DNA of 53,949 bases, from contig JAFZRU010000066.1 of assembly GCA_017619755.1 (NCBI GenBank), forward strand, positions 1-53,949, in the 5' to 3' direction. Positions 1 to 53,949 of the stretch are shown piece after piece. The notes beneath the pieces are model-generated. The model was given only the letters and a program-made list of their open reading frames with translations. It did not search any database and was not told where the DNA came from. The translations under genes were made by a program, and so were the position numbers. The DNA comes from Prevotella sp. GTDB taxonomy: Bacteria > Bacteroidota > Bacteroidia > Bacteroidales > Bacteroidaceae. How positions within the stretch are numbered: position 1 is the first letter of the stretch; each line of letters starts with the position of its first letter.

Positions 1-323
1 CCTCCTTCATCAATGGCGGGCGCGAGGAGCCGTTCGCGGGCGAAGACCGCATCCTGGTTGCCTCACCCAAGGTGGCCACCTACGACCTGAAGCCCGAGAT
101 GGCGGCCTTCGAAATCAAGGACAAGCTCGTGGCGGCCATCAACGAGGACGGCACTCCCAACACCGCCCACTCGCTCAATCCCGTCCCGTTCATCTACGTC
201 ACCAACAACAATAGCGCAAAGGTGAAAAACGGACGCCTTGCCGACGTGGCTCCCTCCATCCTCCACATCATGGGGCTGGAGCAACCGGCTGACATGACCG
301 GCGAGTGCCTCATCATCGATTAG
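1..323 (+). CDS. gpmI: 2,3-bisphosphoglycerate-independent phosphoglycerate mutase, C-terminal end (partial)
   Basis: The reading frame is open from base 3 and ends at TAG 321-323, so only the last ~107 residues are present. They contain the iPGM C-terminal signatures [13 protein letters not shown] and [13 protein letters not shown], followed by [14 protein letters not shown] and the usual end. The enzyme interconverts 3- and 2-phosphoglycerate in glycolysis, in the cytoplasm, using two Mn ions. The metal-site residues lie upstream of the window. The identification rests on strong family motifs; a different alkaline-phosphatase-superfamily enzyme is unlikely. Confidence 0.93.
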
Positions 324-330
324 ACATCCT

Positions 331-354
331 CCCGGAGGCCACCGCGCCTCCGGG
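331..354. terminator. GC-rich hairpin after gpmI
   Basis: CCCGGAGGC (331-339) pairs perfectly with GCCTCCGGG (346-354) across a 6-nt loop, 7 nt after the gpmI stop and 16 nt before the ung start. No T tract follows, so termination is inferred from position only; it could equally be a processing or stabilising hairpin between two co-transcribed genes. Confidence 0.5.
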
Positions 355-369
355 TCACACCCGTTCCCC

Positions 370-1035
370 ATGGATGTAAAGATAGAGCCCTCGTGGAAAT
401 TGCAACTCGCAGCTGAGTTTGAGCAACCCTATTTCGCCAACCTCGTGAGGATGGTGAAGGAGGAGTATGCCACGCACAAGTGCTACCCTCCCGGCAAGTT
501 GATTTTCAACGCCTTCAACCTCTGCCCTTTCGACAAGGTGAGGGTGGTGATTATCGGTCAGGACCCCTACCATGAGCCCGGCCAGGCCATGGGGCTCAGT
601 TTCTCCGTGCCAGATGGTGTGGAGATGCCCCCCTCGCTCATCAACATCTTCCGGGAAATCAGTTCCGACCTGGGCATTCCCATGCCCGTCAGCGGCAACC
701 TCACCCGCTGGGCCAACCAGGGTGTGTTGCTGCTCAACGCCACGCTCACCGTGAGGGAGCATGCCGCCGGCAGCCATCAGCGCAAGGGATGGGAAATCTT
801 CACCGACGCCGCCATCCGCGCCCTCAACCGCGGCCGCGAGCACCTCGTCTTCATCCTTTGGGGCGGCTATGCCCGCAGCAAGGCCTCCTACATCGACCGG
901 ACGCGGCACCTTGTCTTGCAGTCGGTGCATCCCTCTCCGCTCTCCGCCAACAGGGGCGGGTGGTTTGGAAACCATCATTTCTCACAGGCCAACGCCTACC
1001 TGCAGGCCCACGGCAGCGCACCCATCGAGTGGTAA
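370..1035 (+). CDS. ung: uracil-DNA glycosylase (family 1)
   Basis: 221 residues, normal for family 1 UDG. It removes uracil from DNA as the first step of base excision repair. The water-activating motif GQDPYH is at residues 63-68 (catalytic Asp65) and the DNA-intercalation loop HPSPLS starts at His187; the uracil-recognition segment with LLLNATLTV lies near residues 120-128. ATG 370 is chosen because the protein then starts at the normal family position. It lies 46 nt after gpmI and 12 nt before the DUF3109 gene on the same strand. Confidence 0.96.
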   Translation: MDVKIEPSWKLQLAAEFEQPYFANLVRMVKEEYATHKCYPPGKLIFNAFNLCPFDKVRVVIIGQDPYHEPGQAMGLSFSVPDGVEMPPSLINIFREISSDLGIPMPVSGNLTRWANQGVLLLNATLTVREHAAGSHQRKGWEIFTDAAIRALNRGREHLVFILWGGYARSKASYIDRTRHLVLQSVHPSPLSANRGGWFGNHHFSQANAYLQAHGSAPIEW

Positions 1036-1047
1036 TACGACACGAAC

Positions 1048-1662
1048 ATGAGCAGCACCATTCCTCCCATCCTGCAAGTAGGCCACGTGCTTCTCTCGGC
1101 CGACATCCTCACCGAGCATTTCTGCTGCGACCTTGACAAATGCCAGGGGCAGTGTTGCGTGGAGGGCGACGCCGGAGCGCCTGTCACCTTGGAGGAGATA
1201 GACAGTATGGAAGCGTGTCTCGACAAGGTGTGGCCGCACCTTTCAGCCTCTGCACAGGCGGTGGTGGACAAGCAGGGCGTGGCCTATCCGGACAGCGACG
1301 GGGACATGGTGACCAGCATCGTGGCGGGGCGTGACTGCGTCTTCACTTGTTATGAGGGCGGCATGTGCCTGTGCGCACTCGAAAAGGCTTTCCGCCAAGG
1401 CGACATCTCCTTTTGCAAGCCCGTCAGCTGTGCACTTTATCCCATCCGTGAGAAGGTGTTCGCCGATGGCACCGTAGGACTTAACTATCACCGTTGGCAT
1501 GTGTGCCGCGACGCGGTGGACAAGGGTCGCCAGCTCGGCATCCGCGTCTATCGCTTCCTGCGAGAGCCACTCATCCGCCGCTTCGGCGAGGAATGGTATG
1601 AGGAGCTCCTCCAAGTGGCTCACCAACTCAAGGTGGAGGAGGATACACAAAAAACTGAATAA
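1048..1662 (+). CDS. DUF3109 family protein
   Basis: 204 residues, cytosolic, no signal peptide or membrane segment. It has the Cys-rich pattern of DUF3109: CCDLDKCQGQCC near residue 27, then CVFTCYEGGMCLC and a later CKPVSCALYP. The spaced cysteines look like a metal or Fe-S site, as in related CxxxCxxCC proteins, but no function is established and I infer none. Its stop TAA overlaps the ATG of the next gene by one base (TAATG), implying translational coupling to the AraC regulator. Confidence 0.88.
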   Translation: MSSTIPPILQVGHVLLSADILTEHFCCDLDKCQGQCCVEGDAGAPVTLEEIDSMEACLDKVWPHLSASAQAVVDKQGVAYPDSDGDMVTSIVAGRDCVFTCYEGGMCLCALEKAFRQGDISFCKPVSCALYPIREKVFADGTVGLNYHRWHVCRDAVDKGRQLGIRVYRFLREPLIRRFGEEWYEELLQVAHQLKVEEDTQKTE

Positions 1663-2540
1663 TGGAAAAGACAACCTTTCAAGACATCACCCCGCGTACT
1701 TCCAAGCTCTTGGTGAACGACAATTTGTTCATCGACGATGACTTGTTGCTCTTCAGGCGTTTCGAGGATGTGCCGGTTTCCACTGACTCCCGCAAGATGA
1801 GTTGCCTCTTCGTGGCCTTGTGCTTGGAGGGAAGCGCCCAATACACCGTGGACACCAAGGTGCACCAGGTGCGCAAGAACGACTTTTTGGTGATCAACGA
1901 CGGCCAAGTGCTTAGCGACTACACGCTCAGCCCCGACTGCAAGGGCATCGCCATCATGACCTCCAACGATTTCTTCGCCGAAATCATCAAGGAGGTGTAT
2001 GAGATGTCTCAGGTGTTTCTTTTCGCCTACTCCAATCCGGTGTTCAACCTCAAGCCGGAGAAGGCGGCGACGTTCAGCGCCTATTTCAACATGATTTGCG
2101 AGAAGGTGGAAGACCGCGAACACCGCTTCCGCCGCCAATTAGCCATCTCGCTGCTCAAGGCGATGATATACGACATCGGCAACGAGATATACCAAAAACA
2201 AGCCAGTTCACCCAAGCGCACCCGCGCAGAGGTGATTTTCGGCAACTTCATCAGTTTGGTGAAGGACAATTTCCGGCATGAGCGGCGCGTCAGTTGGTAT
2301 GGCGAGCAACTATGCATCACGCCCAAGTACCTCTCCGAGACCGTGAAGCAGGTGAGCCGTCGCACGCCCAACGAGTGGATAGACTATTTTGTCATCCTTG
2401 AAATTCGTGTTTTACTCAAGAGCTCCACGCTGAGCATCAAGGAGATAGCCGAATCACTCCATTTTCCCAACCAGTCGTTTTTGGGGAAATTCTTCAAGGA
2501 GCATGTCGGTGTGTCACCTTCCAAGTATCGGCGAATGTGA
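1662..2540 (+). CDS. AraC-family transcriptional regulator
   Basis: 292 residues. Residues ~1-180 look like an AraC-type sensing domain (beta-rich, cupin-like, starting with DITPRTSKLL). Residues ~185-292 form the double helix-turn-helix, with the second helix segment LSIKEIAESLHFPNQSFLGK and the typical end VGVSPSKYRR. It should bind DNA in response to an unknown ligand. The start codon overlaps the upstream stop by one base. It converges with the GH95 gene with 6 nt between stops, so the two are not co-transcribed; whether it regulates the fucosidase is not shown by the sequence. Confidence 0.92.
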   Translation: MEKTTFQDITPRTSKLLVNDNLFIDDDLLLFRRFEDVPVSTDSRKMSCLFVALCLEGSAQYTVDTKVHQVRKNDFLVINDGQVLSDYTLSPDCKGIAIMTSNDFFAEIIKEVYEMSQVFLFAYSNPVFNLKPEKAATFSAYFNMICEKVEDREHRFRRQLAISLLKAMIYDIGNEIYQKQASSPKRTRAEVIFGNFISLVKDNFRHERRVSWYGEQLCITPKYLSETVKQVSRRTPNEWIDYFVILEIRVLLKSSTLSIKEIAESLHFPNQSFLGKFFKEHVGVSPSKYRRM

Positions 2541-2546
2541 GGTCTT

Positions 2547-4988
2547 TCAGAACTTCACCTTCGTCGTCTTTCCTTTCTTCAATTTTGCCACGACATTTCT
2601 ACTGCCGCAGGTCACCTTCACCTTGCCTTTGCGCTGACTGAAGATGGTGGCCTCCACGTGTCGGCCCCCCTCGCCCCATGCCATGTCGAGCGTGAGGCCT
2701 CCCCGTGCACGGATGCCCCGCACGTTCCCCTCGGCCCATTGGTCGGGGAGTGCCGGCAGCAGGAGCAGTTGCTCCTCGTCGCCTTGCAGCAGCATTTCAC
2801 ACACGCCAGCCGTGCCTCCGAAGTTGCCGTCGATTTGGAAAGGCGGATGGGCGTCGAAGAGGTTGGGGTAGGTGCCTCCCGAGCGTCGCCTGTCGCTCCC
2901 CTTGTAGTCGTCGGGCGAGACGTAGGTGAGCAATTTCTGGTAGATGTGGAATGCCTGTTGGGCATCGTGGAGGCGGGCCCACAAGCAGATGCGCCATCCC
3001 GTGCTCCATCCGGTGGTCTTGTCCCCCTTGATTTCCAGGCTTCTTCGTGCTGCATTAGCCAAGAGAGGCGTTTTTCCGGGGGTGATTTGGTGGCCGGGGT
3101 AGAGGCCGATGAGGTGTGACTGGTGGCGGTGTTTCGGGTCCCAGTCATCCCAGTCGAAATACCACTCGTTGATGTCGCCCTCGTGCCCTATGGTGTAGGG
3201 GCGTAGTCGTGAGAGGCTCTGCTCCACCTCCTTGAGGAATTTCTTGTCATCACCCACGATGCGTCCTGCATTCAGCGTGTTGGTGAAGAGTTCTCGGATG
3301 ATGGCCAGGTCGGCGGTGCCGCCATAGCAGGTGGTGCCATGGTATCCTTCGGTGGTTTTGTATTCATTCTCCGGCGAGGTGCTGGGGGCGGTGATGAGTT
3401 CGCCCGGCTCCCGTGGATTGTCCACAAGCCAGTCGAGGCAGAACTCGGAGGCTCCGCGCAGCAGCGGGTATGCCGTCTCCTTGAGGAATTGCTGGTCGAG
3501 GGTGTATCTGTAGTGCTCCCATAGCGCTTGGCTGAGCCACGCCCCTCCCATGTTCCAGTTGCTCCATTCCGGGCTCTCGCGCTTCTCCCCCACGGGGTTG
3601 GCCATGGCCCAGATGTCGCTGTTGTGGCTGGAGCACCATCCTCGTGTGATGCCGTAGTAGTTGCGTGCCACGTCTCGGCCGTTGCGTGCGAGGGCTTCCA
3701 TGAATCCCCATAGCGGTGTGGTCATCTCGCTGAGGTTGGCCACTTCCGCCGGCCAGTAGTTCTCTTCCAAGTTGATGTTCACCGTGTAGTTGCCTCGCCA
3801 TGGGGAGAAGCGGTGCGGTGTCCACAATCCTTGCAGGTTGGCGGGAACGGAGGGCGTGCGCGAGCAAGCGATGAGCAGGTACCGTCCGTATTGGAAATAG
3901 AGGCTTTCAAGGTATCGGCTGTCGCCACCGTTGTCGGTGTGTCGTTTCAGCAGTGCGTCGGTGGGGATGGCCGTGTCGGCAGCTTTCGGTTTTCCCAAGG
4001 TGATGCTCATCCTTGAGAACAGTTTTACGTAGTCGTCGATGTGCCGTTGCCTCAGTTCGTCGTAGCTGTAGTTGACCAAGTGCCACAAGTCGTCGTTGGT
4101 GCTTTCGATGTAAGGTGCCCCGTTGGTCACGGGATGTTGCGAGGCACCATTGAAACTCGTCTCGTTGACTATATAGACGGTCAAATCAGAGGCGCCTTTT
4201 ACTGTCAGTGTACTGTCGGAAGCAGAGATTGTGCCGCCAATAGGTTCGGCCAGCATGTAACAGCAGTAGTGAATGCTCTCATAAGAAGAACCTATGGCAT
4301 GTCCTGTCATCACCATCGACCCTTTGGGAATGAATGTCCCGCACCCGTCGAAATCTGAGCTTTTGGCGCATACGCTCTTCACCTGATGTGGTACTTGGGC
4401 AGTGAGAGATAATCGGCAATTGATGGCACCTTTTTTCTCTGCATGGATTCGGATAGCTATCACTTTGTCGGGGTTGGAGGCGAAATATTCACGAGTGTAG
4501 CGTGTGTCCCCCAGCATATAACTGTCACGACAGAAGGCACTGTCGAGGTTGAGCTCTCGACGATAGTTGATGGGAGTTTTTATGCCGTTGTCATCGATGA
4601 TATGCAATGTTCCCAAAGGCTGATAGTATTGCGAGTTGGGGCCTTGCACATGCAGCTGCAAGCTGTCGGCCAAGGCATAGTCTTCTGCAAACAGCGCCTC
4701 CCTGATTTTAGGTATCCACCGACTGGCTCCTGCGTCGAGATTCGGGTCCACCGGCTTGCCTGTCCAGAATGTGATGTCGTTGAGGTAGAGGATGTTGTCT
4801 TCCACTCCTCCATAAACGCAGGCACCTATTTTCCCGTTGCCTATGGGGAGCGACTCTTCAAAGAAGGTGGCCGGGCGGTCATACCACAGCTTCAAGGGCA
4901 GTGAGCCGGTGTCTTGCCCTGTGGCGTTGATGTTGGCACAGGTGCAAAGGATGGCCGTCACAGCCCAGGGAATGATGGCTTTTGTCAT
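2547..4988 (-). CDS. GH95 alpha-L-fucosidase, secreted
   Basis: 813 residues with an N-terminal signal-like segment (AIIPWAVTAILCTCA) and the complete GH95 fold. Family 95 enzymes are inverting alpha-1,2-L-fucosidases (some are galactosidases) that trim host glycans and plant polymers. Visible active-site motifs: NINLEENYWPAE near residue 402, corresponding to the paired Asn of the family (usually followed by TQMNYWPAE); PSTSPEN near 540 with the general acid Glu; HPPFQIDGNFGGTAG near 720 with the Asp that acts through the Asn pair. The start is 6 nt downstream of the metY-like stop, so it is probably co-transcribed with it. No SusC/SusD genes are nearby, so this is not a visible polysaccharide utilisation locus. 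Confidence 0.93.
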   Translation of the reverse strand: MTKAIIPWAVTAILCTCANINATGQDTGSLPLKLWYDRPATFFEESLPIGNGKIGACVYGGVEDNILYLNDITFWTGKPVDPNLDAGASRWIPKIREALFAEDYALADSLQLHVQGPNSQYYQPLGTLHIIDDNGIKTPINYRRELNLDSAFCRDSYMLGDTRYTREYFASNPDKVIAIRIHAEKKGAINCRLSLTAQVPHQVKSVCAKSSDFDGCGTFIPKGSMVMTGHAIGSSYESIHYCCYMLAEPIGGTISASDSTLTVKGASDLTVYIVNETSFNGASQHPVTNGAPYIESTNDDLWHLVNYSYDELRQRHIDDYVKLFSRMSITLGKPKAADTAIPTDALLKRHTDNGGDSRYLESLYFQYGRYLLIACSRTPSVPANLQGLWTPHRFSPWRGNYTVNINLEENYWPAEVANLSEMTTPLWGFMEALARNGRDVARNYYGITRGWCSSHNSDIWAMANPVGEKRESPEWSNWNMGGAWLSQALWEHYRYTLDQQFLKETAYPLLRGASEFCLDWLVDNPREPGELITAPSTSPENEYKTTEGYHGTTCYGGTADLAIIRELFTNTLNAGRIVGDDKKFLKEVEQSLSRLRPYTIGHEGDINEWYFDWDDWDPKHRHQSHLIGLYPGHQITPGKTPLLANAARRSLEIKGDKTTGWSTGWRICLWARLHDAQQAFHIYQKLLTYVSPDDYKGSDRRRSGGTYPNLFDAHPPFQIDGNFGGTAGVCEMLLQGDEEQLLLLPALPDQWAEGNVRGIRARGGLTLDMAWGEGGRHVEATIFSQRKGKVKVTCGSRNVVAKLKKGKTTKVKF

Positions 4989-4994
4989 GGGGTG

Positions 4995-6281
4995 TCATTT
5001 GATGGTGTCGAGGGCCTGGCGGAGGTCGTCGAGGATGTCTTCCACATCCTCTATGCCTACGGAGAGACGTATGAGGTCGGGAGCGACGCCGGCTTGACGG
5101 AGTTGTTCGTCGGAGAGTTGGCGGTGAGTGTGGCTGGCGGGATGCAACACGCATGTGCGTGCGTCGGCCACATGGGTGACGATGTTGACCATCTTTAGTG
5201 AGTCCATGAAGCGGATGGCTGTCTCACGGTCGCCCTTCAGGCCGAATGCTATCACGCCACAGGAGCCGTTGGGCAGGTATTTTTGTCCGAGAGCGTAGTT
5301 GGGGTTGTCTTTCAATCCGCAATAGTGCACCCATGCCACCCTGTCGTCGTTGTTCAGGAATTCCGCCACTTGCTGCGCGTTGGAGCAGTGTTGCTTCATC
5401 CTCAGATGGAGGGTCTGAAGACCCAGGTTGAGGAGGAAGGAGTTTTGTGGAGCAGGTATGCTGCCCAGGTCACGCATGAGTTGTGCCACGAGTTTGGTGG
5501 TGTATCCCATCTTTCCGAATGCCTTTACGTATGTCAGTCCGTGATAGGAGTCATCGGGGGTTGTCAGTCCGGGGAACTTGTCGGCGTGTGCCATCCAGTC
5601 GAAATTGCCGCTGTCCACCACGGCTCCTCCCACCTGTGTGGCCAGTCCGTCCATATACTTGGTGGTGGAGTGAGTCACGATGTCGGCTCCCCACTCGAAG
5701 GGCCGGCAGTTGACGGGGGTGGCGAAGGTGTTGTCCACGATGAGCGGGACGCCGTTGCGGTGGGCGATGCGTGCGAATTTCTCAATGTCGAGCACGGCGC
5801 ATCCCGGGTTGGAGATGGTTTCTCCGAAGAGAGCCTTGGTGTTGGGTCGGAAGGCCTTTTGTATTTCCTCTTCCGATGCCTCTTGTGACACGAAGGTGCA
5901 TTCGATTCCCAGCTTTTTCAATGTCACGCCGAAGAGGTTGTATGTGCCGCCATAGATTTCGTTGGAAGTCACGATGTGCCCACCGGCCTCGCAGATGTTG
6001 AAGATGGCATAGAAATTGGCCGCCTGCCCGCTGGAGGTGAGCACGCATCCCACACCACCTTCGAGGGCTGCGATTTTCGCCGCCACGGCGTCGTTGGTGG
6101 GGTTTTGCAGCCTGGTGTAGAAATAACCTTCCTTTTCCAGGTCGAACAGTTTCGCCATTTCATCGGAGTCATCATACTTGAAGGTGGTGCTTTGGATGAT
6201 GGGCAACTCTATTGGCTCTCCATTTTTCGCTTTGTAACCAGCGTGAACGCAAAGTGATGGGATTCTCATTTTCTTATCCAT
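4995..6281 (-). CDS. metY: O-acetylhomoserine sulfhydrylase / aminocarboxypropyltransferase, PLP enzyme
   Basis: 428 residues, the usual length for O-acetylhomoserine sulfhydrylase of the Cys/Met metabolism PLP family. It should make homocysteine from O-acetylhomoserine and sulfide in methionine synthesis. The PLP lysine lies in HSTTKYMDG near residue 208; YTRLQNPTNDAV near the N-terminus and SSGQAANFYA are family hallmarks. Cystathionine gamma-synthase is a possible alternative, but the length and the C-terminal end (LSVGIEDVEDILDDL) fit MetY better. A near-consensus -7 element (CAAAGTA on the plus strand, 6310-6316) lies upstream. It probably heads a two-gene transcript with the GH95 gene. 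Confidence 0.9.
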   Translation of the reverse strand: MDKKMRIPSLCVHAGYKAKNGEPIELPIIQSTTFKYDDSDEMAKLFDLEKEGYFYTRLQNPTNDAVAAKIAALEGGVGCVLTSSGQAANFYAIFNICEAGGHIVTSNEIYGGTYNLFGVTLKKLGIECTFVSQEASEEEIQKAFRPNTKALFGETISNPGCAVLDIEKFARIAHRNGVPLIVDNTFATPVNCRPFEWGADIVTHSTTKYMDGLATQVGGAVVDSGNFDWMAHADKFPGLTTPDDSYHGLTYVKAFGKMGYTTKLVAQLMRDLGSIPAPQNSFLLNLGLQTLHLRMKQHCSNAQQVAEFLNNDDRVAWVHYCGLKDNPNYALGQKYLPNGSCGVIAFGLKGDRETAIRFMDSLKMVNIVTHVADARTCVLHPASHTHRQLSDEQLRQAGVAPDLIRLSVGIEDVEDILDDLRQALDTIK

Positions 6282-6330
6282 ATTAGTCTTGATTTCTGAA
6301 TTTTCCTTGCAAAGTACGGAATTTTTTGCG

Positions 6331-6422
6331 AAACATGCAAGTTTTCTTGGTAGATTTGCAACTTGTTTTTTCTCGAAACGGTCTCAAAAAGGACGGTTTT
6401 TTCCTCCAAAACTTGCATGTTT
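6331..6422. repeat. inverted repeat in the metY/phosphatase divergent intergenic region
   Basis: AAACATGCAAGTTTT (6331-6345) is the exact reverse complement of AAAACTTGCATGTTT (6408-6422), separated by 62 nt. The right arm overlaps the -33 box of the phosphatase promoter, so it could be an operator or part of a small dispersed element. Confidence 0.7.
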
Positions 6423-6443
6423 TTCATAGAATGCTTATCTTTG
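6413..6443 (+). promoter_or_regulatory. Bacteroidota-type promoter of the histidine phosphatase gene
   Basis: TTG (6413-6415), 20 nt spacer, TATCTTTG (6436-6443) fits the TTG-N19-21-TAnnTTTG pattern. Transcription should start near 6450, which excludes upstream in-frame starts and supports ATG 6467. Confidence 0.8.
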
Positions 6444-6466
6444 CAAAAATCAACCCTAAAAACATC

Positions 6467-7738
6467 ATGACCATGAAAAAGATGCTTCACGCCCTGCTCC
6501 TCCTATTGCTTGCTTTGCCGGCATGGGGGCAGACCAGTCCCGCCTTGGACCAGCTCAAGGCAGACCCCCGTAAGTCATACGGCAACGACTACCCCTATCC
6601 CATGGAGAATGTCCGGCTCACCAAGGCGCCTCGTGGTTACAAGCCGTTCTATATCAGCCATTACGCCCGTCATGGCTCTCGGTATTATTGGACGGACAAA
6701 CTTTACAAAGACTTGGATACGACGTTGACCGCCGCCCACGAGAAACACCTTCTCACCCCTGTGGGCGAGGCTTTCCATGACAAGTTCAAGGCCGCCCATA
6801 AGGAATTGATGACTGGTATGGGCGAACTGACTCAGCTTGGATGGAACCAACACCAATTTATCGCACGGACGATGTATCGCCAATTCCCGCAGGTATTCAA
6901 GAAAGGCGGCAACGTGTTCGCCATCTCTTCCCTGTCGGGACGTTGCGTGCTCAGCATGTCGGCTTTCTGTCAGGAACTGGTGCAGTGCAATCCCAAGATT
7001 GAAATCCGCGAGCAGTCCTCGCGCTTCACCCTTGACGGCGTGGTGCCCACCGATGGTCAGAATCCCGTGAAGCACAACTATCCGAAAGTCACTCCCCGTT
7101 ATGAGAAAAACCGTGACCAGGTGAAAGGCGACAACTCCCTCCGCGAGGCTGTTGTCTCACGTGTGTTCACCAGCACGGAGGGGTTGCCTTTCAGTACCCG
7201 CCACATCGCCAGCGACTTGCTCAACCTCTACACCACCTTGCCAAGCATAGGCCATGAGGGAATGATGAACGGCATCGCCACCGACGAGGAATTTGCGAAA
7301 CAGTGGGAGGTCTCCAACTTGGGGTCGTACTCCTGGGTGTTTGGCCCCCAATACCAGATGATTCCCATCTTGGAGGACATCATTAAGAAGGCCGACGCCG
7401 TCTTGGATGGCAGCAGCGACCATATCGCCGACTTGCGCTTCGGGCATGACACGTGCCTTGGGCCTCTCACCGTGTTGATGGGACTCAATGGCGCCGACCT
7501 CGACCCGGAGGACCCGGGGAAGGTGAAGGACTGCTATCAGAACTGGGAGACCTGCAAGGCCTGCAACATGCAGTTGGTGTTCTATCGTGGCAAAAAGGGT
7601 AAGGACGACATCCTGGTGAAATGTCTGCTCAATGGAACTGAGGCCACCCTGCCCGTACCCACGACATGCCATCCCTATTACAAGTGGTCCGACTTCCGTC
7701 GTTTCTACCTCGACCGTTGCAACCGTATGAAACAATAG
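6467..7738 (+). CDS. secreted histidine-type (clan 2) phosphatase, MINPP/phytase-like
   Basis: 423 residues from ATG 6467 (ATG 6473 is also possible). A signal peptide MKKMLHALLLLLLALPAWGQ directs export. The catalytic RHG motif is in YARHGSRYY near residue 55 of the mature frame, and the proton-donor motif is FGHDTCLGPL near the C-terminal third, as in clan-2 histidine acid phosphatases. In Bacteroidales this group includes multiple inositol polyphosphate phosphatases that release phosphate from phytate; the substrate here is inferred. It has its own promoter and ends in a strong hairpin facing gyrB. Confidence 0.88.
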   Translation: MTMKKMLHALLLLLLALPAWGQTSPALDQLKADPRKSYGNDYPYPMENVRLTKAPRGYKPFYISHYARHGSRYYWTDKLYKDLDTTLTAAHEKHLLTPVGEAFHDKFKAAHKELMTGMGELTQLGWNQHQFIARTMYRQFPQVFKKGGNVFAISSLSGRCVLSMSAFCQELVQCNPKIEIREQSSRFTLDGVVPTDGQNPVKHNYPKVTPRYEKNRDQVKGDNSLREAVVSRVFTSTEGLPFSTRHIASDLLNLYTTLPSIGHEGMMNGIATDEEFAKQWEVSNLGSYSWVFGPQYQMIPILEDIIKKADAVLDGSSDHIADLRFGHDTCLGPLTVLMGLNGADLDPEDPGKVKDCYQNWETCKACNMQLVFYRGKKGKDDILVKCLLNGTEATLPVPTTCHPYYKWSDFRRFYLDRCNRMKQ

Positions 7739-7761
7739 TGCGAGGCCATGGGAGGAAACAA

Positions 7762-7789
7762 TTCACGGCAGCCATTTGGCTGCCGTGAA
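7762..7789. terminator. bidirectional hairpin between phosphatase and gyrB
   Basis: TTCACGGCAGCC (7762-7773), loop ATTT, GGCTGCCGTGAA (7778-7789): a perfect 12-bp stem between two convergent genes. T-rich sequence on either side is short, so a shared terminator is inferred. Confidence 0.8.
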
Positions 7790-7814
7790 CGTTTCTAACC
7801 AAAACATACGACTC

Positions 7815-9785
7815 TTATGCGTCGATGTTGGCGTAGGTGGCGTTGGCCTCGATGAATTCTCGTCTTGGCTCCACGTCGTCGCCCATGAGCATGGAGAAGA
7901 TTTCGTCAGCCTCAGCGGCATTTTGGATGGTCACTTGTTTGAGGAGGCGTGTTTCGGGATTCATGGTTGTCTCCCACAAGTCCTCGGCGTTCATCTCACC
8001 CAGACCTTTGTATCTCTGCGTGTGGATGTTGGCGTCTTCCACACCGTTGCCGTACTTGTCGAGGAAAGCCTGCCTTTGCTGGTCGTTGTAGCAATATTCG
8101 CTCACCTTCTTCTTGTAGGTGCATCGGTAGAGTGGGGGAGAGGCGATGTAGAGGTGTCCCTCTTGGATGACGCGGGGCATGAAGCGATAGAACAACGTCA
8201 TGATGAGGGTGGCGATATGTGCGCCGTCCACGTCGGCATCGGCCATGATGATGATTTTGTCGTAACGCAGTTTGTCGATGTTGGCCTCTTTGTCGTCTTC
8301 ACCATCCACACCGAAGCGCACGCCGATGCTTTGGATGATGTTCATCACCGACTCGCTCTCGAAGACCTTGTGCCACATGACTTTCTCCACGTTGAGGATT
8401 TTTCCTCTCAGCGGCAGGATGGCTTGTGTGAAGCGGTCGCGCCCCTGTTTTGCCGAACCACCGGCGGAGTCACCCTCCACGAGGAAGATCTCGCACTCCT
8501 TGGGGTCCTTGTTGGAGCAGTCGGCCAGTTTGCCGGGCAGTCCACCTCCCGACATCACGTTTTTGCGCTGCACGCTCTCACGGGCTTTTCTTGCCGCGAT
8601 GCGCGCCGTGGCGGCGAGCACCACCTTGTCGCAGATCATCCTTGCCTCCTTGGGATGCTCCTCGAGGTATGCGGCGAGCGCCTCGTTGACGGCTTGCTGC
8701 ACTGCTCCTGAGACTTCGCTGTTACCCAGTTTCGTCTTCGTCTGTCCCTCGAACTGCGGTTCAGCCACCTTGATGGAGATGACGGCGGTGAGCCCCTCCC
8801 TGAAGTCTTCGCTGGCAATCTCTATTTTCGCCTTCTCTATTTGCTTGGAGATGGCCGGGTCGTTGTCGGCGTATTTCTTCAGGGTGCGTGTGAGTGCCAT
8901 TCGGAAGCCCTGCAGGTGGGTGCCACCCTCGATGGTGTTGATGTTGTTCACGTAGGAGTGGATGTTCTCCGAATAGTCGGTGTTGTACATCACGGCCACC
9001 TCGATAGGCACGCCTTGCTTCTCTGTCTTCAGGTAGATGACGTCGTTGAAGAGGTGGGTGCGGTGACGGTCGATGAACCTGACAAACTCCTTGAGTCCTT
9101 CCTTGGCATGGAAGACCTCTTGTTTTGTCTTTCCCTCCTCGTCGGGTCTCAGGTCGTTGAGCGTGATGGTGATGCCGGCGTTGAGGTATGCCAGTTCCCT
9201 CATGCGCCTTGCGATGATGTCATGTTGATAGACGGTGGTGGTGAAAATGGTGGGGTCGGGCCAGAACTGCTGCCTGGTGCCTGTCAATGTGGTTTCGCCC
9301 ACCACCTTGACGGGGTATAACGGCTTGCCACGCTCGTATTCTTGTTGGTAGATTTTTCCATCTCTGAACACTTGCGAGAGCATGTGTGAGGAGAGTGCGT
9401 TGACGCAGCTCACGCCCACGCCGTGCAGACCTCCACTCACTTTATAGGAGCCTTTGTCGAATTTTCCTCCGGCGTGCAGCACGGTCATGACCACTTCGAG
9501 CGCCGACTTGTGGAGTTTCTTGTGTTCGTCCACCGGTATTCCCCTGCCGTTGTCTTGCACGGTGATGGAGTTGTCCTCGTTGATGGTCACTTCGATGTGC
9601 GTGCAGTAGCCCGCCATGGCCTCATCGATGGAGTTGTCCACCGTCTCGTTCACCAAGTGGTGGAGGCCTTTCTCACTGATGTCGCCAATATACATGGCAG
9701 GGCGCTTCCTGACGGCTTCCAAGCCCTCAAGCACCTGAATGTTTTTCGCTGAGTAATTGCTTTCCTGATTCTGTATCTCTGACAT
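7815..9785 (-). CDS. gyrB: DNA gyrase subunit B
   Basis: 656 residues from ATG 9785 (MSEIQNQES). The ATPase domain shows AMYIGDISEKGLHHLV, QDNGRGIPVDEH and the ATP-lid SGGLHGVGVSCVNAL; the TOPRIM domain shows LVEGDSAGGSAKQGRD and DADVDGAHI (acidic metal ligands). The C-terminal end with QRYKGLGEMN is complete. With GyrA it introduces negative supercoils. An in-frame extension to 9893 exists but overlaps the promoter and is not family-like. ParE is the alternative; the overall sequence fits GyrB better. Confidence 0.94.
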   Translation of the reverse strand: MSEIQNQESNYSAKNIQVLEGLEAVRKRPAMYIGDISEKGLHHLVNETVDNSIDEAMAGYCTHIEVTINEDNSITVQDNGRGIPVDEHKKLHKSALEVVMTVLHAGGKFDKGSYKVSGGLHGVGVSCVNALSSHMLSQVFRDGKIYQQEYERGKPLYPVKVVGETTLTGTRQQFWPDPTIFTTTVYQHDIIARRMRELAYLNAGITITLNDLRPDEEGKTKQEVFHAKEGLKEFVRFIDRHRTHLFNDVIYLKTEKQGVPIEVAVMYNTDYSENIHSYVNNINTIEGGTHLQGFRMALTRTLKKYADNDPAISKQIEKAKIEIASEDFREGLTAVISIKVAEPQFEGQTKTKLGNSEVSGAVQQAVNEALAAYLEEHPKEARMICDKVVLAATARIAARKARESVQRKNVMSGGGLPGKLADCSNKDPKECEIFLVEGDSAGGSAKQGRDRFTQAILPLRGKILNVEKVMWHKVFESESVMNIIQSIGVRFGVDGEDDKEANIDKLRYDKIIIMADADVDGAHIATLIMTLFYRFMPRVIQEGHLYIASPPLYRCTYKKKVSEYCYNDQQRQAFLDKYGNGVEDANIHTQRYKGLGEMNAEDLWETTMNPETRLLKQVTIQNAAEADEIFSMLMGDDVEPRREFIEANATYANIDA

Positions 9786-9890
9786 TTTCGTTATACTGTC
9801 TTTCCACTCATTCCGCCGTTTTCCAAGGTGCTTTTTTCGAGCTTCCATGGTTGTCCGAAGCGGGTTTTGTGATGGGTTTCTTAGATTGTG

Positions 9891-9898
9891 CAAAGTTA
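9891..9898 (-). promoter_or_regulatory. gyrB -7 element
   Basis: Read on the minus strand, 9898-9891 is TAACTTTG, matching TAnnTTTG. It is ~106 nt before the gyrB ATG. A run of short GTGTG/A-tract repeats (9940-9975) lies just upstream of it. Confidence 0.7.
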
Positions 9899-10000
9899 CG
9901 AAATTTATGGCACATCAAGAAATTTTTCAGCTGAAAAAAGTGTGAAAAAAAGTGTGTGAAAAGTGTGTGAAAAGACCGTTGGGTTGATAAAAAGCAAGAA

Positions 10001-10025
10001 GGTCGCAACCTTGTTGGTTGCGGCC
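10001..10025 (-). terminator. rho-independent terminator of rpsT
   Basis: On the minus strand GGCCGCAACC (10025-10016), loop AACAA, GGTTGCGACC (10010-10001), followed by a T-rich stretch (TTCTTGCTTTTT). It begins 29 nt after the rpsT stop. Confidence 0.85.
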
Positions 10026-10053
10026 TTCAGTTTATCTTTTCCTTTCGCTCTTC

Positions 10054-10308
10054 CTACGCCATTTTGTTGATTTGGCGGGAGAGGCTGGACTTGAGGTTGG
10101 CAGCTTTGTTGCGGTGAATGATATTGGTTTTTGCCAATTTGTCAAGCATTTTTTGTACACTGGGATAAAGCTTCGCAGCCTCGTCCTTGTTGGTCATTGC
10201 GCGCAGCTTTCTTACGGCATTGCGCATGGTTTTTGCGTAATACTTGTTGTGAAGTTGCCTCTTTTTGTCCTGGCGGATTCTCTTCAATGATGATTTGTGG
10301 TTTGCCAT
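10054..10308 (-). CDS. rpsT: 30S ribosomal protein S20
   Basis: 84 residues from ATG 10308 ([13 protein letters not shown]), the canonical S20 start and length, very Lys/Arg-rich, with the S20 motif [20 protein letters not shown]. It binds the 5' and 3' minor domains of 16S rRNA. It lies 31 nt downstream of a tRNA-Glu on the same strand with no promoter or terminator between, so both are probably made as one transcript. Confidence 0.97.
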
Positions 10309-10339
10309 CTTATTTGTTTCCTTTTTTTTATTGTTCTTG

Positions 10340-10411
10340 TAGTCCATAGCAGAGTCGAACTGCTCTTTAGAGAATGAAAATCTCTCGTCCTAACCGATAG
10401 ACGAATGGACC
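10340..10411 (-). tRNA. tRNA-Glu (UUC)
   Basis: 72 nt cloverleaf: acceptor GGTCCAT pairs with ATGGACT (first pair G-U), D arm with TCGGTTAGGA, anticodon stem AGAGA/TCTCT with loop TTTTCAT giving anticodon TTC (Glu), T arm AGCAG-TTCGACT-CTGCT, discriminator A. The 3' CCA is not encoded. Its promoter is at 10432-10439 and rpsT follows 31 nt downstream. Confidence 0.95.
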
Positions 10412-10431
10412 GTTGACTTAAATTGCGGATG

Positions 10432-10439
10432 CAAAGGTA
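10432..10439 (-). promoter_or_regulatory. -7 element of the tRNA-Glu-rpsT transcript
   Basis: The minus strand reads TACCTTTG, an exact TAnnTTTG, 20 nt before the tRNA 5' end. Confidence 0.75.
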
Positions 10440-10520
10440 TTACTTTTCTTTTACTCACGCAAATTTTGAGGGTTGTTTTTTTCCTACAAGTGCTTTTTTA
10501 TCTTTTTTTTGCATTTTTTC

Positions 10521-10551
10521 TTGTGTTTTTCGGCCCTTTGTCGTAACTTTA
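10521..10551 (+). promoter_or_regulatory. recO promoter
   Basis: TTG (10521-10523), 20-nt spacer, TAACTTTA (10544-10551), one base off the consensus. Together with AAAGGAGAAACG before ATG 10573 it decides the recO start against in-frame upstream codons. Confidence 0.65.
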
Positions 10552-10572
10552 CAGCCTAAAAAAGGAGAAACG

Positions 10573-11301
10573 ATGGCTATTACAAGGACGCAGGCAGTGG
10601 TGCTGAAGTCGTTGAAATATGGTGATGGGAGCCTTGTTGTGGACATGCTCACAGCCGTCCATGGGCGTGTGTCGTTCATGGTGCGTGTGTCGTCTTCTTC
10701 CCGTGGTCGCATGCGCCGGCAGTTGTTCATGCCCTTGACGTTGGTGGAGGTAGATTTCGACTATCGCTCGAAGTCCTCCCTTCAGCGTTTGAGCGACATC
10801 CGCATTTGGAAGCCCTTGCCTTCCTTGTCGATGCACCCCTACAAGTTGTCGATGGGCATGTTCCTTTCAGAGTTCCTTGTCCATGCCACTCGCGACGAGC
10901 GTGAAAATGCCGCCCTTTTCCAGTTTGTTTCCTACAGCCTTGAGTGGTTGGACGGCGTGTCGGAGCATTTTTCCAATTTCCACTTGGTGTTCATGATGCG
11001 CATGTCGCGCTTCGTGGGTTTCTTCCCCAATGTGGAAGAAGTGTTGGAAGGGGGCTATTTCGACTTGCTCAATGCCTGTTTTACCCCTGATGTTCCCCGG
11101 CATAGCCATTATCTTGTTCCTGCGGAGGCGTCGAAGATAGCGTTGCTCATGCGCTTGTCCTACCAAACGATGCACCTCTGTGCCATGTCACGCGATGAGC
11201 GCAACAGGTGCACAGAGGTGATCTTGGAGTATTACCGTCTCCATGTGCCAGGCTTTCCTCCGCTCAAGTCGGTCGCCGTGCTCAAGGAGTTGTTTGTGTG
11301 A
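10573..11301 (+). CDS. recO: DNA repair protein RecO
   Basis: 242 residues from ATG 10573, preceded by a good Shine-Dalgarno-like AAAGGAG. The N-terminal OB-fold begins TQAVVLKSLKYGDGSLVV, typical of RecO; a central helical part follows. RecO anneals SSB-coated DNA and loads RecA with RecR. The family's zinc cysteines are not evident, as often in Bacteroidota. It converges with yqeY, whose stop is one base away. Confidence 0.9.
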   Translation: MAITRTQAVVLKSLKYGDGSLVVDMLTAVHGRVSFMVRVSSSSRGRMRRQLFMPLTLVEVDFDYRSKSSLQRLSDIRIWKPLPSLSMHPYKLSMGMFLSEFLVHATRDERENAALFQFVSYSLEWLDGVSEHFSNFHLVFMMRMSRFVGFFPNVEEVLEGGYFDLLNACFTPDVPRHSHYLVPAEASKIALLMRLSYQTMHLCAMSRDERNRCTEVILEYYRLHVPGFPPLKSVAVLKELFV

Positions 11302-11302
11302 C

Positions 11303-11752
11303 TTATGCCAGCAGTCGTTTGACGATGGCGGAGATGGCCTTTCCGTCGGCCTTTCCAGCCATTTGCTTCGTGGCCATTCCCATCACCTTTCCCATATCTT
11401 TCATCCCGGCGGCTCCGGTTTGAGTGATGATGTCTCTCACGGCGGCCTCTATCTCCGCCTCGTCGAGTTGTCGTGGGAGGTAGCTTTCTATGACGGCCAC
11501 TTGTGCCAGTTCGCTGTCAGCCAGGTCCTGTCGGTTTTTCTCCGCAAAGGTGGCAGCCGCTTCCTTTCCCTGCTTGGCCAGTTTCTGAATGATTTTCAGG
11601 GCGTCGGCGTCTTCGAGGGTGTCGTTGGCTCCCGGTGCGGTTTTTGCCTCGATGAAGACCTTCTTGATGTTTCTCAGCGTTTCGAGCCTCACTTTGTCGC
11701 GGGCTTTCATGGCGGCCTTGATGTCCTCGCTGATTTGGTCGTATAGTGTCAT
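11303..11752 (-). CDS. yqeY: GatB/YqeY domain-containing protein
   Basis: 149 residues. The YqeY domain spans nearly all of it: a helical N-terminus (YDQISEDIKAAMKARDK) and the C-terminal tail domain with MGKVMGMATKQMAGKADGK, shared with the GatB tail that contacts tRNA. The function is not established. It is the last gene of the minus-strand division cluster, 12 nt after ftsZ. Confidence 0.92.
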   Translation of the reverse strand: MTLYDQISEDIKAAMKARDKVRLETLRNIKKVFIEAKTAPGANDTLEDADALKIIQKLAKQGKEAAATFAEKNRQDLADSELAQVAVIESYLPRQLDEAEIEAAVRDIITQTGAAGMKDMGKVMGMATKQMAGKADGKAISAIVKRLLA

Positions 11753-11764
11753 GGCGTGTGGGTT

Positions 11765-13087
11765 TTAGAATACGATTTTCGCGGAGTTGCCGGTGTTGGC
11801 GGGAGTGTCGTTGCTGGAATCGCTTTCAGCGTCGCCCATGGCGGTCTTGCAGATGTCTTCAAGCATGCTGCGTGTGCGTCGATAGGTGGGCGTGCTCTCC
11901 ACGGCGAGGATGACGTCCTCGTTGTCGAGGTCTTCGGGTTTGAAGATGAAGATGTGCGGGCGGCGTTTCTGCGGTTTGTCGGTGCTGTTTTTGTAGTAGT
12001 GCTGTCTGCGCTCTTCGTTTCTCGCCCTCTTCTCGTCCAGTTCGGCGATGCGTGACTGCGTGGTGTGCTTGTTGATGTGCCCTGTCATGCCATCCACGTT
12101 CTCTATGCCGAAGCCGGTGGCGAGGATGGTGACTTTCACTTTCTTTCCGAGTTCCGGGTCCACGGCCAGTCCCCATTTGATTTCGAAGTCGTCGCCGAAT
12201 TTGGCCATGAAGTCGTTGACGTCGTTCATCTCTTCCATCATCAGTCCACCCGACTCCTTGTCGTTGGCGAAGGTGATGCTGAGGAGGATTTTCTTGGAGT
12301 TGAACACGTCGTTGTCGTTGAGCAGCGGTGAGTTGAGAGCGTCGTTGATGGCTGCTTTCACGCGTCCTTCACCCTCGCCGTAGCCGGTGCTCATGATGGC
12401 CACGCCACCGTCCTTGAGCACGGTGCGCACGTCGTTGAAGTCGAGGTTGATAAGTCCGTGTACGGTGATGATTTCAGCGATGCTTCTTGCCGCGATGCTC
12501 AGTGTGTCATCCGCCTTGGCGAAGGCGTTGAGCACTGAGTAGTCGGGGTAGATTTCCCTCAGGCGTTCGTTGTTGATCACGAGCAGTGCATCCACGTGTT
12601 TCGACATCTCCTCCACGCCGTCGAGGGCCTGGTCGATTTTGTTGGGTCCTTCGAAGCGGAAGGGTATGGTGACGATGCCCACGGTGAGGATGCCCAGTTC
12701 CTTGGACACTCGTGCGATGACGGGTGCCGCTCCGGTGCCGGTGCCGCCGCCCATTCCTGCGGTGATGAAGGACATCTTGGTGCCGTCGTTGAGCATACGC
12801 CTGATGTCGTCCTCACTCTCTTCGGCAGCCTTCCTTGCCCGTTCGGGCTTGTTGCCGGCTCCCAGTCCTTCCTTGCCCAATTGGATGTGCACGGGGACGG
12901 GAGAGTCGTTGAGTGCCTGGCGGTCGGTGTTGCACAGCACGAATGTCACCTCGTGGATGCCCTCGCGGTACATGTGGTTGACAGCGTTTCCGCCGCCACC
13001 GCCCACGCCGATGACCTTGATGATGCAATTCTCTTTGGGGAGCTCCTCGAAGTCGAGGGCTTCTTGCTTATTTTTGTCTTTGTCCAT
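11765..13087 (-). CDS. ftsZ: cell division protein FtsZ
   Basis: 440 residues. The tubulin-type nucleotide-binding motifs are GVGGGGGNAVNHM (residues ~27-39) and GGGTGTG (113-119). The GTPase polymerises into the Z ring that places the septum. After the globular domain (ends near residue 320) a variable basic linker of ~100 residues leads to the tail. The last residues (NTGNSAKIVF) form a short conserved end that probably contacts FtsA. It follows ftsA by 25 nt. Confidence 0.98.
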   Translation of the reverse strand: MDKDKNKQEALDFEELPKENCIIKVIGVGGGGGNAVNHMYREGIHEVTFVLCNTDRQALNDSPVPVHIQLGKEGLGAGNKPERARKAAEESEDDIRRMLNDGTKMSFITAGMGGGTGTGAAPVIARVSKELGILTVGIVTIPFRFEGPNKIDQALDGVEEMSKHVDALLVINNERLREIYPDYSVLNAFAKADDTLSIAARSIAEIITVHGLINLDFNDVRTVLKDGGVAIMSTGYGEGEGRVKAAINDALNSPLLNDNDVFNSKKILLSITFANDKESGGLMMEEMNDVNDFMAKFGDDFEIKWGLAVDPELGKKVKVTILATGFGIENVDGMTGHINKHTTQSRIAELDEKRARNEERRQHYYKNSTDKPQKRRPHIFIFKPEDLDNEDVILAVESTPTYRRTRSMLEDICKTAMGDAESDSSNDTPANTGNSAKIVF

Positions 13088-13112
13088 TGCTTCTTGGTTT
13101 TATGGGGTTGTC

Positions 13113-14585
13113 TTATCTCTTGTCCTCTTCTTCAGGTTCCTCGGCCACCAGTTTGCTTGCGAAGTTTTTCAGTGATGCCGCCGTACGTTTGAAGAAGCCG
13201 CCAGGTTTTTGTTCCTCTGCCCTGCGCCTTTCTTCCTCTTCTCTTATCCTCAAGGCCTCCGCCTCCGCCTCGGCTTTGCGCCTGCGCTCCTCTTCGGCCC
13301 TCTGCTTCTCGGCTTCGGTCATCACGACCCCGGTGCCCATTTCCCCGGGCTTTCTCGGCTTGTTGTGAATGTCGCCGGTGTTGCCGCTGGTGGGTGCACC
13401 TGCTCCGCTGAAGAGGTCGGCATTGGGGTTGATGGCCGAACCGGCGCAGTTCATGTCGCCCCTTGCGAGCAGTCCGATGATGGTGTTCATCATGCCGTTG
13501 CGTGCATTGATGTCCTTGTCGGTGGAGGTGACATTCTGCGTGACAGTGTTGGCGATGCGGATTTTTTGAATGTTGGTGATGTTGGTGAACGCCTTTTTGA
13601 TGTTCTTCATGTTGGAGCCGCCGCCGGTGAGGATGATGCCTCCGAGCAGTTTGTCGTTGTACTCTTGCGGCACCTGGAGCCATGCGTTTTGAATGATTTC
13701 ATTGACCCTTGCCTCCACGAGGTCCACGAAGGTCTGCATGTCGATATTGCGCTCCGCGTCGATGGCGATGGTTTTATCCGGCTCGATTTCGGTGCTGTCG
13801 GTGTATGCGGATGCATACTTGATCTTCATCTCCTCAGCCTCGCTGTCCTCCATCTGGAGGGATGCGATGTCCTTGGTGATGTTGTTTCCACCGAGAGGTA
13901 TGACAACGAGGTGCCTGAGAATGTTCTTGTAATAGACGGAGACGGTGGTGGTGTCTGCTCCGAGGTCCACGAGCATGCATCCGCTTCTTTTCTCAGCCTC
14001 TGTCAGTACGCTTTGCGCCAGTGCGATGGGTGCGAGATACATCTCAGCGATGGCGATTTTGGCGTTTTCGAAGCATTTGTTGAGGTTCCTATAGAAGGAT
14101 TTCCTGCAAAGGATGTTGAGGAAGTTTCCCTCGATTTTGTTGCTTTGTATTCCCACCGGGTCGATTTGGTACTGCGTCCCCACTTTGTATTCCTGTGTGG
14201 CGGCGTCGAGAATTTCCAGGTCAGGATACGACATGCTTCTGTTGTTGTCCATCAGTTCGTTGATCATGTCCTGCGCGATGATGGTGTCGTCGGGCAGTGT
14301 CTTGACGATGACGTTTCTCATGCTTCTGATGGACTGTCCTCCCACTCCGACGTAAACCTGTGAGATTTCCGACTTGAGTGATGTTTTCAGTTTCTTGATG
14401 ATGTTGGTCAGACAAGCGCTGGTCTTGTCGATGTTGTAAACCACTCCCTTGCGGATGCATGAAGTGGCGTCCTCCCTCACGACGGCGAGCACTTGGATGC
14501 TGCCGTCCATGCTCTTCTTACCGGCGATGCCGGTGATTTTGGAAGAGCCCAATTCAATAGCTACTATGAAGTCCTTTGCTGCCAT
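13113..14585 (-). CDS. ftsA: cell division protein FtsA
   Basis: 490 residues from ATG 14585 (MAAKDFIVAIELGSSKITG), the actin-fold phosphate-1 motif. A second ATP-binding region is VDLGADTTTVS and the adenosine motif is ILTGGGSNM. FtsA anchors FtsZ to the membrane. After the actin fold comes a highly charged Glu/Arg/Ala helix (EEERRRKAEAEAEALR), then the likely amphipathic membrane helix FFKRTAASLKNFASKLV near the end. The charged spacer makes the protein longer than enterobacterial FtsA but is common in this phylum. Confidence 0.96.
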   Translation of the reverse strand: MAAKDFIVAIELGSSKITGIAGKKSMDGSIQVLAVVREDATSCIRKGVVYNIDKTSACLTNIIKKLKTSLKSEISQVYVGVGGQSIRSMRNVIVKTLPDDTIIAQDMINELMDNNRSMSYPDLEILDAATQEYKVGTQYQIDPVGIQSNKIEGNFLNILCRKSFYRNLNKCFENAKIAIAEMYLAPIALAQSVLTEAEKRSGCMLVDLGADTTTVSVYYKNILRHLVVIPLGGNNITKDIASLQMEDSEAEEMKIKYASAYTDSTEIEPDKTIAIDAERNIDMQTFVDLVEARVNEIIQNAWLQVPQEYNDKLLGGIILTGGGSNMKNIKKAFTNITNIQKIRIANTVTQNVTSTDKDINARNGMMNTIIGLLARGDMNCAGSAINPNADLFSGAGAPTSGNTGDIHNKPRKPGEMGTGVVMTEAEKQRAEEERRRKAEAEAEALRIREEEERRRAEEQKPGGFFKRTAASLKNFASKLVAEEPEEEDKR

Positions 14586-14595
14586 GGGTTGTTGT

Positions 14596-15429
14596 TTATA
14601 TTTTCTCGGGTTGTATGTTTTCTGTTGTTTCTTGCTTGTTGTGCTTGTGCTTTCGGCAGATGATTTGGTTGTCAAACTCGAGGTTGATGTACGAGTATTT
14701 GTTCCATCCCACCTTGTTGAGGCCGTATTTGTAGAATTTGTCGAGGCGTGTGAACTGCCTGTTGGCGAAATTCTCTATGTTTCTTTCTCTTCTTGCCTTG
14801 TCCTTGCTTTCCGGGATTCTTCCCAAGCAAGCGATGTGGTTTCCCACTCGTGGGGCCATCTCGATGCTTTTGTCGGGCAGGATGTTGATTTGCTCCACTT
14901 GGTTTTTCCACAGTTCATTCGCCATGATCCACCTTGCCAAGGGGGCCACGTAGTTGCATGCATACCATTGGCTGATGTTTCCCGTGGCGATGATGAGGTC
15001 TGAGGCGTAACCTCCGCCTTGCATCATCTTCCCTTCCGTGTCGATGAAATAGTCCTCTCCGTTGTCGGCCTTCACCCTGATCATGGGCAGTCTCTGCGTG
15101 ACCTCCACTCCCACGGTGCCATCTTGTGTCTTGTAGCATTGCACGCCGCTGATGAAGTTGTTCTGCTTGAGAGTCTGCTCGATGGCTCTGAGGTCGATGA
15201 GCGAGAGTTTTTTCCCGGAGGGGTAGAGTTGCTTGTTGTTGAGCATCGCCTTCACATCCCCGGCCGAGAGGAAGCCGCAGGAGTCGTTGTCGGCAATTCT
15301 GATGCGCACCTTCTGGCACGTCTCGTCCGACCGGTCGGGATGGTTGAACGTGGTGGTGGCCAACACGATGTATGCGGCGAGTACCACGTCTATTGCTACG
15401 ATGATGGTTTTCTTCCAGTTGATGTGCAT
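14596..15429 (-). CDS. ftsQ: cell division protein FtsQ
   Basis: 277 residues: a short cytoplasmic tip, one transmembrane segment at ~8-27 (TIIVAIDVVLAAYIVLATT), then a periplasmic POTRA-like and beta domain. FtsQ links early and late division proteins through FtsL/FtsB. Sequence is weakly conserved in this phylum, so the call rests on length, topology and its place between murC and ftsA. The start abuts the murC stop. Confidence 0.88.
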   Translation of the reverse strand: MHINWKKTIIVAIDVVLAAYIVLATTTFNHPDRSDETCQKVRIRIADNDSCGFLSAGDVKAMLNNKQLYPSGKKLSLIDLRAIEQTLKQNNFISGVQCYKTQDGTVGVEVTQRLPMIRVKADNGEDYFIDTEGKMMQGGGYASDLIIATGNISQWYACNYVAPLARWIMANELWKNQVEQINILPDKSIEMAPRVGNHIACLGRIPESKDKARRERNIENFANRQFTRLDKFYKYGLNKVGWNKYSYINLEFDNQIICRKHKHNKQETTENIQPEKI

Positions 15430-16806
15430 TTACTTGCTGTTGATGATGGATGCAATCTGCCCCACGAGGTTGTCCAAGTCGCCGGCTCCGAGTACGATAA
15501 GCACGTCGAAGTCGCGGTTTCTCACGTATTCGAGCACGTCCTCCTTTCTCACCATGTCTTTCTCCACCCCTGGCCGAATGTGATCGTAGATGAGTTTCGA
15601 AGTGACGCCGGGGATGGGTTCCTCGCGTGCGGGGTAGATGTCGCAAAGCACCACTTCGTCGAGCATGCTGAGGCTTTCGGCAAACTCCTTGTAGAAGTCT
15701 CTTGTGCGGGTGTATAGGTGAGGTTGGAAGAGTGCTGTCACCTTCCTGTTCTTATACAGTTCTCTGATGCTCTTAGCGCTGTGGTAGATCTCCATGGGGT
15801 GGTGTGCATAGTCGCTAAGCACCACGTGCCGGTCGTTTTTCACCTTGAAGTCGAACCTTCTCTCCACTCCCTCGTAGGTGCGCATGGCTTCTCTCAGTTC
15901 TTCGGCGTTGCATCCGCTGATTTGTGCTATGGCCATGGCGGCCACCGCATTCTCTATGTTGATGGGAATGGGCTGCCCCAAGCTGATGTCGTTGACGTCT
16001 CCGAGAGGCGACACGAAGTTGAAGGTGATTTCCCCGTTGTCGATGACGATGTTGCTGGCATGGAAGTCACCCTCGTCCCTGCTGTAGGTCCAGGTGGTCA
16101 CTCCCTCTCCCGTCTGCGGTGTCATTTCCAGTCCGGTGTGGATGATGAGTGCGCCTCCCGGTTGGATGAGCGTGGTGTAGTGCCTGAAGCTTTCCAAGTA
16201 AGCCTCCTTTGTGCCGTAGATGTCGAGGTGGTCGGGGTCGGTGGCGGTGATGACGGTGGCCCAAGGTCTGAGCCAGTGGAAAGAGCGGTCGTATTCATCC
16301 GCCTCGATGACCACGAAGTCGCTGTCGGCGAGGATGTAGTTGGTGCCGTAGTTTTTGGCGATGCCGCCGAGGAATGCGTTGCAGTCGAGGTGGCTGTTGT
16401 GCATGATGTGTGCGCACATGGAGGAGGTAGTGGTTTTGCCGTGTGTTCCGGCTACGCACAGCCCCTTGTGTGCTTGTGTGAGTGTTCCGAGCACCTGCGC
16501 TCTTTTTTGTATGTCGAAGCCGTTGTCGCGAAACCATTTCATCTCGCTGTGGTCTCCGGGAATGGCAGGTGTATATACCACGAGTGTGTCCTCCCTCTTC
16601 CGGCATTCCTGCGGTATGAGGTTGGGATTGTCGTCGTAATGGATGAGCATACCTTCCTCTTCGAGCTTCTTGGTGAGTTCGGATGGCGTCTTGTCATACC
16701 CCGCCACCACCATTCCCTTGTGGAGGAAATAGCGTGCGATGGCGCTCATTCCGATTCCTCCGATGCCGAGGAAGTAAACTGCTTGTATGTTTTGTTTTGC
16801 TGTCAT
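15430..16806 (-). CDS. murC: UDP-N-acetylmuramate--L-alanine ligase
   Basis: 458 residues. Rossmann motif GIGGIGMSA at 14-22, ATP P-loop GTHGKTTT at 120-127, and the Mur ligase region EADEYDRSFHWL. It adds L-Ala to UDP-MurNAc, the first amino acid of the stem peptide, in the cytoplasm. 6 nt separate it from murG and it abuts ftsQ. Confidence 0.97.
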   Translation of the reverse strand: MTAKQNIQAVYFLGIGGIGMSAIARYFLHKGMVVAGYDKTPSELTKKLEEEGMLIHYDDNPNLIPQECRKREDTLVVYTPAIPGDHSEMKWFRDNGFDIQKRAQVLGTLTQAHKGLCVAGTHGKTTTSSMCAHIMHNSHLDCNAFLGGIAKNYGTNYILADSDFVVIEADEYDRSFHWLRPWATVITATDPDHLDIYGTKEAYLESFRHYTTLIQPGGALIIHTGLEMTPQTGEGVTTWTYSRDEGDFHASNIVIDNGEITFNFVSPLGDVNDISLGQPIPINIENAVAAMAIAQISGCNAEELREAMRTYEGVERRFDFKVKNDRHVVLSDYAHHPMEIYHSAKSIRELYKNRKVTALFQPHLYTRTRDFYKEFAESLSMLDEVVLCDIYPAREEPIPGVTSKLIYDHIRPGVEKDMVRKEDVLEYVRNRDFDVLIVLGAGDLDNLVGQIASIINSK

Positions 16807-16812
16807 CTACAA

Positions 16813-17925
16813 TTACTTATTGTTCCGTGTGGCAATTTCTATCACCCTGTCGGCTATTTTTTCGGCGGAGTCCCTCTTGGCCAATGTGAGTATGTTTTTG
16901 CCAAGCGACTCCAACTTTTGCTTGTCGGCCAGCGTGTCGAGAGCCGTGCGCAGCAGTGTTGCCGGTGCCTCGGCGTCGGACACGTAGATGGCGGCCCCCT
17001 TCTCCACGAGTGCCATGGCGTTGTGGTATTGGTGGTTCTCTGCCACGTTGGGCGATGGCACCAGTATGACAGGTTTTCCCAAGAGGCAGAATTCGGAGAT
17101 GCTGCTTGCCCCTGCGCGTGCCACCACCAAGTCGGCTGCGCGGTATGCCGCCCCCATGTCGTTGATGAACTCGGTGGGCTTGAGGTTGTCGATGTTTTCG
17201 GCGAGCCTTTGTGCCACTTCCGCCTGATAGTATTTGCCTGTTTGCCACAAAATTTCCACGTCGGCCTGCCTCACCATTTCGAGGTGCTGCAAGACGCTTT
17301 CGTTGAGCGTTCTCGCTCCCAAGCTTCCTCCCACGATGAGCAGGATGGGCTTGTCGGGGTTGAGGCCGAGTATCTTGGCGGCTTCCTCCCGGGTGAGGGT
17401 GGTGTCGAGCAGCGACTGCCTGACAGGGTTTCCGAGGTTCTCCACTTTCTCCTTGGGGAAGAATTTCTCCATCCCGTCGTAAGCGACGCATATTTTCTTC
17501 GCCTTCTTGGCCAAGAGCTTGTTGGTTACGCCCGCGTATGAGTTTTGCTCTTGCAGGAGGCATGGCACCCCCATGGCGGCGCATTGGTTGAGCGTGGGGC
17601 CGCTGGCATATCCTCCCACTCCCACGGCTGCCATGGGTTGGAAGTCCTTGATGATGCGCTTGGCCATGCGCTGGCTCTTCCATATCTTCCACAGCACGAC
17701 GAAGTTTTTCAGGTAGTTCTTTCTGTCGAAGCCGCAGATGGGAAGTCCTTTGATTTCATATCCGGCAGCCGGCACACGTTGCATTTCCATCCTTCCCTCC
17801 GCTCCCACGAAGAGTATTTCCGCCTCCGGGACCTTTGCTTTGATGGCGTTTGCAATGGCGATGGCGGGGAAGATGTGTCCTCCCGTGCCTCCTCCGCTGA
17901 TGATGATTCTCAACTTTTCGCTCAT
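16813..17925 (-). CDS. murG: UDP-N-acetylglucosamine--N-acetylmuramyl-(pentapeptide) pyrophosphoryl-undecaprenol GlcNAc transferase
   Basis: 370 residues from ATG 17925 (MSEKLRIIISGGGTGGH); the glycine-rich loop GGGTGGH is at 11-17 and the UDP-GlcNAc signature GKPVILVPSPNVAENHQ is near the C-terminal third. It makes lipid II from lipid I on the inner face of the membrane. An in-frame ATG at 17946 falls inside the -7 box, so 17925 is preferred. Confidence 0.96.
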   Translation of the reverse strand: MSEKLRIIISGGGTGGHIFPAIAIANAIKAKVPEAEILFVGAEGRMEMQRVPAAGYEIKGLPICGFDRKNYLKNFVVLWKIWKSQRMAKRIIKDFQPMAAVGVGGYASGPTLNQCAAMGVPCLLQEQNSYAGVTNKLLAKKAKKICVAYDGMEKFFPKEKVENLGNPVRQSLLDTTLTREEAAKILGLNPDKPILLIVGGSLGARTLNESVLQHLEMVRQADVEILWQTGKYYQAEVAQRLAENIDNLKPTEFINDMGAAYRAADLVVARAGASSISEFCLLGKPVILVPSPNVAENHQYHNAMALVEKGAAIYVSDAEAPATLLRTALDTLADKQKLESLGKNILTLAKRDSAEKIADRVIEIATRNNK

Positions 17926-17943
17926 AGGTTGGCTTTTAAATTG

Positions 17944-17975
17944 CAAAAGTAGCGATTTTTTTTCTCATCGCCCAA
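17944..17975 (-). promoter_or_regulatory. internal promoter before murG
   Basis: On the minus strand TTG (17975-17973), 21-nt spacer, TACTTTTG (17951-17944), an exact TAnnTTTG. It sits in the 133-nt ftsW-murG gap, one of the few real gaps in the cluster, so murG-murC-ftsQ-ftsA-ftsZ can probably be expressed separately. Confidence 0.7.
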
Positions 17976-18058
17976 TTTTCGGCGAAATTAATTTTTCATT
18001 TTTCCAAAAGAGGCGTTTTGTCCATCATTTGGAGACGCTCTTCTTGGGCCATTTTTTG

Positions 18059-19336
18059 CTATGCCGTGGTGGCCGGTTCCGTTGCCAAACTGTTCTTTTT
18101 CTTTCTCTTGGCCGAGATGCTGACGCTGAGGATGGCTCCTATGTAGATGCAGTTGATGATGGTGGATGTTCCACCCTTGCTGATGAGCGGCAGTGGCTGT
18201 CCTGTGACGGGAGCCAGCCCCACGGCCACCATCATGTTGAACATGGCTTGTACGACGAGCAGGAGTGCCAGTCCCATGACGAGGAATGCCGGGAAGTTGT
18301 TGGCGCACCTGTCTGCGATGCGTCCCGCCCTCCATAGCAGGAAGATGTATAGGAACATGACGAAGATGCCCCCTGCCAACCCGAGTTCCTCGATGATGAT
18401 GGCATAGATGAAGTCGGAGAAGGCTTGTGGCAGCAAGTCCCTCATCTCGGAGTTTCCCGGCCCTTTCCCCAAGAAGCCGGAGGATGCGATGGCGATGTTG
18501 GAATATCCCACCTGTGAGTCCACGTTGAGGTCGAATTCCTCGGGTGTTATCTCCTGTCCGCTGACAAACTTCTTTATTCTTCCTTTCCACGTTCCTGCCC
18601 TGTGGAACATCTTTTGCAAGAAGTTTTCATTCGCGGGCTTTTCGGGGTTGGCCGTGACTACTTGTTCCGTGAGGTTGTTCTTGTCGTTCTCCTTTGGTTC
18701 CTCCTCCTGTCCGAAAAGCAGGATGAGTGCGAGCAAGAAGATGACCGCGATGGTGAGCAGGCCTATGAGCCTTCCCACCTTGATGAGCGACACTCTCCCG
18801 TAGAACATCATCCCGATGACGACGACACCGATGAGAACGGCGGTGGAGAGGTTCTCAAACATGATGAGGATCATCAGCGGGCACGCCACGTAGAGGATGT
18901 ACTTGAATGTCTTCTCCTCCGTCCCATCCTCTGTCTGCATGGCGCTGAGAATCTGAGCCACGGCAAGCACGATGGTCCCCTTGGCGATTTCCGATGGTTG
19001 GAACTGTATGCCGAGGATTGACATCCATCTCTGTGCCCCGTTGGTGGTCTGTCCCGCCACCAACACCCACAGCAGGGTCGCTGCCGAGAAGATGATGAGG
19101 AAGATGGTGGCTATCTTGAAATACTTGCAGTCGATATTCTGCACCACGACCATCAGCGCCACTCCCAACAGGAGGATGCCCCCGTGCTTGATGATGGGCC
19201 CCCAGTAGTTGGATTTGTTGAAGGTGAGCGTGCTGCTTGAGCTGAACACCTCGATGAGGCTGATGACACAAAGGAAGAAGAAGATCATCCAGATGACCTT
19301 GTCTCCCTTGAAGATGTTGCTGATGGATATTTTCAT
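18059..19336 (-). CDS. ftsW: peptidoglycan glycosyltransferase FtsW (SEDS family)
   Basis: 425 residues with about ten hydrophobic helices and the SEDS signatures WMSILGIQFQPSEIAKG and the loop before LLPQAFSDFIYAIIIEELG. A long extracytoplasmic/cytoplasmic loop near residues 215-265 is charged (EEEPKENDKNN). FtsW polymerises lipid II at the septum with FtsI. It is 3 nt downstream of murD. Confidence 0.95.
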   Translation of the reverse strand: MKISISNIFKGDKVIWMIFFFLCVISLIEVFSSSSTLTFNKSNYWGPIIKHGGILLLGVALMVVVQNIDCKYFKIATIFLIIFSAATLLWVLVAGQTTNGAQRWMSILGIQFQPSEIAKGTIVLAVAQILSAMQTEDGTEEKTFKYILYVACPLMILIMFENLSTAVLIGVVVIGMMFYGRVSLIKVGRLIGLLTIAVIFLLALILLFGQEEEPKENDKNNLTEQVVTANPEKPANENFLQKMFHRAGTWKGRIKKFVSGQEITPEEFDLNVDSQVGYSNIAIASSGFLGKGPGNSEMRDLLPQAFSDFIYAIIIEELGLAGGIFVMFLYIFLLWRAGRIADRCANNFPAFLVMGLALLLVVQAMFNMMVAVGLAPVTGQPLPLISKGGTSTIINCIYIGAILSVSISAKRKKKNSLATEPATTA

Positions 19337-19339
19337 GTC

Positions 19340-20671
19340 TTACAAATTTCTGGCGAGAGTCTTGAACTGCTCCCCCCGGTCTTCCATGTTCTTGAAGAGG
19401 TCGAAGCTTGCGCAGCAGGGACTGAGCAGGACGGTGTCTCCCGGTTGTGCCAGCCGGTAGCACTCGGCGACACATTCTTTCATTCCGTGCGTGTCGGCGA
19501 TGGTGATGCCCATTCCGTCGAAGAACTGGTGCAATTTGCTGTTGTCGGCTCCGAGGAACACCAATGCACGGCATTTCTGCTTGACGAGATCCTTGATTTC
19601 GTTGTAGTCGTTGCCTTTGTCCTTACCTCCGATGATGAGCACGGTGGGCGTGGTCATGCTTTCGAGCGCATACCAGCATGCGTCCACGTTGGTGGCCTTC
19701 GAGTCGTTGATCCACGTGACCCCTCTTACGGTGGTCACCTTCTCCAAGCGGTGCTCCACGCCGGGGAAGTCGCCCAGGCTCTTGCGTATGCACTCCTTTT
19801 TCACTCCGGCGATGTTGGAGGCCAGTCCGGCCGCCAAGGAGTTGTAGATGTTGTGCTTTCCCGTGAGGCTGAGTTCCTCTTGCTCCATGTTGAAGGGCGT
19901 GGGCTTTTCCAAGTGGTATGTTCCCTCCTCGATGTATCCGATGGAGCCATTCTCCTTGAGGAGCGAGAAGGGGTATTGTATGGCCTTGATGTCGTATTTC
20001 TCCAGTTCGCGCTTGATGATGGGGTCGTCGTTCCAATAGATGAAGCTGTCGCTGCTGGTCTGGTTTTGTATGATGCGCATCTTGGCGTCCACGTAGTTCT
20101 GCATGCAGAAGTCGTATCGGTCGAGGTGGTCGGGCGTGATGTTGAGCAGGATGGCAATGTTGGCCCTGAAATCGTACATGTTTTCCAGTTGGAAGGAGCT
20201 CAGTTCGATGATGTAGTATTCGTGTGGCTCCTCCGCGACCTGGAGTGCGAGGCTTCTCCCGATGTTTCCGGCCAGTCCGGCGTCGTATCCGGCTGACTTG
20301 AAGATGTGGTAGATGAGGGAGGTGGTGGTCGTCTTCCCGTTGCTTCCTGTGATGCAAATCATCTTGGAGTTGGTGTACCTTCCGGCAAACTCAATCTCGC
20401 TGATGATGTGTATGCCTTTCTCCCCGGCCTTTGTGATGATGGGCGCCGTGGGTGGTATTCCGGGGCTTTTGATGATTTCGTCGGCGCAGAGTATCTTCTC
20501 TTCGCTGTGGTGTCCTTCCTCCCATGGGATGTCGTGGTTGTCGAGCATCGTTTTGTATTTGTCCTTGATGGGCGACATGTCGGACACGAACACGTCGAAC
20601 CCTTCTTTCTTTGCTAATACGGCAGCTCCGGCTCCACTCTCGCCGGCTCCTAAAACAACTATTCTTTTCAT
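19340..20671 (-). CDS. murD: UDP-N-acetylmuramoyl-L-alanine--D-glutamate ligase
   Basis: 443 residues starting MKRIVVLGAGESGAG. The P-loop GSNGKTTT is at ~109-116, the central Mur ligase motif TPDHLDRYD and the C-terminal KGNDYNEI region are present. It adds D-Glu to UDP-MurNAc-L-Ala. A TTG two codons upstream is also in frame but ATG 20671 is preferred. It lies 99 nt from mraY across a purine-rich spacer. Confidence 0.96.
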   Translation of the reverse strand: MKRIVVLGAGESGAGAAVLAKKEGFDVFVSDMSPIKDKYKTMLDNHDIPWEEGHHSEEKILCADEIIKSPGIPPTAPIITKAGEKGIHIISEIEFAGRYTNSKMICITGSNGKTTTTSLIYHIFKSAGYDAGLAGNIGRSLALQVAEEPHEYYIIELSSFQLENMYDFRANIAILLNITPDHLDRYDFCMQNYVDAKMRIIQNQTSSDSFIYWNDDPIIKRELEKYDIKAIQYPFSLLKENGSIGYIEEGTYHLEKPTPFNMEQEELSLTGKHNIYNSLAAGLASNIAGVKKECIRKSLGDFPGVEHRLEKVTTVRGVTWINDSKATNVDACWYALESMTTPTVLIIGGKDKGNDYNEIKDLVKQKCRALVFLGADNSKLHQFFDGMGITIADTHGMKECVAECYRLAQPGDTVLLSPCCASFDLFKNMEDRGEQFKTLARNL

Positions 20672-20770
20672 TTCCAATCAATCAATCTATTTATTATCTT
20701 TCTTTTTCTCTTTCCTGTTCCTTGTCCTTGTCTTGTCCGTTTTTCCTCCTTTTTCCTTTCCCCGTCGTGC

Positions 20771-22042
20771 CTACCTGATTTTCAGCGTGATAATGGCGAT
20801 GGCGGCCAGGATGATGGTGGTGATCCAGAAGCGCACGGTGATTTTCGACTCATGGAACTGCCTTTGGGGCCAGTTTTTGAAGATGAAGCGGCTGGTGGGG
20901 TCGAGGTCTTTGTCGAGTTTCCTGAAGTTGTCGTGAATGGGCGTGGCCCTGAAGATTCTCACTCTCTCCCCTTTCCTTAGCTTGTATTTGAAATAGGATG
21001 TCTGCACGATGACGCTCAGGCTTTCCACGAAGAAGATGCCGCAGAGGATGGGCAGCAGCAGTTCCTTGTGGATGATGATGGCGCAGACGCCGATGACACC
21101 ACCGATCATGAGCGAACCGGTGTCCCCCATGAACACTTGTGCCGGGTAGGCATTGTACCAGAGGAAACCGATCATGGCCCCGATGAATGCACACAGGAAA
21201 ACCACGAGTTCCTGCGAACCGGGAATGTACATGATGTTGAGGTATGCGGCGTATTCTATGTGGCTGCTGACATACGCGAGTATTCCGAGCGCCACTCCGA
21301 TGATGGCGGAGTTTCCTGACAGCATGCCGTCCATGCCATCGTTGAGGTTGGCTCCGTTGCTCACCGCCGTCACGACGAGAATGGTGAGGATGACGAAGAA
21401 CACCCACCCGGCGGCGTGGCGGTATTTGCCCATGAAAGTAAACATCTTGGAGTAGTCGAGGTTGTGGTTCTTCACAAAGGGAATGGTGGTGATGAGCGAC
21501 TTTTCCGATTCCGACTTGTGTGTGACCACCCTGTGGCCCTCCACTTGCTCCGTGGTGATGGTCTCGTTGATGGTGGCGTCGGGGCTTGCCCACAAGGTGA
21601 GGCCCACGACCAGTCCGAGGATGATTTGCCCTGCGAGTTTGTAGGTGGGTTTCAGTCCGTCTTTCTTCTTCTTGAAGGTCTTGATGTAGTCGTCGAGCAG
21701 TCCGAGGAAGCCGAGCCACAGCATGGTGCCGATGATGAGAATCAGGTAGATGTTGCGCAGCCTTCCGAAGAGCAGGATGGGTATGAGTATGGACACCATG
21801 ATGATGATGCCTCCCATGGTGGGCACGCCTTTCTTCTGCGTGCCGAAGGGGTCGATGCTCCTGTCTCTCTGGGCTTCGGAGATGTGCCTCTTCTTCATGT
21901 ACACGATGAACTTCTCACCAAACCATGCGGAGATCATGAGTGAGATGATGAGTGCGGCAAGCGAGCGGAATGAGATGTACATCCACATTCCCGACCCTGG
22001 TATGTCGTATTGCTCGAGGAAGCGGAAGATGTAGTAAAGCAT
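20771..22042 (-). CDS. mraY: phospho-N-acetylmuramoyl-pentapeptide transferase
   Basis: 423 residues, multiple membrane helices. The catalytic signatures are GVPTMGG near residue 75, NLNDGMDGMLSG (Mg-binding Asp) and NAYPAQVFMGDTGS. It transfers phospho-MurNAc-pentapeptide to undecaprenyl phosphate, making lipid I. A loop of ~60 residues after helix 4-5 (ATINETITTEQVEGHRVV) lengthens it relative to proteobacterial MraY, as usual in Bacteroidota. Confidence 0.96.
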   Translation of the reverse strand: MLYYIFRFLEQYDIPGSGMWMYISFRSLAALIISLMISAWFGEKFIVYMKKRHISEAQRDRSIDPFGTQKKGVPTMGGIIIMVSILIPILLFGRLRNIYLILIIGTMLWLGFLGLLDDYIKTFKKKKDGLKPTYKLAGQIILGLVVGLTLWASPDATINETITTEQVEGHRVVTHKSESEKSLITTIPFVKNHNLDYSKMFTFMGKYRHAAGWVFFVILTILVVTAVSNGANLNDGMDGMLSGNSAIIGVALGILAYVSSHIEYAAYLNIMYIPGSQELVVFLCAFIGAMIGFLWYNAYPAQVFMGDTGSLMIGGVIGVCAIIIHKELLLPILCGIFFVESLSVIVQTSYFKYKLRKGERVRIFRATPIHDNFRKLDKDLDPTSRFIFKNWPQRQFHESKITVRFWITTIILAAIAIITLKIR

Positions 22043-22055
22043 GGTGTTTGTCTAT

Positions 22056-23525
22056 TTAGTTGTTGCTGTCTTGTTGTGTGGCGAAGATGGCCTCCAACTC
22101 CTCCCTGTCGTCGAAGTGGTGCTTCACGCCACGTATCTCCTGGTAGTTCTCGTGCCCCTTTCCGGCCACGAGTATCACGTCGTTTTTGGCGGCGAGTTTG
22201 CATGCCGTCTTGATGGCCTCCCTCCGGTCGGTGATGGTCAGCACGTCCCTGCGTTGCTGCGCGTTGAGTCCGGCGAGCATGTCGTTGATGATGTCCTGTG
22301 GCTCCTCGAAACGGGGGTTGTCGCTGGTGATGATGGTGATGTCGCTCTGCCTTACGGCCTCCTGCGCCATCAGCGGCCTCTTTCCCTTGTCGCGGTTGCC
22401 TCCTGCTCCGCAAACGGTGATGACGCGCCCCTTGGCTCCCAGCACCTCGTGGATGGCCCCCAATACGTTGGCCAGGGCGTCGGGCGTATGGGCATAATCT
22501 ACAATGGCGGTGTAGCCTTCGGGCGAGTGCACCGGCTGCAGCCTGCCGCTGACGCTCTTCAGTGTGCTGAGGGTGACGAGGATGTCCTCTGCGGGTTTCC
22601 CGAGCATCCTTGCAGCGGCATATACGGCGAGGAGGTTGCTGGCGTTGAACTTGCCGATGAACTGCACACCCACTTCCCTTCCGTCCATTTCAAGGTACAT
22701 TCCCTCGAAATGACATTCGAGGATGCGTGCCCTGAAGTCCGCCATTCTCTTGGTGGAATACGTCTTCACCGTTGCCTTGGTGTTCTGCACCATGAAGAGG
22801 CCGTTTTTGTCGTCGGCGTTGGTGATGGCGAACGCCTTTTTGGGCAGTGCGTCGAAGAACGCCTTTTTGGCGTCTCTGTAGTTCTCGAAGGTGCCGTGGT
22901 AGTCCAGGTGGTCCCTGGTGAGGTTGGTGAAGATGCCCCCTGCGAAGCGGAGCCCCCCGATGCGGTGCTGGTGTATGGCGTGGCTGCTACATTCCATGAA
23001 CACATACTCGCATCCCTCGTCCACCATTCTTGCGAGCAGGCGGTTGAGTTGGATGGGGTCGGGTGTGGTGTGTGTGGCCGGCACTACCACTCCGTCGATG
23101 TAGTTGCACACGGTGGAGAGGAGTCCGCATTTATGCCCCATCTTTCTCATCATATTATATAATAAGGTGGCGATGGTGGTTTTTCCGTTGGTGCCGGTGA
23201 CTCCCACGAGTGTGGTGCGCTCCGAGGGGTAGCCGTAAAAGGCCGTAGCCACCAAGCCCACTGCTTTCTCGGTGGAGGGCGTGACGATGTAAGTCACCCC
23301 CGGTGCTGCCTCTTGTGGCTCCTCCTCGCACAGGATGGCCGAGGCTCCTTGTTCCACGGCCTTTCCGATGAATTGGTGTCCGTCGGTCTGGGTACCCCTC
23401 ATGGCGACGAAGAGGTGTCCTTTGCCCACTTGCCGTGAGTCGATGTCCACACCTTCGATTTGGATGTCGAGGCTGCCATTCACGGCCACGGTTTTGATGT
23501 TCTTCAGTATTTCCTTTAGTGTCAT
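22056..23525 (-). CDS. murE: UDP-N-acetylmuramoyl-L-alanyl-D-glutamate--2,6-diaminopimelate ligase
   Basis: 489 residues from ATG 23525 ([13 protein letters not shown]). The P-loop GTNGKTT is at 111-117. The specificity motif DNPRFEEP (the DNPR type) points to meso-diaminopimelate as the third stem-peptide residue; L-Lys enzymes carry a different last residue. The carbamylated Lys region is FEGMYLEM-side and the C-terminal GKGHENYQ is typical. It lies 13 nt upstream of mraY and follows ftsI. Confidence 0.96.
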
Positions 23526-23538
23526 ATTGTGTTGTGTT

Positions 23539-25692
23539 TTATTGTCTGTATTGTAGTGTGAGCAGGCATGTGGCACCCTTTCGAGCCTTCTCTCCCGGCT
23601 TCAGGCTCTGTTCCACCACCTTTCCCCTTCCGTTGAGGCGTGTCTTGATGCCTTGTCGCTCCATGACGAAGACAGCGTCGCGGGCGCCCATTCCCCGCAC
23701 GTCGGGTACGAGGTCCCGCTGCGTGACTTTCTGGTCGAGGAGGTATTGTGCGGGGTCCATTCCCACCACTCCCCAGAAGGGTGATGAGCCGTCGGTGTTG
23801 GCCCATCTTCCCGTGCTGCGGTACCCAAGGTGGTTGAGCACGGTTTGTGCGGAGGCGAGGTTTCCGTTGAGCGTAGCCGGCCTTTTCTCTTGGTTTTCTT
23901 CCTGTGCGCTGGCGATGTCCATGCTGAGGTTGTGTGCCATGATGCCCTCTGCGATGTTGTGGAAGACCCATCCGCTCATCGTTCCGCCCGACGCGGGCAG
24001 TCCGGCTTTTTGCAGGCATACGATGCAGCTGTATCTCGGTGCCTCTGCGGGAAAATATCCCACGAAGCTCACGAGGTAGTGGAGGCCTCCTGCCTTGTAT
24101 CCGATTTTCTCCTTGGCGATTTGTGCCGTTCCTGTTTTTCCGGCGATGGCGAAGGATTCCGACTTGGCCTTTTTCCCCGTTCCGTTGTGTACCACCTTGT
24201 ATAGCATGTCCTTCACTTTTGCCAGCGTGGAGGGTTTGCATATTTGCTCCTTGAGCACCACCGGCGGCAGTTCTGTCACCACGTCGTCCTTCACCCTCAT
24301 CTTCACCAACCTTGGCTGCATCATCTTTCCGTTGTTGGCGATGGCGTTGTAGAAGGTGAGTGTGGAGATGGGCGGTATCTGCGTCTCATATCCTATGCTC
24401 ATCCATGGCAGCGTGGTGCCGCTCCAGATGAGTTCTCCTTTCGAGTTGCGCTGGTTGGGGTAGCGTATGTTGGGTTTTGCATAACCGATGATGGGCAGTT
24501 TGAGGTCTTCACCTATGCCCACCCTGTATAGTCCGTCCACGAAGCGTTGCGGGTTGTCGTGGTAGAATTTGTCGATGACCTTGCTGATGCCGATGTTGGA
24601 GCTGACCTGCAGCGCCCTGCTGAGCGAGATGGTCCCATAGCCTCCCGACGCCCTGTTGTGGTCGTTCATCTGTGCGCCGTGCATCATCACTTGTCCGTTT
24701 CCTGTCTGCACCATGTAGGACGTGTCCACCACTCCGTCGTCGAGGGCCACCATGACCGATGCCGTCTTGAAGACGCTTCCCGGTTCGAGCAGGTCTGCCA
24801 CGGCGTGGTTTCTTTGTTCCGTGAAGTTTCCTCCGGGGGTCCTTTCCAAGTTGACGATGGCCTTGATGTCCCCGGTCTGCACCTCCATGACGATGGCCAC
24901 TCCGATGTCGGCGTTGATTTCCCTCATCTCGTCAGCCACGGCCTTTTCGGCGATGTCCTGCATTTGGACGTTGATGGTGGTGACGATGTCCTCGCCGTCG
25001 ATGGGTTCCACATCGACGAATTTGAGTTTCTTGTTTCTCACTTGCTGCTTGTGTGAGTAGCCCGGCGTGCCTCTGAGGATGCTGTCGAAGGACTGCTCCA
25101 GTCCGAACCTTGGCTTGTTCATCTCACCGTACATGTCGCCCACGGTGCGGTAGGCGAGCGTGCCGAAGGGTCTTTTCCTGGCGTTGTTCTCGTTGTAGTG
25201 GAAGCCTCCAAAGTATTTGTGCAGGTTGAAGACGGGCAGTTTAAGCACTTTCTGCAACGTGTTGTAATCCACTCTCTTGGGCCATACGGGCCAGTTCTGG
25301 CTCATCTTGGCATGTCCCTCCTCCAAGTGTGCCTTGAACTGCTCCGCCGTCTTTTCGGGGAAGATTTCATGTAACCCCATGCAGATGCTGTCCACTTTCT
25401 CCTTCCAGATGCTGTCTTTCTTCTCACCTCCCACCTTGAAGTCCATGTACATCTTGTATTCCGGTAGCGAACTGGCCATGAGTTCGCCCTTGTCGCTGAG
25501 GATGTTTCCTCTGCTGGGGAGTTCCTCGATGGCTTCGTGCTTCTGCTTTTGGTCGGCCACCTTCATCCAGTAGTCATGCTTCACGGTCATGGTGTAAACC
25601 GATTTCACCACCACCGCAATTCCGACGAGGGTCATCAGAATGGCGATGAAGGTGTATCTTGGCATGATGTTGTTGTTGTCGAATTTGCTCAT
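23539..25692 (-). CDS. ftsI: penicillin-binding protein, septal DD-transpeptidase with PASTA domain
   Basis: 717 residues. One N-terminal membrane helix ([19 protein letters not shown]), a PBP dimerisation domain ([16 protein letters not shown]), and a transpeptidase domain with the catalytic SVFK (Ser306), the SSN triad in [10 protein letters not shown], and KTGTAQ near residue 518. The last ~65 residues form a PASTA domain ([19 protein letters not shown]). It crosslinks septal peptidoglycan, paired with FtsW. It is 7 nt downstream of ftsL. Confidence 0.94.
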
Positions 25693-25699
25693 GTCTTTT

Positions 25700-26245
25700 T
25701 CAGTTGGGTACGACGATGATGTATGGAGGTTGGTCGGCCGGCTGTATGATGCTGTCGTTGTTGGCTCTGAGCATCTGCAGCACGTGGCTTTCCCTGCACC
25801 TCTCTGTCAGTTCGCTGGAGAGCGAGAGGGTCTTGTACCTCGACTTCTTCAACGTGGTGTTGAGGTTGTCGATTTTTATTTGCTGTTGCTGGCAGCTGTA
25901 TCTGTTGGAGATGTAGAGTATGGCGAACACGGTGATGATGAGGATGAGCCACACTTGTTTCCTGATGGCCTGGGTGTTGAGGATGTCTCCTCCGAGAATG
26001 GTTCTAAGAGCTTGGGATGAGGAGAAGGGTTTCTCGTCCTCCCTTGCGTTCTCCTCGATCACTTCCTTGAGCGTAGGCCGCACCGGCTCCGGCTCGTCGT
26101 CGGTGTATTCCGTCGGCTCGCCGTAGTCGGTGTCAGCGTCTTGTGAGGCTCTTTCCTCCGTCGCCTCCCCGCCGGGAAGTTGCTGTTCCATGTCTTCATA
26201 GTCCATGGCTTCCGCTGCCTCGTCGATGTTTCCTTCTTTTCTCAT
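25700..26245 (-). CDS. ftsL: FtsL-type division protein
   Basis: 181 residues. A long acidic cytoplasmic N-terminus (~1-98, many Asp/Glu), one transmembrane helix (VWLILIITVFAILYISNRYS, ~103-122), then a short periplasmic coiled coil (QQQIKIDNLNTTLKKSRYKT). This topology and its position between rsmH and ftsI identify it; sequence conservation is too low for more. In this phylum the protein would join FtsQ to FtsI/FtsW. The N-terminal extension is far longer than in E. coli FtsL. Confidence 0.82.
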   Translation of the reverse strand: MRKEGNIDEAAEAMDYEDMEQQLPGGEATEERASQDADTDYGEPTEYTDDEPEPVRPTLKEVIEENAREDEKPFSSSQALRTILGGDILNTQAIRKQVWLILIITVFAILYISNRYSCQQQQIKIDNLNTTLKKSRYKTLSLSSELTERCRESHVLQMLRANNDSIIQPADQPPYIIVVPN

Positions 26246-26344
26246 GTTCCAATCACATTTCTTCGGTTCTTCATCTGCACTGCTTGCAGGTGTGTTTCGT
26301 ATGTTAAGTTTTGAATATGGTGCCGCCTCTTTGAGGCGTTGCTG

Positions 26345-27259
26345 TCATTGTTTCTCCGCCACCCGGAGTTTGGCGCTCCTGCTTCTGGGGTTGGCTTCTA
26401 ATTCTTCTTGGGAGGGTGTCGCCGGCTTGTTGGCCATGGGTTTCAGTGGCGCGTTAGTTCTCCCGAAGAAGTCTTTCTCCACCACTCCTGTGGCGTTTCC
26501 CGCCCTCATGATGTTTTTCACGATGCGGTCTTCCAAGCTGTGGTAGGTGATGACGACCAGCCTTCCTCCGGTGGCGAGGAGCGTGGTGGCGCTGTCGAGC
26601 AGTTCCGCCAGGGCGTCCATCTCGTGGTTGACCTCGATGCGCAGGGCCTGGAAGACCTTTGTCACCTCTTTCTTCTCCCTTTCCCTTGGGAAGAGCCCTT
26701 TCACACATTCGGCGAGTTGCATGGTGGTGGTGATGGGGCTTTCCGTCCTTGCCTTGACGATGGTTTGGGCCACTCTCCGTGCGTTTCGCAGTTCTCCGTA
26801 GAGGTGCAGGAGGTTGGTGAGCTGTTGCTCGTCGTATCCGTTCACCACGTCGGCGGCGCTCGTCCGCGCCCTTTTGTTCATTCTCATGTCGAGAGGGCCG
26901 TCCTGCCGGAAGGAGAAGCCGCGGCTGCCGTCGTCGAAATGATGGCTCGACACGCCCAGGTCGGCCAGCACGCCGTCGATGTGTTCCACCCCGTAGTATC
27001 TCATCCAGTTGCCCAAGTACCTGAAGTTGCTCTGGACGAAGGTGAGGCGTGGGTCGTTGGGGATGTTGCCTTGTGCGTCGCTGTCCTGGTCGAAAGCGAA
27101 GAGGCGTCCTCCGTCCCCCATCCTTGCAAGGATTTCCCTGCTGTGCCCCCCTCCTCCGAAGGTGGCATCCACATAGATGCCTTCCGGCTTGATGTGGAGG
27201 CCGTCGATGCTCTCTTTCAGCATCACGGGCGTGTGGTATGTCGCTTGCGGGATGTCCAT
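26345..27259 (-). CDS. rsmH: 16S rRNA (cytosine-1402-N4)-methyltransferase
   Basis: 304 residues. The SAM-binding motif is VDATFGGGGHSREIL near residue 31 and the catalytic region is LADLGVSSHHFDDGSRGFSF; the end with YHSLEDRIVK is typical. It methylates C1402 in the ribosomal P site. It is second gene of the cluster, 6 nt after mraZ. The following 99-nt gap contains a small CGCCTC-TTT-GAGGCG hairpin. Confidence 0.96.
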   Translation of the reverse strand: MDIPQATYHTPVMLKESIDGLHIKPEGIYVDATFGGGGHSREILARMGDGGRLFAFDQDSDAQGNIPNDPRLTFVQSNFRYLGNWMRYYGVEHIDGVLADLGVSSHHFDDGSRGFSFRQDGPLDMRMNKRARTSAADVVNGYDEQQLTNLLHLYGELRNARRVAQTIVKARTESPITTTMQLAECVKGLFPREREKKEVTKVFQALRIEVNHEMDALAELLDSATTLLATGGRLVVITYHSLEDRIVKNIMRAGNATGVVEKDFFGRTNAPLKPMANKPATPSQEELEANPRSRSAKLRVAEKQ

Positions 27260-27265
27260 CGTTGT

Positions 27266-27733
27266 CTATTCTTCGTGTGAGGGTGGCTCGCCGCCCATGA
27301 GCCGGGTCAGTGCTTCGGTGAATTCCTTTGCCTCGACAAAGGGCTTCTCCGTGTTCTCTGCGCTCCACACCTCGATGTAGTCGCCCATGCCGATGAAGCG
27401 GATGCCTTGCTTGATGCCGGCGGCTTCGAGCAGACGGCGGGGGATGAGAATCCTGCCGTTAGCGTCGGGATAGACGATTTCCACGTCGGAGAGGAACTGC
27501 CGGTATATATCCTGGTGCTGTGGATTCCATCTGTTGATGCGTGCCCTCACGCTGTCCATCTGCTCGTTCCAAGCCTTTTCGGGATAGAGGTTGAGGCAGG
27601 GCTGATAGACGTCCTTCCTCAGCATAAGGGGTCCACCTTCCCCGCCCTGCAGCACCTTTCGGAAGGTTGCAGGGAGAAAGACACGGCCCTTGGCGTCGGT
27701 CTTGGCCTCTATGTTGCCCAATAATCGCATCAT
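27266..27733 (-). CDS. mraZ: transcriptional regulator MraZ
   Basis: 155 residues with the two SpoVT/AbrB-like repeats; the first contains NIEAKTDAKGRVFLPATFR and the second VEIVYPDANGRILIPRRLL. In other bacteria MraZ binds tandem repeats ahead of its own gene and controls the division cluster. It opens the cluster here. Confidence 0.94.
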   Translation of the reverse strand: MMRLLGNIEAKTDAKGRVFLPATFRKVLQGGEGGPLMLRKDVYQPCLNLYPEKAWNEQMDSVRARINRWNPQHQDIYRQFLSDVEIVYPDANGRILIPRRLLEAAGIKQGIRFIGMGDYIEVWSAENTEKPFVEAKEFTEALTRLMGGEPPSHEE

Positions 27734-27760
27734 TTGAACGTTCTTACTTGAAATTGGCTA

Positions 27761-27768
27761 CAAAATTA
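27761..27768 (-). promoter_or_regulatory. -7 element of the division/cell-wall cluster
   Basis: The minus strand reads TAATTTTG, matching TAnnTTTG, 28 nt before the mraZ ATG. I do not see a clear TTTG at the -33 position. Confidence 0.6.
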
Positions 27769-27989
27769 AACATTTTCCTCCACTTTCCCCCATTTTTCCC
27801 CACCTTTTTTTCAAAAAAAATATGTGGGGTTCCATGGTGTGCCCATGGAGGCTGCATGCGTTTTTTACAGATAGTGGTTTTGTGGCCGTTTTCTATCAAC
27901 AAATACGTGCTTTTTTATCCTTTTTCAAATCCTCTTTCATAAACGCGATAATGAGCGGGGTGGCTGTGGTACAGCCACATACTGAACCT

Positions 27990-28035
27990 CAGGCGAATGA
28001 GGGGTGAATGAGCAGGCGAATGAGGGGTGAATGAG
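27990..28035. repeat. 23-bp perfect tandem duplication
   Basis: A 23-bp unit beginning CAGGCGAATGAGGGG occurs at 27990-28012 and again at 28013-28035 without a mismatch; shorter related GAATGA and GGATGA words continue to about 28100. Confidence 0.9.
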
Positions 28036-28111
28036 GGATGATGGAGCGAGTGAATGATGGTAGGAGGATGCGGTCGGGGGAGCAGATGGGGAAAGAGTAA
28101 AGGATGATGAT

Positions 28112-28159
28112 GACACAGCAAGAGCCGGCGGATGATTGTCCGCCGGCTCTTGCTGTGTC
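28112..28159. terminator. 21-bp perfect hairpin after the sigma-factor operon
   Basis: The arms 28112-28132 (starting GACACAGCAAGAGCC) and 28139-28159 are exact reverse complements with a 6-nt loop TGATTG. It starts 12 nt past the end of the membrane-protein gene on the minus strand. No T tract follows on that strand, so termination is inferred from its strength and place. Confidence 0.7.
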
Positions 28160-28171
28160 GAAAGTTTGGGA

Positions 28172-28747
28172 TTAGAGGGTGAGTTCTTCTATCTGGTCGA
28201 GTACATCCTGGTAGTTGCGCTGTGTCTTGAAATGCAGCCACAGTCCGATGGTGCCTCCAATGATTACTCCCAGTCCTCCTCCGAGGAGCAGTGGCATCAT
28301 CTCTTCCTTCCCTCCTTTGGCATACACCTCGTAGGCGAAGAAGGCGAGCCAGGCCACCAACATGGGAATGCCGTACATCAACCAGTCGCTGTCTCTTTTC
28401 TTGGCTGTTGCCACTTTCTGCCTCACTTCGATGAGGTTGTCGCCCATGAGTTGGTTGTCGCGGATGTCTTTTCCGTTCCAGTAGGTGTAGCCGCAGCAGA
28501 TGAGCATGAAGACCGTCGTGGCCACCCAGAACGTGAGCGAGTAGCCCATCATTATGACGAAGACATAGTAGCCGTAGGGGATCATGAGCAGGGCGAGGAC
28601 AATCAACCAGAGGTATCGGTTGTTGATGCTTGAGATGCTCTTTTTCATCGACTTGCGGATGAAGTGTTCGTTCACTATTTCCTGTTTCTCCAGCTTCTTT
28701 TTCAGGGTTTCCATTTGCTGGCGCATTTCTTCAAATTGAGTATCCAT
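28172..28747 (-). CDS. coiled-coil membrane protein next to an ECF sigma factor
   Basis: 191 residues. Residues ~1-30 form a charged coiled coil (FEEMRQQMETLKKKLEKQE). Four hydrophobic segments follow: LWLIVLALLMIPYGYYVFV, TFWVATTVFMLICCGY, WLMYGIPMLVAWLAFFAY and LLLGGGLGVIIGGTIGLWL. It starts 14 nt after the sigma-factor stop, so the two are one operon. By position it may sequester or tether the sigma factor, but it has no zinc anti-sigma motif; that role is inference. I recognise no named family. Confidence 0.75.
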   Translation of the reverse strand: MDTQFEEMRQQMETLKKKLEKQEIVNEHFIRKSMKKSISSINNRYLWLIVLALLMIPYGYYVFVIMMGYSLTFWVATTVFMLICCGYTYWNGKDIRDNQLMGDNLIEVRQKVATAKKRDSDWLMYGIPMLVAWLAFFAYEVYAKGGKEEMMPLLLGGGLGVIIGGTIGLWLHFKTQRNYQDVLDQIEELTL

Positions 28748-28761
28748 GATGAGTGAAAATT

Positions 28762-29241
28762 TTAATCGTTAGACATGTTTTTTAGTTGTTCCTTGATTCT
28801 GAACAGTCTTACACTGACGTTCTTGGTGGAGATACCTACTATCTGTCCGATTTCCTCGTAACTGAGGTTTTCCAACCACAGCAGGACGATGGCTCGGTCG
28901 AAGGGTTGCAGTCGGGCTATCCGCTTGTGGAGCATGTCCACTTGACGGGTGTCTTCATCGCGGTCCTCGAAGAGGTTGATGTCCATGGACAGCCTTGCCG
29001 TAGGGGTTCGCTTCTTCTTCCTTTCTTGGGAGATGCAGGTGTTGAGGCTGACACGATAGACCCACGTCTTGATGTCGCTGCGATGCTGGAAGCCTTCGTA
29101 GCCTTTCCAGAGGTTGACAAGCACCTCTTGGAAGAGGTCGTCCACTTCGTCGGCATCTTTCGAGAACATGTAGCACACGGTGTAGATGGTGCTTTTATGT
29201 TCTTTCACTGTTTGCGCAAACTGTTTTTCCAATGTCGTCAT
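28762..29241 (-). CDS. ECF-type RNA polymerase sigma factor
   Basis: 159 residues. Region 2 contains MFSKDADEVDDLFQEVLVNLWKG (split: DADEVDDLFQEV; VNLWKGYEGF) and TWVYRVSLNTCIS; region 4 contains PFDRAIVLLWLENLSYEEIG and the recognition helix VGISTKNVSVRLFRIKEQL. It would direct RNA polymerase to a regulon that cannot be predicted here. It has its own TAnnTTTG promoter and is followed by the membrane protein. Confidence 0.93.
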   Translation of the reverse strand: MTTLEKQFAQTVKEHKSTIYTVCYMFSKDADEVDDLFQEVLVNLWKGYEGFQHRSDIKTWVYRVSLNTCISQERKKKRTPTARLSMDINLFEDRDEDTRQVDMLHKRIARLQPFDRAIVLLWLENLSYEEIGQIVGISTKNVSVRLFRIKEQLKNMSND

Positions 29242-29285
29242 TGTCTTTCTGTTGAATTATTGAACTTTTCACCCATTAGACGCGG

Positions 29286-29293
29286 CAAAGATA
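29286..29293 (-). promoter_or_regulatory. -7 element of the ECF sigma operon
   Basis: The minus strand reads TATCTTTG, matching TAnnTTTG, 45 nt before the ATG. Confidence 0.7.
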
Positions 29294-29340
29294 CGAAAAA
29301 CTACAGGAAAAACCATTTTTTTTACTCGATTGATATAGGT

Positions 29341-29392
29341 TGTCCAATATCATATAATCAATTTATCAAGAATTAGCGAATTATAGCATTAC
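29341..29392 (+). repeat. end fragment of the TGTCCAATAT element
   Basis: TGTCCAATAT at 29341 begins a stretch that matches, with few changes, the reverse complement of the right end of the full element at 37826-38290: ATAATCAATTTATCAAGAATTAG and TATAGCATTAC are shared. The other end is absent, so this is a truncated copy. Confidence 0.75.
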
Positions 29393-29408
29393 TTTGATAG
29401 TTAAGTTG

Positions 29409-29819
29409 TTAATCCATTCCCACTATAGTGGGGTGATATTTGGAGAGCCATAAATGCACATCCATGAGAAAATCGGAATTTATTTCGCTATGGGGCGGTT
29501 TTTCTTCTCGGAAGTTAGTAAAGTGACTTGTTTCGAACAGTCTGCCGAATTCGAAGGTGAGGGCCTGTTTGCGCTGTTCGTCGATGACCACATACTTGCC
29601 GTCACCCACGTTCTCCAGATAAAAGCGGTTTTCGGGAGGTGCGGGGAGTTCGACCAGTTCCTCAACTTTGAAATCCATGAGCGAGTGCCGTTGCTGGTGT
29701 TTTCTCGCGCTTGGTGCTTGGAGGAACTGTTCGAGTGCCGTCTTGGCATCCTTTCCTGGCCATACGGTCTTGCAGTTCGAGCCGTCCTCGAAGAAAAGGG
29801 TAATTTTATATATTTTCAT
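29409..29819 (-). CDS. hypothetical protein
   Basis: 136 residues from ATG 29819 (MKIYKITLFFEDGSNCKTVW); an in-frame ATG pair at 29831 is possible. Predicted soluble, mixed alpha/beta, slightly acidic; no signal peptide, no membrane segment, and no family I recognise. A -7 element lies ~130 nt upstream. The leader between contains an ATG-less open frame described under findings. Confidence 0.65.
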   Translation of the reverse strand: MKIYKITLFFEDGSNCKTVWPGKDAKTALEQFLQAPSARKHQQRHSLMDFKVEELVELPAPPENRFYLENVGDGKYVVIDEQRKQALTFEFGRLFETSHFTNFREEKPPHSEINSDFLMDVHLWLSKYHPTIVGMD

Positions 29820-29949
29820 TTGGTTCATCATTTGGTAACAGTTTAGTCATACTTTCCACAAGGTTTCTGAGCGACTTGCCCCACCTGTCAAACTTGTAGC
29901 TGACAAGCAGCCGATTTTGCCATTGGATGTTTGATTTTATTATCGGATG

Positions 29950-29957
29950 CAAAAGTA
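29950..29957 (-). promoter_or_regulatory. -7 element of the 29409 gene
   Basis: The minus strand reads TACTTTTG, an exact TAnnTTTG match. Confidence 0.6.
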
Positions 29958-29996
29958 CATAATAATTTGTGGATTTTTACTTGCTGAGCGGAAGGA

Positions 29997-30311
29997 TTTT
30001 GTGCAAAGACGGCCTGAAAATCGCGATTAAGCGAGAGCAGACGAAAACTTGTTTTCTGTATGCCGAGCAAGAGCGATTTATAAAAAGGCCAAAAGCAATC
30101 AGCCCGGGGCAACGCCCTGGGGAGGAGAGTGAGCCATTATCGCCCTGCAAGGGCAAAAGCTTTATAGATGTCATAATGCTTTTGCCCCTTCGGGGCGCAA
30201 TCTACTTCGTCATTTACCCAGGGCGTTGCCCTGGGCTAGTATCTCGTTGGCCTTGCAGGCCGTCTTTGCACAAAAATTCATTCTTATAGCTCAAAATTTT
30301 CATTCGTACAG
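29997..30311. mobile_element. palindromic MITE-like element, copy 1
   Basis: TTTTGTGCAAAGACGGCCTG (29997-30016) is exactly inverted at 30256-30275, a 20-bp inverted pair. Nested inside: CAGCCC...GGGGCAACGCCCTGGG against CCCAGGGCGTTGCCC...GGGCT, and GCCCTGCAAGGGC. On the right a further 36 bp including TTTTCATTCGTACAG (30297-30311) are shared with copy 2. No protein is encoded. It resembles a non-autonomous element or a large foldback sequence. Confidence 0.75.
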
Positions 30312-30396
30312 GTCGAACTTTTTCGTGACGTTGATTATCACGGGGGATTCTCTACAGGTGTTACGATTGCGGATAATCCTTTTTCATATCAATAAA

Positions 30397-30428
30397 GGAG
30401 GGCGTGCCAATTTGATGACACACCCTCC
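30397..30428 (-). terminator. terminator of the TonB-domain gene
   Basis: On the minus strand GGAGGGTGTG, a 12-nt loop, CACGCCCTCC (one internal mismatch), then TTTATT. It starts 48 nt after the gene's stop. Confidence 0.75.
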
Positions 30429-30475
30429 AAGCAGATAATAAGTTAGAAAACAGTGTTGATGTTAGTGATGAGTTG

Positions 30476-31033
30476 TTATGATACGGCGATGAAACTGATG
30501 GGCAGGGTGTATTTTGTTTTCACTCTCCGGCCGTTTTGTCTGGCGGGGATCCATCGAGGCATTGACTCCATCTTGCTTACCACCTCGCTGTCGAGGATGG
30601 CATATCCGGACTTCTCCACTTGGACATTGCCGATGGTGCCGTCAACATTCACGTCAAAGGTGACAATCACTCTACCTTCGTTTTCATTTTCGTCAGCCAG
30701 CATGGGGAAGGTGATGTTTTCCGCAATCCAGTTGTTCAGGGCTTCTTTGCCACCGATGAACTGTGCTCTCTGCTCCTTGGGGAAACCTTGGAACGCCATC
30801 ATGGAACTTCCTATGCCAGGTTGGTTCTGGGCGATTTGCTTCTTCCATTTCTTTTCTTCCTGGGTCATCTGTTTTTTCCAGAAATCCCTTTGTGCTTTGA
30901 ACCAATTGCTCCTTGATGCAGAGTCGAGGTTCTCGAAATGGTGTTTCATCATCATTCTGCGATGATTGTTCTGGGCGATGGTGACATTGGCCACACACAC
31001 ACACATAATAAAAATGGCAAGTAACTTTTTCAT
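30476..31033 (-). CDS. TonB C-terminal-domain protein (energy-transducer family)
   Basis: 185 residues. A signal peptide (KKLLAIFIMCVCVANVTIAQ) is followed by a Lys/Gln-rich helical part (WFKAQRDFWKKQMTQEEKKW) and a TonB C-terminal domain: GRVIVTFDVNVDGTIGNVQV and WIPARQNGRRVKTKYTLPI. Ordinary TonB has an N-terminal membrane anchor and Pro-rich span; here the domain appears in a secreted or periplasmic protein, as is frequent in Bacteroidales. Its role in energising outer-membrane transport is therefore uncertain. Confidence 0.85.
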   Translation of the reverse strand: MKKLLAIFIMCVCVANVTIAQNNHRRMMMKHHFENLDSASRSNWFKAQRDFWKKQMTQEEKKWKKQIAQNQPGIGSSMMAFQGFPKEQRAQFIGGKEALNNWIAENITFPMLADENENEGRVIVTFDVNVDGTIGNVQVEKSGYAILDSEVVSKMESMPRWIPARQNGRRVKTKYTLPISFIAVS

Positions 31034-31083
31034 AAGGCTTATTTTTTAATTGTTTTCAATTTGGTGATTTTTATTTTCACTTG

Positions 31084-31091
31084 CAAAATTA
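31084..31091 (-). promoter_or_regulatory. -7 element of the TonB-domain gene
   Basis: The minus strand reads TAATTTTG, matching TAnnTTTG, 51 nt before the ATG. Confidence 0.6.
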
Positions 31092-31410
31092 ATATGAGAA
31101 TGGTCTGGCTCAAAATGGTTTTCGATGACTTCCTGGCATTTTTTCGACGAAATGCCAGTACTTTTAGCCGAGATGGTGAAAAGCAAACTCAAAACGATGG
31201 AAGAAATGAGAGTGAATTATGAACGCCAAGAAGCCATCATTGCCTTTTATGCAATTCCTAAGGCCACAAGGAACAAGAAGAAAAAAACCGCTTTGACGCT
31301 AATAAAAAACAATAAGACGAATAAAAAGGGTCGTCTGTAAATAATCTGAAACGCTGGACGCTTAGGAAAACGCCCAAGGGCGTGGAAGAAAAAGGGGGAA
31401 AAATTGCGTG

Positions 31411-31512
31411 CTGTGTGGTTGAAAACGGCCTGAAAGGCCAACAAGCAATTAGCCCAGGGCTGGTATCTCGTTGGCCTTGCAGGTCGTCTTTGCACAAAAT
31501 CCATCCGCACAG
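31411..31512. repeat. palindromic element, internally deleted copy 3
   Basis: It starts CTGTGTGGTTGAAAACGGCC and ends CCATCCGCACAG, the same ends as copies 2 and 4, but the ~200-bp middle is missing, leaving GGCCAAC...AGCCC/GGGCT...GTTGGCC as one hairpin. The right part (GGTATCTCGTTGGCCTTGCA) is nearly identical to copies 1 and 2. Confidence 0.75.
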
Positions 31513-31549
31513 GACGGAAAATAATAAGCGATTATCGGAAAACTTCGTT

Positions 31550-32152
31550 TTATTGACCAAGAATAAGGCTGACAAGAGACATCACGTCGGAGATGGTGAG
31601 CGAGCCATCATGGTTCACGTCTCCCAAGAGACAGCCATGGGGGCAGTAGCCATTCTGGGTATTTGCCCCAGTGACCGTCACGTGGAAGGTGAAGTCATCA
31701 AATGTTACCTTGTTTTCATCTGGGTCGCTTAGTTTTTGGGCAATCAACTTGCCTTCCTTGTTACTTGGTTCTGCCTTTTCTGCCGCAGTCACCGTCAGTG
31801 AGATAATCTCTCCCGACGTGCCTTTCAGCAAGGTGTTGCGGTTGGAATAGCACAGGAAGTGGTAGGTGCCGTCGGGCATCAGGCTCACCTCCAAGATGTG
31901 GCGGTTGATACGGGTATCGTTCAATTCCGCCATCAAATAGCCTTCTTCATCCTTCTGAATGGAGAGGTCTTCGGGCAGAACCAAGTAAAACTCGAAAGCG
32001 ACATAGCTGTTTTCGATGCTGTTGAGTTCTATGGAGACGGTTTTCGTCTCACCGGGATTGATGGAAAAGTCGGTGATGGTGAAGTCATCGGCAAAAGCAA
32101 AACTCGCCAATGCGAGCCATGCGATGGTTATGAGATATCTTGCTGCTTTCAT
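31550..32152 (-). CDS. secreted cohesin-like protein with a single dockerin repeat
   Basis: 200 residues. Signal peptide KAARYLITIAWLALASFAFA, then a cohesin-like beta domain (~25-165; GETKTVSIELNSIENSYVAF, NRHILEV, YHFLCYSNRNTLLKG) closely related to the one in the upstream gene. It ends in one dockerin-type Ca-binding repeat, LGDVNHDGSLTISDVMSLVS, right at the C-terminus. Its ATG overlaps the upstream stop (ATGA), so it is translated from the same mRNA. The function is unknown; cell-surface adhesion or assembly is inferred. Confidence 0.8.
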   Translation of the reverse strand: MKAARYLITIAWLALASFAFADDFTITDFSINPGETKTVSIELNSIENSYVAFEFYLVLPEDLSIQKDEEGYLMAELNDTRINRHILEVSLMPDGTYHFLCYSNRNTLLKGTSGEIISLTVTAAEKAEPSNKEGKLIAQKLSDPDENKVTFDDFTFHVTVTGANTQNGYCPHGCLLGDVNHDGSLTISDVMSLVSLILGQ

Positions 32153-34929
32153 TTCACAAACACTTTTTTCCCATTGATGACATATATACCATTACGGAGA
32201 TTCTCTGTCGTGGTGACACCTTTCTTGAGCAAGGAACCATTTACAGAGTAGATATCCATAGGTGAGGAGAGATTGACATCGACCTCATTAATTCCCGTGG
32301 TTTCCGTACTGACATTTTGGAATACAACCTTGTCCTCATTGGCATCCACCAATGAGACATTTTCTACTTCAACCGTACCTTCTCCTACTACATTCAACGT
32401 CAGCATCCTGTCATTGGACGCAAATGTCGCATTGCGCATTGAATAACTCATCACGAAGTAACGGTTATCAGATAATGGCAGGATGTTCACAATATGCTCG
32501 TCGTCTGTGGTGATGCCAACAAGTTTCTGTCCTTTCGAGAGAGTGACGACAAACTGAGTGGCAACATACCGGATGCCATCAGCCAAGCTGACATTTACCA
32601 ATCCTTCCTTGTCAGTGACAAGCGAGAGTCCATAGTCAAGCTTCTCAAAACTGTTAATGGCGGGAGCAGAAGAAGCCGACTGACTCATCACAAGGCTCAC
32701 CTGACGCACAAGGTCCATCACATCGACAATGCCGTCATCATTGTGGTCTGCGGCAGCAAAGACGAAAGTTTCAGAAGGTCTTCCAATCATATAATTGACC
32801 ATCGTCACCACATCTATCACATCAATGTCTTCGTCATCGTTCACATCACCTTTCAGAACGCTGCTAACCTCAATGTCAAAGTCTATGTTAGATAGCATGA
32901 TGCGGTTCTCATTACTGTCAGAGAATTTAAGAGAACGGATATGACCTTGATAGACACCTTGCGCCACTTCCTCATCGCAGTCAACATTGAAACTTAGCAA
33001 CTCTCCATTGCTTCCTTTGATGGCGGCATTACTGTTTGAATAACACAGGAAGTAGTACAGACCATCCCCCTTGTCCGCAACCTCCAGAATATGGCGATTG
33101 GCACGTGTGCTATTGAGCGTGACATCAGGATAGCCATCCTCATCAAGTGTGATGCTGATACCTTCGGGCAACTGCATATAAAACTCAAAAGCGATCATCG
33201 TGTCCTCGTTGTCCAAACAAATGTCTATGGTAGCCTCCTTGCCTGGACGCAACATAGTATGATTGACCGCAAGTGTGTTGCGTAGGGCAGTCTCGTCGAT
33301 GATGGTCAAAATACCATTTTTGTAAGTTATGTCGTAATTGTCGGATTCTGCTCCTGAAACAGTAATGGCATAATCACCAACCGGGCTGTCTTTCGTGGCT
33401 GTAGTGGTGATGATTGGAGGTGTCTTTAATGCAGTCTCATCCTCATCATTAACAAAGCCCGAATAGGTCAAAGTCAATTCAGGATTTTCTTCTCCGACAT
33501 TCCTTGTGTAGTTGTCGGCTGTGATGATCAATGGGGCTTTTGCGATGGAAATGGGATAGGTCTCACGGATAGATTTATAGGTGTTGTCACCTAATTGTGT
33601 TGCTATGAGATTGCAAGTTCCAGCCCCTTTGATAGTCAATATGTTACCATTAATGGTCAGTATATTCTCATTGCTGGTGGTCCATTTGATGGTCAAACCT
33701 TGCTCAGTAGTGGCAGGGAGAGTGAATGAGGCATCGCCATAAGTTAAGGAAGGAGTCTCAAAGGTGATGGACTGCGATTCCGGGGGATTGAAATAGCGGA
33801 GATAGGGGTAGGATGTACCTTCGTCAATGCCCCAAACCTCATCGAAGTCCCATCCCAAGTAGGTGTAGGTTGCCTTACGCTTCAGGAGTGCATTGCCTAT
33901 GCCCTTACCATTGTTGGCATCACTACTTGTGATGGTCTGCTCACTGCCGTAGCAAATCACCTTTGTGGTGTTTAAGGAAATGTTGGATTCTGCATTGGAG
34001 TTACTACCAAGATATACTATTCTTCCATAATAACTACCTGATTTAATGGTCAAACAGCTGTTTGCGGCTACGCATTTGGAGATGGTAGATGAATAATTGC
34101 CGATGGAATAACCACATATTCCACCAACAAATTGATTTCCGCTAATAGATGCTTCTGTAAAACAACGAGTACAAGAAGATGAACGGCTTTGGCTATGAAA
34201 ATATCCCACAATACCACCACAATCATTTGATGATGATTCCAAAACACCTTTAAACAGACAATCTGAAATGTCTGAATTTGTATCATAACCAACGATTCCC
34301 CCAGAGTATAACCCAGAAGCGTTGATTGTTCCATTGGCATAACAGAAAGATATGGATGATGAAGAATAGCCAACAACACCTCCTACATATTTCCATCCTG
34401 ATACCTCCACTAACGCTTTGCATTTATTGATATCACCAGATGTATAACCACAAATGCCACCAACATAGTCACCTGTTCCCAAAATATTACCAATCACACA
34501 ACAATCGGTAATAGAAGAAGATATGCCATATCCACAAATACCACCGACATAAGAAGATCCTTGGATGACACATTCCACATTCACCCCTTTGATGGTGGAT
34601 GTTGCATACCCGAACAATCCTACATATTGGGTAGAGCGATTGATTTTCAGATTACTAATCGTATGTCCATCTCCATCAAAATCACACATAAAAGGAGCAT
34701 CAGACGAACCTATGGGTTCCCATCCTTCACCCTCGGAAAATTTAGAAAGGTCGATGTCGTTGGCCAGTTTGAACCAGAAGCCAGTTCCACCCACATAGTC
34801 ATGGACTTCATTTAAGTCGTCTGCATCATAAATCAAAAATGGGTCACTTTCGGTTCCCGACCCCGTCATCGTGGCATAGGAGAAAAGCGAGCATAGGAAC
34901 GATGCCGCTAAGAATAACAAACGTTTCAT
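32149..34929 (-). CDS. large surface protein: GLUG repeats, MBG-like, cohesin-like and dockerin domains, sorting-type tail
   Basis: 926 residues. Signal peptide (~1-20), then GLUG-type beta-helix repeats (~100-330; units such as YVGGICGYGISSSITDCCVI, YSGGIVGYDTNSDISDC). An Ig-like/MBG-type domain follows (~470-555; APLIITADNYTRNVGEENPE), then a cohesin-like domain (~560-695). A two-repeat dockerin (DVNDDEDIDVIDVV; DHNDDGIVDVMDLV) and a second beta domain precede the C-terminal tail MDIYSVNGSLLKKGV...GIYVINGKKVFVK, typical of proteins exported by the type IX route or a related one in Prevotella. Codon use is more A/T-rich than in neighbouring housekeeping genes. It sits behind a long structured leader and is followed by the overlapping cohesin-like gene. 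Confidence 0.82.
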   Translation of the reverse strand: MKRLLFLAASFLCSLFSYATMTGSGTESDPFLIYDADDLNEVHDYVGGTGFWFKLANDIDLSKFSEGEGWEPIGSSDAPFMCDFDGDGHTISNLKINRSTQYVGLFGYATSTIKGVNVECVIQGSSYVGGICGYGISSSITDCCVIGNILGTGDYVGGICGYTSGDINKCKALVEVSGWKYVGGVVGYSSSSISFCYANGTINASGLYSGGIVGYDTNSDISDCLFKGVLESSSNDCGGIVGYFHSQSRSSSCTRCFTEASISGNQFVGGICGYSIGNYSSTISKCVAANSCLTIKSGSYYGRIVYLGSNSNAESNISLNTTKVICYGSEQTITSSDANNGKGIGNALLKRKATYTYLGWDFDEVWGIDEGTSYPYLRYFNPPESQSITFETPSLTYGDASFTLPATTEQGLTIKWTTSNENILTINGNILTIKGAGTCNLIATQLGDNTYKSIRETYPISIAKAPLIITADNYTRNVGEENPELTLTYSGFVNDEDETALKTPPIITTTATKDSPVGDYAITVSGAESDNYDITYKNGILTIIDETALRNTLAVNHTMLRPGKEATIDICLDNEDTMIAFEFYMQLPEGISITLDEDGYPDVTLNSTRANRHILEVADKGDGLYYFLCYSNSNAAIKGSNGELLSFNVDCDEEVAQGVYQGHIRSLKFSDSNENRIMLSNIDFDIEVSSVLKGDVNDDEDIDVIDVVTMVNYMIGRPSETFVFAAADHNDDGIVDVMDLVRQVSLVMSQSASSAPAINSFEKLDYGLSLVTDKEGLVNVSLADGIRYVATQFVVTLSKGQKLVGITTDDEHIVNILPLSDNRYFVMSYSMRNATFASNDRMLTLNVVGEGTVEVENVSLVDANEDKVVFQNVSTETTGINEVDVNLSSPMDIYSVNGSLLKKGVTTTENLRNGIYVINGKKVFVK

Positions 34930-35017
34930 AATTATAAGTGTTTTGGTTTAAGTTTCTATTGCATAGTGGCCTTAGACACCCTACAAGACCTGGTTTGAAA
35001 TGTGCTTTCCAACCACA

Positions 35018-35057
35018 CGACAAAAAACGCGGGTATCCACATCCGCCCGTCCGTCGT
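35018..35057 (-). terminator. possible T-tract terminator/attenuator in the surface-gene leader
   Basis: On the minus strand a short GC stem (CGGG/CCCG, 35049-35046 with 35033-35030) is followed by CG and six T residues (35028-35023). The core stem is only 4 bp, so strength is doubtful. It sits ~95 nt before the start of the 926-residue protein. Confidence 0.45.
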
Positions 35058-35063
35058 TGAGGT

Positions 35064-35246
35064 CGTAGGAAACCCTTGTGAGAAGACGAGTCAGAGCAAT
35101 ACCCACGTGTGTATGAAGCACCTATCCGGGAAAGTGTGCGTGAGGATATTACATACCCTCATGGCACACCCCGGGGATACAGTGATAGCATACCCGTAGC
35201 ATTCACCTCTGACTTTGTCCTTGTCTCACAGATGAAATTTCCTACG
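35064..35246 (-). ncRNA. candidate rod-shaped structured RNA (leader RNA or 6S-like RNA)
   Basis: Three stacked helices close one after another. CGTAGGAAA (35246-35238) pairs with TTTCCTACG (35072-35064); TGTGAGA at 35230-35224 on the minus strand pairs with TCTCACA at 35083-35077; GTCAGAG (35213-35207) pairs with CTCTGAC (35096-35090). The middle folds into a further arm with TGTGC/GCACA and TGAGG/CCTCA. This gives a ~183-nt irregular rod with internal loops, transcribed from the strong promoter at 35348-35378. Rods of this length recall 6S RNA and Bacteroidales RNA motifs with the phylum's promoter at one end and a terminator at the other, but I cannot assign it to a family. Confidence 0.5.
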
Positions 35247-35347
35247 TTTCAACAATCCAAGAACAAAGCATCAATGACGCTTTTATGTAATGTAGTGTCT
35301 TCCACCACCCCATCATCCTTTCGGAAACGTGGCGGCATAAGACTTTG

Positions 35348-35378
35348 CAAATATAGCATGAAAAAACGAATTGGCAAA
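35348..35378 (-). promoter_or_regulatory. consensus promoter of the structured leader
   Basis: On the minus strand TTTG (35378-35375), exactly 19 nt, TATATTTG (35355-35348): a perfect TTTG-N19-TAnnTTTG. The transcript would start near 35341, about 410 nt before the surface-protein ATG. Confidence 0.82.
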
Positions 35379-35384
35379 CTTTTG

Positions 35385-35410
35385 AGTCAAGAAAAAAGCA
35401 TTTCTTGACT
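35385..35410. promoter_or_regulatory. 10-bp palindrome immediately upstream of the -33 box
   Basis: AGTCAAGAAA (35385-35394), 6-nt spacer, TTTCTTGACT (35401-35410), a perfect dyad ending 6 nt upstream of the -33 TTTG on the minus strand. The position fits an activator site; the binding protein is unknown. Confidence 0.55.
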
Positions 35411-35546
35411 GTCTGCCGTGGAATAGGGAACACAAAATACTTTTCCCAACGTGCTTGATGGTGGTAAATATGATTGTAAATCAATAGGTTATTTCGTTGG
35501 AAACCACTCGGTGCGCCCATCGTAACACCAAGAGGCCGTGTGCTAA

Positions 35547-35595
35547 ACATTCGCCCTGACGGGCGAGCGGATGGACATAAAGTCCACCCCTACAG
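35547..35595. repeat. 49-bp two-hairpin repeat, copy A
   Basis: Matches 45023-45071 at 47 of 49 positions. It contains TCGCCCTG/CGGGCGA and GGACATAAAGTCC, each able to fold as a small hairpin, and ends CACCCCTACAG. Confidence 0.85.
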
Positions 35596-35683
35596 CAGCA
35601 CCAAGTTCTTGGAACCATTTGATTTAACCAATTGAATAGATCCAAGATTGCTTGAGCTATGCCGAGTCGCGAATGAGGTCGAG

Positions 35684-35781
35684 TATTAGAGAATTATAGC
35701 ATTACAATGGCTTGTATTGTTGGAATAATAATTCTTAAATTCTGAAATTCGTGATAGAAAAATAGAGTAACATATTGGACA
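35684..35781 (-). repeat. TGTCCAATAT element without palindromic core ('empty' copy)
   Basis: Ends in ATATTGGACA (35772-35781). Its parts TTATAGCATTACA, CTTGTATTGTTGGAA and TTCTGAAATTCGTGATAGAAA all occur, in the same order, in the reverse complement of 37826-38290, but here the 318-bp palindromic core is absent. The outer end is truncated. Confidence 0.75.
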
Positions 35782-35797
35782 CCCTATTTCAAAAAGA

Positions 35798-35827
35798 CAT
35801 CAACCTCGCTCTTTTACGCGGTTGATG
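35798..35827 (-). terminator. terminator of the HAD-type phosphatase gene
   Basis: On the minus strand CATCAACC (35827-35820), 14-nt loop, GGTTGATG (35805-35798), followed by TCTTTTT. It starts 38 nt after the gene's stop. Confidence 0.8.
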
Positions 35828-35864
35828 CCCTACATTGTCGTTTTAAGTCTGTCCTTACTCTTTG

Positions 35865-36947
35865 TCACTCATTGGGAAAGGTGAAGTCCACTTTTTGCAC
35901 TCCGTCGCCGTAGATGGTGCGGAAATCGTCTCTCATGGAGATGACGTAGTATCCGGCTTCGCGCCATTTTTCCGCCAAGGTGAGGGCCTTTTGGCGGTTG
36001 GCATGGTCGCGTGCTTCATCGTCGGCCACGAGCATGAAGGCGGCGCTGCGGTGCTTGCTGCTCAGGCAGTAGTTGTGCATGGAGCAGTCGCCGCTGCTGT
36101 TGCCGAAGGACAGAACGGGTACTTTCCCAATCTCTTGTGAAATTTGAAGGACTTTGTTGGTTTTAAGGTTTTTGATGAGCAGTTCGTCGGTGCGGATCAA
36201 GTCCTCCTCACGCCCCATGGTGTAGTTGACCCCTGCCTCATCGCCTTGGCTGGAAGACACGAGTTTCACGTCCATGCCAATCACCCTGTTGGGAGCAATG
36301 CCGATGGACTCCACCAAAGCGCGGCAGATGAAGCGGTCGGACCCTGAGACGACATAATAGGTGAAGCCGTTGGCTTTCAAATAGTCGAACACCTCCAGCA
36401 TGGGTTTGTAGAAACTTTGTCCGTATGTCATCCCCACGAAGCCATTGGCCGGTTTTTTACCGTATTCCTTCACATAGTTGTCAAACTCTGCAATGGTCAT
36501 TCCGGCGTATGCCTTGGCTGCCGCCTTTGCATGGATCATGTCGAAATGGTCGGGGAGCGGCTTTCCGTTCCGTACAAAATCCCGGATGTCCTGTGCCGCC
36601 GTCCGCACATCCTCCGGCGCCTTGTTCTTGTAGGATGCGTCGTCCAAGACGCGGTATTCGAGCAGGTTGTATTCAAAATAGGTGGGGTAGAGCTCGCCGA
36701 CGAATGTTCCGTCCATGTCGAACGTGGCAATGCGGTCTTCCACATCGATAAAGTTGGGAGACTTTGGGTTGGTGACATCCTGGACATATTCCTGCAAGGC
36801 AGTCAGTGCTTCGCACTTGTTCCAATACTTGAAATACTCCCTTTTTGACGGGCCGTCGTCATCATCCTTGTGACATGAGGTCAACGTCGTTGATAATCCG
36901 CAAACGAGGGTGACGAGAAGCACCCATAGTTTCATTTCCTTCATCAT
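35865..36947 (-). CDS. HAD-superfamily phosphatase, lipoprotein
   Basis: 360 residues. The N-terminus MKLWVLLVTLVCGLSTTLTSC is a lipoprotein signal with the lipobox TTLTSC, so the protein is anchored in the outer or inner membrane facing the periplasm. HAD motif I is FDMDGTF (nucleophile and acid/base Asp) near residue 74; motif II is in YYVVSGSDRF (Ser); the C-terminal motif includes LSFGNSSGDCSM. Members act as phosphomonoesterases; it resembles phosphoserine-phosphatase-like members, but the substrate is unknown. It has its own promoter and terminator, so it is a single-gene unit. Confidence 0.85.
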   Translation of the reverse strand: MMKEMKLWVLLVTLVCGLSTTLTSCHKDDDDGPSKREYFKYWNKCEALTALQEYVQDVTNPKSPNFIDVEDRIATFDMDGTFVGELYPTYFEYNLLEYRVLDDASYKNKAPEDVRTAAQDIRDFVRNGKPLPDHFDMIHAKAAAKAYAGMTIAEFDNYVKEYGKKPANGFVGMTYGQSFYKPMLEVFDYLKANGFTYYVVSGSDRFICRALVESIGIAPNRVIGMDVKLVSSSQGDEAGVNYTMGREEDLIRTDELLIKNLKTNKVLQISQEIGKVPVLSFGNSSGDCSMHNYCLSSKHRSAAFMLVADDEARDHANRQKALTLAEKWREAGYYVISMRDDFRTIYGDGVQKVDFTFPNE

Positions 36948-36973
36948 TTGTCGTTTTAGTTATATGTTGGTTG

Positions 36974-36981
36974 CAAAGATA
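36974..36981 (-). promoter_or_regulatory. -7 element of the HAD phosphatase gene
   Basis: The minus strand reads TATCTTTG, matching TAnnTTTG, 27 nt before the ATG. Confidence 0.65.
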
Positions 36982-37029
36982 CTACATTTTCCTTGAAACG
37001 CCCTCGTTCGCAGTAATTTTTCCGTCCTG

Positions 37030-37068
37030 TGCGGATGAAAACGGCCAGCAAGGCCGTTTTCATCCGCA
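37030..37068. repeat. palindromic element, solo-end copy 4
   Basis: TGCGGATGAAAACGGCC (37030-37046), loop AGCAA, GGCCGTTTTCATCCGCA (37052-37068): a perfect 17-bp foldback formed from just the two outer ends of the palindromic element. It lies 25 nt past the SDR stop and may also end that transcript, though no T tract follows. Confidence 0.8.
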
Positions 37069-37093
37069 GGTCAGATTTCCGCTCTTTCGTGGC

Positions 37094-37801
37094 TTACTCC
37101 TCCACAATTGGGTAGAGTTCAATGAACTCGCCCTGGTGGTTGTTGCCGTCATTGATTAGTTCGGCAAACTTTTTTCCCACTGTCTCTATGTCGTGGAAGC
37201 CGGGGAGGGACATGTTGCCGTTCAGGTCGGTTGTCGTAGGGCCGGGATGAACGGAAAAAATCTCCAAAGGAAAATCTTGCTGTTGGAATTCTATCGCCAT
37301 CACGCCCATCATGGCATTCTGTGCGGCCTTGCTGGTCACGTAAGCCAAAGGATGCCAATAAGGACTGATTTCCGATGGTACGGTGACGTTGACGATTCTT
37401 CCATTGTTTTTCCCGAGCAAGGGTATCAGCAATTTGGTGAGCGAGAACGTACCGATGAAATTCACTTCGAGGGTTTCCCTGATGACACTGATTTCCGTAT
37501 GCTGGCTGTCCACACTCATGTCGCCGGGGATTCCGGCGTTGTTGATGAGCAATGACACTTCAGGGTAAGCCTCGTTGATTTCCTTGGCGGCTTTTTCCAC
37601 ACTTGCCAGGTCGGCCAGTTCGATGTTCACCCATCCCGGGACATCAATTCCCAGCGATTTCAGTTCACTGATGGCTTTTTCCGCCCGTTGCTCATTTCTT
37701 GCCCCGATGATGACACTCCAACCGCTAAGGCCGAGATGTTTGGCAATGCCGAAGCCGATGCCCTTGTTGGCTCCGGTCACAAATACAATCTTTTTTCCCA
37801 T
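37094..37801 (-). CDS. short-chain dehydrogenase/reductase
   Basis: 235 residues, the classical SDR length. The NAD(P) motif is GANKGIGFGIA near residue 11, the structural motif NNAG is in LLINNAGIPGD, and the catalytic YxxxK is YVTSK in HPLAYVTSKAAQNAM. Carbonyl-reductase-like SDRs with GANKGIG usually prefer NADPH; the substrate is unknown. Its 5' flank is the left end of a mobile-looking element. Confidence 0.92.
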   Translation of the reverse strand: MGKKIVFVTGANKGIGFGIAKHLGLSGWSVIIGARNEQRAEKAISELKSLGIDVPGWVNIELADLASVEKAAKEINEAYPEVSLLINNAGIPGDMSVDSQHTEISVIRETLEVNFIGTFSLTKLLIPLLGKNNGRIVNVTVPSEISPYWHPLAYVTSKAAQNAMMGVMAIEFQQQDFPLEIFSVHPGPTTTDLNGNMSLPGFHDIETVGKKFAELINDGNNHQGEFIELYPIVEE

Positions 37802-37810
37802 TATTATGTA

Positions 37811-37829
37811 ATATGTTTAATGATGTGTC
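37811..37829. repeat. 19-bp direct repeat flanking the element, left copy
   Basis: ATATGTTTAATGATGTGTC at 37811-37829 recurs exactly at 38295-38313 on the other side of the element; its last bases overlap the inverted end TGTCC. It may be a target-site duplication. Confidence 0.85.
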
Positions 37830-38290
37830 CAATATGTTGTTTTTTTCTATCACGAATTTCAGAATTTCAGAATTTTTCGTGCTGTACGAATGAAAACGGC
37901 CTGAAAATCGCGATTAAGCGAGAGCAGACGAAAACTTGTTTTCAGTATGCCGAGCAAGAGCGATTTATAAAAAGGCCAAAAGCAATCAGCCCAAGGTAAC
38001 ACCTTGGGGAAGAGAGTGAGCCAATTATCGCCCTGCAAGGGCAAAAGCCTTATAGAAGTCATAATTCTTTTGCCCCTTCCGGGGCGCAATCTACTCCGTT
38101 ATTTACCCAGGGCGTTGCCCTGGGCTGGTATCTCGTTGGCCTTTCAGGCCGTCTTTGCACAAAATCCATTCTTACAGCTCAAAATTTTCATTCGTACAGG
38201 TCGGATTTTTTCCAACAATACAAGTCTTTGTAATGCTATAAATTCTTTAATTCTCTAATTCTTGATAAATTGATTATATTATATTGGACA
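37826..38290. mobile_element. 465-bp MITE-like element with TGTCCAATAT inverted ends and nested palindromic core
   Basis: TGTCCAATAT (37826-37835) is inverted as ATATTGGACA (38281-38290). Inside, an A/T-rich outer part encloses a core (37882-38199) with its own 15-bp perfect inverted ends CTGTACGAATGAAAA and TTTTCATTCGTACAG. A second pair follows within: ACGGCCTGAAA (37896-37906) and TTTCAGGCCGT (38142-38152). No transposase is encoded, so it is non-autonomous if mobile. Confidence 0.75.
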
Positions 38291-38294
38291 CTCT

Positions 38295-38313
38295 ATATGT
38301 TTAATGATGTGTC
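38295..38313. repeat. 19-bp direct repeat flanking the element, right copy
   Basis: Exact second copy of ATATGTTTAATGATGTGTC, 5 nt outside the right inverted end. Confidence 0.85.
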
Positions 38314-38344
38314 ATCCTGGACAACGATGAGTTGCCCAGGATGA
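38312..38344 (-). terminator. hairpin downstream of cysK
   Basis: TCATCCTGG (38312-38320) with CCAGGATGA (38336-38344) and CAAC/GTTG inside, one mismatch pair between. It lies 30 nt past the cysK stop on the minus strand; no T tract. Confidence 0.5.
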
Positions 38345-38373
38345 AGTCATAAGTTTGTTGTCCGAACGCCTCA

Positions 38374-39321
<948 letters not shown>

Positions 39322-39360
39322 ATCCTTATTTTTTAAATTATTACTTTTCAAATCACGGTG

Positions 39361-39392
39361 CAAAGGTACGACGTTTGGAAATATCCTCCAAA
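39361..39392 (-). promoter_or_regulatory. cysK promoter
   Basis: On the minus strand TTTG (39392-39389), 20-nt spacer, TACCTTTG (39368-39361). Confidence 0.8.
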
Positions 39393-39454
39393 TTTTCTTG
39401 CAATTTAAGAAAATATCCCTAAATTAGCGTTGTGCGAAGAAAATTATTCCAATC

Positions 39455-39501
39455 GAGGGCTTTTGAAGCCCGTTTGTCAGAAAATAAATCTAAAAGCCCT
39501 C
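39455..39501 (-). terminator. hairpin(s) after the parC-S41 operon
   Basis: GAGGGCTTTT (39455-39464) pairs with AAAAGCCCTC (39492-39501); alternatively GGGCTT-TTG-AAGCCC (39457-39471) forms alone. It starts 21 nt past the protease stop. Confidence 0.6.
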
Positions 39502-39521
39502 CATGTGGTGTCTTTGCCGTC

Positions 39522-40577
39522 TTATTTCCCGAGCAGTTGCCTTGCGAACTCGATGATGGTGTCTCTCCCTTTTAGGAAGTCGTTGTCGGTGAGAGCCACG
39601 TTGTAATCCGGTTCGATGCCAAACTCCGTGCTGTTTTTGTTGTGGTCGTAGATGGGGCATGCCGAGAAGCGTATGCTCCACCCGCATGGCAGTTGGCTGG
39701 AGAATGGCATGCCGGCCCCTCCCCCCGTCTTGTCGCCCACGATGGTGACGTTCGGGCAGCATTTCATGTATTTCACAAATTCGTTGGCAGCGCTGAACAC
39801 CCCCCTGTTGGTGAGCACCACCACCTTCTTCTGCCATCTGAGTGCCTTGGCCGGCTTGAGTTTTTGCTCCTCCATGGGTGAGAAATCACTGTGTCCTTTC
39901 CCCGTCTTGTGCTGGATGTACCCCACGATTCTTTCCTCGTTGGTGAACCGTGCGGCGAATTTCTCCGCAGAGGTGAGCAGTCCACCTCCGTTGCTACGTA
40001 TGTCGATGATCAGGCCCCTGCATGGTGCGAGGAAGGTGAGCATGTCGTCGAGGTTGCCGCTGCCCAGTTCGTTGGCGAAGCTGGCATATCTCACATAGCC
40101 GATGTTGTCGTCAAGCACGCGGTAGTTCATACCGTTGCTCATCTTGTAGTCGGTGCCGAGGTATTTTCTCAGGAGCGTGTCGCTTAGGTTGGTGGGATAG
40201 TCCTCGCTCCAGCTCCATTCCCTCCCGGTGTCGAAGGAGGTGTAGATGTTGACATGCCCGTCGCGCAGTTCGGAAAGCATGTTGCAAAGCACCTCGAAAA
40301 GCTGTGTGCGGTTCATCCTCTCGTCCACCCTTGCGGCATATCGTGCGTGCACCTCATCCCAGTCGAGGCCGATGGCTTCTTTTTTGTAGTCGAGGAAGCA
40401 GTAGTGCTCGTCGATGATTTTCCACAGGGCCTCCAAGTTGCCTTGCGGACTGTCGGGGAATTGCTCCTCGTCGATGCAAGCCGTCAGGCATCCGAGGCAG
40501 CAGAGAGCCAAGAGCATCCTTGCGGTCTTTGCGGCGGCTTTTGCCACTCGCCTTGTGATGGATGATTTCTGTGTCAT
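39522..40577 (-). CDS. S41-family peptidase, lipoprotein
   Basis: 351 residues from ATG 40577. A lipoprotein signal with lipobox LTAC (Cys34) places it on the periplasmic face. The S41 (tail-specific protease/CtpA-like) domain covers ~50-351: catalytic Ser262 in GVFSAANEF and the Lys in GDKTGGGAG. The substrate-shaping segment IIDIRSNGGG is also present. No PDZ domain is evident, unlike CtpA. Its ATG overlaps the DUF3316 stop by one base, making it third gene of the parC operon. Confidence 0.9.
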   Translation of the reverse strand: MTQKSSITRRVAKAAAKTARMLLALCCLGCLTACIDEEQFPDSPQGNLEALWKIIDEHYCFLDYKKEAIGLDWDEVHARYAARVDERMNRTQLFEVLCNMLSELRDGHVNIYTSFDTGREWSWSEDYPTNLSDTLLRKYLGTDYKMSNGMNYRVLDDNIGYVRYASFANELGSGNLDDMLTFLAPCRGLIIDIRSNGGGLLTSAEKFAARFTNEERIVGYIQHKTGKGHSDFSPMEEQKLKPAKALRWQKKVVVLTNRGVFSAANEFVKYMKCCPNVTIVGDKTGGGAGMPFSSQLPCGWSIRFSACPIYDHNKNSTEFGIEPDYNVALTDNDFLKGRDTIIEFARQLLGK

Positions 40578-41407
40578 TATCTTGTCTTTGTCACCTTGAA
40601 TTTCTTCACCCACCCCAAGAGCAGTGCGTGCGTATAGGCGTGTTGCTTGAGGTGGTTCACCTCCGCCTGTTGGTAGTCGCCCAAGTATCCCACCCTCCAC
40701 GTGGTTCCCCATAGTGGGAAGTCGATGGTGAGGGCGTGTCGCAGGGAGGGAGCGTTGAAGGGAGTCGTCACCACGGCGTTGTGGTCGTAGTCTCCTCGTG
40801 AGAAGATTTCGTAATACGACTGTCCGTAGTTGGGGCTGAACATCAGTCCGAGGAGCGGGAGCTCCAGCTCGTAGCGTGCCTGCCACTCCTTTCCAAAGAG
40901 GTGGAAGGTGCGTGTGGCGGCCGCCGCCGGTCCGAGTTGCATCGACAGCCTCAGTTGCGCCGGGTTGTTCTGGTTGCGTGAGTTGTAAAGCATGCCAAGG
41001 TTGAAGTCGGCCATGCCACCTACTCTCAGTTCCCACCGTCCGTCGCTTGAGCGCAGGGGGCGCTGCAGGGCGTACCCCAATGTGTAGAGGCCACCCATGA
41101 GGTTGCCGTCTCCAGAGCGGTCGTCGGCCATGGCGATGCTTCCATGGTGTGTGATTTGCTGCTGCCACCGGTTTCCGGGGATGTCGCGTATGGTGTGCGA
41201 GATGAATCTCAGTTCGCTTCCGTTGTATTTTTCCGGCGAGAGGTAGGTGTCGAGGAGGTTGGTGCCTCCAAGGGCCACCATGTCGGTGTGTGTCACTATT
41301 TTGGTGTAGGTGCTGTCGCCTTGGGCCATCAAGGAGGTGTAGGCGATGCAGGCCAGTGCCGTCAGGATGACACGTTGGAGCAGATGTCGTATGTCAGTTT
41401 TCGTCAT
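40577..41407 (-). CDS. DUF3316 family protein, exported
   Basis: 276 residues from ATG 41407. A signal peptide (VILTALACIAYTSLMAQ) is followed by an aromatic-rich beta-strand pattern (YELELPLLGLMFSPNYGQS, WRVGYLGDYQQAEVNHLK), consistent with a small outer-membrane beta-barrel, which is how DUF3316 looks. No function is known. It overlaps the end of parC by 14 nt and the S41 gene by 1 nt. Confidence 0.85.
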   Translation of the reverse strand: MTKTDIRHLLQRVILTALACIAYTSLMAQGDSTYTKIVTHTDMVALGGTNLLDTYLSPEKYNGSELRFISHTIRDIPGNRWQQQITHHGSIAMADDRSGDGNLMGGLYTLGYALQRPLRSSDGRWELRVGGMADFNLGMLYNSRNQNNPAQLRLSMQLGPAAAATRTFHLFGKEWQARYELELPLLGLMFSPNYGQSYYEIFSRGDYDHNAVVTTPFNAPSLRHALTIDFPLWGTTWRVGYLGDYQQAEVNHLKQHAYTHALLLGWVKKFKVTKTR

Positions 41408-44252
41408 CGAATTGGAGGAATTGCTGTCCGGTGAGTTCGGTGATGATGTCCTGTTCCGACTTGTCCTTGTCAGGGTCCAGGTTCTCCTTTTCCTCCGCCT
41501 CCTCCAAGTCGTCTTGCTCCTCTTCGGGTGGTGGCATTCTTGTGGGTTCGAGCAGTTGCACCTCGTCCACGTGGAGCGTGGTGACGCGCTTGCCTCGTGC
41601 CTTGAAGCCTTTGACGGCGATGAAATCCTCCGCCTCCATTTCGAGCGGGGCCCTGTCGGCGTCGGTACTGCCGAAGCGGAAAAGCAGATGCGGGTAGGGT
41701 TGGTCGGTGAGCAGCATCTCCTTGTTGGCCGGGTTGTCACCCAAGTAGTTCTGGTGCCGCTTGGAGGCTTCCATCTTGAAGCGTTTGAGATAGGTGAAGC
41801 CTTGTTGGTCGGCGTCGGCGAGGACGCAGGTCCACACCTTTTCCGGCTTCCATTTCTCCACGATGCGCACGTTGTCCTCGTAGTGGTTGTTGGTGTCGAA
41901 ATTGGTGATGTAGAACTCCCCTCCTTCGAGGATGACGAGGATGGAGTCGCTCTCGTTGAATTCACCCAGGAGTTTCCCGTGGTCGTCGTAGTTGAGGCGG
42001 TTGACGTCGGGGTCCCACCACACCTTTCTTCCTCCGAGGGTGCTGTGGCCGTGGCTTTTGAGGGCGATGCGGTGTACGGAGTATTTGGTGAGGAGGTTTC
42101 CCTTGCTTCCCCTTCCTTTGATGATGATGTGCGAGAAGTCCCTTTCGAGGAAGATTTTCTTGATTTTGGGGTTGGGGTCGAGTGTGACCTTGATGACCTC
42201 CGCCTCTCCGTTGGGGTTGCAGGTGAAATACACCACCCTGGAGCCGGGAGTTCCTTGTGTGAGGTCGTACTCCTTGTCTCTGGCGAGGCTGGTGATGTTG
42301 AAGCGTTTCATGAAATAGCTGCCTCGCTTTCCATCCCGATAGACGACGTTGTAGATGGTGCGCTGGTCGTTTTTCTTGAACACCTGCACGTGGAGGATGT
42401 TCTTTCCCACGAAGATTTTCTCCGCCACCTTCACCACCTTGTATTTCCCATCGCGGTAGAAGACGATGATGTCGTCGATATCGGAGCAGTTGCACACGAA
42501 CTCGTCCTTCTTCAGTCCGGTGCCGATGAAGCCCTCCGCCCTGTCGATGTATAGTTTCTGGTTGGCCTCCACCACCTTGGAAGCCACGATGGTGTCGAAG
42601 TTCTTGATTTCCGTGAGCCTTGGGTGCTGTGCTCCGTATTTGTCGAGCAGGAACTGGAACCATTTGATGGTGTATTCCACGAGGTGCTCCAGGTCGTGGT
42701 TGATTTGCTCGATTTCCGCCTTGATGCGCAGGATGAGTTCGTCGGCCTTGTCTTTGTTGAATTTCAGGATGCGGTGCATCTTGATTTCCATGAGGCGCAG
42801 GATGTCGTCGCGTGTCACCTCCCTGATGAGGCTTGGGTAGTAGGGCTTCAGCCTCTCGTCCACGTAGTCGATGGCGGCGTCCATATCGGGTGCGTTCTCA
42901 AAGGGCTTGCCCTTGTATATCCGCTCCTCGATGAAGATTTTCTCCAAGGAGGCGAAGAGCAGTTGCTCTTGCAGTTCGCCCTTTCTTATTTCCAGTTCCC
43001 GTCGCAGCAGTTCCTTGGTGTTATCTACGGAGGTTTTCAACAGGTCGCTGACGGTGAGGAACATAGGTGTTTTGTCCACAATGACGCAGCAGTTGGGCGA
43101 GATGTTGATTTCGCAGTCGGTGAAGGCGTAGAGGGCGTCGATGGTTTTGTCGGACGACACGCCAGGTGTGAGGTGGATGAGTATTTCCACGTTGGCGGCG
43201 GTGTTGTCATCCACTTTCTTCACCTTGATTTTGTTGCGCTCGATGGCTTTGAGGATGGACTCGATGAGCGTCGTGGTGGTTTTGCTGTATGGTATTTCCT
43301 TGATGACGAGAGTCTTCGTGTCGAGTTTCTCGATTTTCGCCCTGACGCGGAGGCCGCCTCCCCGCTGTCCGTCGTTGTATCGGCTCACGTCGATGGAGCC
43401 GCCGGTGGGGAAGTCGGGGTAGAGTTGGAACTCCTCTCCGCCGAGGTAGCTGATGGCCGCCTGGCATAGTTCGCAGAAGTTGTGTGGGAGGATTTTCGAG
43501 GTGAGGCCCACGGCGATGCCCTCCGTGCCTTGCGCCAAGAGCAACGGGAATTTTGCCGGCAGTGCCACCGGCTCCTTGTTTCGCCCGTCGTAGCTCATCT
43601 GCCAGTTGGTGGTCTTGGGGTTGAAGATGGTGTCGAGGGCGAATTTGGAGAGTTTGGCCTCGATGTATCGTGGTGCTGCGGCGCGGTCGCCGGTGAGGAT
43701 GTTTCCCCAGTTGCCCTGCGTGTCGATAAGGAGGTCTTTCTGTCCCATCTGCACCAGAGCGTCGCCGATGGAGGCGTCTCCATGGGGGTGGAACTGCATG
43801 GTGTGCCCCACGATGTTGGCCACTTTGTTGTAGCGTCCGTCGTCCATGCGCTTCATCGAGTGGAGGATGCGTCGCTGCACGGGCTTCAGGCCGTCGTCGA
43901 TTTTGGGCACCGCCCGCTCCAAAATCACGTAGGAGGCGTAATCGAGGAACCAGTTTTGGTACATCCCGCTGAGGTGCCGCACGGCGGAGGCGTCGAAGCG
44001 GTTGACGGGCTTGTAGTCGCTATGCTCGTCCTCCTCCAACTCGTTGTCCTCCTCGTCGGTGGCATCCTCCTCGTCGGAGTTGTCTTCTTGGTCATCGTTG
44101 TCTTCCTCTTCCTCGGAAGGCTCGTTTGCCGACTCCTCGTCATCCATTGACGGGTCGTTGTCCTCCACGTCCATGGGCGTGTCGTTGTCTGTCGGCTGCT
44201 CGTTTGATGCCTCGTTTTCCAGTATCTCGTCGTCTTTCTTTTCTTCGTCCAT
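41394..44252 (-). CDS. parC: topoisomerase IV subunit A (GyrA/ParC family) with acidic N-terminal tail
   Basis: 952 residues. The breakage-reunion domain starts near residue 85: HPHGDASIGDALVQMGQ at 155-171 (the quinolone-contact region), and catalytic Tyr196 in AAAPRYIEAK. The C-terminal domain has irregular beta-pinwheel blades, lacking a clear GyrA-box, which favours ParC over GyrA. The first 80 residues are extraordinary: 43 are Asp or Glu. The start fits the promoter (44278-44308), so the tail is very likely translated. No parE is next to it. Confidence 0.9.
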   Translation of the reverse strand: MDEEKKDDEILENEASNEQPTDNDTPMDVEDNDPSMDDEESANEPSEEEEDNDDQEDNSDEEDATDEEDNELEEDEHSDYKPVNRFDASAVRHLSGMYQNWFLDYASYVILERAVPKIDDGLKPVQRRILHSMKRMDDGRYNKVANIVGHTMQFHPHGDASIGDALVQMGQKDLLIDTQGNWGNILTGDRAAAPRYIEAKLSKFALDTIFNPKTTNWQMSYDGRNKEPVALPAKFPLLLAQGTEGIAVGLTSKILPHNFCELCQAAISYLGGEEFQLYPDFPTGGSIDVSRYNDGQRGGGLRVRAKIEKLDTKTLVIKEIPYSKTTTTLIESILKAIERNKIKVKKVDDNTAANVEILIHLTPGVSSDKTIDALYAFTDCEINISPNCCVIVDKTPMFLTVSDLLKTSVDNTKELLRRELEIRKGELQEQLLFASLEKIFIEERIYKGKPFENAPDMDAAIDYVDERLKPYYPSLIREVTRDDILRLMEIKMHRILKFNKDKADELILRIKAEIEQINHDLEHLVEYTIKWFQFLLDKYGAQHPRLTEIKNFDTIVASKVVEANQKLYIDRAEGFIGTGLKKDEFVCNCSDIDDIIVFYRDGKYKVVKVAEKIFVGKNILHVQVFKKNDQRTIYNVVYRDGKRGSYFMKRFNITSLARDKEYDLTQGTPGSRVVYFTCNPNGEAEVIKVTLDPNPKIKKIFLERDFSHIIIKGRGSKGNLLTKYSVHRIALKSHGHSTLGGRKVWWDPDVNRLNYDDHGKLLGEFNESDSILVILEGGEFYITNFDTNNHYEDNVRIVEKWKPEKVWTCVLADADQQGFTYLKRFKMEASKRHQNYLGDNPANKEMLLTDQPYPHLLFRFGSTDADRAPLEMEAEDFIAVKGFKARGKRVTTLHVDEVQLLEPTRMPPPEEEQDDLEEAEEKENLDPDKDKSEQDIITELTGQQFLQFDDEN

Positions 44253-44277
44253 ATTGGTTGGTTTCTGAATTTGCTTG

Positions 44278-44308
44278 CAAATTTAGTGAAAGCCGAGCGG
44301 AATGCAAA
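44278..44308 (-). promoter_or_regulatory. parC promoter, member of the repeated-spacer family
   Basis: Minus strand: TTTG (44308-44305), the 19-nt spacer CATTCCGCTCGGCTTTCAC, TAAATTTG (44285-44278). Confidence 0.82.
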
Positions 44309-44377
44309 ACAAAAAAAAGATTTTTTGTTTTCATTCCCGAGGCGCATCCTAAATTCGTGTAACAAATTACCCTTTTT

Positions 44378-44415
44378 ACACAAGCGGCGTCACAAATGTG
44401 TGACGCCGCTTGTGT
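44378..44415. terminator. 17-bp perfect hairpin after the 44464 gene
   Basis: ACACAAGCGGCGTCACA (44378-44394), loop AATG, TGTGACGCCGCTTGTGT (44399-44415). It starts 48 nt past the hypothetical gene and ends ~93 nt before the parC promoter, insulating the two; no T tract on the minus strand. Confidence 0.7.
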
Positions 44416-44463
44416 TTATTCCATATTCCATGCTATGGACATTTCAGTAAGGATGCTGATTGT

Positions 44464-44751
44464 TCAGTCATACTGGAACTGGAAGAACGTGGGTGCTTTT
44501 GCGATGGTGCTTGAAATGCGGATTTTCCATTGCCCGTAGAGGTGCTTGATGTTTTGTGGCAGGAGATTGGAGTCGCGAAGTCGCATGAGGATTTCCCTCA
44601 AGGGGCGTCCTGGATGTGGTTCGTCATCATCGAGTAGTCCGGCTCGTGCCAGTTCGGTGTTGGCCTCCATTTCGTTGATCTCATGCTTGCCGGTGCGCAT
44701 CATGTACTCGTCGAGGCATTTCAGCAATTTCAGAATGGTTTTTTCGGTCAT
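44464..44751 (-). CDS. small hypothetical protein
   Basis: 95 residues from ATG 44751 (MTEKTILKLLKCLDEYMMRT). Helical N-terminal half, acidic middle (LLDDDEPHPGRPLREILM), beta-like end. It has no signal peptide or membrane segment and no family I recognise; the winged-helix-like length and the phrase REILMRLRDSNLLPQNIKH might suggest a DNA-binding or regulatory protein, but that is a guess. A TAnnTTTG box is 95 nt upstream. Confidence 0.7.
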   Translation of the reverse strand: MTEKTILKLLKCLDEYMMRTGKHEINEMEANTELARAGLLDDDEPHPGRPLREILMRLRDSNLLPQNIKHLYGQWKIRISSTIAKAPTFFQFQYD

Positions 44752-44845
44752 GGCTTTTAGAGTTTTTTGAGTCGTTGATGAATAGTTGGGTTGAGTAAGA
44801 TGATAGAGGCCTGCGCCATGGCAGGAAGGTCGCTTCATGACATGG

Positions 44846-44853
44846 CAAATATA
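44846..44853 (-). promoter_or_regulatory. -7 element of the 44464 gene
   Basis: The minus strand reads TATATTTG, matching TAnnTTTG. Confidence 0.6.
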
Positions 44854-45022
44854 ATGAAAAAAATGATAGGTTGTATCTTTTGGTCGAATCTTTTAACATA
44901 TTTAACACATTGAAAGAGCGGGGGTGCAATTTCTTTCTATTTGAAAGCGAAATGGGTGTTTTGCTTACAATCTTTTACTCTCGCGGTTGTCTTGTGTATT
45001 CTACGACCCAACTTTGATGCCC

Positions 45023-45071
45023 ACATTCGCCCTGCCGGGCGATCGGATGGACATAAAGTCCACCCCTACAG
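45023..45071. repeat. 49-bp two-hairpin repeat, copy B
   Basis: Differs from 35547-35595 at two positions (CTGCCGGG for CTGACGGG; GATCGG for GAGCGG). Same orientation, 9.5 kb apart, both in intergenic DNA. Confidence 0.85.
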
Positions 45072-45364
45072 TTTCACCAGGTTTCTGTGTTTCTGGGACG
45101 GATTTTTGGGAGTTGGGGATTATTCGTTGGAAAAAATGTAATTATTCATACGGAATCAACGACAAGGGAAAAGTGCCGAGAAGGATATTTCCGAAATAGA
45201 CAAAAACATATCGCAATAAAACACGATGAAAATTTTTTGATTTGGAGCAATCTTCTTACCTTTGCATGCGGATATTTGGAACCAACACAAACTTCCAGAA
45301 TACAATGCCCGTGTGAGAGGATGCTTGACATTCTCTCATATTTTTTTGGTTTCAAGGTTTTTGT

Positions 45365-45805
45365 CTATCTGTCTTCTTCCCACTGCCGGATGGCAAGCAG
45401 CAGTTCGTCTATGGAGCAGCACACGCTGTGGAAGAGCTTGTACATCAGTTCGGGCTCCTGCCGTTCGGGAATGTAGAGAAACACGGGTTTTCCGTTTCCG
45501 GCAAACCATCCCGCCTCGGTGTGAGCCGAGCGCCCGCATGGCAGCAGCAACACGCATCCTTGGCAGGAGCGCATGGCTTCGATGTCGTTGGCAAATTGTC
45601 TCTCGGCCAAGGGGTGGGAGAGGTGGTCGCGGTATTCCTCTGGCGACCACTCCATCCATCGCTCGTCCACGTCATACCAATGGAAGCCGTTGCCGCCAGT
45701 GGGAGGGTTTCGGAAGTCATACACCTCATGGCCGGCATCCCGCAGGGCTTTCACCACGTCGGGGTAATAGGTGTTACGCCAACTGCTTGCTACATATATT
45801 TTCAT
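45365..45805 (-). CDS. nucleoside 2-deoxyribosyltransferase-like protein
   Basis: 146 residues. It starts MKIYVASSWRNTYYPDVVKA, the typical first strand and loop of the family, followed by HEVYDFRNP. The region GRSAHTEAGWFAGNGKPVFL carries a Glu at the position of the family's nucleophile. Such enzymes swap bases on deoxyribose or hydrolyse modified nucleotides; the exact substrate is unknown. Upstream is 221 bases of A/T-rich DNA without a clear promoter box. Confidence 0.8.
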   Translation of the reverse strand: MKIYVASSWRNTYYPDVVKALRDAGHEVYDFRNPPTGGNGFHWYDVDERWMEWSPEEYRDHLSHPLAERQFANDIEAMRSCQGCVLLLPCGRSAHTEAGWFAGNGKPVFLYIPERQEPELMYKLFHSVCCSIDELLLAIRQWEEDR

Positions 45806-45958
45806 ATTTTTGGTATTAACTATGAATTATAGATGAGGACTGTTACTTTATTAACTTGACATTTTTTGTTTTTATAGTTGAAAAGTTTTCAAAATCGATT
45901 AGATGAATTATACGAGATATGTTTCAACACGAATTCCCGCGAATTATCCATTAATTCC

Positions 45959-46011
45959 TTGATTTTCAAAATTATATGTTCAATTATATGGTAATTATAT
46001 GTGAAAATCAA
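45959..46011 (-). terminator. A/T-rich inverted repeat after the serpin gene
   Basis: TTGATTTTCA (45959-45968) is inverted as TGAAAATCAA (46002-46011), with further AATTATATG/CATATAATT pairing inside. It begins 16 nt past the serpin-gene stop; it may act in termination, though it is A/T-rich. Confidence 0.45.
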
Positions 46012-46026
46012 TGTGTTCCATTCTTC

Positions 46027-49000
46027 CTATTTTATCACTTTCTTTCCACCGATGATGTAAATCCCCTTCTTCAACATTGAAGGATTGCCGACACCCAACC
46101 GGCGGCCTTGCAGGTCGTAAATCGCCTTGTCGTTTGTCATTTCCGCTTGGTGATTTGGCGTGGCATACAAGTCTGTGGTGACCTCGCCCGTGTATTGTCC
46201 CATGAAGAGGATGACACCCGTGGATTGCTCGCTGATGATGTAGAGGAACGGGCGGTTGGCATGGAAGGTGGCTTGGTCGGGCATGGCTGTTGTATCATAG
46301 CCGATGATGGTGACGGCGGCGGCCTCAGTGCCCTCCTCGTTGACGTCAATCTTGGCCACCTGCTTCATCGTGCCAATGTAAATGTTCTCCCCGAAATCAT
46401 CCACGCAGAGTTTTGAGAAGTCGGCTTCGAAGGGACTGAAAGCCGTGGGCATGCCCAACGCCGACATGATTTCTTTCAGGTTGATGTTGGTGCTGGTTCC
46501 AAAGCGTGGCAACTTCAAGTCCACTTCGTAGAGGGAGAGGTGAGCCGTGAGAAGTGAGGGTTGGGAGGAGAGGCTTTCCAAGAGTTCCTCGAGCGTCTTT
46601 CCCTCCTGCGGCAGGAACACCTGCATGCGGTAGGTGCCGTTGCCGTATGGAAGGACGACGGTCTGGTAAAGGTCGTTCTCGGCATACGACAGTTCCACGT
46701 TCTCCAAGTGCATCATCGGCACGGGGGCGTCCCCGTCGAAAGGTTCCTCTTTCGTGTTCGCGACATTGAACGGACTGCTCCACATCCCCTTGAAGTAGAT
46801 GGCGTTGAGCAGATAGCTCACTGCCAAGGGGTTGAACTCCGGCTCACTGAGCACCTCCTGGATCATGCCCTTCGTGTGGTCGCTGGCCCATTGGTTGATG
46901 ACGTCGCGTGTCTTGCCGTCTCCGAAGTCACGGCTTTGAGGATCAGCAAAATAATAGTTTCGTGCTACGTGGTCGAAGTCGGGTTGCAATTGATAGCCCA
47001 TTCCCTGGTTGACGAAGATGGTGTTGGCGATATTGGCCTTTGTCGTGACATCCACCCATCCCGTCGTGAGCAGTTCGAGCATCATTTTTTGACAGAACTC
47101 GTTTTGTGCACCGACATCACCGAAGCCCAGAACGTTGCAAATTTCCTGCTGCGTTTTTCCGGCCGCACCGTTGTTGGCCATGCCAAGGGCGTAGGTGATG
47201 CTCAGCGGGGAGAGCAGCATGGAGGGTTGGGAATTGGGATTGGAACTTTGGGATTTTCTCGCCTCGCGGAACAGTCGGAAGGCGAAGTCGTTGTTGTTCT
47301 GCACCAACTGCCTCTCTTCTTTCGTCAACTCTATGTATGTGGGTGCGCGGAAGTCGGCAGCCGTGAAGTAGAAGCCTCCGCTCGAAACATATTCAAACGA
47401 CTCATAGTCACAGATGCAGTCGGGCTCCTCCCCGAAGGCATAGTGTATCAGACCTTTCCCCTCAATGCCCACGCCCTCGACGCCAATCAAATTCATCCAG
47501 TGATAGCGTTGGAGCAGTTGTCCGTTGACGTTGATGACGTCAGGCTTCTCCATATATTTTGGTCCGGGATAGTTGGAGCAGGTGACGTCGCAGAGCATGA
47601 AGTCCTGCTTGTCGCCCATCAGGTCGTACTGCCACACGCAGCCCTCTTCGTCTTCGCGGAAGGCTCCGTAGTATTTGCTTCCCCTCAGGTAATCGTAGCG
47701 GTACATCTTCACATAGTTCCGCCCGTTGATGATGGTGTCGCCCTTGATGTAGTATCTCACCTCGTAGATGGTCTCGTTGTAGAAGTCCTCGGGGTAATTG
47801 TCGCCGGTAGGCTCCGCTTTGTCCTCAAAATGGTGATAGATGTAATTCCACGCCTTCCCCTGCACGAGCATGGGCTTCAGCGGTTTGTTCTTCACAGGTT
47901 CGCCCATGTACTGGCCGATGAAGAAGATGCTGCCCGTGGAGCGTTCGCTGATGATGTAGAGGAAGGGGCGGTTGGCAATGAACTCTGCAGCTTTTGGCAT
48001 GATTTTGTCACTCACCGCAACGACAGTGGCGGCAGCGGCTTCCGTGCCTTTTTCGTCAAGCTTCAGATGGGCTTTCTGGCGCATCATACTGATCCAGCAT
48101 TGGTCAGAGTCCTCCTCGTTGTCCCCCAAATAGCAGAAATCCATGAAGCCGTGGCCGTCGTATTTCAAGAAGGCGTTTTTCATGCCCATCGAGGCCATGA
48201 CCTCCACCAGGTCTTGTTCCGTGTCTGTCTCTATGCGTGGCATGCTGAGCGTTACATAGCGGCTCTCGTAATTGGCCTCGTTCCAGTTTTTGCCGTTCAT
48301 GGCGGCCAGCACGTCGTCGAGCGTGTGTCCTTTTTGCGGCAGGAAGAGTGTCATCTGGTAGGAACCGTTGCCGTATGGCAATATGACGCTCTGATAGAGG
48401 TCGGTCTCGGCATAGCGGAACTCGCTTATCTGCGACATCATCATGGCGGTTCGCTTGCCGTCGTCGAAAGAGGCGTTCACGGTGGCCCGCTCGTCAAAGG
48501 GACTGACCCACGACCCCTTGAAACAGATGGCATTCAGCAGGAAACTCACTAAGTTGGGGTTCTCCATGTCCTGTGGTTTCAGCAGGTCACGTATCATGCC
48601 ATTGGTTTTGTCGCTCACCCACTGGTTGATGATGCCCAATGACGCCTCGTCGCTGAAGCTGAGGATGGAGGGTGTGGCGTCATAGTAGGTAGCCGCGGCT
48701 TCTTTGAATGCTGATTTCAGCGACACGTCCTTCCGGTCGCCATTGAAGTAGATGGTGTTGGCAATGGCCACGCGAGTGTCCTCGTCGAGCAGGGCGCTCT
48801 CCGTGAGCATCTTGCGGCAAAAGGCGTTCATGGTCGCCACATCGGCAAATCCCGTCTGCTTTCCTCCAGAGAGAACCTGGCATATCTCCTCTCGCGTGAT
48901 GCCTTCGGCTCCGTTGTTGAGCATGCCGAGGGCGTATGTGATGCTCAGTGGCGAGATGACATGGTTCTCCGTGTCGCGTGTCTTGCGGAACAGGTTCATA

Positions 49001-49134
49001 GCGAAGTCACTGTTCTGCTCCACCAGCGTGCGCTCCGATTCGGTCAACACGATGGTCTTTGGCTCTCCATCTTGGGCTAATGTATTCAATGCCACTAATA
49101 TGGAGCATAGTATCAGAGTAAACTTTTTCATCAT
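46027..49134 (-). CDS. secreted protein with two serpin domains
   Basis: 1035 residues from ATG 49134. Signal peptide KKFTLILCSILVALNTLAQ; serpin 1 (~25-412); a middle domain (~415-598); serpin 2 (~600-990); C-terminal tail AIYDLQGRRLGVG...KGIYIIGGKKVIK. Both serpins open alike (TESERTLVEQNSDFAMNLFR and TKEERQLVQNNNDFAFRLFR) and both have the small-residue hinge of inhibitory serpins: EKGTEAAAAT and EEGTEAAAVT. Counting 17 residues from the hinge Glu puts P1-P1' at Lys377-Ile378 and Thr949-Ala950, so different target proteases are predicted. The middle domain (KGDTIINGRNYVKMYRYDY, YYGAFREDEEG) resembles the protein at 53060. The gene has its own promoter. Confidence 0.88.
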   Translation of the reverse strand: MMKKFTLILCSILVALNTLAQDGEPKTIVLTESERTLVEQNSDFAMNLFRKTRDTENHVISPLSITYALGMLNNGAEGITREEICQVLSGGKQTGFADVATMNAFCRKMLTESALLDEDTRVAIANTIYFNGDRKDVSLKSAFKEAAATYYDATPSILSFSDEASLGIINQWVSDKTNGMIRDLLKPQDMENPNLVSFLLNAICFKGSWVSPFDERATVNASFDDGKRTAMMMSQISEFRYAETDLYQSVILPYGNGSYQMTLFLPQKGHTLDDVLAAMNGKNWNEANYESRYVTLSMPRIETDTEQDLVEVMASMGMKNAFLKYDGHGFMDFCYLGDNEEDSDQCWISMMRQKAHLKLDEKGTEAAAATVVAVSDKIMPKAAEFIANRPFLYIISERSTGSIFFIGQYMGEPVKNKPLKPMLVQGKAWNYIYHHFEDKAEPTGDNYPEDFYNETIYEVRYYIKGDTIINGRNYVKMYRYDYLRGSKYYGAFREDEEGCVWQYDLMGDKQDFMLCDVTCSNYPGPKYMEKPDVINVNGQLLQRYHWMNLIGVEGVGIEGKGLIHYAFGEEPDCICDYESFEYVSSGGFYFTAADFRAPTYIELTKEERQLVQNNNDFAFRLFREARKSQSSNPNSQPSMLLSPLSITYALGMANNGAAGKTQQEICNVLGFGDVGAQNEFCQKMMLELLTTGWVDVTTKANIANTIFVNQGMGYQLQPDFDHVARNYYFADPQSRDFGDGKTRDVINQWASDHTKGMIQEVLSEPEFNPLAVSYLLNAIYFKGMWSSPFNVANTKEEPFDGDAPVPMMHLENVELSYAENDLYQTVVLPYGNGTYRMQVFLPQEGKTLEELLESLSSQPSLLTAHLSLYEVDLKLPRFGTSTNINLKEIMSALGMPTAFSPFEADFSKLCVDDFGENIYIGTMKQVAKIDVNEEGTEAAAVTIIGYDTTAMPDQATFHANRPFLYIISEQSTGVILFMGQYTGEVTTDLYATPNHQAEMTNDKAIYDLQGRRLGVGNPSMLKKGIYIIGGKKVIK

Positions 49135-49158
49135 GCTTGTAGTTTTTGTTATTTTCTG

Positions 49159-49189
49159 CAAATATAGTGCAAGGCGAATACAAAACAAA
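49159..49189 (-). promoter_or_regulatory. serpin-gene promoter, repeated-spacer family
   Basis: Minus strand: TTTG (49189-49186), spacer TTTTGTATTCGCCTTGCAC (19 nt), TATATTTG (49166-49159), 25 nt before the ATG. Confidence 0.82.
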
Positions 49190-49245
49190 ATAAAAAAGCA
49201 TTTTTTTTTATTTTTTTTGTTGAGCCGCCGCCTATATTCGCGCCA

Positions 49246-49276
49246 GCAGAGTAGTGCAAGGCGAGTGAAATGCAAA
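49246..49276 (-). promoter_or_regulatory. decayed copy of the repeated-spacer promoter
   Basis: Minus strand: TTTG, spacer CATTTCACTCGCCTTGCAC (19 nt), then TACTCTGC in place of TAnnTTTG. Probably inactive. Confidence 0.6.
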
Positions 49277-49300
49277 ATAAAATAAAAAATGTTTATTTAT

Positions 49301-49331
49301 TTTGTTTTGTGTTCGGCTTGCACTACCTTTG
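49301..49331 (+). promoter_or_regulatory. PBP4-gene promoter, repeated-spacer family
   Basis: TTTG (49301-49304), spacer TTTTGTGTTCGGCTTGCAC (19 nt), TACCTTTG (49324-49331). It excludes an in-frame start at 49289 and supports ATG 49364. Confidence 0.82.
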
Positions 49332-49363
49332 CAAGCCAATGCAAGGAGCATGCTATTAGAATA

Positions 49364-50593
49364 ATGAAACCAAGACATATATTGCTGTGCCTTTTCCTGG
49401 CACTTTCCCTTGCCCCTCGTGCGCAAGAAGTGATGTTCACCGACCATGGCTCCCAAGGCTATGGTCAGAGTATGCGCGACGCCTACCGCTCGTGGTTGGA
49501 CGGCACCCGCGGCCGTTTGGAAGGCCTGATGAGCGACCGCCTGCTTGGCAGTACGCAGCTTGGACTGATGGTTTACGACCTGACCACCAACCAGGTGGTG
49601 TTCACCCGCAACGAGCGTCAGCGTCAGCGTCCCGCCTCTGTCATGAAACTTGTCACCTCCATCACGGCTCTCGACCTGCTTGGCGGCGACTACGGCTACC
49701 ACACCTCCATCTGCTATCGCGGTCAGTTGGAGGACGGCACCCTTCGCGGCGACCTCTACTGCGTGGGCGGCTTCGACCCTACGCTCACCCGTGACGACCT
49801 CCGCTTCTTCGCCGACAGCCTCCGCCGCTTCGGCATCCACGCCATCGTGGGACGCATCGTCCTCGACCTCACGATGAAAGACACCCTTGCCTACGGCAAC
49901 GGCTGGTGTTGGGACGACGACAACGACCGCCTTTCCCCGCTCTTGGTGGATAAGAAGGACCAGTTTGCTGGCGTGCTGATGTCCGAGATGCGCAATGCCG
50001 GCATCTCACTCGACGTCACCCTTGGCAAGGGCCGTCTGCCCCATGGCTGCACGGAGGTGCTTCGCTACCGCAGCAGCATCGACAAGGTGCTGGGGCAGAT
50101 GATGAAGAAGAGTGACAACCTCTACGCCGAGTCGATGTTCTACCAGATAGCAAAGGCCAGTTCTCCGCAGTCCGCCCGTGCCTCCGACGCCTCCGGGGCG
50201 ATGAAGCGCCTTGTCTATAAGTTGGGGCTCGACCCGGTGGAATACACCTTCGCCGACGGCAGCGGCCTCTCCCATTACTCCTATGTCACCGCTGAACTCA
50301 TCGTGCGTCTCCTTCGCCATGCCTGGGAGCACCGTGAGATCTACGACCACCTCTATCCCACACTCCCCGTGGCCGGTGTGGACGGCACCTTGGAGAAGCG
50401 GATGATGCAAGGTGCCTGCCGTGGCAACGTACACGCCAAGACCGGCACCGTCTCCGGTGTATCCACCCTTGGCGGTTTCTGCCAGGCCTCCAACGGCCAC
50501 ACCCTCTGCTTCGCCATCCTCAACCAGGGCCTTGTGAGAGCCTCCGACGGCCGGGCCTTCCAGGACAAGGTGTGCGAGGCCCTCTGCCAATAG
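49364..50593 (+). CDS. dacB: D-alanyl-D-alanine carboxypeptidase/endopeptidase, PBP4 type
   Basis: 409 residues from ATG 49364. Signal peptide KPRHILLCLFLALSLAPRAQ. Active-site triads of class C PBPs (peptidase S13): SVMK with Ser92/Lys95, SDN in KKSDNLYAES, and KTG in HAKTGTVSGVS. The long insertion between the first two motifs (~100-250) is the S13 hallmark. It trims or cuts peptidoglycan crosslinks in the periplasm. Divergent from the serpin gene and followed by two plus-strand genes. Confidence 0.94.
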   Translation: MKPRHILLCLFLALSLAPRAQEVMFTDHGSQGYGQSMRDAYRSWLDGTRGRLEGLMSDRLLGSTQLGLMVYDLTTNQVVFTRNERQRQRPASVMKLVTSITALDLLGGDYGYHTSICYRGQLEDGTLRGDLYCVGGFDPTLTRDDLRFFADSLRRFGIHAIVGRIVLDLTMKDTLAYGNGWCWDDDNDRLSPLLVDKKDQFAGVLMSEMRNAGISLDVTLGKGRLPHGCTEVLRYRSSIDKVLGQMMKKSDNLYAESMFYQIAKASSPQSARASDASGAMKRLVYKLGLDPVEYTFADGSGLSHYSYVTAELIVRLLRHAWEHREIYDHLYPTLPVAGVDGTLEKRMMQGACRGNVHAKTGTVSGVSTLGGFCQASNGHTLCFAILNQGLVRASDGRAFQDKVCEALCQ

Positions 50594-50652
50594 GGTGGGG
50601 GAGCGCATCCTCCGCCATGCCCCGTTTGTGAAACCCTTCAACCCCATCCACC

Positions 50653-50919
50653 ATGCCCACTTTGAGCAGCGACGACTTTTGGAAACCCGTGGTCACCACG
50701 CGCCAGATACTCTGTGGCGAGGATGCCGTCCTTTGCGTTCACCTCGACATGGAAGGCGACTGGGAAGCCCTTGGCTCCGACGACTTCTCCGACGACGACC
50801 TCGATGTGTGCTCCGTAGAGGAGCTTCTCTCCCTCGACCCCACCCTCTCCACCTTGCCGGAGTTGCAGCCCGGCCAGGTAGCCACCCGCGACGAGCGTGG
50901 CGGCTCATGGGAAGTGTAA
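50653..50919 (+). CDS. small acidic hypothetical protein
   Basis: 88 residues, strongly acidic in the middle (GSDDFSDDDLDVCSVEELLS), soluble. It reads like a coherent small protein (TTRQILCGEDAVLCVHLDME, then LSLDPTLSTLPELQPGQVA), and the pattern of two short strand segments around a Trp recalls DUF2185-type proteins; I would treat that as tentative. It lies 59 nt after dacB and 11 nt before the nucleotidyltransferase, so it is probably co-transcribed with both. Confidence 0.7.
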   Translation: MPTLSSDDFWKPVVTTRQILCGEDAVLCVHLDMEGDWEALGSDDFSDDDLDVCSVEELLSLDPTLSTLPELQPGQVATRDERGGSWEV

Positions 50920-50930
50920 CCTCTCATGCC

Positions 50931-52010
50931 ATGGACGAGAATCGCAACTATCTGGAGTTTTTGCGCTACTGCCTTGACGAGCGCGCCGCCGTGCCATCCT
51001 GTGTGGAAGGCATGGACTGGGACGCGCTGTACCTCTTCGCCCGTCATCAGACGGTGGTGGCCACCTATTGGCGCGGCATAGAACGCCTGAACGCCACCAC
51101 CGATGTAAAGCTTTCGGAAGAAAGCGTGTTAAAATGGATGGCCCGTTACAAGAAGGTAGAGAAAGACAGCAGGGCGGCCTACAAGAAGGCGGCGTGGGTG
51201 TGGAAGAATTTCAAGTCCGAGGGGTTCCGCTCCTGTCTGCTCAAGGGACAGGGCAACGCGCTGCTCTACCCCTCCCCCTTCCTCCGTACGCCGGGCGACA
51301 TCGACATCTGGGTGGAGGGCGGCGACGAGAAGGTCATCGCCTACATCGATTCCGTGGTTCCTGGCATGAAGCGTGTCTATCACCATATCGAGTTCATCAG
51401 CACCGGCAAGACCCCCATCGAGGTGCATTACCGGCCGGCCTGGATGAGCAACCCCTTGCACAACCGCCGCCTGCAGCAATGGTTTGAGGCGCATGCCGAC
51501 GCCTGTTTCTCCAACAAGCGTGAGGAGTGGGGCTTCTGCGTGCCCACCTATGAGTTCAACTCCGTGTATCTCTTGGCACATATCTACAACCACCTCATCC
51601 GCGAGGGCGTGGGGCTGCGGCACGTGGTGGATTACTACCACCTCTTGTCCGGCTACCCCGAGGGAACGCCCAAGCCCAGTGCCAGGGAGTTGGAGCGTTT
51701 AGGCCTTCTCAAGATGGCCGGTGCTATGATGTGGGTGCTGCATGAGGTGTTGGGGCTGCCGGAGGAGAAACTGCTGTGCGCTCCCAACAAGAGGATAGGG
51801 CGCATGTTTCTCCACGAGATCTTGGAGGGGGGGAATTTCGGCAAGTTCGACAACCGCGCCATGGGCGGCGAGCAGCAAGCCCCTGTCAAGCACAACCTGA
51901 AGGTGCTGTTGAGGGATGCCCGCCTGCTCACCTATTTCCCCTCGGAATGCCTGTGGGAGCCATGGTTCCGGGTGTGGCACTGGGCGTGGAGGAAAAAGCA
52001 TGGGAGGTGA
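50931..52010 (+). CDS. nucleotidyltransferase family protein (NTP_transf_5-like)
   Basis: 359 residues from ATG 50931 (MDENRNYLEFLRYC). The nucleotidyltransferase core LLKGQGNALLYPSP...RTPGDIDIWVEGG carries the GD-D-D metal-binding arrangement typical of the 'uncharacterised nucleotidyltransferase' family, followed by HYRPAWMSNPLHN and EFNSVYLLAHIYNHLI. Members occur in Bacteroidota beside polysaccharide or peptide-modification genes; the substrate is unknown. It starts 11 nt after the small acidic gene. Confidence 0.85.
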   Translation: MDENRNYLEFLRYCLDERAAVPSCVEGMDWDALYLFARHQTVVATYWRGIERLNATTDVKLSEESVLKWMARYKKVEKDSRAAYKKAAWVWKNFKSEGFRSCLLKGQGNALLYPSPFLRTPGDIDIWVEGGDEKVIAYIDSVVPGMKRVYHHIEFISTGKTPIEVHYRPAWMSNPLHNRRLQQWFEAHADACFSNKREEWGFCVPTYEFNSVYLLAHIYNHLIREGVGLRHVVDYYHLLSGYPEGTPKPSARELERLGLLKMAGAMMWVLHEVLGLPEEKLLCAPNKRIGRMFLHEILEGGNFGKFDNRAMGGEQQAPVKHNLKVLLRDARLLTYFPSECLWEPWFRVWHWAWRKKHGR

Positions 52011-52030
52011 TGTTCAATAGAAAAAAGATA

Positions 52031-52354
52031 TCACATTAGCAAGGTGATTTCCTCTTTGCTCAGTCCCGTAGCCTGTATGATTGAGTTTATAGGAAGATGC
52101 ATGGCGATGAGGTTTCTTGCCACCTCATAACGGCCTTTCTTCTCACCTTCCACAAGTCCTTCCGCACGCCCTTTCTTCTCCGCAGTCTCGGTAACGGCAT
52201 TCCAATCCCAGAAATTCTTCTGGCTCTCACGATAGTCGTAGAGTTCCTGCTGATTGAACTTCGCAATTTCTGCCTGCTCGAAGAGACGCTGGAAAACAGC
52301 CTCCTGGAGCGCGGCAGGGCGTTCGTATCTCTCTTGTGATGCAGACATGCCCAT
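52031..52354 (-). CDS. C-terminal fragment of an Rpn/PD-(D/E)XK-type putative transposase
   Basis: 107 residues from ATG 52354. It aligns by eye to the last third of Rpn-like proteins: FQRLFEQAEIAKFNQQELYD, a stretch like YRESQKNFWDW, the charged EKKGRAEGLVEGEKKGRYEV coil and the end IIQATGLSKEEI. The N-terminal nuclease domain is missing. A consensus promoter stands directly before it, so it may be a small expressed gene and not just a relic. Confidence 0.75.
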   Translation of the reverse strand: MGMSASQERYERPAALQEAVFQRLFEQAEIAKFNQQELYDYRESQKNFWDWNAVTETAEKKGRAEGLVEGEKKGRYEVARNLIAMHLPINSIIQATGLSKEEITLLM

Positions 52355-52382
52355 GGTTATTCCTTTCTTTGAAAATATGCTC

Positions 52383-52412
52383 CAAAAGTACAAACTTTTT
52401 TTGTTTCTCCAA
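52383..52412 (-). promoter_or_regulatory. promoter of the Rpn C-terminal fragment
   Basis: Minus strand: TTG (52412-52410), 19-nt spacer, TACTTTTG (52390-52383), 29 nt before ATG 52354. Confidence 0.75.
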
Positions 52413-52685
52413 GAAAACACCGTCTTTTTTGTTTAATGTGCATAGATTCCATTTTGCCCTTGCAATGGGTATTGAGTAAAGAATTGTGCAACACACAAAA
52501 TGAAGCCCCGAGTAACGTTTTTCCAAGCCTGTGGCTTGGATGGTCACAACCACCCACATTGGTCGTAGGGATACGGAAATTTGCGGATAACGCATTTTTT
52601 TAATTTCGATGTAATAGTTTCCCCATTTTTTCTCTGTTGACGCGAAGATAGGATGCGCTTCGGGAATAAAAAAGAATGAATTCTT

Positions 52686-52716
52686 TTTGTATTCCGCTCA
52701 GCTTTCACTATCTTTG
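52686..52716 (+). promoter_or_regulatory. promoter upstream of the 53060 gene, repeated-spacer family
   Basis: TTTG (52686-52689), spacer TATTCCGCTCAGCTTTCAC (19 nt), TATCTTTG (52709-52716). Confidence 0.8.
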
Positions 52717-52998
52717 CAAAGTGATAACCCATGCGGTCAATCACATTGTACGGCGCATGATAATGGTTCCGCATCAATTTCGGCCATGTGTTCGGTGATT
52801 TGTAACTTGCTCTGATAGGGCGAAACTCTGTTGGCGAGAGGATGACACCTTGCCAATGCGATGTCGGAGATTCTCTCTGACATAATGAGAGGAGATGGAG
52901 GTATTTGTCCAACATGTACAGCCATCTCATAATCAGGAAAGTGAATTGTCTCACTGTTCAGCGATTCAATGATGGAGTGCCCTAACGGGCAGAAATCT

Positions 52999-53036
52999 TA
53001 CAAATCTGTTCAAATCATACAAATCTGTTCAAATCA
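52999..53036. repeat. 19-bp tandem repeat in the 53060 leader
   Basis: TACAAATCTGTTCAAATCA occurs at 52999-53017 and again at 53018-53036 exactly; ACAAAT of a third unit follows. It ends 23 nt before the ATG. Confidence 0.9.
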
Positions 53037-53059
53037 AACAAATATTAGAAGACGGAACG

Positions 53060-53878
53060 ATGAAGACGAAACGATTTTTGATATGGTTATTGATAGCGTG
53101 TTGCTTGCCAGCCCAAGCACAGACTTCAGATGAAGACTATTTTCCATTTGACCAAGAAGGCAAGACGTGGGAGATCCGGATAGGTATCTTCAAGGAAAAT
53201 GTCTTTGGACATTGTATTGATGGAGACACGTTGATTGGTGGTGAGATATGGAAAAAAGTCTATACTTACTTTGAGGTTCCCCAAATCGATTATTCTTACT
53301 ACGCAGCGTTACGCGACGTGGGGAAGAAAGTCTATGCCATCGCCAAGGGCAGCAACAGGCAACGTCTGTTGTATGATTTTGGAATGAAAGTGGGCGACAT
53401 GGTGAGATGCGGTGCTGAAGGTAATGCTTTCTACTGTCTGCTTGAAAAAGGTGAGCAACCCGATACTTTATTTGGGTTTAAATGTGAGACTTATCTGAGG
53501 TTGGAGCGCATTGACACTATTGAGACATGTGGATTGAAGCTACGTCGCTTCACTCTCTCTATGTTGGATGTTTTCAAAAAAAAGATTTTAAATGATATCG
53601 TTTGGGTGGAAGGTGTCGGCTCCTGTCTTAGTCCCTTCGCACCTTGGATGCCTCGCCCTTCACGTGACATGTTGTTTTTCTTTAAACATTGTGAAATCGG
53701 GAATACTTACATATCGGTTGAAGATGACTTTTACGATGACAATGAGACAAATGGTACCAGCAACACCACTTTTGGGGGAGATGAAAGTGGCCCCATCTAT
53801 AACTTGCAAGGTATACGTATGAGGCAACCATCAAGGGGCATGTACATTCAAGGTGGAAAGAAGCATTTGGAAGAGTGA
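53060..53878 (+). CDS. exported hypothetical protein with sorting-type tail
   Basis: 272 residues. Signal peptide KTKRFLIWLLIACCLPAQAQ, a central domain (GKTWEIRIGIF, GDTLIGGEIWKKVYTY, YYAALRDVGKKVYAI, LLYDFGMKVGDMV, WVEGVGS), and a C-terminal tail GPIYNLQGIRMRQPSRGMYI. The same domain pattern occurs between the two serpins of the 46027 gene, so it is a reusable extracellular module whose function is unknown. The tail suggests type IX-like export. Three bases separate it from the next start. Confidence 0.75.
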   Translation: MKTKRFLIWLLIACCLPAQAQTSDEDYFPFDQEGKTWEIRIGIFKENVFGHCIDGDTLIGGEIWKKVYTYFEVPQIDYSYYAALRDVGKKVYAIAKGSNRQRLLYDFGMKVGDMVRCGAEGNAFYCLLEKGEQPDTLFGFKCETYLRLERIDTIETCGLKLRRFTLSMLDVFKKKILNDIVWVEGVGSCLSPFAPWMPRPSRDMLFFFKHCEIGNTYISVEDDFYDDNETNGTSNTTFGGDESGPIYNLQGIRMRQPSRGMYIQGGKKHLEE

Positions 53879-53881
53879 ACT

Positions 53882-53949
53882 ATGAGAAAAATATCATTGA
53901 TGACGTTGGTATTCCTTCCATTTCTTATGATGGCGCAGGAACGTGAATA
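53882..53949 (+). CDS. start of a further exported protein (partial)
   Basis: ATG 53882 opens MRKISLMTLVFLPFLMMAQE, a signal peptide, and runs off the window after 22 codons. It begins 3 nt after the previous stop, so it is probably in the same operon. Confidence 0.7.
   Translation, partial: MRKISLMTLVFLPFLMMAQERE

Follow-up and report, generated by a model that had tools for sequence, protein, structure and literature searches.

A Prevotella protein with two serpin heads of mosaic ancestry is a probable two-headed suicide inhibitor

Results

A single gene encodes two complete serpin domains

The gene described here is located on the reverse strand of a 53,949-nucleotide stretch of Prevotella DNA, referred to as the window, which lies on contig 15 in a draft genome of 3.7 Mb (G000; 67 contigs, 85.88% complete). 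The gene consists of a single open frame of 1035 amino acids and a stop, running from an ATG at 49134 to the end of the stop codon at 46027. Mechanical ORF calling starts this frame further out, with a TTG at 49275; the ATG at 49134 is followed by an N-terminus that, judged by eye, resembles a signal peptide. The initial annotation, made from the DNA letters, had placed two serpin domains in this frame, and its coordinates, frame, and domain count were all correct. The Pfam model PF00079 matches the 1035-residue protein in two stretches, with a whole-protein E-value of 5.9e-173. A profile search of the genome returned near-complete matches for head 1 (306.2 bits, 47905-49017, profile positions 2-367 of 370) and head 2 (275.9 bits, 46192-47298, profile positions 2-368 of 370), where the cut-off is 27. 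As full-length matches to PF00079 above the curated cut-off, both heads qualify as members of the serpin superfamily. The genome contains five serpin domains in four frames, and the window frame is the only one with two. The heads are separated by a 187-residue domain (residues 411-597) that was absent from the initial annotation. The features of the gene are as follows.

46027..49134, reverse strand: whole gene, with signal peptide, head 1, linker, head 2, and C-terminal tail
49072..49134, reverse strand: residues 1-21, signal-peptide-like and with no evident canonical lipobox (by eye)
47905..49059, reverse strand: serpin head 1, residues 26-410 (Pfam, genome profile search, tree)
47980..48054, reverse strand: head 1 hinge and reactive loop, P17 Glu361 to P8' Phe385
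48004-48006, reverse strand: head 1 loop-count P1, Lys377
47344..47904, reverse strand: linker domain, residues 411-597, 187 residues, between the heads, non-serpin
46189..47343, reverse strand: serpin head 2, residues 598-982 (Pfam, genome profile search, tree)
46264..46338, reverse strand: head 2 hinge and reactive loop, P17 Glu933 to P8' Phe957
46288-46290, reverse strand: head 2 loop-count P1, Thr949
46030..46188, reverse strand: C-terminal tail, residues 983-1035, 53 residues, DLQGRR...KGIYIIGGKKVIK

On one side, the gene is flanked by a divergent gene for a D-Ala-D-Ala carboxypeptidase (S13). On the other side are a gene with a weak match to a nucleoside deoxyribosyltransferase (26.5 bits, below the cut-off of 28.8), a small unmatched ORF, and the topoisomerase IV subunit A gene. 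When nine window neighbors were sought in the loci of relatives, only a partial match to a distant window ORF was found, in L033. A neighborhood conserved with relatives was rejected, as the genes flanking the window gene are not found in those loci.

Both heads carry an inhibitory-type hinge and differ at the predicted bait residue

The hinges are EKGTEAAAAT in head 1 (P17 at residue 361) and EEGTEAAAVT in head 2 (P17 at residue 933). PMC8233489 gives the hinge motif of inhibitory serpins, P17-P9, as ExGTEAAAA. This motif, together with a loop of 17 residues to P1, is present exactly in head 1 and with a Val at P9 in head 2. Counting along the loop from the hinge gives P1 Lys377 and P1' Ile378 for head 1, and P1 Thr949 and P1' Ala950 for head 2, which reproduces the hinges and P1 residues originally proposed. 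Alignment to solved serpins agrees with these assignments: Lys377 and Thr949 each align opposite a Met in the solved structure of conserpin with an antitrypsin loop, a Met that we take to be the antitrypsin P1.

The structurally characterized serpin miropin adds a caveat to the loop count. In an alignment with head 1, counting gives Thr as P1 and Lys as P2 of miropin. According to its entry title, a PDB structure of trypsin-induced miropin exists, which suggests that trypsin cuts behind this Lys and so one position short of P1 by count. According to its title, a 2015 paper by Ksiazek reports the use of different peptide bonds by miropin. If miropin is cut before the counted P1, then head 1 may be cleaved at either Asp376 or Lys377. 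The two arms had been assigned earlier, one to trypsin-like and one to elastase-like or broader proteases. The difference between the two baits stands by loop count, but protease classes are not assignable from sequence, given that P1 rests on the count and that miropin appears to be cut at its Lys.

Multi-headed serpins recur within the genus

A domain scan of the loci of relatives revealed direct tandems, linker-serpins, singles, the window form, and one three-headed protein. The search for other double-serpin proteins that the initial annotation had proposed yielded 17 distinct multi-serpin chains, merged at 95% identity and including that of the window and the three-headed one. Of 398 genomes of the genus, 15 matched a profile of the direct-tandem junction along almost its entire length. 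In the window genome, the match is confined to the first half of this profile, since the second head follows the linker there, and in one further genome (G355) the match is interrupted by a contig end. A multi-serpin chain is therefore encoded in at least 16 of the 398 genomes. A serpin of any kind was found in 82 of 150 genomes in a first sample of the genus and in 73 of 395 genomes drawn across the phylum. In the phylum-wide draw, no other serpin frame long enough for two heads was present among the matches listed; besides the 1089-residue frame of the window, the longest was 719 residues, which is too short. These matches comprise at most four scored candidates per genome; among the genomes listed, G000, G422, G504, G608, and G646 had more, and one of the window's own domains fell outside the four scored. 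The description of tandem serpins as rare is consistent with the phylum-wide sample within that scope, but the form recurs within the genus. The 17 closest loci (L056-L072) are assigned to Prevotella, Prevotellaceae, or Bacteroidaceae; a ruminant animal is named for nine of them and the other eight carry codes only. The three-headed protein resembles a direct tandem gene joined to a linker-serpin unit. At the L059 locus, a linker-serpin frame (1765-3678) adjoins a direct tandem frame (3666-6218).

The relationships of the individual heads were examined in a quick tree without bootstrap, which covers 89 of 113 domains and carries a long-branch warning for rows other than those discussed here. 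Head 1 falls in a 16-row clade with an SH-aLRT of 100, which consists of ten first heads of tandems, four rows labeled single, L057, and the window. One of the four rows labeled single, L060, is truncated where its contig stops, and its sequence runs on as in a tandem gene. Head 2 falls in a four-row clade, also with an SH-aLRT of 100, whose other three members are a pair of linker-serpin genes and the third head of the three-headed protein.

Hinges are conserved while the reactive loops vary

Across the 16 rows of the head-1 clade, divergence averages 0.06 in the hinge (P17-P9), 0.23 in the body, and 0.57 in the loop (P7-P4'), and only 4 of 374 sequence windows match the loop in variability. 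For the head-2 clade, the corresponding values are 0.07, 0.40, and 0.58, with 64 of 374 windows reaching the variability of the loop; a clade made up of second heads gives 0.09, 0.25, and 0.45, with 35 of 365 windows doing so. The loop is less conspicuous in the latter two clades than in the head-1 clade. Within the head-1 clade, dN/dS rises from 0.02 in the hinge to 0.10 in the body and 0.36 in the loop. As the loop value is below 1 and dS (1.2-1.4) is near saturation, we do not claim positive selection. The two tandem proteins L064 and L071, each of 846 residues, differ at three residues in all, and two of the three changes lie in the loop of head 1, one at P3 and one exactly at P1 (Glu/Lys). 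By simple arithmetic carried out post hoc, the chance of two of three changes falling within one 15-residue loop is ∼0.001.

The contrast in bait between the two heads of the window protein is borne out across the family. A charged residue occupies the loop-count P1 of 9 among 18 first heads but of none among 19 later heads (Fisher 0.0004, kinship uncorrected), and an Asp occupies P2 in 13 of the 18 first heads and in none of the later heads. Together, these counts suggest that the bait contrast is a feature of the family, with kinship uncorrected. The underlying table retains 18 of 27 rows after removal of identical copies; L064 and L071, which are 99.6% identical, were both kept.

These patterns bear on whether the heads inhibit proteases at all. 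One or both could instead be cut as decoys, or serve as structural or binding modules. The loop-count P1 in relatives is frequently Gly, Ser, or Asn, which are not obvious baits, and the full-length structure model of the protein is of low confidence (pLDDT 53.5, 18 alignment rows). Against such a role, the hinge is near-invariant in all three clades, with a divergence of 0.06-0.09, and its agreement with the inhibitory motif of PMC8233489, exact in head 1 and with the Val at P9 in head 2, argues for inhibition. We consider a non-inhibitory role unlikely. The 50 PDB matches listed for the weak full-length model are all serpins, many of them cleaved or latent, with TM-scores to the target of ∼0.5.

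Another possibility is that the heads restrain a secreted peptidase of the maker itself rather than proteases from outside. By tblastn, a gene for a C13 (legumain-like) peptidase comes directly after the serpin gene in six tandem loci (L038, L063, L068, L069, L113, and L115), and Pfam Peptidase_C13 was confirmed in the two checked, L063 and L068. The Asp at P2 of first heads might suit an enzyme that cuts at Asp or Asn, but of the six proteins with a C13 neighbor, L068 and L069 do not have it, which weakens the idea that this residue serves the neighboring peptidase. In addition, eight tandem loci (L036, L039, L059, L064, L065, L066, L070, and L071) have no C13 match in the available locus DNA. 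The sole C13 match of the window genome is an 809-residue frame on another contig. A role confined to the maker's own peptidase thus seems improbable, about as much so as a decoy role. An ECF-like sigma gene, named by eye, is located near several tandem and linker-serpin genes; neither this gene nor a C13 gene is present in the window. Some tandem loci have downstream sequence in common, and the single serpin locus L072 has ∼300 bp of the same sequence.

The two heads stem from separate serpin lineages

Heads 1 and 2 agree at 174 of 372 aligned positions, an identity of 47%. When the 113 domains were ranked by similarity, with the query itself as rank 1, head 2 ranked 49th among the matches to head 1, and head 1 ranked 55th among those to head 2, so that each head has dozens of closer relatives elsewhere. 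The initial annotation had attributed the two heads to duplication on account of their shared opening sequence. The openings are indeed alike, and both heads belong to one broad serpin clade. A simple internal duplication is nonetheless very improbable: neither head is the nearest relative of the other, they fall in separate supported clades, and the domain between them is known from separate genes. Local duplication was rejected on this sample, and the overall identity and the closer relatives elsewhere point to the fusion of diverged lineages.

The source of the second part of the protein is indicated by the linker, since the region from the linker through head 2 matches stand-alone linker-serpin genes. 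In the triple, as well as in 27 further proteins from the genus, the linker is immediately followed by a serpin, and elsewhere it forms the N-terminal domain of the stand-alone linker-serpin proteins. Weaker relatives of the linker occur in many further frames, of which the one examined has no serpin. The linker (residues 411-597) has no Pfam match. It is modeled as an all-beta domain at low confidence (pLDDT 62.8), and the model has no match among PDB structures at E ≤ 0.001, while a sequence comparison with solved chains returned a single match with an E-value of 0.6. For the first part, head 1 resembles the first heads of direct tandem serpins, and the tail most like that of the window protein belongs to L067, a single serpin with its head in the small clade of head 1. 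Based on these matches, the window protein appears to combine the head-1 lineage and its tail with a linker-serpin unit. Similar serpin ends could have misled the assembler in a draft of 67 contigs, but an assembly chimera of two serpin genes is scarcely credible, as the junction of head 1 and linker recurs in L057, a MAG of a different accession (85% DNA identity over 1.8 kb), and that of linker and head 2 in the 27 linker-serpin proteins and the triple.

Two observations suggest how such fusions might arise. First, in tandem proteins, a 23-codon block where heads 1 and 2 end has a DNA similarity of 0.826 within proteins versus 0.775 between proteins, an excess reached in 1 of 5000 permutations (nine of the twelve input proteins, kinship uncorrected). 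Four control blocks, the hinge and three others, displayed no within-protein excess, and a fifth (SPLS, near the N-terminus) displayed a weak one (186 of 5000). The input comprised 12 of the 15 distinct direct tandem proteins, with L110, L113, and L115 left out. The head-end block was found in nine of the twelve and the control blocks in 6 to 12, as the pattern had no second match in the remaining proteins. Second, in the complete single serpins L062, L067, and L072, the tail that follows head 2 in tandems is located directly behind head 1, and all three sit inside the clade of tandem first heads. Taken together, these findings suggest recombination between similar head ends as a likely route by which second heads are lost or exchanged.

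Export and the C-terminal tail

The initial annotation had interpreted the C-terminus as a sorting tail. The genome encodes the type IX secretion system (T9SS) translocon SprA (2563.6 bits) and a T9SS sortase (860.6 bits, or 996.3 with its neighbor), which is compatible with this reading, but the curated NCBIfam model of T9SS tails, TIGR04183, does not match the window protein. Elsewhere in the genome, 20 places match TIGR04183 with E-values of 0.01 or less, and 13 of these exceed its cut-off. A search at E ≤ 0.1 matched tails of the window protein's kind at 31 genomic places, its own among them, and the complete tail pattern precedes a stop in 13 of 30 tail loci retrieved. Display of the window protein at the cell surface is plausible. 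Dockerin-bearing serpins are known from cellulosomes. The Pfam domain Dockerin_1 is C-terminal in two paralogues from the window genome (L001 and L003) and in L056 and L059, one a tandem and one a triple. The window protein differs in that it ends in a DLQGRR...GKKVIK tail, and its C-terminus has no Pfam match to Dockerin_1.

Discussion

The evidence favors a reading, held with good though not full confidence, in which the window protein is an exported and probably surface-anchored suicide inhibitor with two heads that was fused from two diverged serpin lineages. Each head would present its own reactive loop as bait, and a protease that cuts the loop would be trapped as the loop inserts into the central sheet of that head. 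Head 1 would derive from the lineage of tandem first heads; the linker and head 2 would have come as a unit from stand-alone genes and been joined before a tail like that of a head-1 relative, with recombination between similar head ends as the likely route of assembly. The inhibitory action, the use of both heads at once, the surface display, the target proteases, and the recombination route are features that we infer from sequence. The two-headed serpin itself is real and unusual, and it is probably functional.

Among serpins of solved structure, miropin of Tannerella forsythia (PDB 5ncs and others) comes closest to head 1 in sequence (E 1.1e-47). It has the same kind of hinge, and its loop-count P1 is a Thr, as in head 2; however, the solved chain is single-headed, with neither a linker nor a second serpin. 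A classification of prokaryotic serpins places Prevotella serpins and close relatives of miropin in its Group T, and its main text makes no mention of tandem or multidomain serpins, duplication, or fusion (PMC8233489). Genes with several serpin domains are described from insects (45 genes, mean 2.33 domains). Those genes are eukaryotic and ascribed to domain duplication, and the available text names neither a linker-serpin fusion nor a bacterial sorting tail (PMC10513286). In the literature searched, which lay mostly outside subscription journals, no bacterial two- or three-headed serpin appeared among the matches listed.

More tentatively, rumen-type Prevotella may possess an evolvable array of multi-headed serpins, in which heads are lost, swapped, or added through recombination at their ends, first and later heads differ in class of bait, and individual baits toggle. 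We regard this broader reading as possible, though somewhat less than an even prospect. If true, such behavior would fit a surface inhibitor whose target proteases keep changing in an arms race.

The fusion origin, the recurring multi-headed family, and the P1 swap extend the original observation of two serpin domains on one chain. The natural variants provide a ready set for testing how the bait residue sets the target of a serpin, and the L064/L071 pair isolates a P1 change from nearly all else. Were both heads active, a single protein on a bacterial surface could capture proteases of two classes simultaneously.

Linker domain family

The domain that joins the two serpin heads in the window belongs to a family that matches no Pfam entry. 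Members are widespread in the genus, occurring in 84 of 398 genomes (E up to 1e-6). A Cys-x-Cys motif is conserved near the end of the domain. The features that bear on its architecture are as follows.

Window, 47344-47904: linker domain, with relatives in many further frames
L057 (different MAG), 5869-7632: the junction between head 1 and the linker, seen here for the second time
L143, 490-3294: linker-serpin protein of 935 aa, with the linker domain directly before one serpin

The L057 reading frame shifts within head 1, and the contig end falls inside the linker domain. The L143 protein carries ∼335 additional N-terminal residues, for which no Pfam match was found.

Other serpin fusions and adjacent genes

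Within the same genus, DUF4419 is fused N-terminally to the serpin at loci L041, L043, and L044, carboxypeptidase-regulatory-like matches are present in the fusions at L041, L042, and L044, and the L050 fusion has an uncharacterized N-terminal domain. A C13 (legumain-like) peptidase gene, called by tblastn, lies directly 3' of the tandem serpin at L038, L063, L068, L069, L113, and L115. It is followed by genes for an uncharacterized secreted protein and an ECF-like sigma factor (named by eye) at L038, L063, L068, and L069, the loci that extend far enough for these genes to be read. In addition, C13 pieces were found downstream of L072, a single serpin, and the L050 serpin locus has an adjacent C13 match.

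C-terminal regions

A 926-aa protein in the window (32149-34929) matches MBG_2, GLUG, and Dockerin_1, and weakly matches the C-terminal tail type of the window serpin. Dockerin_1 and the DLQGRR-type tail seem to be interchangeable on related serpins, since two paralogues in the window genome (L001 and L003) and the multi-serpin loci L056 and L059 end in Dockerin_1 in place of that tail.
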